A DNA stretch of 56,457 bases. Source: Cylindrodendrum hubeiense. Taxonomy: Eukaryota > Ascomycota > Sordariomycetes > Hypocreales > Nectriaceae. The position numbers and the translations under genes are program-made. This document shows, piece after piece, positions 1 through 56,457 of this stretch. The first letter of the stretch is position 1. Each line of letters opens with the position of its first letter. Below the pieces are notes generated by a model, which did not search any database, was not told the origin of the DNA, and saw only the letters and a list, made by a program, of their open reading frames with translations. The stretch is from positions 1 through 56,457 of the forward strand of contig JAANBB010000262.1 of NCBI GenBank assembly GCA_014621425.1, written 5' to 3'.

Positions 1-927
1 TTGATGTGGGCGGGAATGAGGGGCGTTGGTGGATGTGGCATGGAGATCATCCAGGCGAGACTGCGAGAGCGACAGACACAGCCTCGGGTCATTTCGTTTG
101 CAACGACGGGAAGTCACCGAGCCCCATGATGGCTTTTTTGCGCCAGCATCCAGCATCGGCTATAGCAGGCCTTCGTGATCCATGGTGGGCGGGCCGGGTC
201 CTAGGCTACGGAGCGGCGCTTCCCCCCCGTCGCCGTCTTTGTCTGGTCTGCACAATGGGTGTGTCTCGAATGTTTATGTAGGCGGTGGTGGTGTTGATGA
301 ACAGCCGGCGGGCGGCGAGCCGCGCGTATGGGTGCTCGCCCAAGCCACGAGACGATGGAGCGAGAGGGCCCGGGGGAACCCAGCAGCTTCCAGCACCCGG
401 ACGGCCACCACATGGCTGATGGCTGACGGCGACGGCGACGGAGACTGCACCCCGCACTCGCCCACCGAGCTGGGGCTCGGACCTGGAGCTCGGAGCTCGA
501 GACGTGAAACTGGAGGTTGGCGCTGCTCACTCGCCGGCGGAAATAGGTCGCCCGGGCCTGAGACCACGGCTGACCTTGCCGTGGGCCTGGGGGCGTTGCT
601 GGTGATCCAAGCAGGATCCAAGCAGGGCCCATGGCCATGTTCCGAGATACTGCAAGATGCGCGCGTCGGCAGGTTAGACTGCTGAGGCTCTGTGTGTGGG
701 AGAGCTGCGGGACAGGGATCTAGGGACGAGCGCGAATCCCAGGGTCGAGCACCGCAGGGACTTGGTCCAAGTTTACGTGGTACATCCTCGGCATTGAGGA
801 ATGACCACGGCGACGCAAACGTGGATCCTTGACTGGACTTCCCTTTGTCCATGGCATGGGCATGGCAAGCCATGGCGAAACCACAGGCTGTGGCCGCAAC
901 GCCGGCGTCAGGCGTGTGGGACGTACA

Positions 928-1014
928 ACCTCTAGAGGTAAAGTGCGGTGCGGACGACCTCTAGAGGTAAAGTGCGGTGCGGACAACCTCTAGAGGTAAA
1001 GCGTGGTACGGTAG
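928..1014. repeat. Three 29-bp direct repeats, each with a 12-bp perfect palindrome
   Basis: The palindrome ACCTCTAGAGGT occurs exactly three times, starting at 928, 957 and 986, so the period is 29 bp. Each is followed by taaagtgcggtgcgga, with the third copy diverged to taaagcgtggtacgg. A 12-bp dyad repeated in phase could be a binding site array for a dimeric regulator, or simply a tandem duplication. It lies 1.7 kb upstream of the carboxylase start codon, so a role for that gene is only a possibility. Confidence 0.85.
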
Positions 1015-2040
1015 GGTGATGTTGGCCTACGTGGACGGAAATACGAACCAAGGATTGTTGAGGAGCAAGAATTTTTCCTCGGGTCATTTGGACACACCAT
1101 CCATCGCGGCGCCGTGTCAATGGTCGGTCAGTGTTCGGTGTTCGGTGACGCATCGCTTGAGACGATGCTCAACGAGACTCAGCGAGACATGGGGGCATAG
1201 TCAGAAGAGAGCTAGATGAGACTGTTGTCGATGGTTGAGATGAGACAAGAGAAACAAGTCATGGAGGGGCAAGGCCGCCGACTATCGAGAGCCGCTGATT
1301 GGCCAATGGCTTCCTGTGAGCAAAACGATTGTGTCTCATGAGTTGCGTCAAGGGCGCCTTCGTCGCAAACAAGGCCGAGATGGCCGTCCCCATTTCCCAT
1401 ACCCTCCCTGGTCTCCTCCAATCCTTTTGCAACGCCCGCCGGAGCCTACATGCGTAGTTTTATCCAGCCCTTCAGCCATCCAGCCATCCAGCAAAAACAC
1501 ACACGCCCATGGATCGATAACCCATCTCGTCTTATCCTCCCTCTCCCCTCCCGCCGTGTGCTGGTCCTATCCCATCATCTCCCGCCCCGGCCGGACCTGG
1601 TGACCGTGACCGCAACCGCATCCCACACACACCTCATCGCTGTTGCTCACACATTTCTCACACGCCCCCCATGTCTCTGCTGTCCCCATGTATCCACGTC
1701 CACATGTCTGTGACATTTTGGCTGTTCCCGGGCGAGGCGCGAGTGAAGCCTATCCATCCTGCGGCGGCGGCGGCGCTGCAGCAACGCAACAGCAGCCGTC
1801 CGCCTGTGCTGCACCACCACCACGCCGCTGGGCTCCCCGGCACGCTGCTGTTGCTTCTCTCGCCTGCAGAAGTTTGATGCCGCAGCACAAAGCACCGGCC
1901 CGGTCCAGCTTCCCAGAGATTTCCATAGATCCGTGGAATCCCAGACGAACGCCCCCCCTTGGCTGTAGAACTCGCAAGGGAAGCAAGTCACAAGGCATCC
2001 TCTAGGAGGAGGCACCTGCAGTTTCCCGTCGCGGCGAGTA

Positions 2041-2095
2041 GTACCGTACCGTACCTGTGGAAGGTACCTACCTACCTTACCTACCTGAGGTAGGG
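2041..2095. repeat. TACC/GGTA-rich tract in the pyruvate carboxylase promoter
   Basis: Within about 55 bases there are repeated taccg, tacct and ggtacc words and a closing gaggtagg. It lies roughly 640 bases upstream of the carboxylase start codon. It may be a simple-sequence tract or a cluster of regulator sites. The sequence alone does not decide. Confidence 0.5.
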
Positions 2096-2731
2096 GAGCC
2101 AAGAGCCCGTCCCACCCCCAGCTACCGTCTTGCAACACCACCTTGCCTAGCACCGTAGTGGAGGTACGCCTGGCCTGGGATATTTTTTCCTGGGCGGGCA
2201 ACAGAAAAGCGGCACGCTTGAGGCATGCTCTAGGTCCGCCCCAGCTCCGCACGACGCAAGAGGCACGGTTAACCGCCCGACTAGCGGCTTCCTTCCAACT
2301 GGGACTACCCAAGGTACCTCGCGCACTCTGCAGCTCTGAGACTGGGGCACTTGGGAAGGTACGTGGGTAGCTCCTTCCCCCGGCCCCCGGGTGTGTCACC
2401 GAACCTGAGCTCAGGGTCGTCCTACAAAATCCCCTCACCCGCCTGCCTTCCTCCTCCTCTCCTTCTCTCTCTTCTAAGCCCCATTCTCTCCCCCTTTCGC
2501 TACCTAGTATCTACTACGTCTAGCTGCCCATTTTCTGTGCTTCTGGGTGTTATCGTGGCCAATTCGTGAGCTGGAAGAGCTGTCGTGGTATCTTCATACC
2601 GACAAGCGTGCTCATTACCCCACCACCTCCCAAGACCCCGCCATATCGCCGACAAGCTCCCCGCCAGAGCTTCCTCGCACTCGTCCTTCTGCCTCCATCA
2701 CCACCACCAATCCCTTCAGCAATCGCTCAAA

Positions 2732-5700
2732 ATGGCCGCCCCTCAGCAGCCCCTCACCTTCAACGATGTCTTCGAGGACGAGGAGATCGATGAGCCCAAG
2801 GAGGCCAACACGGTCCACCACATTCGGGCCAACTCCAGCATCATGCACGTGAAGAAGATTCTTGGTAAGTCGCCGCGGGCTTCTGCGCCGTCAATGGTGC
2901 CTCAATTGGCCTCGGGCCGCACCAAAGGATATGCGCTGACTCTATTCTTCTCGCTCGCGAACAGTTGCCAACCGTGGTGAAATCCGTAAGTCGCCAATGA
3001 CCCATCCCTCCACAGACCCGCAATCAGCTAACATGTGAATAGCCATTCGTGTATGACAGACCCTTCATTCCATCCGTCCGACCGCCCAATGTTAGAAACT
3101 GCCAAGCTGACCCGCATTTCACTCGATAGATCTTCAGAACTGTAAGTCTTCGGCCCCGCCTCGAATCGTCGGTATGGGATCTGGGCTAACCGTCGCAATC
3201 ATCTAGGCTCACGAGCTTTCGCTTCACACCGTCGCAGTCTTCAGTTATGAGGACCGCCTGAGCATGCACAGACAGAGTATGAGAGCTACCCCCGCAGTGT
3301 CTCGGCGATTTATTTTACTGACCTTTCTCAACAGAGGCCGACGAGGCCTACGTCATTGGCAAGCGTGGACAGTACACCCCTGTCGGCGCCTACCTGGCTG
3401 GCGACGAGATCATCAAGATTGCCGTCGAGCACGGTGTGCAGATGATCCATCCCGGTTCGTTATGACTGATTCACCGTATCGCAACCTTCAACCCGCTAAT
3501 TGCGCAATTAGGTTACGGTTTCCTGTCCGAGAATGCCGAGTTCGCTCGCAACGTTGAGAAGGCTGGTCTTATCGTAAGTTGACTTGCCCCACCGGTTCTG
3601 TTGTACATGTGCACTGACCCCCACCACCCCAGTTCATCGGTCCCTCCCCCACCGTCATCGACTCCCTCGGTGACAAGGTCTCTGCCCGAACGCTGGCCCT
3701 GAAGGCCAACGTGCCCGTCGTCCCCGGTACCGAGGGTGCCGTCGAGCGATTTGAGGAGGTCAAGGGATTCACAGACAAGTATGGCTTCCCCATCATCATC
3801 AAGGCTGCTTATGGTGGTGGTGGTCGCGGTATGCGTGTCGTCCGCGAGCAGGAGTCCCTGAAGGAGTCCTTCGAGCGTGCCACTTCCGAGGCCAAGACTG
3901 CCTTCGGCAACGGAACTGTCTTCGTCGAGCGCTTCCTCGACAAACCCAAGCACATTGAGGTCCAGCTCCTTGGTGACAACCACGGCAACATTGTCCACCT
4001 GTACGAGCGTGACTGCTCCGTCCAGCGACGACACCAGAAGGTCGTCGAGATTGCTCCCGCCAAGGATCTCCCCGCCGATGTCAGGGACAAGATTCTGTCT
4101 GACGCCGTCCGACTGGCCAAGTCCGTCAACTATCGCAATGCAGGCACTGCGGAGTTCCTGGTTGACCAGCAGAACCGCCACTACTTCATTGAGATCAACC
4201 CTCGTATCCAGGTTGAGCACACCATCACCGAGGAGATCACCGGCATCGATATCGTTGCCGCCCAGATTCAGATCGCTGCCGGTGCTACCCTCCAGCAACT
4301 TGGTCTGACTCAGGACCGCATCTCTACCCGTGGTTTTGCCATCCAGTGCCGAATCACCACTGAGGACCCCGCTAAGGGTTTCCAGCCCGACACCGGAAAG
4401 ATCGAGGTCTACCGCTCGTCTGGTGGCAACGGTGTCCGTCTTGATGGTGGCAACGGCTTTGCAGGCGCTGTGATCACCCCTCACTATGATTCGATGTTGG
4501 TGAAGGCTACTTGTCACGGTTCTACGTACGAAATTGCTCGTCGAAAGGTTCTCCGAGCCTTGATCGAGTTCCGCGTCCGCGGTGTCAAGACGAACATTCC
4601 GTTCCTGGCTTCTCTTCTGACCCACCCAACCTTTATCGATGGCAACTGCTGGACCACTTTCATCGACGATACCCCTCAACTGTTCGATCTCATTGGCAGC
4701 CAGAACCGTGCCCAGAAGCTGTTGGCTTACCTCGCTGACGTTGCCGTCAACGGCAGCAGCATCAAGGGCCAAATTGGCGAGCCCAAGCTCAGGAGCGAGA
4801 TCAATGTGCCCGAAATCATTGCCTCCAACGGTACCAAGGTCGACGTCACCCACCCCTGCAAGGAGGGATGGCGCAACATCATCCTTGAGCAGGGCCCCAA
4901 GGCCTTCGCTAAGGCTGTCCGCGAATACAAGGGCTGCCTTCTCATGGACACCACCTGGCGTGACGCCCACCAGTCTCTCCTGGCTACCCGTGTCCGAACG
5001 GTTGATCTGCTCAACATTGCCAAGGAGACTAGCCACGCTCTCTCCAACCTCTACTCCCTTGAGTGCTGGGGTGGTGCTACCTTCGATGTCGCCATGCGTT
5101 TCCTCTACGAGGATCCTTGGGACCGACTCCGCAAGATGCGCAAGCTCATCCCCAACATTCCCTTCCAGATGTTGCTCCGTGGCGCCAACGGCGTTGCCTA
5201 CGCCTCGCTGCCCGACAATGCCATCGACCACTTTGTCGACCAGGCCAAGAAGAACGGCGTCGATATTTTCCGAGTTTTCGATGCCCTGAACGATGTTGAC
5301 CAGCTCGAGGTTGGTATCAAGGCTGTTCACAAGGCCGGTGGTGTCGTGGAGGCTACTGTCTGCTACAGTGGTGACATGCTTAACCCCAAGAAGAAGTACA
5401 ACCTCAAGTACTACCTTGACCTTGTCGACAAGCTGGTCGCTCTCGACATCCACGTCCTTGGCATCAAGGATATGGCCGGTGTCCTCAAGCCCCACGCCGC
5501 CACCCTTCTCATTGGCGCCATCCGTGAGAAGTACCCCGATCTCCCCATCCACGTCCACACCCACGACTCTGCCGGTACCGGTGTCGCCTCCATGGTCGCC
5601 TGCGCCAAGGCCGGTGCTGACGCTGTCGATGCCGCCACCGACAGCCTGTCTGGCATGACCTCGCAGCCCAGCATCAACGCCATCATCGCTTCGCTGGAAG

Positions 5701-6837
5701 GCAGCGAACTCGACCCTGGCCTGGATCCCCGCCAGGTTCGAGCTCTCGACGTCTACTGGTCCCAGCTCCGTCTGCTCTACTCTCCTTTCGAGGCTCACCT
5801 TGCTGGTCCCGACCCCGAGGTGTACGAGCACGAGATTCCTGGTGGCCAGCTGACCAACATGATGTTCCAGGCCTCTCAGCTAGGTCTCGGATCTCAGTGG
5901 CTTGAGACCAAGAAGGCGTACGAGCACGCCAACGAACTCCTTGGCGACATTGTTAAGGTTACCCCCACCTCCAAGGTCGTCGGCGACCTTGCTCAGTTCA
6001 TGGTTTCCAACGGCCTCTCTACTGAGGATGTCAAGGCTCGTGCCTCTGAGCTCGATTTCCCTGGCTCCGTCCTCGAGTTCCTCGAGGGTATGATGGGTCA
6101 GCCCTTCGGTGGCTTCCCTGAGCCCCTGCGCTCCGATGCCCTCCGTGGCCGACGCAAGCTTGATAAGCGCCCCGGTCTGTTCCTCGACCCTGTCGACTTC
6201 TCCAAGGTCAAGCGCGAGCTTGGTAAGAAGTTCGGTGCCCCTGTCACCGAGTGCGATATTGCCTCGCACGTCATGTACCCCAAGGTCTTTGAGGACTACA
6301 AGAACTTCGTCAAGCAGTACGGCGATCTTTCCGTTCTGCCAACTCGATACTTCCTCACCCGACCTGAGATTGGCGAGGAGTTCAATGTCGAGCTCGAGAA
6401 GGGCAAGGTCCTCATCCTGAAGCTCCTCGCTGTCGGTCCCCTCTCTGAGAACACCGGCCAGCGTGAGGTCTTCTTCGAGATGAACGGAGAGGTCCGACAG
6501 GTCACCGTCGTCGACAAGCACGCTGCTGTTGAGAACATCAGCCGACCCAAGGCTGATGCTAACGACTCCAGCCAGGTCGGCGCTCCCATGTCTGGTGTTC
6601 TGGTTGAGCTCCGAGTCCACGAGGGCTCTGAGGTTAAGAAGGGTGACCCTCTTGCCGTTCTTTCCGCCATGAAGATGGTAAGTTTCTAGTCTTATTCCTC
6701 ACCTGTTTCATTACTAACCACTTTCACAGGAAATGGTCATCTCCGCACCCCACAGCGGAAAGGTTGCCAGCGTCCAGGTTCGCGAGGGTGACTCCGTCGA
6801 CGGCTCAGACTTGGTCTGCCGAATTGAGAAGGCTTAA
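2732..6837 (+). CDS. pyc: Pyruvate carboxylase, cytosolic type, nine exons
   Basis: This enzyme carboxylates pyruvate to oxaloacetate using ATP, bicarbonate and biotin, feeding the TCA cycle and gluconeogenesis. Exons by splice signals: 2732-2864, 2965-2985, 3043-3050, 3130-3141, 3207-3276, 3335-3454, 3512-3573, 3633-6677, 6730-6837. They join in frame to 1192 residues, the usual size for fungal pyruvate carboxylases. The order is biotin carboxylase (VANRGEIPIR start, ATP-grasp loop AYGGGGRGMRVV, FIEINPRIQVEHTITE), then carboxyltransferase (MDTTWRDAHQSLLATR near 4946), then a C-terminal biotinyl domain with AMKM just before the last intron (biotin lysine about residue 1156). The N-terminus (MAAPQQPLTFNDVFEDEE) is acidic and not a mitochondrial presequence, so a cytosolic enzyme is expected. 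The start is the first ATG in good context (caaaATGGcc). Exons of 21, 8 and 12 nt in a row are unusual. The last intron has a TACTAAC-type branch site. Confidence 0.97.
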
Positions 6838-7475
6838 TTGTCTTTTACCTAAAAAGCGAGCATGAGATACCGCGTTGTGTTGTTGACTTAACAAGGGAAG
6901 GGGATGGACTGGTTACGGCTTGGGTTAAATTGCTGTATAATCCCACTGGAAGTTGGCTGCTGGGACAGAGCAATGGTTTTGGCGCGAGGGAACGATGTCC
7001 TTTTATTATTGGTATTGCTTAAGGACTTCAAATACAAGTACCTACAAATTTATATGTCATTGAGAAGAATTTTCAGTCTGTGACTTCTGTTTCGTTCAAG
7101 ATCCATGTGGTGAGGAAAGTGGAGGAAGTGTGTGGTGGGTTCATGATTGGTACTAAGAATTAGGGGTTAAAGGGCCTAGACGCACTAAACATTAGGGACT
7201 ACATGTACTTAGAATTAGGGGTCAAGTGCTCCTATTTAGGGGCTGGTTGAATTAGGTGCAATTCCCGATGGTTCGGAAAGAAAAAGAAAAAAATGTATTT
7301 TGACTATATGCAGCTTTCGCAGACCTCATTTAAGGTGTGACCGCAACTATTGACTCTCTTACACAGTGATCTGATTGCAATGTCCTGTTGCCTTCATCAT
7401 CCTTTCTTGTACCTCGATGTAACCCCGTCAAAACCTGTAAACCAGCTTTATAGGTGAAAATCAGGAAAGGGACCT
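6838..7475. other. Intergenic: carboxylase 3' flank and TTAGGGG-like words
   Basis: After the carboxylase stop there is an AT-rich 3' UTR-like stretch with no gene. Between 7158 and 7256 the plus strand carries aattaggggttaa, attagggac, aattaggggtcaa, atttaggggctgg and aattagg. These are telomere-like TTAGGG(G) words in a loose array. The complementary CCCCTAA words occur at 9936-10037, so the two arrays are in opposite orientation around pseudogene A'. Confidence 0.55.
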
Positions 7476-8742
7476 TTACACCTTCGTGAGCTCGATGCAA
7501 TGGCTTGTCCGTGGGTCTTGGACCTGCATTTTCATGTCTCCCATTAAAGCCCAAGTCTGCACCTTGCGAAGTGCATTAATGAGGCATTGTTCCGTTCCCT
7601 GGTGTGTACTGTCTGTTGAATACCAGACCCGTGTTTTGACTTTCTGTTTTCTCATATACTGGAAGAGGTTTCTTTGGAGCCCACGCAGGGCTGTTGTAAT
7701 GCGTGTGTCTGGGGTGATGTCTTCTTTCGGATCGGGGTCGTAGATGACCAGGTGTTTCCCACTGGATTCGTCTTGGATGATTGCAATAGTGTAGCAACAC
7801 CAAGGTTCAGTTTCCCAGTCCTTTTGGTGCTGAACCCAGTTGATTCTTTCTGCGCTGAAGAAGCCGATCCAGGTATGTTTTCCTATTTTTGGAGCTTTGT
7901 AGAAATCGACGATAGTATCTCGATGGGATGCATCGGGGAGATAATCAGCCCAATTGGCTTTGTGCTTCGCGTGATTGAAAGAAATTGCCCTTGGATGAAC
8001 GTAGGGGGCTTGTGGGAAGTCGGAGAATTGTTTGAGGAAGCCAAGGAAGTCTTCACCAAGTGATTGGGGGTCATTTGGCGGCTCAATAAGCGGAGTTGCC
8101 TGGGGTTCCATCATCGCCTGCCGATTGCGGTGTGTCCGGCCAAATCGTGCAAAAGATGATTGTATAGGCTCTTCGAGGTAGCTGATTCCAATGAGTGGAT
8201 CTCTTTTCTTCTCGAAGTGTGAGTTAGTTGAGAAATCGCGGAGTTACAGTGTGGCGTAGAAAGTATTTGGGGTTTCGACTTGAGCTTCTTACCTTCCCAA
8301 GCAGCTGTCGCCCTTTTTGCATCGACCCTTGGGTAGAAGACGCGGTCCTTGGATAAGTCGGCTCCCCAGAGCTCCGACAGTTCCTCGCGGATTGGTTGTA
8401 GTGTTGCGTGGTTGGGCGTGAAGTAGCTTGCAACTTCAAACCAATACGGGAACCAGAGGACTTTCAGTCAGCCAGCATTCCCCTTTAGCTTCTTGTAAGC
8501 CTCAAGCGAGCTAGGGGCAGTCTCCAGGCGTTTCCAAGCACCGTCGTAGATGTTAGCTGCCAGTTGCTCGTGCTGGACCTCTGGTATGTTGAGTTGAATG
8601 TGTCGACTAGGCCCCATGCCCGTGTAAGTTCTTCATTTGACAGGTGGGAGAGGTCCCAGTTCGCCTTGGCCAGTTCGCCAGGTTGTCGTGTTAACAGATT
8701 TGGTCGGCGCGTGGCAGTCCTTGTCGGCACAGTGTCAGATAT
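7476..8742 (-). pseudogene. Copy A': broken member of family A with a protease-like C-terminal part
   Basis: The first half is homologous to gene A at 14637: shared words include SSLEAYKKL, VLWFPYWFEVASYFTPNH and TLQPIREELSE. It is damaged. The expected start reads ATA at 8742-8740 (ATA TCT GAC ACT GTG), the frame shifts near 8590 by a small deletion relative to gene A, and a TGA at 8470-8468 replaces a CGA of gene A. Downstream a 212-codon frame (8114-7476) stays open. A GTAAGA intron could join the two halves in frame (ending near 8198), which would give one ancestral protein. The open tail has WCCYTIAII, then HLVIYDPD, then HQGTEQC, an order of W, D, Q, C that recalls Ulp1/adenain-type cysteine proteases. 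The catalytic His usually just before the Trp is Pro here. The protease reading is tentative; the pseudogene reading is firm. Confidence 0.75.
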
Positions 8743-8754
8743 TTTGAAGTGAGA

Positions 8755-9185
8755 TTTTCACAAAAGGCTCGTTGATGAAAAAGATGAGTTGGTCAGGCGG
8801 CCTTTGTGGGGGGGGGAGGTTGTGATTTATAGGTGAGCGCCACCCCAGAAGCTCGGGAGTGATTGCGATTGACAATGAATCACTGCGAGGACAACTTAAA
8901 ACAAAGAGAAACTGGGCACGGGAGTGATTGCGAGACAACGAATCTCTGCGAGGAAAACTTGTAGCACAAACCGGGCACGGGGGTGATTGCGATTGACAAT
9001 GAATCACTGCGAGGAAAACTTACAGCAAACAGAAACCCGGCACGCTGCTGCGGTGAGGTGGGTAACACGCATTTGACAAACGCGTCACTGGTCCTGTGCG
9101 CAGGACCAAACAACACAACACCTTGGATCGGCTCTTGAAGATGAGCAAATGGATATTAAAAGTTTTCCCCGTACCAAGACAAGCG
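8755..9185 (-). promoter_or_regulatory. Promoter cassette, copy 1 (upstream of A')
   Basis: This stretch matches 12505-12800 along most of its length. Exact shared words include tttataggtgagcgcca (8826-8842), caatgaatcactgcgagg and aacaccttggatcggctctt. On the minus strand the first reads GGCGCTCACCTATAAA, a plausible TATA box about 90-100 bases upstream of the A' reading frame. This copy has an internal triplication not present in copy 2. The two copies lie in the same orientation relative to their genes, so they look like a promoter region duplicated with its gene family. Long terminal repeats are an alternative reading. Confidence 0.8.
8854..9042. repeat. Three tandem ~60-bp units inside promoter cassette copy 1
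   Basis: Units start at 8854, 8919 and 8978. Each begins with cggg(a/g)gtgattgcga, continues with a form of caatgaatcactgcgagg and ends in an aaac...gg(g)ca motif. The middle unit is slightly shorter (gattgcgagacaacgaatc). Cassette copy 2 upstream of gene B has a single unit, so the triplication is specific to this copy. Confidence 0.85.
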
Positions 9186-9935
9186 TTGAGTTTCTACAGA
9201 CTTGGTTAGATAGGTAAGATAGTGTATGCAAAATACACAAATAAATAGGTGGGCACCCGTGGAAGCGTGAGTTCCCGGTCCTCGGTCCGCCCTCAGGTTC
9301 ATGCCTGACCACGCGAGTTATGGAAGATCCGAGAGCCGCTTGTATTCAGACTCTTCGGTTTGTTAGGTATGGGCATGGAGCGGCCTCGCCCTGGCCCCCG
9401 TCATGCTCGTCCAATTTCCACCGGCCGTTCTTTGCTCCAGTTCTGTTTAGTGAGAATCCACCTCCTGTGTCCGCCCCGGTCTAGCTAACCTGGTCACAGC
9501 ACAAGAATGTTCTGATCAACTACCAGCCATCACAGGAATGAACTTGTGTCCCCCAGCCCGTGTCCCTCACGATATACTATCTACATAGATCAAGAGCCCG
9601 CAAGCCTATATTTAGATGGTGATTTGTACCTCTTGTCATCTGCAATTAATTAAGCAGCCATGGAAATCTAGTAGTGGTATACAAAGGACGTACTGCTATG
9701 TTCAGACCTTGTGAAAAGTAGGTACTCAATTTCGGGTTCAATTTATCAATAGCCCACTCATCCTCATCTCCCTTTCCAGAAGAGTGCTGCTATCATCACG
9801 CACATTTATTGCTATCCACACTGATCACGTACCAGATAAATCGAACAGTGATACTTTTCCATATTTGATTCGAATCTATGAACGAACTCCAATTCTTTTG
9901 TAAATTAGAATGAATTGCTCATAACTCAAGAACAC
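9186..9935. other. Intergenic between A' promoter and gene B
   Basis: I find no gene here. All frames are broken by frequent stops. The sequence is moderately AT-rich, especially 9640-9930. It separates the promoter cassette of A' from the minisatellite at the 3' end of gene B. Confidence 0.5.
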
Positions 9936-10037
9936 CCCCCTAATCTTTAACACCTTATCCCCTAATCTATAACCCCCTATCCCCTAATCTTTATCCCCTT
10001 ATCCCCTAATCTTTATCCCCTTATCCCCTAACCTTTA
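9936..10037. repeat. 22-bp minisatellite, five units, running into the stop codon of gene B
   Basis: Units of tcccctaatctttatcccct plus ta lie at 9936-9957, 9958-9979, 9980-10001 and 10002-10023, with a partial fifth from 10024. The third and fourth units are identical. The fifth (tcccctaacctttagtgcac) contains the gene B stop codon, so the repeat begins inside the coding end. The unit contains CCCCTAA, the complement of a telomere-like TTAGGGG word. Confidence 0.93.
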
Positions 10038-12371
10038 GTGCACCTTATTCTCCGACTTCCGCTTCATTGGCTTTCCAAATTTCGCCTCCCGTCCCTTTGG
10101 TGGGGCGCCCATCGGTTTAGGAGTGCTCTTGCTGCTTGGTGTTTCACTCTGTCTCGAGGGTTTAGGCGTATCCCGGTTGAATGTAAGTCTGCTCGATGTC
10201 GGTGTCGGCGTCGGTGAAGCTGTGGGCCGGTTGAATTCAAAATCTTCCATGGGCACTCTTGGCCGTTCTACGGTCGAGATCTCCTCCTTGATTGTGATTT
10301 TGACCTTTGGCATAAGATGATCCACGATTTGTTTAAGTTCCGAGGGGTAAAACTTCCGTGCGGTAGTACGAGCCTGATCTGACTCGTCAACTCGTGCTTC
10401 CAACTTCTTGAAAGTTGCCGTTGTCTCTTTCTGTTGGATACAAAGGTCCTTTATCTTGTCAGCTGCCTTGGAAAGGACTTCACTGAACTCATCCTCATTC
10501 TGGCTGATCTTGCCACTGAGTTTCTCGAAGGCAGCTTTGAGCGCGGCCTTGAAAGTCTGTGGTTCGTCCTTGGCACTCTCACTACCAAGTCTATTTTCGA
10601 CCTCGGTAATGCGAGACTGTAACCTCTTAACTTCTCTTTCAACTGTGGCAGCAATAGAGGCGGCGTTTGAAGCAATAGAATCGGCGTTGTTTTTAGATCC
10701 GAACCCAGATCCTGCACCTACTCCAAGCTGTGTAAACTCGCCGGGAAGACAGATCAGACTTAAATGTGGCAGTCTGAGAGTTGAAATTGATGCGGAGATG
10801 CTTGGGTTTACTGTGCCATAAGCGGTAGTGAATCGAGTGGCCAAGACTTCGTGATGGGGTGGGACTTTATTAGTCCAGTGGTTCGATGTTCTTCGGTTCT
10901 CGATATAACCACCTGATAGAAAAGCACGTTTGGCTCCCTGGAGGCTGACCTTGACTCTGCGGACGACACTAGCCTCTGAAGAGTTGGGGATCACACTACC
11001 ATCGGGCAGGCCCTGTCTTTCCGCTAATTCTTTGTAGTGTCCGTAGAGCGTTCCTCTAGCATGATTGTAAAGCACGCTCAGTGGGTTGTTACTGTCCGGC
11101 TCTTGGTCAATAGTAAACTGTAAGCCATATACCTGGAACTCTCCTCGCATTCGGTAGATAGCTCCATGGTATGACTTTTCCTTGAGGAGTTCATTATCGC
11201 ATACCTCATCTTCGGATTCGTCTTCCTCCTCCTCGTCACTGACTCTGTCTTTGTAGATGGACTTCAACTCCCGCTCAGCCTTGCGCTTTGCCTTTCCACC
11301 GATAGACTTTTCCGGGTTACTGAAGTTGGTATTGATGAGATTGCCCGGGAGTTGGATGGCTTTGCCCTTTGCGGTGGTCGTTTCAGCATCCATTTGTTCA
11401 TCTAGATCCTCATCAAGAGTGTCTCCATCCACTGCCCGGAGGAATTCTTCATCGGTGCCATGCCCAGCTCCATCTGCAACTCCTCCAGTGATATTATCGT
11501 CACTCCCAGGGACAAGGTTAGTGGGATCCTCGATCAGGGCTGAAGTTTCGGCGTCGTCAGTCATGTCTTCTTCTGAGTCACTGTCGTGTACTTCGGATTC
11601 GTATTCGTTGTCCGTGGTTCCGCTTCCTGCTCGATAGATAAAGCTCGATAATTTCCAGTATTGGTCACAAAAGACCTTCTCGGCGCTGGTCTTCTCGTCC
11701 GCGTTACTGATTAAATCATGTACATGCGAAATTGCCTGGCATAGGTAACGTCTTGAGTGAGCTGAGGCACACTGTCGGATCAATTCCTTGGGGTTGTCAA
11801 GATTGGCCCAGACCTCGCTCTCCCAGGCGTCCCTTTTAGCTTCGTCTTTGTCAAGTTTCTTCTTCCAGGTGAGGCGTCTCAGCCCTTTCGGTCGTTTCCC
11901 TCTCCAGTGATCGTGCTCGATTAAGTGAAGGGGCGGGGGAGCCAGGTTTGTGTCGGGCCCGGCGTCGGGACTGTAGTTGCTAGCTATCAGGTCAAAGGTA
12001 TCGTAGCCGGCTTGTGTTTGGCAGTAGAATAATCTTTCTTGTGGTGTGAGTTGTCGGGTGATAGCTTCAGAACCGAGTTCTTCAGCAACCTCGAGAAAGG
12101 CTTGGGTAGCGGTCCTTCTATCGTTCGGTTTGGCCGCTTCGGTTATCGGTTCACGTAATGCGTACAAAGGGTTTGGGAGAAGCCGGTAAGTTCGGTCCTT
12201 CCACCAGTCGCGCTCACGTCTCTCTTTGTCGTTTTCGGACAACCACTGTTCGACTGAGATATGGTCCGGTCGAAAGCCCTTCCAGCGGTGCCAACTCCGA
12301 GGTGTATTCGGAATATCGGTAGTTGCCAGCCTGTCAATGAAGTCGTCGCGGTCAGTCCTAACGGCGCAGCG
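10035..12371 (-). CDS. Gene B: acidic, coiled-coil hypothetical protein of the accessory block; no clear start codon
   Basis: A frame of 778 codons is open between a TGA at 12374-12372 and the stop at 10037-10035. I do not recognise the protein. It starts with a Trp/Arg-rich part (RSWHRWKGFRPDHISVEQW, ERDWWKDRTYRLL). Acidic low-complexity stretches follow (DSDSEEDMTDDAE; DEEEEDESEDE), then a hydrophobic segment (STLRLPHLSLICLPGEF), a long coiled coil (SNAASIAATVEREVKRLQSR and onwards) and a basic Ser/Thr/Pro tail. No ATG lies in frame near the beginning. Protein-like sequence continues upstream of the TGA to about 12450, so either a 5' exon is spliced on or the 5' end has decayed. The upstream DNA shares the promoter cassette of A'. 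A structural (Gag- or capsid-like) role is possible but nothing shows it. Confidence 0.7.
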   Translation of the reverse strand, partial: RCAVRTDRDDFIDRLATTDIPNTPRSWHRWKGFRPDHISVEQWLSENDKERRERDWWKDRTYRLLPNPLYALREPITEAAKPNDRRTATQAFLEVAEELGSEAITRQLTPQERLFYCQTQAGYDTFDLIASNYSPDAGPDTNLAPPPLHLIEHDHWRGKRPKGLRRLTWKKKLDKDEAKRDAWESEVWANLDNPKELIRQCASAHSRRYLCQAISHVHDLISNADEKTSAEKVFCDQYWKLSSFIYRAGSGTTDNEYESEVHDSDSEEDMTDDAETSALIEDPTNLVPGSDDNITGGVADGAGHGTDEEFLRAVDGDTLDEDLDEQMDAETTTAKGKAIQLPGNLINTNFSNPEKSIGGKAKRKAERELKSIYKDRVSDEEEEDESEDEVCDNELLKEKSYHGAIYRMRGEFQVYGLQFTIDQEPDSNNPLSVLYNHARGTLYGHYKELAERQGLPDGSVIPNSSEASVVRRVKVSLQGAKRAFLSGGYIENRRTSNHWTNKVPPHHEVLATRFTTAYGTVNPSISASISTLRLPHLSLICLPGEFTQLGVGAGSGFGSKNNADSIASNAASIAATVEREVKRLQSRITEVENRLGSESAKDEPQTFKAALKAAFEKLSGKISQNEDEFSEVLSKAADKIKDLCIQQKETTATFKKLEARVDESDQARTTARKFYPSELKQIVDHLMPKVKITIKEEISTVERPRVPMEDFEFNRPTASPTPTPTSSRLTFNRDTPKPSRQSETPSSKSTPKPMGAPPKGREAKFGKPMKRKSENKVH

Positions 12372-12504
12372 TCAGTACTGGCGGCGCAGTGGCAAAACCG
12401 GAGGATGTGTTACTTTGGTGTAGAATGATTCTGACGGCGCAGTGTTGGTAATGATGGCGCGATGTTGAAACCTGAGAAGTGAAGTTTTTCAAGAAAAAAA
12501 GCCG

Positions 12505-12800
12505 GGGGAAAAAAGATTTCGTTGATGAAGAAGTTCAGTTGGCCGGGCGGTCTCGGTGGGTGAGAGAGATGTGTTTATAGGTGAGCGCCATTGGAGACTC
12601 GAGAGTGACTGCGGTTGGCAATGAATCACTGCGAGGGCAACTTAAACAAACAGAAACCTGGCACGCCGCGGCGGTGAGGTACGCATTTGACAAACGCGAC
12701 ACCGGTCCTGCGCGCGGGACTAAACAATACAACACCTTGGATCGGCTCTTAAAGATGAGCGACCGAAGATTACAATTTTCCCCTTAACAAGACAAACGTT
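12505..12800 (-). promoter_or_regulatory. Promoter cassette, copy 2 (upstream of gene B)
   Basis: It matches copy 1 at 8755-9185, with a minus-strand TATA-like GGCGCTCACCTATAAA at 12590-12574, gacaaacgcg(a/t)cac and aacaccttggatcggctctt. Differences between the copies are mostly single-base, many of them transitions. Just inside the cassette, on the gene side, a run of T and C precedes cttcacttctcag, which would make a good 3' splice site. An intron in the 5' part of gene B is therefore possible. Confidence 0.8.
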
Positions 12801-13282
12801 GTAAGTAGGGTAGTGTATATATAAATAAAGAATATTATTATTCGCACAACCTTTGATCGCATGACCCATTTTCGCCCCCAATTTCGCATCTTCCCTTCGT
12901 CACACCAAAATAGAGTATAGGTCAGGAGACACAATTAACTTGAAGTGAATTCAATCAACATCAACACATTCCAACAGCACGCAAGTCTGGCAACGGGAAA
13001 CTCGTTCAAAAAAACGCATCTCCAATAGCTCCATGTGAAAAATAGCATTTCTGTCGCTCCAGCTGTTATTCCGGCTGTGACAACCGCCCTGGCTGCGTGG
13101 CCGGGATGACATACTCCACGGCTGAAGTCGGTGCCGCCGACGCTCTACCCCCTCCCTCGTCCTCCTCATGTTTCTCTGCCCCTAGTATTTCTATGACCTC
13201 GGGGTTTTGGCATCGACATTCGTTGGTTTGGTCTCGGGCTGCCCTGTGTCTTGAGCTCGGGTTGTGATAGTGTACGCCGTAC

Positions 13283-13505
13283 GCTTGGGTTGAGTCGCAA
13301 CAGCTTTGATAGTAAAAATGTCGAGTTTGTCGCCAGTTGTTCTTAGAAAGGAAGGTCCTGTACTTTTCCAGCGCAGCCTCCTCGCTGTCTTCCTTCTCCT
13401 TTTTCAGTGGTTTCGTAAACTTTTCGGCTTGGGTTTAGTCGCAGCAGCTCAGAGTAAAATTGTCCAGTTCGTTGCCGGTTGTTCTTAGAGGGAAAAGGTC
13501 CAGGC
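13283..13505. repeat. Direct duplication of ~75 bp inside the decayed B copy
   Basis: The segments 13283-13360 and 13428-13505 share gcttgggtt(g/t)agtcgca(a/g)cagct, then t(c/t)g(a/c)(g/c)agtt(t/c)gt(c/t)gcc(a/g)gttgttcttag, then a ggtcc word. The offset is about 145 bp. Differences between the two are largely transitions. Confidence 0.75.
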
Positions 13506-13945
13506 CTGTGTTTGTGTCTTCCACTGCGGAGGCCTTTCTTGACTTCTTTGGAGGTAGGGTCGACACCTCTCTGGCTCTATTTATTTTCTGTGCCGGTTTA
13601 TCGCCAAATCTCCTCATTCCAGCACCTTCCTGGTTTTATTCCAGTTTTCCAACATGGATATCAACATCCTTCAGCTTTGTTTCGACTGTTGCCGCGATCG
13701 ATGCGGTCATTGATGCTGCGTTGCTGAGATGGCGTCAGTATACATCCTACATACAGCGGATGGCGTCTGCGTAGGTATGATCCTTCGCAGGCTTCTAGTC
13801 TATAGTCGACGGGGAAGACGATCCCCTCTACTAAAAGAATCACCAGCCGGCTCCGAGCTTGACGACCCTTCGCGGGACAGACGGGTCCCTGGCAGTCGTA
13901 GTCATCACCATTACCGAAAATGGCACTGCTGTCATAAGTCACCAT
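13283..13945 (-). pseudogene. Decayed second copy of the gene B coiled-coil region
   Basis: On the minus strand, around 13745-13655, the frame reads NAASMTASIAATVETKLKDV. This parallels SNAASIAATVEREVKRLQSR of gene B, and it then runs into a stop. Before it, a LGAGW segment recalls LGVGAGSGF in gene B, in a frame broken by several stops. After it, short Lys/Arg-rich frames continue to about 13280. The same strand and order as gene B, at 60-70% similarity by eye, point to an old tandem copy rather than a functional gene. An internal duplication is listed separately. Confidence 0.6.
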
Positions 13946-14497
13946 CAGCTTAATAAATGAATTATGCTTCGACTTGGCATCTTCTGATTCTAACTGAGTT
14001 AGCTATCCTGTAGGTGGCATTCTGACCTGACGCTCTAGGATGAAGTGACCTCTTATCATTATATTCAAAGTCAATTCGCATGGCTGCAAACGTTGACTTC
14101 CGGCCTACTACTTCTCAATGGTAATGCAGCCGACTTAGTGCGAAAAGTTGAATGCCTGACCACTGGTAAAAGAAATCTCGATGCCTGAACAGGCAACTCG
14201 GGGACGATTGGCTACTACTCCAGTAGCCACTACATATTTGGTAGCAAACAAGGAGAACAGATGAAACATCAGCGTGGATGAGCCGATAACACGCTAGGCA
14301 GAACCATAAACTCCAATTTATAAACAGCAACTCAGGTTTCATCACAACGACAAAGACATGACATCAACCACGAAAGACATGTCAGTAGAAGCACGATACC
14401 TCTGCTTCAATCATTACATTCACTTGGACTGTCGCAACAACTGATTGAGATCCTTACATGCCCCGATTTATCACCACTGCCGACTGCGACTACTACT

Positions 14498-14600
14498 GAC
14501 TGCGAGCCGTTACACTTTGACCCAACATCAACACCACAACTGCGAGCCAGTACACTCTGATCCAACATCGACACCACGACTGCGAGTCACTATAGGAAAC
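14498..14600. repeat. 40-bp direct repeats just upstream of gene A
   Basis: Units start at 14498, 14538 and 14578: (g/a)actgcgag(c/t)c, then tacact(t/c)tga(c/t)ccaacatc, then (a/g)acaccac. The third is partial and reaches to within 40 bases of the gene A start codon. The ACTGCGAG word also occurs in the promoter cassettes of A' and B (atcactgcgagg), so this could be a promoter element shared by the family. Confidence 0.85.
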
Positions 14601-14636
14601 GCGATATCACATCCTCATCTACCAGAGGACGTCGAG

Positions 14637-15956
14637 ATGTCATCTCACCCAGGTCCTTTGCCGCGACCACCTGGCGAACTGGGCATGGAGCACTTGGACC
14701 TCTCCCAGGCGTCAGATCCAGAATTTGCAAGGGCACAAGGCCTGATCAACGCATTCGACTCCATCAAGGCCAAAATTCCGGAGATCCAGCGGGAACAACT
14801 CGCAGCTTACATCTGCGATGGGAGTTGGAAACGCTTGGCGGCTGCCCCCAGCTCGCTTGAGGCGTATAAGAAGCTCCGGGGGAATGCTGGTCGACGCAAG
14901 GTCCTATGGTTCCCCTATTGGTTTGAAGTCGCGAGCTACTTCACGCCAAATCATCCGACACTTCAACCAATTCGTGAGGAGCTGTCCGAGATCTGGGGGG
15001 TCGACTTGCCCAAGGACCGGGTCCACTACCCATGGGGGGTCGACGCAAAACGGGCGAGATCTGCTTGGGATGGCAAGAAATACAAGCCAAAGTTCCTCAA
15101 ACCAGACGTTAGCCAGTCGACATCAAGTCGGAGTTTCACACCGATCAACAAGCCAGAGACGCCAACTCCACAACGGAGCGCCAAGAAGAAGGTCAAATTC
15201 AACTTAACAACAGCCAGTAGTCCGACACCAGATAAACCGCCCGCGTCAGCCGACACACCTGTACTCCCACAGATCTCATCAACCGACCACACTGAACACC
15301 AAGGACACGCCTCGACGGAGAAGGCCGCGGGGTCGCCGACACTAACAGAGGCAAAATTGACGAAGCAGGACTGGCAGTTTGGCTTTGCTTCGCTTCGCGA
15401 CCGCGTCGACAAAATAAAGAACCTACATTCTACCCCAACTGAGAAGACCGAGTTGAGTGACCTTCCACCATCGCCTTTTATTACAGGACACCGCGGGAGA
15501 GGAGAATGGTCACAGATGTCGCCGTCGGTGACAACGGAGGACGGGATTATCCCAGCTCGCAAGCGCCCGCGTCCCCACGAGACAGGATCCTTACATATGG
15601 AAGACATCGAACGACGTCTAGTGACCATATAGAAGCGACATATGACGGCAGAACATGTGGAGGGCAAGATCAGCGAAATTGGAGCGAAAGTCGACGCCAC
15701 AGTATCGAGATTGATACAAGTCGAAGAAGACGTCGATAATGGGCCAGGAAGCTTTTGCGAACTTGAGACACGACTTACGCAGGTCGAAGCGATGACCAAG
15801 TCGGCAGACGACAAAGCGACTGCAGCGTTGGCGTTAGCAAAGTCGGCAAACGAGAAAGCGACCGCAGCTGTTAATGTCGCAAACACTGCAGATGACAAGG
15901 CGACCAAAGCTCTCGATTTGGCAAAGTCAATAATAGACGCGCTGGAGGGGCGGTAG
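14637..15956 (+). pseudogene. Gene A: family A protein with one in-frame stop (439 codons)
   Basis: ATG 14637 (cgagATGtca) opens a frame that runs to a TAG at 15630-15632 and continues in the same frame to a TAG at 15954-15956. The N-terminal ~150 residues form the domain shared with A' (DGSWKRLAAAPSSLEAYKKL, VLWFPYWFEVASYFTPNH). A Pro/Ser/Thr-rich linker follows, and after the internal stop a coiled coil with three 14-residue repeats (KSADDKATAALALA, KSANEKATAAVNVA, NTADDKATKALDLA). The part after the stop is clearly protein-like, so the stop is either a CAG-to-TAG mutation, a readthrough site, or sits in an unseen intron. As it stands a 331-residue protein could be made. I do not know its function. 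Confidence 0.7.
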
Positions 15957-16090
15957 AAGACGGGAGGTCACCAAAGACAGTCAACCTTTTGGAAGGGGCA
16001 AATGGGATACGGAGAAAGGAGGTCATGACCTGACGGGGTCACAGGGTCGCGACGGTGACGTGAGGAGTCACACCAGGTACACACAATCAT

Positions 16091-16181
16091 ATTAGCTCTT
16101 GACATTAGCTCTCGACATTGGCTCCCGACATTGGCTCTCGACATTGGCTCTCAACATTAGCTCTAAAAATTAGCTCTCAAC
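16091..16181. repeat. 13-bp minisatellite, seven units, downstream of gene A
   Basis: Seven consecutive 13-mers of the form att(a/g)gctct(c/t)(g/a)ac run from 16091 to 16181 without a break. It lies 135 bases after the second gene A stop. Together with the 22-bp array at the 3' end of gene B it makes a pattern of 3' minisatellites in this gene family. Confidence 0.93.
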
Positions 16182-17947
16182 ACATTGCTTAGGTAGTCAG
16201 GGCCGTGAAAGCTATTGCAAAATGGAATTAATTGGTCAGACGCACACTGTAGATGCCTATCAACAACATAATGGTCCACCCGACCTCGATACCGCACCGT
16301 CAGGACTGACCATGACACTTCCTCGACTGTTATGATCTCTTTGACCTAATAGCCAGAAACTACACCTCCCAGCAGCACTCCCGACTGAAAGGAGGAGGAA
16401 GCCGGCTGCCAAGCCTACTAAGGGAATCGACGGACTTGAGAATATATTCGATTAAGATCTTGGCCGATTAAAGCACAAATGGGGAGGGAGACTCGGATAC
16501 CCACAGGTCGGATCCAATGCTCGGAAGGGGATATCGTGTACGGAGTATTAAAGATGAGGATTGCTACTCACGCACTAAACCACACGACTCCATTTTCCTC
16601 GGCGCCAGCCACCGCAGCCGCTATTGCACACACAGTAGGTCAATCCCTCATAGCTTCCTACCTCTTTTCCTGTTATTTTAAACGCGCCGTTGTTGTCATC
16701 GCCATTTCCGACCCAGTTGGGGCTCTCGATAGCGGACGATGAAGAGGGGGCAGAGTGTTGACAGTCAGTCAGTCAGCCAGTCAGTCAGGAATATGTTGGA
16801 TCATGGGGGGCGCAGGCAGTCTTGGCGGAGTTCGAAACCTGGTCTCAAGACGAGTATCCGTTCCCCGACGACACATTCCGGGGAATGACTGTGAGCGAGG
16901 TACCGTGCTCGTACTACTTGGCACATAAACACCATCTTCTCAACCCAGGACTCTAGAACATAATATCAGCCCTCACAACTATAGGGTAGGTATCTTAACT
17001 AGAACTACACAATTAACCATTGCGTACCCGAGATTTCTATTGTAATTTCTATTGAGTATTGCTGTTTTTACACATGCAGGTTGCTATTAGTACACAGATA
17101 CCTAAATCCTAGCTACGTCATGTGCATATCGTTGACCTTCGCAGTTCGGTAGGTCCCACGATCGTCAAGCAGTGCGACAGTGAAGAGGCGAGCTACATCA
17201 GAATGACAACTAGCGTAGAAAATAAAGAAGGAAGGAAATAGCAATCAAAGGCTAGAATAGACGTAATAAATAGAGGCCGGATTAACCGGTTTCTGTTTAC
17301 ACCCTGCGGAGGGAATCTAAGACATGAGTACTCTAATTATTGAAGACCAAGGAGCGCTGGCGTTGACCGATGGGAGAAATCACTGTAACCACGGTATTCA
17401 CATAGGGTAGCAAAGACAGGTTAAGATAAAGACACCATTGATTCCAAGAGGGCAAATTGTTTCTAACTAACAGGTTCATTTTTCATTTCCGTTCCTATCC
17501 TTGACACTACCCTACGTAAAAATTGTGAAGAAAGCTAAATTGGTATCCCGGTCGTCACATCCCGTAAGAGAACATGTTTGAGTGTGGTGGTATAACATCA
17601 GAGCAAAAACCGTCGTAACCAAAAGATGAATAACAACCCAGTTCCTCCTATAAAATCAAATAAATCCCATATGAACAGCTGCTCATCTCGAGTCCCATCA
17701 TCATGTCGCTATGCGTGCATCCCGCGAGAGAGCCGTAGTTTGAGTATCTCAATGTCTGTCGTTCAAGTTCTGAAAAAGTGCAAACACCGAAACCCAAAAA
17801 GAGAAACATGCAGACATAAAGAAAAAAGAAAGTCGTTAGAAGTGAGGTTGTTGGCGGTCCCATGATAGGACCGTCCAATAAAGAATGTGAGTACACAAGT
17901 GATACTCGAAACTGAAAGAGTGCGAGAGGAATTGAATAGTGGAGTGT
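16182..17947. other. Intergenic between gene A and the SAM-PH gene
   Basis: I see no gene. A short (cagt)n tract lies at 16757-16790. The stretch 17000-17900 is AT-rich and probably contains the 3' UTR of the SAM-PH gene, which ends at 17948 on the minus strand. No tRNA A/B box pair was found. Confidence 0.5.
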
Positions 17948-20549
17948 TTAGATCATGTTGCCGTTGACGCTGATCTCGAAGCCCTCGCCCTTCTGTCGGA
18001 GAGCCTTAGCCAGCATGAGCTCGCGCATCCAGTCGATGCGGTCGTCACGGCCCTTGACAGCAAAGTGATGAGTCTTGCCGGTGCCATTGACACCCTCGGC
18101 GGAGTTGGCACTGGCGGCATTAATGGCAGCGCTCTCGCGCTTGCGGAGCCGGGCGGTGTTCTTGTCCTGAGGGACGAGCTGGAAGCTGAATGCGCCGGGG
18201 TCGCTCTTCTCACGGTTGTGAGTGAGGTGGACAGCTTTGAAAGCGGCACTGAGCTTGGAGGAGGAGGCGGCGCTGGAGCATGCAATGGCGTAGTCGTCGA
18301 TGTCGACGTACTCAAGCGTGCGGTCCAGCTCACTGACGTCCTTGTGCATGTTGAGACGGGTGCCCTTGAGGGTAAAGTATCCGTCGTTCCACTCATGACG
18401 GAGCATGCGCGTCTTGCGCTTCTTCATGGGGCCCTGGTGGGTGACGCCATTGGCAAGATCAGCCGTGGGGGCAGGGGCCAATTCGGCAGCCGAAGGCATG
18501 GGGGGAATGGCCTTCTCGAAGTTGGTACGCTCGACAGGAGACCAAGGGTAGTTGACGCGAGGAGGGGCCTGGAGGGGCTGCTGGGATTGCTGGGAACGGA
18601 CAGAGGCTCGGGGAGACTTGGGAGAGGGAGCCTTGGGAGCAGGGCGGTGGACGAGAGTAGGCTTGTTCTCCGTCAGGGCGGGGAGGACGGGGAACGAGGG
18701 GCGGCGGGCAGAGGCGCGAGACTGGCAACGGGGAGGGGCAGGGTTGCCGCGGATGGGGGATGTGCGATAGTTCATGTCAGGAGGCACCGACTGGGAGTTA
18801 TCGCGAGCCACAGGGCCGATGGGGACAGCGGTGACTGGGACATCGACCTCCGAGAAGGGCGTGCCGAAGCGGTAGGGGTTCCGGGGCGTCTCCAGGTCGG
18901 GAGACATAGGGTCGGCCTTGTCCATGCTGTAGGGGTGGAAGTCGTTGTGTTGCACCGGTGGCTGCTGCTGTGCCTGCTCATAAGCCTGCTGTGGAGGAGG
19001 AACCGTCGCAGCGCGCGGTGGCTGCACCACGCGTGGAGGCGGAGGCTTGTTGGGGATGGACAGCCGGGGCAGGCGGCGCAGGTTGTGGTGAGGGACTTGG
19101 ACGCCCGGGTTGGCCTGGAAGGGAGGTGTGGGAGGGACATCGTTGCAGTCGTCGCGGAGCTCTTGGTGCTGGAAGTTCAAGAACTGGCGAACATTGTCCT
19201 GGGGATCCCTTGACTGGAAGCTGCGGAGAGTCGCCTCTTGGAGGTACTGGAACGCAGGCAGAGTGCCGGGTCCGAGGACGTCGGAGGATGCGACGACCGA
19301 AGGCACGGCATCCGAGACGGGACGCAGGGTCTCGATGGGGTCAATGGCTCGGGCCGTGTCCGGGTTGCCGGCGTCGCCAATCATGACGGTGCCGAAGGTG
19401 CTCAGGTCGATATTGGGGTGCTCCTTTCTGAACGCTCGCATGAGGGCCTGCTGCTTCTTCCACTTGGTGCAGTTCTCGCCCTTGGAGCATGAATGGGGCT
19501 TCGGGATGACCTGCTCGATGCCGATGATGGACACCGACTCCATCGGGGTGATGTCGTCGTTGTGCTTGTTCTTCCTCTGCCTTCGCTTGCTGCTCTTGCG
19601 GCGGGTGAGGCCTTGGTCGTCCTGCTTCTTCCGCGTCTCCCTCTTGGCTTCCCGGCTTGGTGCATCCTCAATGGGTGTCTCTGGGCGAGGGGATGTGGGT
19701 CGGCTGTCCCTCAACGCCTGGATCTGGTGCCAGACCTTGGTCCGGATGCCGAAGGACTGAATGTCGAGTTCCCGGAGGTCCTCAAACTTCAAAGTGATTA
19801 AGATGGCGCCGTTGATGTCATTCTCCATAAATCGGTCAGCCATTGAGAGCTCAATGCCAGCATTGAGCATAGACTGGGCGACCATCTCCGGGGTCCAATC
19901 TGCGAGGTTCGATGTGTCGAGATCCTCATATGTGTACTGAAAGGGGCTGTTGCGACGGGGCGCTTGCGGTTGGACAAGGAGGTCAGCAATGCCTCGGGCG
20001 GGCTTGGAGGTAATGGGTGAGAGAGTCAAGACAACGTCTTCGTCGAAGGAGCTGGCTGTCGAGCTGCGGAACAGGTGCGGCCCTCGGGGACCCTCAACCT
20101 GCTTGGGGGAGTACTGGTAGTATCCCTCTTCCTGGCTCCGGCTGGATCTCGGGGTGGGCACCTCATCGTATGAAGAGACGGTAGTAAAACTGGGTTGTCC
20201 CGACTGCGGATGCAATGTCAGCAGGTCGACTTACAGCAGCTTATAGTCAGTCATGCAGAACGTACCGATTGCACACTCAGGCGCGGAGAGTTGTCGTCTT
20301 CGACGTCGCTGAGGATCTCCTCTTCCTCCTCGTCCCAATCAGTGTCCATAAACTCGGTTGCCACTGATTGTCGGTGCAGTTGTGATTCGTTCTTGAGGCT
20401 GAAGAAGGTATCCCGGGGGATGGGCTTCTGTCGCATTTCTTGGTATGTGCGGCGCTGCTCGCCGGTGTTATAGTATGAGTATTCCTGTGAATAGGGTTAG
20501 TTCGTCCCGAGAGCTGCAATGCGGTGGGTTCTGGACTGAGACATACCAT
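17948..20549 (-). CDS. SAM and PH domain scaffold protein, three exons
   Basis: Exon 1 is just the start codon (20549-20547), followed by a GTATGT donor, a CTAAC branch site and a CACAG acceptor. Exon 2 is 20484-20266; a second 62-nt intron (GTACGT donor) is removed; exon 3 is 20203-17948. All joins are phase 0 and give 825 residues beginning MEYSYYNTGEQRRTYQEM. A SAM domain lies at about residues 175-239 (LADWTPEMVAQSMLNAGIEL onwards). A long Pro/Ser-rich, probably disordered middle follows, with possible SH3-binding PPPPR/PPPQ runs. A C-terminal PH domain is at about 668-805 (RMLRHEWNDGYFTLKGTRLN; RIDWMRELMLAKAL). The layout resembles fungal Boi/Pob1-type polarity scaffolds but without an SH3 domain. 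A role in membrane-linked polarity or signalling is inferred. Confidence 0.9.
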
Positions 20550-23500
20550 TTTGGTGATTGTGATCAGGCTGTAGGGCACCAGTCGCCTGTACTGGAGCTT
20601 CCTTGTGCAGTTTGTTGCTGATCGCCGTTGGCGATGTGGTTTCTGGTGTGGGAAGCCGTTGCCGGCACTGGGTGTTCTCTAGGGGGCGGGAGGGGACGGG
20701 ATGAGACGCCGTGAAACACAATGAAAGAGATCCAAAGAGTTAAGGAAACAAAACTCGCGCGGGCTCGGGGATAGTACAGAGGTCGCAAAACTTGGGAGGA
20801 GGGGATCGGGGTGGGCAGCGGGCGGCTACGAGACGTTATGTATGCACTATATCTCGAGGCCTGGCACGAAAACGACCCAGCGAGGTAGCCAGTATCGGGT
20901 GTGAGCGGTAGGCGTAGCGGCGGCGGTAGCGGCAGCGGCAGCGGTAGCGGAGGACAAGAATAGCAGTGGGATGGGTGACGAGTGACCAGTAACTTGCTGC
21001 CGGAGGGGGAGGGGGGATAAGAAGGATGGGAGGATGGGGGGTGTGTGGCATCCAGGTCGCATTCGGCCAGATCCTGGAACCCTGCCTCCTTCGGGAGAGA
21101 GACAGGGTCCTTCTGAGAGGGGGCAGGATAGACATCCTCATCACACCGGCACAGGGCACAGGGCACCGGGCACACGCCTAGGCCTAGGACCTACAGCAGC
21201 AGCTAGCAGCGCTGCGGAGGGGGCCAGAGCAAGAACCAACAGGCCGACGGCGCGGGGGCGAGGCGAGAGTCGTCGTCTGCACGCCTTGGGTTGGGCCGTG
21301 GGCCGTGGGTCGTGGGTCGTCGTGGGTCGTCGTGGGTCGTCGTGGGCCGCATCGCAGCCAGCAGAGAATAGCCTGGGGCTGGAGCTGTGTTGGGTCTGTA
21401 CTGGACTGGGGGCTGGGAGCGAGTGTGAGTCTTGCGCAGAGTCTCCCGCAGAGTCTCCCGCAGAGAGGCCTTTTGGGCATGTGGCGCCAAACTGGACGGG
21501 AGGGATTGGCCGCATGGCGAGTTGGCTGCATGCCCCTCGTGCAGAGCCTGCAGTCCCAGTCACGTCCCACGACCCGTGCCCCACGTCGCTGTGGAGAGCC
21601 TCTGCGCCGGAAGAAGAGGCGAGGAGAAGCATCAGGGCGCTGGATGCTGGCTGCTGGGCGCTGGGGGCGCTGGGCGTTGGACGCTCCATGTCGACGCTCC
21701 ATGTCGACGCTGAAGGACGATGACGGGGATGGCGGATGCGCGGGCGCCATGTCTTGGGAGATATGCGGCCTGTGATTGGCCTAGCTGCCCTCCGGCCTTA
21801 GCCCCGACCAGCTCTAGCTCCAGCACCCCGCCAAATATAGCGGCGTCTAAGCGCCGTGATCTGCTACAGCCTGTAGCATGTCGCCCGTGGCCCCTGTGGG
21901 CGTCAGTGTGAGTTGGACTTGGAGGGGGGATGGACACCCATGACAACCCTCTTTGTAACCCTTGTCCTTGTTTCTTGTTGAGTCGATTCAAGGCGAGTCG
22001 AGTCGAGTCCCGCTCTGCAGCTTTGGCACTCGCTGTACTTCGTAGTGCCTGCACTCACTCTCTGCGCGCTGCAGTCTCCGCTCTCCACCTCTCTTCACCT
22101 CTGAGTCCGCATCGACAAGGGTTCTCCTCCTCATCGACCCGCCTCGGTAACCATCGACAGCCGCCCTGTAGAGCAAATCCTAGCAGATCCTGTTCTATGT
22201 AGCAGCAAGTGTGCCCCGGCTGTCTCCATGCAGAGTGAAAATCTTTGAATTGGGGTCCCTTTTTTTTGCCTTTCTACCAGCCGGGGGGTCCCAACGGCCG
22301 AGTTGTACATACAGCTTGTACATGGATTGGGATCGACCCGCAATGTAGTTGCGCAACAGACTTGCGGCCGCCGTAGCCGTCGGTGTCAGGGTTGCAGTTG
22401 CGGTTACAGTTGCGGGTTGCGAGTGCATTGCGCTGCCCCTGCATCCTGTAAGTTGCGCGCCTAATAATAAAGTGTGCGTGTTGGAAGCATGTGTAAGTCT
22501 GCGTGCGTGGTGCGTGCGTTGCGTTGCGTTGGTGTTGGCGTTGCGGCCGAGTGCAACTGTGAGGCGCCTCCGCATATTGACTTGGCCGTTCATCTGTCGC
22601 TCTCCGTCTTACATCCCGTCTTACATCTCGACCAATGTCTGAGATTGATACATAAACCGCCATCGCATCCTCTGCCTCTCTCCCGCCTCCCGCAAAGCTG
22701 CAACTGTTGCCGTGCCGGGCCTTCGGCTGTGGGACCGGAAGCCGTTGTGACTTGGGCCCATATCGTTGAGTCACGGCACTTTAGTCCCAGCCCCCGCCAC
22801 AGCCAAATCAGTCACCAGTGTTGGGCCTCAACTAATAAGTCCAGGGTCTCTCTCTTCCTAGACCGATCACAGGGAAGCGAGGAGTAGGTACGGAGGCAGG
22901 AAAACTCGGCGGCTTCGGCCACGACGTGTGCGCTGCTCGCCGGGCCGGGGTGGACGTTGAGGAATTGCCGGTGACAGCAAGCGCAAGACCCAGATTTGAT
23001 CGTATGTTTCCACTTCGCTTCCCTGCCTGTGCTCTGTTTCTTTGCACCGTGGTGTGCTCATCAATATGCGTCCCTGGATCAGTCAAGGTGATGACCCCCC
23101 ACCCTCTCTGTCAGTCCCCTGCAAAGCCCTGTGAGGCCCGACGAGGCCCTGCGAGGCCCTGTGAACCCCTGCCGGTCCCTTGTAGAGTTGCCACAGTTCT
23201 CTTGTTTCCTCAGCCCACATCGTCCCGTCGTCGCTTTGCCTGACTGATCTGGCAGTGCCGCGGAGCGAAGAGTAGCGGGCGATGCCCGACCCCTCACCGT
23301 TAAAAAAGCCAATCGCCTCTGTCAATGCCTTCTTGGCCATCCGGTGACGGGTACGGCCGCCGAGACGGGCACGCGGACACTCGGATATGCCTCGGGAGGG
23401 CTTGTGGGACGGACCGGGTTGCTCACTCACACCTTGTTCGTTCTCGCTGTGAATGGCACGGCGATCCATCACCGCCGTCTCTACTATTCGATATTTGATC

Positions 23501-26500
23501 GCTTAGATGCGGCGGCGTTTCGTTGGCTCTGGGTGCATGTCCTCCCTCGCCTCATCTTGCTCGTCTGGCTCATCTTCTCCATCGGACATTTCGCCCCCCT
23601 GGAGGCCTCGACGATGTGGCCTCTCTAGCGGTCAAGTCAAGACCCTCTGCCTGTCGCATCTTCCGTGTGACCTAGGGCGACCGGCGATCGGGCCTCACAT
23701 GACCAGCAGCTCGCAATCGCCGCTTCATGCCAGATAGCGGTCAATGGAAACCGGTGACAGATGTGCGAATGCCTCCTCCACCTCCTCACCTTGCTCTGGA
23801 GCTAAGCAGTGGGGTGATAGTGATTAGTACGCACCCCAGAGGGGCTTGTTGCGATCTAGAGCTTGCGCACGCTTGATCACATTGGGGCTTGGCTAGCTCG
23901 GTGAGGGTTGAGTGCACTGTGGTTCTAACAAGTTGGTAGCCACTGCATCCTATCTGTGATAAGATACGATGCCGTTCGCTGGAACTCTAGGCGGCCGTTG
24001 ATGGCATGGAGAACAGGCTGATGGTGGAGGGGGGATGGATCTGGTTGGCCGACGGGATAATTAATCCTTCGGATGAGAGGGTGGACGGATGGCAGGTGAA
24101 CCAGCCCCTTGTGGCTGTGGGTGTACGGATGCCGTGCTGAGAGGAAAGCTGCGACGTAACACTAGAGTCGTAATAAAGCATCAAGATCTTGCGGGGTTGA
24201 GATTTCCAGCCGTCAGACATGTCACGTCGGACTACAGATTACATACAGTGTGGGAGTGGTTGCCACCGGTGCCAGGGGAGGGGTGAAGGCGTGGCTGTGC
24301 ACTGAGTTGGGGCGTTGTGTCCATTCCGGCTTCGTACTGTGCAACAATAGCCTGCAGACTGACGGTGCGACATGAACATCTCGTCGATCCAGGCCGGCTT
24401 CACCAGGCTGGCCTCTAGGGTAGTTGTAGACGTAGGGTAGGTTTGACACCGACTCGCAACCGTTAATTCACACACAGAGTCTTATCACCTCCAGACATTC
24501 ATCTGCCCTCAAATCACGACATCTGGTATGAGAGTGGCACATGCTCTGAATCATTGGCCGTCACATCCCCTTCGTCAAGTAGACTCAATTTCCCCTGAAG
24601 CCAAAATTACCCCGAGTTTCCTCGCATTGATGACGAGTCAAGTCAACTAGTCGAGCCCAGGCAACCTTCCACTTGCTCTGTGGTGATAACGGCTACGCGG
24701 GATTCGGGGCGCAACGATGCGACAATTTACTTTCGATCCAATGGCACGGCGAGTTTCTGTTTCGAGCCGTCGATTGGTCTAATGTCCGTCAATCGCATTG
24801 CTGCGGGGTTTCCCGTCTGCCCTGGTCTGGCCTTGATCTGGCTCTCGCTGATCCCCCCCATGCTCTGCCCATGCCGTTGCCATGCCTATCCTTGCCTATC
24901 CTTGCACCGTGCGGTTCCTCTAGCCTTCTTCCGTGTGTGACAAGCCTTTAGCTCTTGAGCCCTGGATCCTTGCGTCTTGCCTCGGCGAAGAGAAACAAAC
25001 GTGGAGCGAGCTGCGAGGCTTGAGCCGGCGAGTAAGTGGCTTGTTGCGCCGTTGCAGGCTAATGCCTGGTTCCCGCTTTGCTGTGCATGCCCGGCCAGCC
25101 CCCCCAGTGCAAAATGCTTTGCATCCGACTTCAACCATCAGACCACGGCCCTAAGAGCGCAAGATCGGTCTGCGCGGATCTTCACCGACTGTTCCGCCCG
25201 GGCGAGACCGCGCCGGCCGTGGACGGCCCCGCGCCTCGTGAACGTTGTGACTACTGTTGCGGCTGGGGACCTGGGGATGGAGACACAAATATTGAGCCGG
25301 TCCTCGGCCAAACAGCCATGTCTCACAATCCTCCTCATGGTGTCTCACCTCGGGATCTTCATAAGGCAAGTCCAAGCCTCGTTGGACGGTTGGGCAGCCA
25401 CGAGCCCTCGCCGGTCTCTGGCAGGCAAATTCAATTGATTATCCTGGCTCATCAGAGACATTGTCCGCATGACACCGAGACGGCAGGCCACCGGTGGACG
25501 AGCTTCGAGTCGCCTTCACAAGACTTGGCCCAGTGATGTCGTTGATCGTTTTTAGACTGCTAAGCGACCGGCCTTTCCCGACCCGCCCGGAAATCTCCTA
25601 CCCTCGACTGAATCACAGAATGTAGAGATGTCCCGCGGTCAATACTACGTATTCGACGGGTAGCCCGAGGTGATCGTCGACCGGGGAGGTACGAATACGG
25701 CAATCGATGGAGAAAGTCAAGGATTCAAACCCTCATGGGCCCTTGATTCTTTTCGCTTACCCCCGCTTGTCACAGTGCGGGCACTTGTTACTGCTATTCC
25801 GCAAGTCGAAAGGCTGGTCAATTCGCCAAATGCGCCCGGCCCTTTGACATTCGTGAGGACTTTGTACTCCACCCGCTTCCCGTCCTCAAGATCAACGGTT
25901 TCTAGAGCGTGGCCCGTTGCTCCGTGCCGGCCAATGATTTTGCAAAACACGGCCCTTCACCATCTCACATGATAAAGTACCAATGCGACCCGGTCATTCT
26001 CTGGTGGATGGTTGATTCAGAGTTGCAGTGTGGGCAGCCTTCTGGAGCATCCAGTCCTGGGCCGGAGTGACATGTCTGGCGAATTCCCCATTCAGCCAAG
26101 ACAGAAAAACAAGCTTGCCCATGCACCCGCCCAAATCGAAACGCATGGATGGGGGAGGGGAGGCTGGACGGGGGGCCGGAGCGAACAGGAGAGAGGGGAA
26201 CACACTCTGTGGACTCTGTGGACTCTGTGGGCTGTCCTCGTTTGCGACCAAGTTCAACGGGTCGCACTTCAACCCGCAATGCTCCACCACCGCGCAGCCA
26301 TCTGCTCCGTTAGGCTTATCTGATAAGTCTTGGCAATCGCTGAGCCGTTGCATCCTCCTCTTCGCTCCAATGACGGGTGCTAGCAGGGCCCCTGGTCGTC
26401 AATCGCCTCAATATCATTCAGCTCTCATCGGACAAGTGTGGAATCAGGCGATTCGGCATGGTCTAAGCTTGATCGGACCGGACAACGTTCGTCATTTTTG

Positions 26501-29500
26501 ATCCTGCAACTCGTCATCACAAGTTCTCATCCCGAATTCGCATCGGCATGGAGAGGGGGGCTACGGTTCTGGGGACCCTTGGTCGGCCTCAACGCTACTG
26601 ACAGAGGATGTTCACAGTATGAGGCTAGCAACCAGCAGAAGAGGGGGTGTCAATGGAGAAAATGGCTCCATCCGAGGTCTCCTCAACGGCAGAGAATAAG
26701 CCCAACTAGGATAGAGCGCGGGTTGAGATCTAAGCCGGGGCCAAGCTATGGCACGAGATGGGAATAACGCCTTGATCACCGGTCCTGAAATGAAGACGGC
26801 TCGATATCACACTCGGACATTCCAACGCTACCTAGGGTTAGGTCTTCGGAGAAGAGATGGTGGGCAACCTGCTCGGTCACCATCACATAATCCGTATCCT
26901 GGTGCGCGGAGATGAAGAGTCCCGACGTAATGGAGGGTACCGTTGGAGATGGTCAAAACTCGATGCGTGCTAGGGCTGGGATGTCGGAGATGTGTGATGT
27001 TGGTGATAGCGGGAGAGCTCGGACGGAAGAATGCACAACACGAGGCAAGCAATGGGATGGCGTCTAGGTAGGAGACGGACCCAACCTACTGTAACTCTGG
27101 AACCAGATGGCCACGCGGCGGACGGAAGTATGAATTCCTTCGAAAACGGGTAGATGGAAGCCAGACTTGGTTCGAGATAGAGCATGAGAAAACAAAAGAA
27201 ACCAGTTCGGGCTTGACAGTCAGTGTGGCTGCAGGTCGAACTCTGTAGCCACGCTGTTCGCAGATCACTGCACGAGATGCAGAGACGGGATGTTAGCCTG
27301 TATTAGAGTGGCGGAAGCCTCGGCGAACGGAACGTGAACATGTCGAGATCAGCGGGGGAGATTAGGGCATGGCCCAGCAAGCGAGGGGGCATGGGGGGAT
27401 GGGGGCACGATGGAGGGAATACTTCGTACGGAGCTTCTCAAGCTTCACAAGTTTTGGTCGCACACACGCTACAGCGTGGCGCACGGCTGAGGAGAGAGAG
27501 ACCATGAGACTAAAGTGACAGGGGTATCGGAGGAAGAAAGATGGCGGGCGAGCTAGACTGGCGCGGGACGGCAAATGGAGACTAACAAGTCGAGAGCCGA
27601 TCGTCCATAATTAGCCCAGACATGGATGGCATTTAGGCCGCATTGTAGTAGTTGGTTCAAAGCAGCCAAATTAGGTCGGTATCGATGTGATAATGTGGCA
27701 TAAAATAAAAATAGATGGTCAGTGTGATGGAGACGGGATGGGACGGGATGTGACCTGTTAGCGCCCGCGTGGTGTTTTGCATGGTCAGCTAAACATGCTA
27801 AGCGCCGAGCGATAGCGTGGAGCGGAGGTGAGGGGAAATATTGAAAAATTAACCCAGAAATAGAGATGCGAATTCGGGCTAATTTTCGAACCTGGCCTTG
27901 GCGATGAGGGGTTAAGATGGCATCATATTGGGCTAAACTCGGCCGGGGGGATCACCGTAGTGTTGATAAACGACCGGGATAGGTGCAGGGATGAGTGGGG
28001 CGACAGAGCGAACCGTCCCCTGGCGGCCGGCAGTCTTGTGAGCGGGGCCAATGACTCGCATTGGTCGCAAAGCCTTGGGCAAGCGGACTAGACCGAACTT
28101 GGAACGTGAGTTGACACACAAGCACTGAGGTGTCGAAAGGTGAACCCTGGACGGCTTGCTTTGAGGCCAGCCATACCAGGATGGTGTTGATAGGCAAGGG
28201 AATGCAAGGGATGCTAGGGATACTAGGGGTGCTAGGGCTGGTATTCTGCTCATGGGGTTCGGTCATGACAAGTGACAGATACAGGGCCTCGGGGGAATGG
28301 GAGGTCCGGGGGGGGGGGGGCTCGATGAAGATGGATGATGGCTGTTGGGAGTAGCCTACTTACTGACTTGTGCTAGGACTACCATGTTCGTCCGGTGGGA
28401 TGCTTCGACGATGCAGTTCTTGAATGATCTGGCTCGGTTCACTTTCGGCCGGTTTGCAGTCGTTGAGCTGCGCTAGCCAGATAGGTGACTGATGAGTGAC
28501 TGGTGACGAGAAATGCCCATGATCCACCACCACCACATCAAAGCCAACTCGTTATCACGCTCATCGGCCTCTTGTGAGTCGCCGTGATGCCTCAGCTGGC
28601 CGCCGCCGCCGCATCATCATTTCCCTCATACAGTAGCCTGCATGCAACAGCCAACGGACGTCGAAGTACGGGCTCGACAATCACGATGCCACTGATCAGC
28701 CATTTGCCTCAATGCCTCTCCCATCGACGCCAAGCTGCTAGCTCGCCCGTCGCTCTCTTCGGCCGCCCTCTGTAGCCCACTGAAGACACGGTTAGACAGG
28801 CCTTCAGGGACGAGCCTGGTTCGGGATTAGGGGCCAGGCCCTGCTCGCAGCTGGCAGCTAGACGCCCGGGACACACGGCCTGGGCCCTTCGATTGGCTGG
28901 CTCGCCCCGGATCCCCTGTCAATACCCCTGCAGCTCGTGCTGCACAACGGGCCAATCTTGATCCCCCGCCGGGATGGCAATCAAAATGTCTATCCCTGTC
29001 GGCGGCAGGCGCTACAATCGGTTGGTCCCGCGGCCCCTACGGCTTCTGCACGAGCCAACGTTTCGTCACACGTCGTCGGTCGAATCACAGCCCGCAGACG
29101 CTCTTTTCTCAACGACACTACAGTCCCCGGTCGTCCACCCGACCGACTCTTGCGTTCTCAACCCTACCGCCACGCTCTGTGATCGCTGCTCTCGCAAAGC
29201 CCATCCCGCACGTCGACGCTGCGTTCCGATTACACCGGTACCTGCTCGCCGCGCGGCGGCACAGCAGAGTCCCGCGTACCGATCCTCGCCTCCGTGTAGC
29301 GTTGCTGTAGCGGCCGCACCCCCGGCCTGCCTCCATGGCATCCTGGCATCCTCGCTCGCTCACTCGCTGCTCACCAGGTTGATTCTTCTCCCGCGCCCGC
29401 TTCCAATCCAAAGCCATGCCCGATCCTCGTGACCTCGTCGGCGTCGTCGCTCCATACTCCGACCGCTCTGCGGCTGCCCGGCCCCAAGACGTCACTTGTC

Positions 29501-31426
29501 TCTCCCCCCCCGCAGCTATCGACCCATGTACTTCTCAACGGAGACTTTATTGATGGAGACTTGCATTCGCAATCATGGATGCTCTGGACTCGGCCACGGA
29601 CAGCCACTTGCAGCATGGTCTGGCCAGCCACGAGGCCGTCCCGCCGGCCAATCTGCTGCCTGACCGCCTCTCACGGCCTCTCTATTCGCCCGCTCCAGAA
29701 ATGGGCCTTGATGTCTGGGACGATTCTCTTCGTCCATTGTGTCCTAGAGCGCTCCAACCGCACTTCTTCCGGGCATGGCTCTAGCCGAACCCTAGGCTCC
29801 GTCCAGTCTGAAGACGTGAACCGTGAACCGAGGACCGTGAATCGTGAAGCCCACCGACTCATGACCGCACTAAGACGAGCCTGTTTGATGAGGCATTTGC
29901 AACCGTGATCGAATAGCCTTCCCAGGCCGACACAGTATGCTCTGACATGGGCGACCTTGCGAGAGGGTGAGATATGATGGATGGGACTAACGACCTGATC
30001 CTGAGCACCCCTGGTGCAATGGCTTTTCCTCGTCCCCCCTCTCTCCCCGATGGGCCATGGACCTCCGCTCATGCAGGTGCGGTACCCGGGCGAGCTCATA
30101 TGGACTATTGGACTTCAACCGTGGGGATGCTGCTGCTACTGCTGCATGATCCGACGACGTAGGTACAAGTTTTGCGGACCGAGTATACGCTCCAACCACA
30201 GACGCAATGCGACGTTGAGGTACAGATCCGTTGCAGCGACCCCGGTAGGCACCACTCAGTCAGACCGAGTACCTGCTTCCATTTGAAAGTCAGTCCAGAG
30301 GCTCTGTCTGCTCCGTTGTCGTCGAGCCATTGTGGCCTGCGAAGAGCGCCGATAAGGTCAAGCTGGATGTTGGGCCGCCTATCCAGCCGAGCTGATGGGG
30401 AATAGCCTCGTCGCTCGCTCACAGACGCACGTATCCCCCTGTCCAAAGCTAGATCCGAAGGATCCAGCCCCCTCCGGTCAACAAGCCGACAGCTCCCCTC
30501 AGACCGCGTGCAGAGTGGCTGCTTTGGTATCCCCACGGGCAGATGAGCACACCATGCGCGACTTTCCTCTTTGGACACCCCGGTCCGCACCTCCAATTCC
30601 TTCTGCACATCTATTCCTAGAGTGGAGACCAGGCACACCTCTCCTCGCAGCGAGACCATCTCTGCCGGCTCATGCTCATTGGCCTCTCTAAGCGCAGTCG
30701 CTGTCTCTCGTGCCATGGCTCTCGGTCGTGCATGATGCAAAAATAGAACACAGGTCGAGAAGCCATCATCGAATCGATCCGAGATGGCCGCCAGCAGAGC
30801 GGCCAAAATATAAGAATTTGCCCATCCGCAACCGCCCTTGAATTTTGCCCTCTTTTCTCTTCGTTGTGTACAAGTCGAGAAGCTCCAAGTGTCCTATCCC
30901 TTCTCTTTAATCCTCCTTCCCTCTCCGCCCTCCTCTATCCTACCTTTGCCGAATCTTCCCCCAAAATTCCAGTCAACAGCAAGCCGGTCTTGCTCGAAAC
31001 CAGTCATTCATTGCGCAATCTCAGCACGGTCGACCCGAACAGAAGAACGAACGAACAGCAAGCAAGCACGCGCAGCCCACAACGACGTTTGATACGCCTC
31101 GCTGCCACTTACAACTCAACTCGACTCAGATCTAATCGATTCTGATCATCGAAATAACACTAATTTAATCAACTTGGATCGGGAGTTTCAACCCTGACTC
31201 TCTAGCCCAGTCCTCTACGCCCAACCTCTTGGCCTCGCGCTCGGCTCAGGACCTGGACCCCCCAGCAAGACATTCTCCATCCCGCTTTTGATCCGCTCCG
31301 CGCCACAGTGTCGCCCCGTCGGAGATCACACAGTGCCACGCCCCCCCGGCCTACACTGCTCTACACTGCACCCCCTCCCGGTCACCAGCACGCCAATACC
31401 GTCCGGACCAGCATCGCAGCCTACAA
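20550..31426. other. Long gene-poor region (10.9 kb)
   Basis: No frame here shows a domain or a splice-consistent multi-exon gene. The first 600 bases are the promoter of the SAM-PH gene, and the last 600 (pyrimidine-rich from 30838) look like the 5' leader of the Zn2Cys6 gene. In between there are many degenerate short tandem repeats (20890-20960, 21292-21350, 22500-22550, 23110-23175, 26205-26232) and a 13-G run at 28308-28320. Small ATG frames at 28971 (152 codons) and 29575 (69 codons) have GC-rich third positions and could be small genes, but I cannot support them. Confidence 0.5.
21292..21350. repeat. GTCGTGGGTC tandem repeat
   Basis: About five copies of a 10-bp word (cgtcgtgggt) follow one another, starting from gggccgtgggccgtgggtcgt. 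A shorter array nearby (agtctcccgcag, near 21437-21465) has three copies. Both lie in the gene-poor region upstream of the SAM-PH gene. Confidence 0.8.
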
Positions 31427-33625
31427 ATGTCTACGCTGCCCCCCAACCATCGCAACGCCATGATGCGATCAACCGGAAACTCAGTCAACATGGCTGCTCC
31501 TCAGTCTTCAAAGGCCAAGTCGGCCTCAAAAGCCAACAATGGCAAGCCCAAGACCAAGACACAGATGCACCGCCGCTCAAGAACAGGTTCGTCGTCCCCG
31601 CGCCCTCGCTGCACTTACACGGAGCATGCCACAGCTCTCCCGCTCACATCTCCCGCTCGCGTCTCCCACTCCACCCCCCGCATGCCTACCAGAGCTCTTT
31701 GCTGACCGATGTGTTTCTATTGTATAGGCTGCTACACCTGCAGATTACGGCGCAAGAAGTGCGATGAGGGTTCGCCCATGTGCACCGCATGCAAGCACCT
31801 CGGCCTGCAGTGCGAGTACAAGCGACCCATGTGGTGGAGCAACAATGATATGCGTCGCAAGCACAAGGACGACATCAAGACCATCATCAAGCGCAAGAAG
31901 CTCTCGGAGAAGTCATCACACAGCATCCAGACCTCGGTGGGCAGCTCCCCGCCCGGGCTCACCCACTCACTGCCCACCTCCGCCACATTCACAGACCCTC
32001 TGGACCGAAACAGGTCTGCATCAATCGACTCTCACTTCTCCGCCGCCTTCAACTTCAACAGCCCTCCCAGTGGCGCCGAGTACGGCGGCTTCAATGCAAG
32101 CATGCACCCGGAGATCATGTTCGGCAGCTACTCGCCCTATGAGATCGATGTCAAGACTGAGCGACAGATGTTTGTCAACGATGTGCCCACTCTCCGCGAG
32201 TCGCACATTTCCACCTTCAGCACCTTCCAGCCTCCTCCTCCTGCCGGCACCATTCTGTCATCTGTGCCCTTTGACGGCGAGTGGACCGAGCAAGTTTTCC
32301 AGGAGCGCAAGGAGTCGTTGTCAGAGGAGACGCTCAACGTCAACTTCTTTGACTTCTCCCACGGCCCCTCCACCGACACCAGGCAAATCCAGATTGAGCT
32401 GGACGAGAATGACCAGCGACTTCTGGATCACTTCATCCAGTTTGTCCTGCCAACCATCTTCCCCATTCTCGAGTCCAACCAGCACGGCTCGGTCAGCTCT
32501 GACCTGATCCTCCCCGCGCTGCAGTCCAACAGCGCCTACCTGCACTGCTGCCTTAGCATCGCGGCCCAGCATCTCAAGTCGCATGCCAACGTCACTGGCG
32601 AGGAAGTCGATCAGGACATCATGCGCCACCGCTACGCTACCATTTGGGCTCTATGCGAGTCGCTGAAGAAGGATGAGAACCACCAGCAGATCCTTGAGGC
32701 CACCCTGGGCCTCATCTTCTTCCAGTGCGTCGTCGGCCGCTTTGACGACGGCCTGCTTGACATTCCTTGGCACCAGCATTTCCAGGCTGCCATCAGCTTG
32801 GTGCAGAAGCTTGATCTTCCCCGGATTGTCTCGGAGCCGACCGAGAACCCGACTCAGACTCCCTTCAATATGACTCTCAGTTCCTGGATCGACATCCTCG
32901 GCGCTACTATGAAGGGCCGATCCCCCACCTTCGCCCATACCTACCGGGAGAAGCACCTGTCACAGGTGAACCCCCACCTCGGCCTCCGAGAGCTCATGGG
33001 ATGCGACGATCGCGTCATGTACCTCATCTCAGAGATTGCCTGTCTCGAGTCGCTCAAGAAGGATGGCATGGATGACTTCACTCTCTGCCAGCACGTGTCG
33101 GCTCTCGGCGAACAGATCAGCCTTACTGAGATGAGCGAGACCGGCCCCAAGATGCCCTTCAACGCCAATGGCAGCCTCTCCCCCAAGCAGCTGTCCAAGA
33201 ACATGACCACCGCTTTCCGCCTGGCTGCCCGGATCTACCTCTGCAGCCTGGTTCCTGGCTTCAGCCCCACTCAGCCATCACCTCTCGGCCTGATTGAGAA
33301 GCTTACTACAGTGCTTCAGCACATCCCCTCGGGCCCCAACGGTTTCGACCGCAACCTAGTCTGGGTCTACCTCATCGGCGGATCCGTCAGCCTTCCCGGA
33401 AGCAACTTCCGGGCTTTCTTCCACGATCGCCTTGCGCAGCTCGGCGACCTTGCCAGCTATGGCTCTATGGGCCGCGTGGCTACCCTCTTACATGAGGTCT
33501 GGCTGCAGAACGACAGCATGTCGGGCGTCAGCACGCCCGGCTCCACGGCGTCAGAGATGGCCCAGCCGCACATCCACTGGCGGGATGTCATGCAGATGAA
33601 GGGATGGGACTTCTTGCTGATCTAG
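31427..33625 (+). CDS. Zn2Cys6 transcription factor, acr-2-like, two exons
   Basis: This is a DNA-binding regulator in the nucleus. Exon 1 (31427-31586) encodes a basic, Ser/Lys-rich start. An intron (31587-31727) ends in TATAG, and exon 2 runs to 33625, giving 685 residues. The zinc cluster begins exactly at the join: GCYTCRLRRKKCDEGSPMC, followed by CKHLGLQCEY, six cysteines in the standard spacing. It is followed by KRPMWWSNNDMRRK and a Lys-rich stretch, which I associate with regulators of the Neurospora acriflavine-resistance acr-2 type. The C-terminal half (about residues 240-560; LLDHFIQFVLPTIFPI) fits the fungal-specific transcription factor domain of that class (Fungal_trans_2). Further in-frame ATGs at 31460 and 31493 are alternative starts. 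Targets cannot be read from the sequence. Confidence 0.92.
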
Positions 33626-36600
33626 GCCCCCATTGAGTCAACCAAACACTGCTTCCAATCTATCTTCAACAGCTGGTCTTTGAAGGGTAGTGAGGGTGTT
33701 TTGGGTAGGCCAATGGGACCTCTCAGCACTTACACCCCCTTCTTTTTTCTTCCTGCATGGAAGCGGCTTTGGACCGTCTCTGAAGGCGATGCAGGCATTT
33801 GCCAGCCGCCGTGGACCATGATATGGAGCAAATCATGCTCCTTTGTCCTTTGGCAGAAATCTCTGCGAGTTTTTTCTTTTTCATCATCCTCTTTGACTAA
33901 GAGGCACTATTTTCTCTTTTCTTTTTTTTATTACAGCAATTCGCTTCGTTTACAATGATACCTACTGGGATGGGACTTTATTAGAGGATGCCGCAAGGCG
34001 CACAGGAAGGAAACGGGATTTACAGAGAAGCGACACTTGGACACACACCACTTCTCGGCACTTGGGAATACAACTGGAGCAGAGATGCATGATGGATGGA
34101 TGGATGAGCAAGAGAGATGAGTGGGGGACGAGAGGGGTTCTGACGAGTACCGAGCCGCGGTCATATGCAGGAACAACGGGGCGACGAATGATGCTTTTCC
34201 TTTTTATTTTTATTTGTACTGCTGAGTTGTCCCAATGCTCGGACATCGCTCGCTTTCGCTTTGATACCAGGCGGGCAATGGTATGGGTTTTGGTGGAAAC
34301 AGGGATACACATAGGCGCAGGGCAGGATTCTGGCATGGGCGGCGCGGATGGTCAAAGCATTTGGACGGGACAGGAATTCCTAGGAACCAAGGAAAAGCTC
34401 TGGGAGCTGGATGGGCTAGCTCCCGGATCCGAACGAGGAGGATTTCACGAGTGGTGACTTGTCGACGATAGCTAGATAGCCTCACGAACAAGACATGCAT
34501 TCATTCATACATTCAAAGACGCATCGCATCGCATCGCATCCTCCCATTGAAAGCTGACAGTGACATCATGTGCGGACAGACGAGACTTGCAGGAAAGACT
34601 GGCACACGACAGGACAGCTCTGCACTACAGTCTGCACTACACTCTGCGGTCTCTGCATTCAGCGCTCTGTACTCCGCACACTCTGCGCACTTCTGCACAC
34701 ACTGCACTCTGCACTCTGCAATGCATTGCACCATGGTGGAATACGAGTCGTTCTCTCTCTTCCCTCATCGGCCGGGTGAGCTCGTGTGACACGGACCGGC
34801 GATTGGGACCGCGACGGCCGACTGGAAGAAAGCAGGTGGCTACGACATTGCGATTCTTCCGCGATTGCCATCCATCTCGCCCGGACATGGCTCCGGAAGC
34901 GGAGCAATGGCCGGCGGACGGGGGCCCCTGGGACCCTGGGAATGGGACCCTGAGGCTGGAAGGTGGCACACCCGCGGGTGCGCATGGGTGGTATGTGTTT
35001 ATCCCATTCCTACGGACTCCCTGGTCAGAAGTATGTGATGTGTGATTTGTGTGATTGTGCGCGCGGGGGGATGAACCCTGGACGTGGGCTTTTTGCGTGC
35101 GGTGGTCAGCATCACACCACCACGAGGGCATGGCAGCGAACAGCGAGCATCGGCAGCAAGGAACAAGCAGGCACAGTGCAGCGGCGGATGGTCTGATGCG
35201 GAGGAAAAGAGGCCTTTTTTCGCATGTGCGCATGCTTGCGTGCGTGCGTGCGTGTGTACGCCGCCTGAGGGAATAGCTACTCCACGGTGAAGCGAGAGGG
35301 TGTCTCGATTGTTGGCGATGCCCGCCCTTGTCCCGGGTGCTGCGTTGTGATGCGACGCGAGCGCCATGGCTCCCTGCGCCTGCGATGCACGGCCGGCGTG
35401 ACGGAGAGGGAGGGCACACCCATGATCTGGAAGAGGCAGAAAGCCGTTGCGGCCTGCAGATGGAGATGGAGATACAGATGCAGATGGGAAAAGATGGAGA
35501 TGGCACTGTTACCGTCGATGCGTCGCTGCGCGTGTGTGCTGTGCGAGTCGGATCCGAGAGGCCCAGCCCCCGGCAATCATCCCACGCTTTTTGTTTTTAG
35601 CGGCCTGGGGAAACAGGCGAGGCAGCGTTGTAGCGCATTGCAGCGCATGGCAGCGCATGGCAGCGTATCGCAGCGTCCGGACCAGCACGGCAGCGAACGA
35701 GCAGCGCACAGCACAGCGGCGCATATTCGTACATACAGCGAATACGGAATACATGGTGCTCGGAGCCAAGTACACGCGGGACGAATGGCCTCCCCCGGGA
35801 TTAAGACACTAGCCCGCGCTGCAGTGTTTCTGGGGCATCCGCTGTAATTGGGGCCCGGACGAGGGCTTCTGCTTGTCGGGGAAAACCACGTATGTCGGTC
35901 TGGATGTAAGTCTGCGTCAGGCCAGGCACTGCAGCACTGCAGCACTACCTTACAGCGCACTACAGGACTGCCTACAGCACTACCTTACAGCGCTGCACTG
36001 TACCTCGGTATGCCATGTAATTATAGCGCGTGTCTGGTCTGTGCCTGTGCCTGTGCCTGTGCCTGCGCCTGCGCCTGGGAGTTTGTGTGTCCATCCTGGG
36101 CATCCATCCTGTGCATCCGCCCAGTGCATCCGCCCAGTGCATCCGCCCAGTGCATCCGCGCTATAGTAGCTGCGTCAAAAATGGAGATTGGCATGGGTTG
36201 GGTTGAGCTGGCAGAGCAGGAAAATGGAACAAGCGATGGAACACGACTAGACAGTGCCGACGGACTGTGGCAGCGGGAGAGGCCCGGGCAGCTTCACGAC
36301 TTACACGCCCTCCCCATGCCCCGTCCGTCCGCCCTGCGCCGCGACCGCTTCACTATTGTCTCCGCTGGCATTGCGCGTGACGGTGTGGGATGACTCAAAA
36401 GCGGCCCGCAGTCGCAGTCATGATGAGAGACTAGAGTCATGAATGGACACGGTAGATTACGGATGACTTTCTTCACCTCGTGGAGAACGGTGTGTGGGAA
36501 CTGTGTGGACATTGCTTGTGTGGGCGGTGTATGGACGGGCCGTGGCATGTGAAGCATGGTGGTGTTTTTCCTTTTTACCCCGACACAAAGAGTTTCTCCG

Positions 36601-38596
36601 CAGCGTCACCGAGTTAATCTGTACTCACATGGGTGATTTTACTCATGGTTCAGGTTGTAGAGATGATATCTGCCCAATATTTCCTTTTGCCGGAGACCGG
36701 AGCGCGGCTCAGGCGGGAAGGGCAGGGAGGGCATGGTCGGTCAGACAGACAGACAGACGGGCCCTGGGTTCAGCGGGAAGATCGGATGGACGGTCGGGTA
36801 GCCGTTTGAATGCTACCTGCCAATCGGTTTCCAGGCGGGGAGGGACAATGGGGGACAATGGATGACAAAGGCTACGGTGAGCGTACGCATGTTTGGCGGC
36901 CCTTTGTTTCATTGTTGCGTGTGTAAGCTGAGAGACGGTTCCTCTCTTTGTGCGGTGGTTCGCAGCCAGAGGACCTGTCAGCGACACAACGGCGACAAGG
37001 TGGTTTCATGAGTGGCGGCGCAGGGAGGGCCAGTGTGCCGATTCCGATATTTGCAGCCTGATCCAGCTGCGCCTGTCCGCTTTGTGGCTCTCGTCATGAC
37101 TTGACACACAGGCCACAAGATCGTGAAAGGCAAGCAGAGGATGCACAGGTAGCCCGTGGTGGTGAGGGCGGATTGGGCGAGAGCTGACAGCTCACGTCGC
37201 GGTGGTCCCACGGTAGGTCGAAACGGTGAGCCCGGCGAAACAGCGAGGCTTGACATCTCTCCACACTCTTGTGATTCTGGGCACACTCAGGCACGCTCGG
37301 CGATGGAGGCATTCGCCCATATGTACTCGTGGGAAGATGGGATGGATGCTTGTCTGACCAGGTCGACTGCGGGCCGCCTTCAGTGGCCGCAAGCGCCCAA
37401 TGCCACCCCCGGCGCTTCGGAGCGTCCCGGTTTAGAACGAATGGCCCCCCGGGCTGCCTCTAAAAATGGCTACAGAACTGCCACTGCCCGGTCTTTTTAC
37501 TGGCCCTCAGGCCTCTACAGGGCCGGTCCCCAGGCACATGAAGCGCCCTAGCAGCCGGGCCCCGGGCTATACCCCGCCGACGGCCCAATCAGCACGCGCC
37601 TGGTGTCGCCGCGCGGCTAATTGTGCAACGCAGCCAACCACAGCACGGCTCTACCCACGGCCATTCAGGCTTGCTCGCACAGCGTCTCTCAAACGCGGCC
37701 ACCCAGACTTACACGCTTCCCAATCATCAGCGTCGGCGTCGGCTTCATGGGGACGTGGCCAGCGCCCTGGGCGCCAATCATCCCACGATCGAACGGGGTC
37801 CCGCTCCAGCTGGCCGCATGCCCAGCGCTCTGCCCAGCGTCTCCCCAGCGCCCAGCGTCTCCCGCAACAGCCTAGCTCCGCTCCCCACGGCGCTGTGTCA
37901 ACTGCCGCCGGCCAGATGCCCCGCGACTGGTTGTCGAGCCTCTCTCTCCGCCGAGCACCGCCCTGGTCCTGCTCGCGGTCGACGCCTCGTGGTGCCGTGG
38001 AGCGACGGCATGCGACGACCAGTCAAGCCCATGGGGCCATGGATGGGCAGAGTATCGTCTTCCCTGGCCATGGCGGTCCGGCTGGGGTGCTGGCTCTTGC
38101 ACGGCGGAGACGAGCCGCCCATATGGAGGGCTCGTGGCCGCTCGTTTCGCGACCTGAGCCCTCATATCGCGCTTCGATTATTAGCTCTCTGCTTCACTTC
38201 CCTACTCGCTCTGGGCTCCATATTCTCCAACCCTGTTCACCACCTCTCTCCCCGTTCCTCGGGTTCCTCTTGTTCCTGCTCTCCTTTCATCTCTCCCGCC
38301 AGAACAAATAGCTTGATTGTTCACCAGTTTCCTACCGCCTTTGTCGTACACACTGGCTGTGTCGTCTTTGCCACCAAGGATCTCTCCAGCTCATTGTCTT
38401 TCTTCGCCTTGACTGTGTCTCCTCTTGTCTCATTACCGATCACCAAGAACCCGTTTCCGAACACATCGACGAATCTCTACACCACCAGCGAATCCGGCGC
38501 TGCATATACCCGGATATTACACAACCAACAACCAACAACTAAACCGATATCGACCACTACGAACCAACAGGTCATCACTCAATCTGTGTAGCCATC
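33626..38596. other. Gene-poor region (5 kb) with many short tandem repeats
   Basis: I find no supportable gene. The 33626-33960 part is the likely 3' UTR of the regulator. From 34600 to 36160 the DNA is dominated by degenerate short repeats: ctctgcact-type near 34615-34735, gcagcgcatg-type near 35620-35720, actgcagcac-type near 35925-36000, then gtgcct and gcatccgcccagt arrays. From 38160 the pyrimidine-rich sequence looks like the promoter and 5' leader of the cysteine-rich membrane protein gene. Confidence 0.5.
36040..36160. repeat. GTGCCT hexamer array followed by a 13-bp array
   Basis: A run of about six (t/c)gtgcc/(c)gcgcct hexamers at 36040-36077 is followed, after 22 bases, by gcatccgcccagt units (13 bp). 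There are three near-perfect copies and two partial ones between 36100 and 36160. Confidence 0.85.
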
Positions 38597-39910
38597 ATGG
38601 CATTTTACAGGCTCCCTACACCTTGGCGGCTCCTACTTGTTACCGTCCTCTGCACCTCAACCACCTCAGCCATGCCCGCCTCCCGAATCTTCCTCCGCGC
38701 CGACTCTTGCGATGCCGATCAGGTCACATGCCCGAGCACTCTGCCAAGCAACTTCTGTTGCAGTGAGAACACCACATGCAAGGCCCTCGCGGGGGGTACT
38801 ACTGCCGTGTGCTGTCCCGAAGGTAGCAGTTGCGACTTGATAAGGCCCATCACCTGCAATCTCAGCGAGCAGAACGTCACAAACCGACCAAACGCCTCGA
38901 TTAAGACGACAGTTTTCAACGTTGCGCTTGAGGCATGTGGCGACAACACCTGCTGTCCTTTCGGTTACTCTTGCAACGATGACTCGGAGTGTATAATGGA
39001 TGATGACCAGTCGAAGGCTCCCAGTGGCTCGGAGACCAGCACAACCAGCACCACCGCCGCGCCCAGTGTGACGTCAACCACCATCTCTTCGTCGACCGAT
39101 ATTGCTTCGACTGATATTGCGTCCACAACCGAGACCGCGTCGTTCACTGCTGCACCCGAGCAGTCTAGTGGCTCGGAAAGTGATTCCAGCTCTGGCAACT
39201 CAGGGCCTGCTACCACCTCTATCATCGGCGGTGTTGTCGGTGGCTGTCTCCTGCTTCTTGTTCTCGCCATAATTGTCTTCCTCTGCATCCGTCGCCGGAA
39301 CAAGGGTGACGGTTCTAGATCAGAGAAGAGTGGCGGTCCCTTTAGCCATGCACGCGCCGCCAGCAGTACAGGCTCATTTGGAAACATCATCTCGGAGCCA
39401 ATCACTCAGCCCAACTCATACCGGACCGACTTCATTCTCAAGTCTTCCTGCTCTTCCACCTTGGGCTCCAGAACTCTTAGCCCCTCCAGAACTCTTGTAC
39501 AAAGCCCCTCCAGAACTTTTGTACAAAGCCCCTCCAACACATTGCGCATAAGCCCTACGCCGCCTCGAATCCGCATCTCCATTCCCAATCCCTTCGACTC
39601 ACCCAACCCGTCTCCCAACCACCAGTCTGTTCTGCCCAGCCCGATTGACGAAGAACCTCGCCATGGCAACGTCCGCCTGCTGCCTATCCGCTCCATGAAA
39701 GCCTCGTCCTACTGTAGTCGCCGGCCTTCTACACCCGAGCTTCAACGAGAGCCTAGCAGCGAGAGCATCAACGTCTTTGCGGACCCAGGCGATGTGACGC
39801 CCCGTCCACTGACGCGTGCCACGAGGTTTACTGATCTGATGGATGAGGCCGACCTGGGCGAAGTGCGACGCGGGCGACCGTACGTGCCCGGGACAACGCC
39901 TCGGATCTGA
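38597..39910 (+). CDS. Cysteine-rich single-pass plasma membrane protein, hypothetical
   Basis: A single exon of 437 residues starts at ATG 38597 (gccatcATGgca). Residues 1-25 form a signal peptide (RLLLVTVLCTSTTSA). The extracellular part, to about residue 135, holds 14 cysteines including three CC pairs (FCC, VCC, TCC) with regular spacing, probably a disulphide-bonded module. Next comes a Ser/Thr-rich stretch (140-205) likely to be O-glycosylated, and one membrane span at about 209-231 followed by the stop-transfer RRRNK. The cytoplasmic tail has three 8-residue repeats (SPSRTLVQ, SPSRTFVQ, SPSNTLRI) and many Ser-Pro sites. The layout resembles Mid2/WSC-type wall sensors, but the cysteine pattern is not a WSC domain I recognise. 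Sensor or adhesin function is an inference. Confidence 0.88.
   Translation: MAFYRLPTPWRLLLVTVLCTSTTSAMPASRIFLRADSCDADQVTCPSTLPSNFCCSENTTCKALAGGTTAVCCPEGSSCDLIRPITCNLSEQNVTNRPNASIKTTVFNVALEACGDNTCCPFGYSCNDDSECIMDDDQSKAPSGSETSTTSTTAAPSVTSTTISSSTDIASTDIASTTETASFTAAPEQSSGSESDSSSGNSGPATTSIIGGVVGGCLLLLVLAIIVFLCIRRRNKGDGSRSEKSGGPFSHARAASSTGSFGNIISEPITQPNSYRTDFILKSSCSSTLGSRTLSPSRTLVQSPSRTFVQSPSNTLRISPTPPRIRISIPNPFDSPNPSPNHQSVLPSPIDEEPRHGNVRLLPIRSMKASSYCSRRPSTPELQREPSSESINVFADPGDVTPRPLTRATRFTDLMDEADLGEVRRGRPYVPGTTPRI
39478..39549 (+). repeat. 24-bp coding repeats in the membrane protein tail
   Basis: Three 24-bp units (agcccctccagaactcttgt with acaa) encode SPSRTLVQ, SPSRTFVQ and SPSNTLRI in the cytoplasmic tail. 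The near identity of the first two at DNA level suggests recent slippage or duplication. Confidence 0.85.
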
Positions 39911-40803
39911 TCATGGGAACATACCCTTTGAAACGAATAAAATAATCGAAACACCGATACTATCGAGTGTATACCCAACTGCAATAGAGCGCTAAATCAG
40001 CTCGACCAAACATTCCACATAATTACCATCCACACCCCACCCCTCATCGTGCTGCGCACGACTATCACTCGCACATACAGCACCTCTCACGCTAGAATAT
40101 GAGTCAAGATGGCTTTGGCGTTGCGGATGCATAAAAAGGAGTTGCTGTCATTTATACCCAGGGATTTCTCTCGGAGATTGTCATGAATTTCTTTTGATTT
40201 CTATTTCCTTTGTTTTGTAAACCGGATCATATGGGATCTGGCGGAATATAGATAGATGCTTCAATGATATGCAAATATTACAGGTTCTCCAACAATGATT
40301 CACCTATTGAGACCTAGTCACATCGCCGTTCTGAAGATTGACATTCATAGCAAACGGCATCGTACACACAAAGGGCAGCCATGGAGACACAATAAATGTT
40401 TGCTTCTGTAAATAGCTAATAATAATTCCCATGAACCATATGGGGAAGAAGTCCCAGTTCGAACGAGAGTCTTGTCCATTCTCATGATATCGATTCGCAT
40501 TCCTGTTCGCCTAGTGCCCGCTCCAAGATTTCGCACCTGCGCTCCCAAAGCAAAAATACAGCAAGATCGTGAGATCTTTCAACTACGCTATGCCGATCTA
40601 TACATACGGTATACATAAAAGCGAGTGAATAGTGTGACAAAGAAGAGAATAGCTCGAAAAGGTACATGAAGCAGGGGAATAAAAACAAATATGTGGCTGT
40701 AGTGATCGGGTGGTATGTATGAGTGATCGGCAGAGAACATTTCATGACGCCGCTCCTAGCCATTACCTCAACACCTTTCTTGGACAACTCAACTTTTAGG
40801 TCT
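39911..40803. other. Convergent intergenic region (two 3' UTRs)
   Basis: AT-rich sequence between the ends of the membrane protein gene (plus) and the F-box gene (minus). No gene is visible. It is consistent with two facing 3' UTRs. Confidence 0.6.
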
Positions 40804-43800
40804 CTACATGACGACGCACTTCTTGTCCTTGTCCTTTTCCCCTTTGGCGGAGGCGGTTGAGACGTCGGTCCAACCAGCACTGCTGGCGCCATCGGTGTTC
40901 TTCTTGCGCTTCTTGGCTTTGCCCTTCCATCCGCGTTTCTTGGCGTCCTTGATATTCTTGGCTGCGCTGCGCTCGGCCCGACTGGGTCGTCGGTTGACAC
41001 CGGGAGATGGTCGGGCTGCGGGCACTGCAGGTGCGTTGAGCCAGGCGGGGACAGATTGCTGTGCCGGAATTGGGAGTTCTGACGAGAAGTTGTCACCTCC
41101 GTGAGAAGAGGTGGCGCTGTAGATGGTCTCGAGGCGCTCGACTGTGGGTCGATTGATGGACCCGGGGGTTGGGCGCGGATGACGGGGAATGGGTGCCAGC
41201 AAAGGGGTCTCGTTGCGGCGACCAGATATCTGCCGTGATGGCGAATCGTATGCGCCCGACACACCCCCAGGAGTGCTGATGATCAGCGGCTGATCAAATT
41301 CAACAGGGGGGCGTCTATGCATCTCTGAGGATACGGGGTCGGTCTGCACGCGAGCGAACGGCATTTCGCCATGAGAAGCCCCGATGGGCTTGCGCTGCAC
41401 GTGGAAGCCCCCAGACAGACGACGCGGGCTACCCTGACTTATCCTCTTGTTCAGGCTGGCGAGCTGACTGGAACTCGGCGGTGGAGGCAGGGCCGAGACG
41501 AAGTTGCCAGTGGGCTGTGCGGATGCGGCTGAATACGGATACCTGACGCCCGAGTCGGTTAGTTGGTAGCTCTCCGGCCGGGGGGCCGTGGGCCATGTTT
41601 GGGTGTTGGAGAGTCGTCTCGCTGTAGGCGCCGTCCCCTGGCCGGGTTGGAAGGCCGGCTCCATCGAGTGCGATATTTGTGAATTTCGGGCGGGCGCCTG
41701 GGAATAGTGACCAACATCGGATTGGCTCGAGGTTAATGCTGGCGGCGGAACCAAGGCGTTCAAGTCGATCGGGGCAGTGACGGGCCTCGTTGCTATCGGG
41801 GAAACTGTTGAGCCAGAGGGTTGCCGCACTTCCGTCTCGGTACGAGCCGACTCTGGCGACTGGCGGGCAGGCTGTTGCGGGGAATCCGGTGGGGTGACAT
41901 CGTATAGGTCGTCATTCTCTTGCTGGATAGATGGACTCGACATGGGCCTAGGGGTCTCCGGGACGCGGGGTCTGCTCATGGTGGTAGAGTCGCTGGCGGT
42001 CCTCTGGAAGGGCGGCCGTTGTGGGCTTGAATCTGAAGTCTGCTGACCTGATGACCCAAAGGCGTGAGGATTGGGTAGAGGTGGCAAGGGGGGAGGATGT
42101 AACGTAAGGGGAGCAACAGAAGGACCGCGCAAGAAAGCAGGGAGGTCTCCGGGATCATCCTTCTGATATGGCGGAGGAGGAGGCACCCAATTATCGGCAT
42201 CACTCTCATGAGGATGCTCACGCCGGCCATCAGCACGACGGTATTCGATACGCCGCCCGTCCGCAGTTCGAGGATGCAGACTCCGGTCAACAGCTGCAGC
42301 AGTGGCAGCACGTCGCAGGGTTGTGCCGGACCGAGGGCTTGCATGAGCATAGGGGGCGTCGAGGGCCTCCATCTCCTCAATAGTTGCCTCTTCGCCTTCT
42401 TCTTCGTCGACGTGGTCAGAGCGTGTCGGTTGGCTCACGGGATTCTGACCGACCCGACGGGGAGCCAAAGGGTCATCATCTGTGCTCTCGTTTCGCGGCA
42501 GTGACGGCACAAGAGGGGCTCTTGTGGCCGCCGCCGTGGCAGTTCGGAGCATAGCATTACCACCGGCACCGCCACGGCCGCCACGACCTCCGCGCTTCTG
42601 GGCCACAGTCCTACGTCGGACAATGGCTACCTCTGTGGCGAGATCTCGTTGCTCCTCTTCTAGGACTTCAGCGTTGTCGGTCCCAACCTCAATGGTGATC
42701 TCAGTCTCTGTGCCGTCATCCAGGCCGTAGTCGAAATCCACAAGGGTTACTCTGCCGCCATCGACAAAGTCCATGTCCTCCTCTTCAGTGACCAATCTTG
42801 CCGGGCCAACTCCTCGTGCAGTAATGATTAACCGTTCTTGAGCAGATGCCTCTCCAAACCCAGCAACCCATTTAACGTTGCTCACCTCTGTGAGCTCGGC
42901 GATTTTGCAGCCAGAGATGAACGTGTTTCTCAATTTGTCACACAAAATCTGCCATTGAGGAACTCTGCCGCCATCCGCATCCTGTGCTCGGGTAGACAGC
43001 CGACGAGAACTACCGCTCTGGGAGCTGTTTTGCCTACCCAAGCCAGAGGTTCCACTCTCATTCGAAGACGAGTTGGCATCCGGAACAGCGTCCAAGTCCT
43101 CGGGGATGCCGTAAATCCAGATATCCTTCCCCTGAAAACCTGCCGAAACCAATTCGCCGTGATAGCTCGCAGCAGGTAGGGTGCAGGGCAGGAGCTTGGC
43201 TTGCGAGTTTGCATCTGGTACCGGTCCCGTGAAATATGTTGTGCCGTTCCTTAGATCGTCGATTCGAACTGAACGAAACGTCTCAAAGCTCCGATCGTAG
43301 GTGAAGGCCCAACTCGCCTCTTCTTGGCTACCGTCCTGGAGCAGGACTGCATGGCTGCAGTCGCGACTGGTGTTGGGGAACAAGATGGAGGTTGTCCAGA
43401 GGGCGCTCAGATTCTCATCGGACATGTGGCTACCTGGGTCGTAGTAAGGCGCGGTAAGTATTACGGTGCTGGGAGGGGCGGATTGAGTGGTGGTGCCAAG
43501 AATTTGAGTGCCGTCATATGAGAAGGCAAGGGCGTCAACGGCGTCGCATTTAACAGCACGTCGATCGGTGGCCAGGGCGCCTGATCTTAAAGACGAGACC
43601 TCGATGCCGCCCTCGTAGGCGGCGGCGAGGACTGAGCCACAGGGGGATAGGGCGATGGTTCGCGGGCTGTTGTCGAGAATCATGGACTGTGTACGGCGTG
43701 GTGGCGACTGTTTCAAGTCGTAGAGGTCAACCTGCATTTCAGTAGACAAAACAGCCAGGAGGGACCCAATGTCATTTATGCAAGCCGAGACAGGGCGGCG

Positions 43801-44476
43801 TAGAATCTTGAGTTCTCTCTTGACTTCGACGGCGGAGCCTCTCACATCTATCACATAGACTCTGGCAGAGTTGTACGCTAGGATGTGGTGCCCCTTCGGG
43901 GAGGCACTGAACTGCATGCCCTCGCCACCGGGACATGATGAGGAGCTGATCGAGTTGGAAATGAGCTTGATGACGGTTTTATTAGGTCGCAAGTAGGCTT
44001 GGAAGAGGTTCCGCTTGACTTCGCGGGCGAAAAGACGTCGTAAGCGGGGGAGGTTGTCATCGTCGGGAGATGGAAGGGTGGTATGGCTGGCCGAATAGGA
44101 AGGACATTTTGCGAGGTGGTGGATATAGATATGGGAGCGCTGGGAGACGGCTCGCCATTTGCGGTTGAGGAAGACGAGAGACGCGAAGCCGTTGGGATCG
44201 GTGGCCTGGAGGATCCTAGTTGAAGATGCGAATGTCAGCGCGATGCGGGGGAGGTGAGGAGGAGAGGAGGAGAAAGGGGGACGCGACGACAACGGAAAGA
44301 GTCGCATGGGCTGTTGCTTGCGGTGGTGGTGTCACACAAGCGTGGGAGGGCGAGGGCGCGAAAGGATCGACTACTCACTGCTCGATGATCTCGTCGGGGA
44401 GGCGATCGAAGGGTGGAGGAGGGATGGGCGTCTTGTCGATGCTGGAGCGACGGGCGTCGGTCGTCGTGGCGTCCAT
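40804..44476 (-). CDS. F-box protein with WD-like propeller and C-terminal CaaX box, two exons
   Basis: Probably a substrate adaptor for an SCF ubiquitin ligase. Exon 1 is 44476-44379 and ends in the F-box start FDRLPDEIIEQ. After an intron (44378-44216, GTGAGT donor, CTAG acceptor) exon 2 continues with ILQATDPNGFASLVFLNRKW, completing an F-box at about residues 22-65. The spliced product is 1169 residues. Residues ~110-420 contain beta-propeller-like repeats (MQFSASPKGHHILAYNSARV; TIALSPCGSVLAAAYEGGIE). The second half is long and disordered, Pro/Ser/Arg-rich, with an RGG tract (KRGGRGGRGGAGG). The extreme C-terminus is basic and ends KDKKCVVM: a CaaX box with an upstream polybasic stretch, predicting prenylation and membrane attachment. 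The target proteins are unknown. Confidence 0.9.
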
Positions 44477-46788
44477 GACGCTCTTGCGCTCTAAGGCGGA
44501 AGGGCGCAGAGCATATCAGGGAGGAGCGATGAGGGGATGAAGTTGAGGAGACGGATTGGGAACCAGTGATCGTGAGATAAGTCGGGAGTACGACTGCGAG
44601 AGTCTGTTGGCGTTGGCGTTGCGTCGGGGGTGGTCTAGTTGGGTCTGGTGCGGTGGGATTGTGTGTGGCTGAAGCTGNCTGGGCTGGTCGNNACGCCTAC
44701 ATGCTGCAGGAGGGAATGTCCCCAAAAAAAACAAGACAGAAGCCACTATTAGAAGCCCAAGCCAACCAAATGCGTAGGGGGGATAATTAATTATCAAGAC
44801 AAAGGCAATGCGCTCGGTTGTCGGGTTGCCGAGATTGACTGATTGGGTTCGCAATGCAAGCAGCGATGGCGGTGGCCTGTCCAACGCCTTGTACCTATAG
44901 CAGGCGAGCAATGAGGATCCGACGTCGTTCAGCCCAGGAGGATTCTTGGCGTGGTCACGGTGGGTGACAGGCAGCGCAGCGCAGCGCAGTACGTAGCACG
45001 GCGGCCGAGGGACGCGGTGGTAATCAGCGATGTACGAGGCTCGAGGCAGCCGAAATAGAGTGCTCTCCCACGCGACTGCGGTAATATAACCAAAGGCCCA
45101 AAATACGACAACCTTCGTATCGTCTCCTGAAAGCTATGTTGATTCTTGCTGGCCCAATTGGGCAGACGCGGTCGAGGCAGGACGAGCCTCTCCACTTAGC
45201 GCACTTGGGGGCCTTGAGTCGAGCCGGGGTCTTTTACAGCTTTGTCGGTGTTTTTTTTTTTTAGCAGGTTCGCTAGCAGCTAACAAGGGGTGACAGAGTA
45301 GCGGCGCAGCATGTGAGTGCGAATCGGAGAAAGACGTGCTTGTCGGCTTGCATGCGCGTGTGGATGTGAGTTGCGCGTCCGTTGGTGTTGACGCGGCGTG
45401 GCAACAGAGGCGAGCGGGACAAGCTGGACAGGCGAGATGGGGAGATGAAGCGGTGCCTTTTTAACTATTTCATCAGAAGCGGATAGCCCGACAGCTGTGA
45501 CATTCTAGGTTGGCATGTAGGGTCTCTGTAGGGTCTCTCGCATCGCAGGGTCGCAGCGCGCACGGGGAGTGAAACCCGGTCATGTCTCTGGCGCCGGACA
45601 TCACGCACGCACGAAACACGGGGATCACGATCTTTTAGCGAGTTGAGAGTTGACCAGCGCCCCAGGCAGAGGGCGAGACATGGCAAAGAGACCGAGACAG
45701 GAGCCAGACCAGGGAAGACCAGGCCAGGCCAGGCATGACCAGGCCAGATGGAGCAGATAAAGCCAGACGCAGCGAGACAGACCAAGGCGCGGCCGAGACA
45801 AATGATGTAAGCGGGCAGCAACGAGTTTGCGGTGTCGCTGCGGGGGAGGTTTGGGGAGATTTGGGGCGACTCTCAATTGTTGTTTACTTTGTATGGACCT
45901 AAGTTGTTAGTAGGTTCCCTCCCTTGTCGGCCGGCGGCCTGTTGCCAAGCCCGTTTTGCCCATGTTGTCCATTCAGCGAGCGACTCGCGCCCTTTGTGTT
46001 GTCTGTCTCTATTCCGCCCATCTGTCCGTTTGTCTGTCTCCCTCGCCCCAACACCAGTTGTTAGTTGCATAATCTGTCACCAACCTACCCAGCCGTCATT
46101 GGTGGCGAGTGTGATAGTGTGGCCCATTCGGCAAAATGGCACAGCTGTCGCACCTGCACTCGGCCCTCCCTATCCTCCCTCTCCTCTCCCCCGTTCGCCT
46201 ATCGCCGTTCCAAAGTACGTATCCCTCTTTGTTGTGGTTCCTCTTTCGAGTTCTGTGTTGCATCCTCGAATCAACCCTCGCAGTCCCCCTCCCACCTACC
46301 AGCTGTCTTGGCCTCTTCCGTCGGTTTGGTTCCCCGTCCGGTCCTCGACGTCGCAGTGAATCTCTCAGCCGAGAATGGACCCGGCTGGACGTCTATTCTT
46401 AGCACTTAGCCGGCATCGTACTTACGCCCGCCACAGTCCATGCGTCCTGCACCGCATTCCTCTCCATTGCAATGCCGAGCGATGGAATGCCCGCCTGCTC
46501 AGCTGCGGACGCACCTTCGCACAACGCGACACCATGTTCCAGTCACGTTCCAGTAACCAGGCAGGATTCGGAATCCCATGGGAATACCCGCCTCCACTCG
46601 ACGGCCTCGTTCCCTCCACCACCTCTCAAACCCCGGATTCCCGACTGTCGCTGCCACGCTTTACCCGCCACTTCACTCGGCCGAGTCGGATCACGTAAGG
46701 TCGGGCCCGGGCCGTACCGTAACGCACAAGTACCGACTTCGTACACGTCATCTAGGAGGTAGGTCTAGGTGAGAGGTCATGGAATTAA
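44477..46788. other. Intergenic; contains ambiguous bases
   Basis: The first part is the promoter and leader of the F-box gene. Ns at about 44678-44692 mark uncertain bases. Low-complexity words occur at 45710-45745 (gaccaggccaggccagg). An ATG in good context at 46136 begins MAQLSHLHSALPILPLLS and meets a GTACGT donor near 46214. This could be the first exon of a small plus-strand gene, but I could not find a convincing second exon. Confidence 0.45.
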
Positions 46789-49152
46789 CTAAATATTCAG
46801 ACATATTACGAGAGCTCCCAAGGGATACCACATGATGAGAATAAAATAACAAACAACAAGGTCCATGAAAAGGAAACCCCAACAAATCCGTCGCTCCAGT
46901 TCATCGTCACACTCGATCCGGCCCATCCTCAATGCCAACCGCCCCAGAGCTTCATTCCATCGCCTCGAGGGCTCTGGAGCTGCCTGATGACTCCGATCCA
47001 CTGCTTTCTCTTCCTCTCTCGTCCTTGGGTCAGCTGCTTCCTCGGTTGACTCTATTTCTTCAGTTTCATCATCGACGTTGTGCCAGGCTTGCTCGTCCAC
47101 CTGCCATTCAGCTTCAAGGACCCTCGCACCTTGCTCATTTATTGTGTCATCATGCTCTACCATATAACCACACACCGGCTCGGTATTCTCTTCTTCCTCA
47201 ACCACTGAGTCCTTCTCGGTTTCCAATGCCGTGCCACTGAGTAAATATCCCCCCCTAGAAGCCTCCGTAGTTCGAGTCACTTGGTCACCCGTTGCCATGG
47301 CTTGGTCAGACTTCGCCGTTTGCTTCGGTGACTCAAAGTCCATGTCCGCGTGTGAGATCCGTATCTCAAACAATTCCGCAACCCCTTCCAGCCATTTGTC
47401 TGCATCCTCCATTGCTTTTATCTCGCTGGGAAGTAATGCACCTCGCTTTGGGGGGGAAGCATGGGGGCTCATCGTACTGACGAGCTTGAACTCACTCCGC
47501 GGTACTCCGTCCTTGTAGAAATTTATATTCCTGGGGCTGGCATTTCCGCAGTCGTTCTGCAGTTTGCGCACAATGCCTTCCGAACTCCACATCCCGGAAA
47601 CCGACGCCCTAGCCTTGTCGGAGAGCTCTCCATTCTCGTAGGCGTCGCGATGCTCGACGAACCGTGTCCATCGATTCACTGAATCGGTAACCTTTTGTAT
47701 CGTAGATTGAAACCACTCGATGTGCCCTGTGCCGCAATCAGGGCATTTTTTAAGATATCGTCGATCGTGAAAGAGATCTGCATGGGCCAATTGCTCTACC
47801 CGACGTGCTCCTACAAAGTGGCTCTCACTTTCTGCGACCAGCAACACATCCAAACAACATTTTGACCGGTATCGTTCATACACCCGTTTTTCCGTAAAAC
47901 CTACCTTGAACATATCTCGACTCCTGAGTTGAAGGACGTAGATAATTCCAGCTTTCATTTCTTTGCGACTGAAGGGTTTTTCAATGAGTGACCATATTCG
48001 GAACTTAGTTACTGGATCCCTACAGGGCTCAAAGAAAGGCGTTGTGTTCACTATAGGCGATGTATTCACTTCAGGCGTTGTGTCCACTTCAGGCGTTGCG
48101 TTCACTTCAGGCGTTGCGTCGACAGACAGTTTTCGTGGTTCCCCGGAGTGATCGGGTTGATGGTGTTTGTCTAAATTCTTTATGGTGCTCTTTTCCGGTT
48201 TGTTATTGCTGACACTCTCCTTTGTGCTGTAAAGGGGGCGTTTCTGAGCCCTCTTCATAGATGGTGATTCATACTCAGATAGATAGCCCTTCTCATCCCT
48301 GGAGCTAGAGATAGAAAGAGGCGTCCCGGGCGTACCCACCGAGAGGGCAGGAGAAGAAGAGAAAACGGAATCGGCATCAGATTCAGAATATGGAGAGCTT
48401 GCGGCACTGTCGTGGCATGGCATATATTCGCGGTATCGGTTACGGATTGGTGTTTTGGGAGCAGGAATGTCATCGATTTGTTTTGTTTCGGCTTTCTCAC
48501 TGTCACCTGTTTCCTCAAATGGCGCCTCGTTCTCGTTGTTTGTCGAAGTATCGTTGGCCGACTGATCCTTTGATCCAACAGATTGATCGTTCTCGGTGTT
48601 GCGTGTGCTGGTCCTGTCATTTTCTTCCCTGTTCTCGTTTTGGTTCGGAATCCAAACCCAGCGGTGCAGTTTCTCAATCGCTGTGCCCTTGTGATGAAGG
48701 CAATGTGTCCGGGAGACTAGCTCTTCGATTGGACCAAAGTCACGTAATACCGACCGGTAAGGTGAGTTTCGAAGACTGGCTTTACGTTGGTAGGTTTGTA
48801 AAAACAGGAGAAGCTGCCCCCGGCTGGAGGTGATTTCGCGTTGAGAAAGCTGCGGGTGGTCGAATGTGCACTGGGCGTCCGCCTCGTTTGGCCCGCAACA
48901 GCGGTTTTGAGGCGTGAAATCCTCGATCTTGGATTGGATTCGTTTGATCAGATTGTCTTTGAACACGCCAAGGTGCGCGTTCTCGTCGGATTCGATTAAC
49001 GGAAACATTTTGGAAATCGAAGAACAGGAATCACCTCCACGAATCTCACGCCCGTCGGTTTTCTCGGAGAGAGTGTCTTGCAGACACGATTCTCCGGGGA
49101 TGGGATATTTTGTACATTTATTTCCCCCTGGTCTGGCGGAGCATCTTTCCAA
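46789..49152 (-). CDS. T5orf172 (GIY-YIG-like) domain protein with C-terminal membrane anchor
   Basis: The frame is open for about 790 codons. Numbered from a TTG at 49152, the T5orf172 domain is at about 400-490: GIIYVLQLRSRDMFKVGFT, then RRVEQLAHADLF, then GHIEWF. It belongs to the GIY-YIG nuclease superfamily, widespread in fungi and in phages and eukaryotic DNA viruses. Four cysteines near 467-476 (KKCPDCGTGH and before) may bind a metal. The N-terminus has CSARPGGNKC and CCGPNEADAQC. The C-terminus has an acidic stretch and a hydrophobic segment (GFLFMDLVVCYFILIMWYPL) predicting a tail anchor. No ATG begins this frame: it is closed by a TGA near 49165 just before a possible acceptor (tgagccag), so a 5' exon, perhaps starting at ATG 49289, is likely. 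The start is therefore uncertain. Nuclease activity is inferred from the family only. Confidence 0.82.
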   Translation of the reverse strand: MERCSARPGGNKCTKYPIPGESCLQDTLSEKTDGREIRGGDSCSSISKMFPLIESDENAHLGVFKDNLIKRIQSKIEDFTPQNRCCGPNEADAQCTFDHPQLSQREITSSRGQLLLFLQTYQRKASLRNSPYRSVLRDFGPIEELVSRTHCLHHKGTAIEKLHRWVWIPNQNENREENDRTSTRNTENDQSVGSKDQSANDTSTNNENEAPFEETGDSEKAETKQIDDIPAPKTPIRNRYREYMPCHDSAASSPYSESDADSVFSSSPALSVGTPGTPLSISSSRDEKGYLSEYESPSMKRAQKRPLYSTKESVSNNKPEKSTIKNLDKHHQPDHSGEPRKLSVDATPEVNATPEVDTTPEVNTSPIVNTTPFFEPCRDPVTKFRIWSLIEKPFSRKEMKAGIIYVLQLRSRDMFKVGFTEKRVYERYRSKCCLDVLLVAESESHFVGARRVEQLAHADLFHDRRYLKKCPDCGTGHIEWFQSTIQKVTDSVNRWTRFVEHRDAYENGELSDKARASVSGMWSSEGIVRKLQNDCGNASPRNINFYKDGVPRSEFKLVSTMSPHASPPKRGALLPSEIKAMEDADKWLEGVAELFEIRISHADMDFESPKQTAKSDQAMATGDQVTRTTEASRGGYLLSGTALETEKDSVVEEEENTEPVCGYMVEHDDTINEQGARVLEAEWQVDEQAWHNVDDETEEIESTEEAADPRTREEEKAVDRSHQAAPEPSRRWNEALGRLALRMGRIECDDELERRICWGFLFMDLVVCYFILIMWYPLGALVICLNI
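48031..48120 (-). repeat. 18-bp coding repeat (TPEVN-type) in the T5orf172 gene
   Basis: Five units of 18 bp encode DATPEV, NATPEV, DTTPEV, NTSPIV and NTTPFF. The plus-strand core is cacttcaggcgttg. It sits in the disordered linker before the catalytic-type domain and is a likely source of length variation between strains. Confidence 0.85.
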
Positions 49153-49169
49153 AAGGCTGGCTCACAGGG

Positions 49170-51388
49170 TGGGTGGAATTCGGGATTCCCCGCCATGGCC
49201 AACTTAACACCAGCCTTTTTGGGACCGTGTATTGCTGTTGGTGGCGTCTCATTGAAACTAAAACGGTATCGTTCAAGTTCACAGCCCATGCGGGCCGGCC
49301 CGTGGTTGGTTATCCCCGTCCCCCGTCTGCATGTTGGTTCCTAGCCTTGTTTTAGAGTCAAGGGAGTCGGGTGTCCCGGCTTAGTGCAGTTCCTCCTCCT
49401 TGGACTCGGGGTTTCTTCCCACATATTGTGGATAGTTGAGCGAATTGTACTCAATCAGATAAGCCCTCACTGCAGAGGGTGGGTGACATTGTGAGTTGGG
49501 GGCTGACAGCTGAACTTCAGCCTGAGCTCGGAGGGTGCCCCAAAGTAACCTCCAAGATTCCGCAGATGGTAGACAGCAGCGCTCGCAAGGCTGGGTTATT
49601 GTTCAAGTCTGATTAATATTTTACTCATCAGGCTGACACGACAAGCAACCGGTCTGGCTTCCGTCCTCGGCGAGGTAGTCCCGCAGCGGCTGCCCCCTGA
49701 GCACCAAAGTAGCGATCATGTGAGACCCCTGATACGATTTCTGCGTCAACATGCTGCTTATTCTCAGAAGAGCTAGTTACCCGGAGCTCTGTAACCTGGA
49801 CCCATTATAATATTGCGTCTGTCTCTGGTTTACGTTGCAGGGAGAATATTCTGGCCGAGGCTGAGCTGACGTGGCGGAATGGTCCCGTCGAAGGCTGTTG
49901 GCTTAGCATAAGCAACACTGGGATGTCACTTCAGTGACCGTCTTTGAGCTATCGTAGCACTCCACCATCTTCTAAAAGTCGTTGTCGAAACACATCCCAC
50001 CACAGAGCGTCCTAGTATCGTCCCGATATTGTGTTGTCGGGTACTTGACGCAGAATTTTCTAGCATTGGATATCCATCAATAATATAGTTCCGTTATGTG
50101 GTGTGGGCTTAGTCGATGGGTGATGCTGTGGCTGGTGAGTTCCCGACCAAACGACACCGCCGATGTGAGGACAGAACTGGGTAGCCGTATGGTTGGCGAA
50201 GTGAAGGCACGGGGGGTCTGATTACAGCCTGTAGACCACAATTAGTAACGCTAACCCTAAAGAGGGTGGTGTTTGTGTCCTTCCTTCAGTGCGGAGCTGT
50301 CCTAGGGGCTGTTGGGTGTGATCGTGGATGATCGACTTGGGTGGGTAAGGGGCCCCGCCATACTCGAAAATGTTTGCGAGCACTGTCGGACCCCCGGAAT
50401 ATGTTACATGAAAAGTGAACAGCGGACAGGATCAAGCATATTACGAAATACACAAAGTATTGAATGGTAAGTTGATGGTCGTATACATATAGATTCCTAC
50501 TACGGGCGAAGAATAGGGAAGCCTGAAGCCGGAAGGTTGCTGCTCAAATGAGGGTACTTGATGAAGACGAAGGCTCGAGGCCGCCTGTATCCCTTTACTA
50601 GTTCCCAAGGTGATACGTATTAATTACTTAGGTACTATGCAGCCTCTCTTGCTGTCGGTGGCTGTTGCTTAACGCCAAGCCAACGTTAGGAAGATCGAGC
50701 TGGTCCCCACAGCACAGAAGCCGCCCATTGGGGAAAGCTGATGGCTGCTGATAGGCTGGCCAGACGCTTGGGATAACATGGTCTCCCATAAAGTGCCTTC
50801 TCACGTGGAGGTGTAACATGAACGAAATCTGATTGGAGCGCAAGATTTGACACGCAGCGGGTAGTTGTGGAAGCTGTTGTAAAACAACGACGTCACGGTT
50901 CGTCTGACTAGCGCTACTCTTCCTTATATCTGTGTCCCGTGATACTGTATTGTACCAAAATCGGAGTATGGCTGGAGCGAAAAGCCCCCGGTGGAGTTGA
51001 TGATGTCCCTGGAATAAATAAAGGAACCGCAGGCAGAGAATCGCCGAGGAATGAATGGCAGAGACTCATGCCAAGACTTGTTATCCGCTATAAACAGATT
51101 AGCGGTTTTGGACACCTCAAATGGTCATGTTCTCTCTTCCCTCAATGGGACGGTCATCACCACGTCAGCCCCGCAGCAGCCCGGTGTACAGGTGTACAGG
51201 CGGTGGAGATGAACCATCTGCCGGGAAGCCTAAGGCATCCAGTGCTCTCGAACGAGCGCCTTGGCTTAGAGTACATACAGGCCAAGGCACGGCAGCCGAC
51301 GGTCCTACGCCTAACCTCGGAGTGGTCTTGTCCAGTCAGTCCCTTGATCCTTGATGGACGAAGCTTGGCAAACCAGCTACCCACCAGG
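49170..51388. other. Intergenic region, no gene seen
   Basis: 49170-49340 may contain the 5' exon of the T5orf172 gene on the minus strand. From 49350 to 51380 all frames are short. A frame that is open upstream of 51389 continues into the small hypothetical gene there, but its upstream part has no coding character I can defend. Confidence 0.45.
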
Positions 51389-51953
51389 ATGGCTTCTCCC
51401 TTGTACCGGCTGCTGCCCCTAGAGCCCAAAGTCAAGGAGTTCCAACAGGATGCCACCACAGAAGTCCTGACTCTGTTTCCCGTTGAGAAAAGAAAGGGAC
51501 TGTTGAGCTATGGCTTGCCGGAATCCTGTGAAAGGGTGTGCGTTGCGCTACTCCAAAACCTGGTATGTCGGCGAACCGATCCACGCACTGACGGATTCCA
51601 ATTAACACCACCAGGCCCCAGAAATCGAATCGTGGGCAAGGAGCATGGGCTTGACGGTCAAAGACCTTGGAAACCCCGAAATTCGACCCCAGGCTTTCCG
51701 GCTCGAGAAGGACAATACATCGTCGCTGCTCAAAGGTTACACGGCAATCGTCCTGGCCCTCGGAAACACAAACTACGACGTCGAACTCATTTCCGGAGAC
51801 AAAAAGTCCACTCGTAAAGAGACGTGGGATCCCAAGTTCGCGCTTCATCTCCGGGAGACTGGTCTACGAGCAAAAGGCGGCCACATCAGATTTCTCTACA
51901 TCCCCCTCCAGCTGGAGCCTGTCGAAAGGCCGTGGGAATACGCTACTTCATGA
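51389..51953 (+). CDS. Small hypothetical protein, two exons
   Basis: Exon 1 (51389-51562) starts MASPLYRLLPLEPKVKEFQQ. A 52-nt intron (51563-51614) has a GTATGT donor, an ATTAAC branch site and a CCACCAG acceptor. Exon 2 (51615-51953) begins APEIESWARSMGLTVKDLGN. The join is phase 0 and gives 170 residues. It has no signal peptide or membrane span and I do not recognise the family. It is mixed alpha/beta in character (KGYTAIVLALGNTNYDVELI). Its last 11 bases overlap the end of the minus-strand gene that follows, so the two are convergent and overlapping. Confidence 0.68.
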
Positions 51954-52847
51954 TGAAAATCATGTCATGATCCAAACTGGCATCCGCCGAACTTCCGCCG
52001 GCATTCGCCTTCAACGTATTGGCCACCAAACTCTTTTCAATTTTGTCAAGACTGTTGGATGCATGAGCTTCGGTTTGAAGGGACGAACGGCGGAATGATT
52101 CATACCTCACTTTTCCTCCGCAGAGATCAAACACAAGACTGGGGATTCTTAGCCCCTCCGAAGGCAGTGGGCTGGAGGGACGATGGGCTGCAGTTGCTTC
52201 CTCCCGCAGAAGAGGGAAGCATTCGGCGGTAAAGTGTTGGCCGAATGTGAAATAGGAGTTAACTGATAGACATGAGTTATGCTGTACTTATTCACTTGGA
52301 AATCAACGAAGTCTGGGTGTTACCTACCACGCAATGGAAGCTCATATGCACGAACTCCAAGCACAGTGACAAGCTCGTCGCCAATCTGAATGCATTTCGG
52401 TAGCGCAAATCGCTTCGACCGGAGGGTATCACCGCCTCCACTGATGCACTTTGCCATGGCTTCCAGCATGATATCCCTGGGAAGGCCATCGCTGTGGGCC
52501 ACGTGACATGCCGCGACCATGATCATGTTATGAAGCTGAAGTTCACGGCCATCAAACTCCTTTGCCCAAGTGGCGTACGTATGTAGAATGGTGACCCAGT
52601 CCATTTGATGTCGAGCTTCGACGTGAGACATTGTAAGGCGTTTGCGTATGCTGTCGATCTCCTCGGCAGTCGAGGGGAAATTGTTGTCCCAATCTTCATC
52701 GCCCTGCGGCAGCCGCTTCATCCAGTTTCTGATCCATTTTCGGTGCGTCTCCATGCCCCGTCTTCGAGTCGCCCGCTGCGGCGCTGGCTGGCCGGGCGAC
52801 TCGACGATGAATTCCGCCGCGAATCTTGCTGGAGGTGGTGGGCTCAT
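51943..52847 (-). CDS. Hypothetical protein, two exons
   Basis: Exon 1 (52847-52328) starts MSPPPPARFAAEFIVESPGQ; an ATG seven codons earlier at 52868 is an alternative. A 65-nt intron (52327-52263) has a GTAGGT donor and a TATCAG acceptor. Exon 2 (52262-51943) reads VNSYFTFGQHFTAECFPLLR to the stop, giving 279 residues. The middle has helical, Trp-rich sequence (RKWIRNWMKRL; MDWVTILHTYATWAKEFDGR). I do not recognise a domain. It faces the gene at 51389 and overlaps it by 11 bp. The proteins share no visible similarity. Confidence 0.65.
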
Positions 52848-54146
52848 GGCGATAAGACCGGTTCCCAATGGCAGGGTTGGATGACGCCAAAACCACCGGC
52901 AGCCGTGGGAGCTTCACCCAAAGATTTAGGGCATCGAGAGTTGGGCCGAGAAGATAGCCTGATGTGATACGGGGTCTGAGGGTCTGTCAAAACGACAAGC
53001 ATCCACTGATGTCGACGCACCAGGCGGGAGCAGCCGGGGGGCGCTCGGTAAAGCCCGTGGAGACGGTGTGTGAACGGCGCGAAGAGATACTGCATCGCGG
53101 GTTCCCGAGTTCCATCACGGGGCATGGGAACTCGCCATAGTTCCATGCCGCCGAAGGTGATAGTGGCGCTCGGTGAGAACTGACGGGCTTCTTATAGGTC
53201 GGCTCCCGGACCCCCTCCAATGGCTCAATGCCACGTCCAACGGCCGTCTGCCTCTAGCGAACGACTACTTGCGCAAGTTGGAGTTGAGCCAACAATACCG
53301 CTATCAGGCCTGCGGTCTTCGGGAGTGTCTTGAAGCCATGCCTCATCAGAGGTGCAACGGGTCTTGGCGAGGGAGTTGCCCAGCTGCCTTGCTTGTTTGG
53401 GCCAGTTCGTGTTCGGTGAGAATGAACACCAACTTCTTTCAGCCGCGGAAAGAATTGGCATGTTCCGGCCGTTGCTGTGTAAGCAACATGCATGATGCAT
53501 CAGGCGTGTCTACCGCAGGACCTGCAGTACCTGTCCGAGCTCATCAGACTAACACTGGTGGGTGGCAAGGGTCTGGTGCAATGAGACTGTGACAGATGCG
53601 TTGGGTCTCATTGGACGCCTGGGTGAGAAAACGACGACAATTAGCAGGGTCTTGTGAATATCAGATGATGGTGATTGATCATATGACTAACCCTATGAAA
53701 AAAGAGAGAAGGAGAGAAGCACGGAGAGAAGATGCGCTGTTGCCAGTTCCGACGTCGTTTTGGTGGCTTGCGGAACATGGAAGTTGCCGGGTCCAACGAG
53801 GGAACTCGCTTCCTCCCAAGCGAACGAACGAGTAAAGGACTTAGAGGGGTGTGGCTGAGCTGTCAGCGTGGGGCGGTCCCTGTGGCGGTCCCTGTGGCTG
53901 TCCCTGTGGCTGGGGTTTCGATCTGTCCCTGACGTCGTGGTTGCGCATGTCAAGTACCCCTGAAGAAAAAAAGGACCCGCCCTGTAATCAGCATTCCTTG
54001 AGGACAGCTGGATTGTCCAGGCTTCTATCTCATGCACTTTGTCGCAACCGCCTCTCCCGTCGCTCTTTTGAAATTGATACCTCTGGCGATTGTGCTCGAG
54101 AGCATTTCTTCCTTGGCCATCCCCCGTCCGATGGCGAGAGGCTACA
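52848..54146. other. Intergenic region, promoters of the flanking genes
   Basis: No supportable gene. A small tandem repeat of ggcggtccctgt/ggctgtccctgt (12 bp, four units) lies at 53873-53922, about 220 bases upstream of the Erd1-like start codon. Several frames of 80-140 codons exist on both strands, but they overlap one another and lack domain character. Confidence 0.5.
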
Positions 54147-55418
54147 ATGGACGGTGATCCGGCAGTTGAGCCGGAGCTCGACTCCTTCAGTTTGGCCTTC
54201 CCACTACCGTACCGCGTCGGCTTCATCGCAACTCTGGGTCAGTGCCGCTCTGCCCTCGCACATGCGCCCGATCGAGACTGACCTGTCGCAGCTGTTTGGG
54301 GATGGGGCCTTAACCTTCACTACCTCTATCTCCTCAAGGTCGACGTGCCATCGCTCATTCGATACCCCGGCCGATCATCGCCACACCACGTCCCGCACCA
54401 TGGCTCGACCTACCGACTTGCGACGGTCCTGTCGGTCCTGTTCTGTATATCAATCAGCCTCTTTTGGCTCACTACATGGGGAATTGCTTCGCGCGTTCTC
54501 GCCTACCAGTGGATGCCCCTGGTCTACCTCCTCGCCCTCGTCGCCTTCTTCATTGTCCCACTTCGGCACCTCCCGAGCGGTGGAAGGAGGAGGTTCTTGG
54601 CCACGCTGCGGCGAGTGAGCATCGGCGGGATAGCAGAGGCGCAGGACGGAAAGTTTGGCGATATCCTGCTCGCCGATGTCTTGACCTCTTACGCCAAGGT
54701 GTTCGGGGACTTGTTCGTCACTATATGCATGTTCGTGACCCGTGGCGGCTCGACAGACCGACCCGATCGCAACTGTGGAGGGACCGTCATTGTGCCCCTC
54801 ATCATGGCTGTACCGAGCATGATCCGGTTTAGGCAGTGCATGATCGAGTACTACCGCGTCCGAGGATCGCCTTACAAAGAGTCAACGGGCTGGGGCGGCC
54901 AGCACCTGGCTAACGCGCTCAAATACTCGACGGCATTCCCCGTCCTTATCACTAGTGCATGGCTGAGGGCTGTTGATGACCCTGGCACCAAGGGCGTGCT
55001 CAATAAGGCGTGGCTAGTTGCGGTGCTTATCAACTCGCTCTACTCCTTCTACTGGGATGTGACTAAGGATTGGGACATGACCCTGTTCCTGTCCAAAAAC
55101 GAGCGCGAATCTAAAAACCACCCGTTTGGCCTTCGAGACCGGTTGGTCTTTAGGCCGATCAACCTCTACTACGTGGTCATTGTCATGGACCTGATGCTTC
55201 GGTGCACGTGGTCGATAAAACTCAACCGCCACCTAGATAAGTTCAGCGACTTCGAAAGTGGCATTTTCCTCATCGAATTCCTCGAGGTTTTCCGCAGGTG
55301 GGTGTGGATCTTTTTCCGAGTCGAGACGGAGTGGGTTAGACAATCATCCACGGGAGGGCTTGGCGTGGACGACATTCTGCTGGGAAACTACCAGGGAAAG
55401 GACGACGACGAGGAATAG
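54147..55418 (+). CDS. erd1: EXS-domain membrane protein, Erd1-like, two exons
   Basis: Members of this family (yeast Erd1, plant/animal PHO1/XPR1 C-terminal domains) are Golgi or ER membrane proteins. Erd1 is needed to retain luminal ER proteins and for Golgi glycosylation/phosphate recycling. Exon 1 (54147-54237) begins MDGDPAVEPELDSFSLAFPL. A 54-nt intron (GTCAGT donor, GACTGAC branch, GTCGCAG acceptor) is removed. Exon 2 (54292-55418) continues AVWGWGLNLHYLYLLKVDVP. The spliced protein is 405 residues, the usual fungal Erd1 size. Several membrane spans are visible (LSVLFCISISLFWLTTWG; WMPLVYLLALVAFFIVPL). EXS signature stretches include RFRQCMIEYY, NALKYSTAFPV, WDVTKDWDM and FLEVFRRWVWIFFRVETEW. 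The acidic tail ends GKDDDEE. Assignment to Erd1 rather than another EXS protein rests on length and the absence of an SPX domain. Confidence 0.9.
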
Positions 55419-55559
55419 TGGCTTCAACGGGATGGCCATGACCATGACCAACCTGGCGGTGACCAACGGCACTCAACGGCAATCTGACCGGCGTCTGGCT
55501 TGTTTTATAGATGAGGGTATCTTATGATAGTGGCCATTGTTGTATTTGGATGGAGTTTT

Positions 55560-56337
55560 GGCTTAGAATCATCATGTCCCCTCCGGCGGTATATTCAACT
55601 TCCGTTTCTACTTCGCTTGGTGCATTTGCCCGAATGCTTGGGGCACCGTTGTCGAATACGCCTATCTCGATGCCATGCTGACCAAAGCAGCTTATTGACA
55701 TCTCTTCTGGGAGTCCCCGGATCCCGTCTGCCTGGTAGCTTTGCCGTTCACGGACGACGGTTGTCCGAGTTCGGCAATGGGCAAAGCCGCATGGGCGCCG
55801 TGGCTCGAAAATCGGGCGACCCGGAACTCTCCATCCAACTATGTCGTCCCATTTACACTTTGGGAGGTGGATTACATTCGACAAGTTAACTAATCTCTAA
55901 ATCCACCATGACCCAGAAAGGTCGAGAAGGTCGCCCTAGAATGGTGGAGGGCGTCGTCCCCTACAGGGCGGGCTCGCGGACATGTCAAACACTCCGCCGC
56001 TACCAGCGACTTGTCGTCAGTGGCCGCAGCGTTTGACCACCACGATGGCTTCACGAACCCGACGACGAATCCGATAGCGGCGTGGGAGTATGAGTGCGAC
56101 CGCGATGGCTTCAACATTGAACTGGATCCGCGGCGGACTTGATGATCCATTCCAGTTCCCAGGTGTTCTTTCCATATTCCACCTTCCACCATCCACTCTT
56201 CAGCTTCCAGGCCAGACGCTCCCAGCTTCACGCCCGAAGAGGCCCAGGCTTGCGAGTCCACGCGGCTTCGCGGCGCTCGCGTTGCGGGGGTAGATCCCAA
56301 GGGCCTCGACAGTGCCAACTCGGCTGGAATGCTGGCC
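55560..56337 (+). pseudogene. Broken coding remnant, unknown protein
   Basis: Two plus-strand stretches read like protein. The first (55563-55892) gives GGIFNFRFYFAWCICPNAWG onwards to LWEVDYIRQVN, interrupted once by a TGA (AAY-stop-HLFWESPDPV). The second (about 55916-56337) gives VEKVALEWWR, then AAWEYECDRDGFNIELDP, then two TGA codons at 56140-56145, and then SFTPEEAQACESTRLRGARV up to the NN. The reading could also be a multi-exon gene with unusual introns. A minus-strand frame of 120 codons (55884-55522) overlaps it and looks less natural. I do not recognise the family. It is cut by the sequence gap. Confidence 0.35.
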
Positions 56338-56339
56338 NN

Positions 56340-56365
56340 TGAATGTCAAAGTGAAGTAATTCAAC

Positions 56366-56457
<92 letters not shown>
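56340..56457 (+). rRNA. Fragment of large-subunit (25S/28S) rRNA gene
   Basis: The sequence from gaatgtcaaagtgaag through attcaaccaagcgcgggtaa, gactctcttaaggtagccaa and cctcgtcatctaattagtga to the window end is the universally conserved domain IV segment of eukaryotic LSU rRNA. One base differs from the form I know (gaagTaattc instead of gaagAaattc). It includes the ctctcttaaggtagc site (56398-56412) used by I-PpoI-type homing endonucleases and by R2 retroelements. It follows directly after NN, so the junction with the single-copy DNA to its left may be an assembly join. Confidence 0.96.

Follow-up and report, generated by a model that had tools for sequence, protein, structure and literature searches.

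The nearest named motif to the proteins described here is Cnn_1N (centrosomin N-terminal motif 1, PF07989), a motif of microtubule-organising proteins. It matches the coiled coil of three relatives of G7Z17_g4857, a member of the family we call A, at E-values of 7e-6, 0.008 and 0.012; the best match, at 26.6 bits, falls below the curated cut-off of 28.5, and one of these relatives is P0009. G7Z17_g4857 itself has no match at E 1, and none is listed for genes A or B. The motif is a possible lead for the G7Z17_g4857 type, and the match may reflect coil composition alone. It points to microtubule-organising proteins, against the nuclear reading discussed below.

Annotated relatives lie closer. 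BGZ61DRAFT_479132 and B0J13DRAFT_616674, hypothetical proteins from Ilyonectria and Dactylonectria, belong with G7Z17_g4857 of Cylindrodendrum to the same family as A through an aligned FPYWF/FPHWF domain; they are 255-287 aa long and well conserved among themselves, whereas A is longer. The closest relative of A itself is BKA56DRAFT_618194 of Ilyonectria sp. MPI-CAGE-AT-0026 (517 aa, 43%, E 6e-53), which is longer than A at both sides and whose C-terminus has no significant likeness to the A coil (59/500 shuffles reach the score). As far as the retrieved literature records extend, nothing was found on five locus tags or on coiled-coil orphan genes in Nectriaceae, and lineage-specific genes in Ilyonectria returned a match on Metarhizium only.

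Here we analyse a block at 7158-16181 of the window, the whole 56,457-nt stretch of Cylindrodendrum hubeiense DNA under study. It is small and partly decayed, contains two gene families, A and B, and adjoins an ordinary metabolic gene (Table 1). The interval that holds it runs from pyruvate carboxylase to a SAM-domain gene at 17951-20230. It looks like a young, clade-restricted cluster of coiled-coil genes encoding fast-changing proteins of a narrow fungal group, and not like a mobile or selfish element.

Table 1. Features of the block (window positions; strand as + or -).
Feature	Position	Strand	Remarks
TTAGGGG-type words 3' of A'	7158..7258	+	2 exact and 2 one-mismatch AATTAGGGG, like the B array
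A' tail, 255-codon open frame	7479..8243	-	single genome match; no relatives found; coding status uncertain
A' N-terminal domain	8274..8703	-	homologous to A; deletion frameshift and in-frame TGA
A' upstream region common to B	8769..9188	-	expanded by ~60-bp tandem repeat at 8854-9030
22-bp minisatellite, 3' end of B	9937..10037	.	
Gene B main exon, G7Z17_g9301	10038..12371	-	785 aa
B coiled coil, ~residues 554-670	10383..10733	-	heptad count
B family core, residues 411-561	10710..11162	-	39% identical to C420 copy
B upstream region common to A'	12519..12801	-	blastn alignment
Decayed MITE-like dispersed repeat	12830..13294	+	~465 bp; separates B from its remnant
B-type coiled-coil scrap (weak)	13624..13728	-	35 residues; profile match
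40-bp tandem repeat upstream of A	14499..14586	+	with ACTGCGAG words
Gene A reading frame	14637..15632	+	331 aa; TAG at 15630-15632; family domain ~14676-15032
Open frame after A's TAG	15633..15953	+	in line with A; 107 codons; heptad-like, 14-residue repeats
13-bp minisatellite, 3' of A	16091..16182	.	

Two gene families with local and dispersed copies

The original prediction saw here an undescribed multi-copy gene family in which A' and A share an N-terminal domain, A' and B share a promoter region, B and A each carry a 3' minisatellite, and the flanking genes show no such relations. Each of these points held. A (14649-15091, + strand) and A' (8703-8274, - strand) are 76% identical over 443 bp (E 6e-92), a local duplication of A. 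The DNA common to A' and B upstream amounts to 280-420 bp at 81-83%: 8978-9188 aligns with 12600-12801 (83% over 211 columns, E 1e-50) and 8769-8920 with 12519-12665 (81% over 152, E 2e-30). Both minisatellites are present, and positions 6500-17000 gave zero matches in the remaining window (blastn, E 0.01).

Copy number exceeds what is visible in the window. Further A-type copies lie on contigs C712 (38%, E 5e-14; the annotated gene G7Z17_g4857) and C79 (29%), and B-type copies on C420 (31%, E 2e-42), C374 (31%, E 1e-4) and C794 (a remnant with stops, E 0.004). The C79 copy was found at E 0.02 with the C712 protein as query and at 0.015 in the reverse search, so its membership in family A is weaker; together the C79 and C794 copies are the weak ones, at E 0.004-0.02. 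Protein identity of the dispersed copies is 29-42%.

Family A, defined by proteins P0004, P0005 and P0007-P0010, shares an N-terminal domain in which the motif FP[YH]WF is followed by P.H..LQ.I; A and A' both match this domain. The C79 copy is without the exact FPYWF motif. Across 141/142 codons in three ungapped blocks the A/A' dN/dS is 0.26, which indicates that the A domain was under constraint in the past. In family B, a core domain with an adjoining coiled coil recurs in B, C420 and C374, and the window remnant contributes coil only. Gene B consists of an N-terminal part for which no relative was found, acidic stretches, the family core, the coiled coil and a basic tail. A likeness of the A and B domains seen by eye, which would make them one superfamily, was not upheld by profile-profile alignment of 4 and 3 sequences (hhalign, probability 0.3%, E 0.19), and a common origin was rejected.

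The C712 protein has three outside records at 67-77% identity, Ilyonectria robusta and Dactylonectria estremocensis among them; the search listed four proteins from 29 candidates, one of the four being the C712 protein itself. Since these relatives in other genera have kept both this identity and a similar length, this member looks vertically inherited. The block and its relatives offer two undescribed protein families, with the G7Z17_g4857 type as a better-conserved anchor member and other copies that turn over fast.

Damage to individual copies

Several copies are damaged. A' carries a frameshift and a stop, the C420 copy of B has two TAGs, and in A, which has a basic Pro/Ser-rich middle, a TAG precedes the coil frame. 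The stop codons could have come from repeat-induced point mutation (RIP), which raises TpA/ApT and lowers (CpA+TpG)/(ApC+GpT). This source was rejected: the composite RIP index ranges from -0.69 to -0.01 in 1-kb windows starting within 7001-16001, and the signature is absent there.

The remnant beyond the MITE-like repeat had been described as a decayed B with B's coiled coil. One 35-residue scrap bears this out, weakly: it scores 11.3 bits (E 0.009) against a three-sequence B profile, and the best of 200 shuffles, each in six frames, reaches 2.5. Single-sequence comparisons are mixed. Against B the scrap scores 52, which none of 200 shuffles reaches (maximum 51); its score against the C420 copy is reached by 5/200 shuffles and that against the C374 copy by 112/200 in that frame. 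At the DNA level, the highest-scoring alignment between remnant and B (48, maximum 47 in 60 shuffles) falls on another part of B. With support from a single scrap and these mixed results, a B origin is not demonstrable for the remaining part of the remnant.

The A' tail is doubtful as a gene, its length being near chance: in 100 block shuffles, open frames of at least 212 codons arose in 7 and of at least 255 codons in 1. It had also been proposed as a possible protease, and its likeness to Peptidase C48 (PF02902) is limited to a residue pattern noticed by eye and an order of strands and helices modelled at low confidence. That assignment fell: against C48 domains of the same genome the tail scores 11.0, below the shuffle mean of 12.9 (max 21.4, n=60), while a positive control reaches 37.7, and the window gave no C48 match.

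Such damage raises the possibility that the block is mostly non-functional debris, in which B and the C712, C79 and C374 genes are the only true genes, with pseudogenes for A, A' and the remnant. The frameshift and stop in A', the TAG ahead of the A coil, the scrap-like remnant and the near-chance A' tail all fit. The frame of A argues otherwise: from stop to stop it spans 395 codons (331 counted from the ATG) with the conserved domain inside, and the longest open frame in 100 block shuffles was 267 codons. We regard debris as a serious but less than even prospect; it overlaps the reading that we prefer, and the likelihoods of the two are not shares of one total.

We prefer to see the block as a local birth-and-death cluster of the lineage-restricted families A and B, with dispersed copies elsewhere, whose products are probably nuclear oligomers; on balance this is the probable reading. 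Copies would be gained through segmental duplication with swapped upstream regions and lost through nonsense and frameshift mutations. The two families are a compact case in which to follow the duplication of fungal orphan genes, the exchange of their upstream regions and their loss.

Mobile, selfish and viral readings

The block had been suggested to be a mobile element, and it might be such an element or its cargo region, with unrecognised machinery; A and B would then be the proteins it encodes. Copies do occur on other contigs, minisatellites sit at 3' ends, and a MITE-like repeat lies inside the block. However, as the original prediction had remarked, no mobility enzyme is visible: Pfam recognised no transposase, integrase or reverse transcriptase domain in A, B, the A' tail or the C712, C79, C420, C374 and Ilyonectria proteins. 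The dispersed copies show only the low identities given above. A-type and B-type copies sit on separate contigs, blastp of the 7-10 kb read around them found no partner, and the upstream DNA at 8690-10040, searched against the genome, recurs inside the block only. Among the 25 longest of 47 pairs from a search for inverted repeats over 6841-17950, only those of the A/A' blocks are long, and a 13-nt pair at 7418/16031 in that set is no better than the other short pairs. We judge a mobile element unlikely.

The MITE-like repeat is itself found on many contigs. Like MITEs, it is dispersed and has terminal inverted repeats in other copies; unlike them, the window copy retains only a left terminal repeat (12830-12848), the right one not being recognisable. 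The terminal motif has 192 matches genome-wide and 0 in the control. Facing motif pairs, judged from motif positions only, lie 0.2-0.5 kb apart on C52, C57, C65, C187, C223, C269, C312 and C431, and a copy on C42 has both ends. This putative MITE-type relic is the sole mobile thing found, and nothing visible links its many copies elsewhere to A or B.

Also envisaged was a selfish or self/non-self system; in a killer or an incompatibility system of this kind, A and B would be interacting partners under conflict. Fast divergence, clustering, the upstream region common to A' and B, and the uneven recovery of A, with a single outside protein, would suit it. Pfam, however, gave no domain above cut-off of a toxin, NLR, kinase, nuclease or membrane type, and PADLOC matches are confined to coil segments (best 4e-4); the A domain was constrained in the past, and A itself has a premature stop. 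The proposal is not supported, and we hold it very unlikely. About as improbable is a new conflict or recognition system specific to Cylindrocarpon-like Nectriaceae, in which A, a folded sensor domain on a coil of variable length, would interact with B, a large nuclear coiled-coil partner, a single upstream control region would be kept for A' and B, and duplication and nonsense mutation would turn the copies over. We see in the block no evidence of a mobile or selfish element of a new kind.

A viral relic made of endogenised structural proteins could also leave orphans with coils and acidic stretches, and PHROG matches at E 0.001-0.004 fall on coil segments in B and in the C712 protein. Yet a search of IMG/VR confirmed no relative (0/56 pattern stretches for family A, 0/1 for the A' tail and 0/447 for B, whose patterns were short and partly acidic), and the C712 relatives keep a similar length in other genera. 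We hold a viral relic very improbable. The A' tail, the sole query tried against prokaryotes, had no confirmed relative there, and a viral or prokaryotic origin was rejected on these searches. A foreign origin from low G+C was likewise rejected: per kb the block has 44-54% G+C, an ordinary composition beside a genome value of 51.81% in a table of PMC11433043.

Coiled coils and possible roles

None of the scanned proteins reached a curated family cut-off, and NCBIfam (8 proteins, E 0.01) gave 0 matches. Structure models are poor, with mean pLDDT of 38 and 43, so no fold backs a function. Coils were assessed with a home-made count of heptad windows, compared with the maximum of 200 shuffles. Counts exceed this maximum in the C712 protein (28 against 18) and its I. 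robusta relative (25 against 19), the two C712-type proteins tested, both of which have a C-terminal coil. The same holds for whole B with segment 206-239 included (53 against 27), the C420 copy (24 against 18), the C374 copy (29 against 25) and C79 (72 against 50); in B and C79, heptad segments also occur outside the C-terminal coil. The frame after A's TAG has 52 against 51. A as annotated fails with a single window (shuffle maximum 14), as does BKA56DRAFT_618194, the Ilyonectria protein of 517 aa (6 against 19). These counts support a predicted heptad-periodic stretch C-terminal to the conserved domain in most members measured. The A coil is mildly like the B coil (9/500 shuffles reach the score) and shows no likeness to C712-type C-termini (122/500 and 465/500).

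By eye, A, B and the C374 copy carry basic, NLS-like runs. The A and B proteins would be oligomers, probably nuclear or nucleus-associated to judge from these runs alone; the coil would assemble the protein, and the folded domain might bind a fast-changing partner.

Short words in the flanking DNA

The AATTAGGGG words after A' are weak, since equally many one-mismatch matches arise in 5/100 window shuffles. Neither ACTGCGAG nor the B-type 3' words occur near the C712, C79 and C374 genes, so both are local, and ACTGCGAG was rejected as a family-wide cis motif. One ACTGCGAG lies upstream of the C420 copy, and the word in the repeat upstream of A occurs also in the common A'/B upstream region.

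Two families with dispersed copies

The block was originally proposed to contain a multi-copy family, and tblastn-type searches of the same genome (47.5 Mb in 798 contigs, the window being contig C182) bore this out. Relatives of A were located on contigs C712 (38%, E 5e-14) and C79 (29%, E 0.02; 0.015 in the reverse search and 8e-5 by blastp in a small set), and relatives of B on C420 (31%, E 2e-42, with two in-frame TAGs), C374 (31%, E 1e-4) and C794 (E 0.004, containing stops). The C79 and C374 proteins, used as queries, found no additional member in the genome. About 1.5 kb from the C420 copy of B lie two minisatellites, one of 95 bp and a TAGGGT-rich one of 9/18 bp.

Searched against the protein database, A matched a single protein from outside this genome (Ilyonectria sp. 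MPI-CAGE-AT-0026, 43%), and the C712 domain retrieved, besides itself, three relatives with 67-77% identity, those of I. robusta and D. estremocensis among them. Ilyonectria and Dactylonectria are genera close to Cylindrodendrum. For B, no outside relative was found among the 7986 scored candidates richest in common words, in a search range that began at about 430 aa and thus above the sizes of the C420 and C374 proteins. No Fusarium protein was among the matches listed for the A, B and C712-domain queries, in a method that requires shared 5-residue words and may therefore miss distant relatives.

Coordinates of features in the window and at related loci
Feature	Position	Basis
Pyruvate carboxylase, one side of block	3618 to about 6840	Pfam PYC_OADA
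SAM-domain gene, other side of block	17951-20230 (-)	
Gene A, ATG	14637	
Gene A, TAG	15630-15632	
Upstream ACTGCGAG sites	8882, 9006, 12628, 14499, 14539, 14579	
Dispersed repeat between B upstream region and B remnant	about 12830-13294	
B remnant, coiled-coil scrap of 35 residues	13624-13728 (-)	three-member B profile
Open frame with T5orf172 domain	46792-49161	PF10544
Other repeat copies	L039 4765-5133; L045 4875-5255; L041 (several); L044; L042; L043; L040	
57-bp tandem repeat, C79 locus	L038 5171-5380	
95-bp minisatellite, C420 locus	L012 3089-3451	
9/18-bp minisatellite, C420 locus	L012 3507-3626	

Relations within the block

When region 6500-17000 was compared with itself, A and A' matched along 443 bp with 76% identity (E 6e-92), which bears out the N-terminal domain that they were said to have in common. 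The upstream DNA of A' and B, first described as a common promoter region, aligned in two stretches, one of 211 columns with 83% identity (E 1e-50) and one of 152 columns with 81% (E 2e-30). Together, these alignments show that A' has a B-type upstream region adjoining an A-type domain. The 3'-terminal tandem arrays described for B and A also exist, and elsewhere in the window the region had no match at E 0.01. The 8-mer ACTGCGAG occurs nine times in the window, six of these upstream of A', B and A and mostly within tandem repeats; it is upstream of only one of the four dispersed copies.

Gene B (G7Z17_g9301 of Cylindrodendrum hubeiense, Nectriaceae, a 785-aa protein record matching at 99% over its length) has an intact open frame of 778 codons. 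Gene A has 331 codons, and its TAG is followed by 107 more in-frame codons of heptad-like and 14-residue-repeat sequence; splicing around the TAG may occur. In A', the domain is frame-shifted by a deletion and carries an in-frame TGA. For A and A', dN is 0.168 and dS 0.639 (141/142 codons, three ungapped blocks), and the ratio of 0.26 indicates that most of their divergence arose under constraint. We find that the data fit birth-and-death turnover of two lineage-restricted families, in which genes duplicate locally and swap their upstream regions.

For the A' tail, an open frame of 255 codons, assignment as a C48 protease was tested and unsupported. The tail had no second match anywhere in the genome, nothing above cut-off in Pfam, no match in PDB and no confirmed relative among viral or prokaryote contigs. 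Since block shuffles gave frames of at least 255 codons in 1 of 100 cases and of at least 212 codons in 7 of 100, we do not count this unmatched tail as a proven gene.

The B remnant and a MITE-type repeat

Of the decayed B copy, the coiled-coil scrap is weakly supported, scoring 11.3 bits against the B profile (best of 200 shuffles, 2.5). Single-sequence tests were mixed: 52 against B (maximum of 200 shuffles, 51), a score against C420 B reached by 5 of 200 shuffles, and one against C374 B reached by 112 of 200. At the DNA level, the highest-scoring alignment to B (48; no more than 47 in 60 shuffles) covered a different part of that gene.

Part of the "decayed" segment is explained by the dispersed repeat, an ordinary MITE-type relic. 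Copies of it were found on seven further contigs, and C363 has several pieces. As read from the alignment, the C42 copy is bounded by inverted repeats of the GAGTATTGCTATTCGCAC type, and one such end is visible in several of the other copies. With at most two mismatches, GAGTATTGCTATTCGCAC occurs 192 times genome-wide (reversed control, 0), and facing pairs 0.2-0.5 kb apart lie on at least eight contigs. In the window copy the left end is present, differing at three positions from the 19-base form of the motif; 4 of 100 window shuffles also contain such a match.

Coiled coils

By a home-made heptad-window count, the C712, I. robusta, C79, B, C420 and C374 proteins exceeded all 200 shuffles, each having heptad-periodic segments C-terminal to its conserved domain, with additional segments elsewhere in B and C79. 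Neither annotated A nor the Ilyonectria protein of 517 aa rose above the range of 200 shuffles; the A coil had one window above the shuffle maximum. Within the C79 coil, a 57-bp (19-residue) unit is repeated in tandem, which probably gives rise to variation in length. Structure models were poor (pLDDT 38 and 43, the second all-helical), and hhalign did not join the A domain to that of B. Judged from sequence, oligomerisation of the proteins through the putative coil is supported, and we infer a nuclear location and partner binding.

Family libraries gave zero matches above curated cut-off, where a library has one, and NCBIfam gave none for eight proteins. We read the matches in Pfam (B coil, Apolipoprotein, 9e-4), PADLOC (B coil, PbeC, 4e-4, and ZorA, 0.06; C79, PD-T4-9_B, 0.02) and PHROGs (B coil, a tail-fibre family, 0.004; C712 coil, phrog_12397, 0.001) as reflecting coil composition. 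The sole lead worth testing is Cnn_1N (centrosomin N-terminal motif 1), matched in Pfam by the coils of P0009, P0008 and P0010, outside relatives of the C712 protein (7e-6, 0.008 and 0.012; best match 26.6 bits, below the 28.5 cut-off), and not found in the C712 protein itself; it may point to a microtubule-organising role or to mere coil composition.

Genomic setting

For the proposed mobile element, or selfish or self/non-self system, we found no positive evidence. RIP was tested and unsupported, as was unusual G+C, and Rfam gave zero matches in 6800-17900 at gathering thresholds. An inverted-repeat scan around the block returned 47 pairs, 25 of them listed. Elsewhere in the window, a 790-aa open frame has a T5orf172 domain (E 8e-10).
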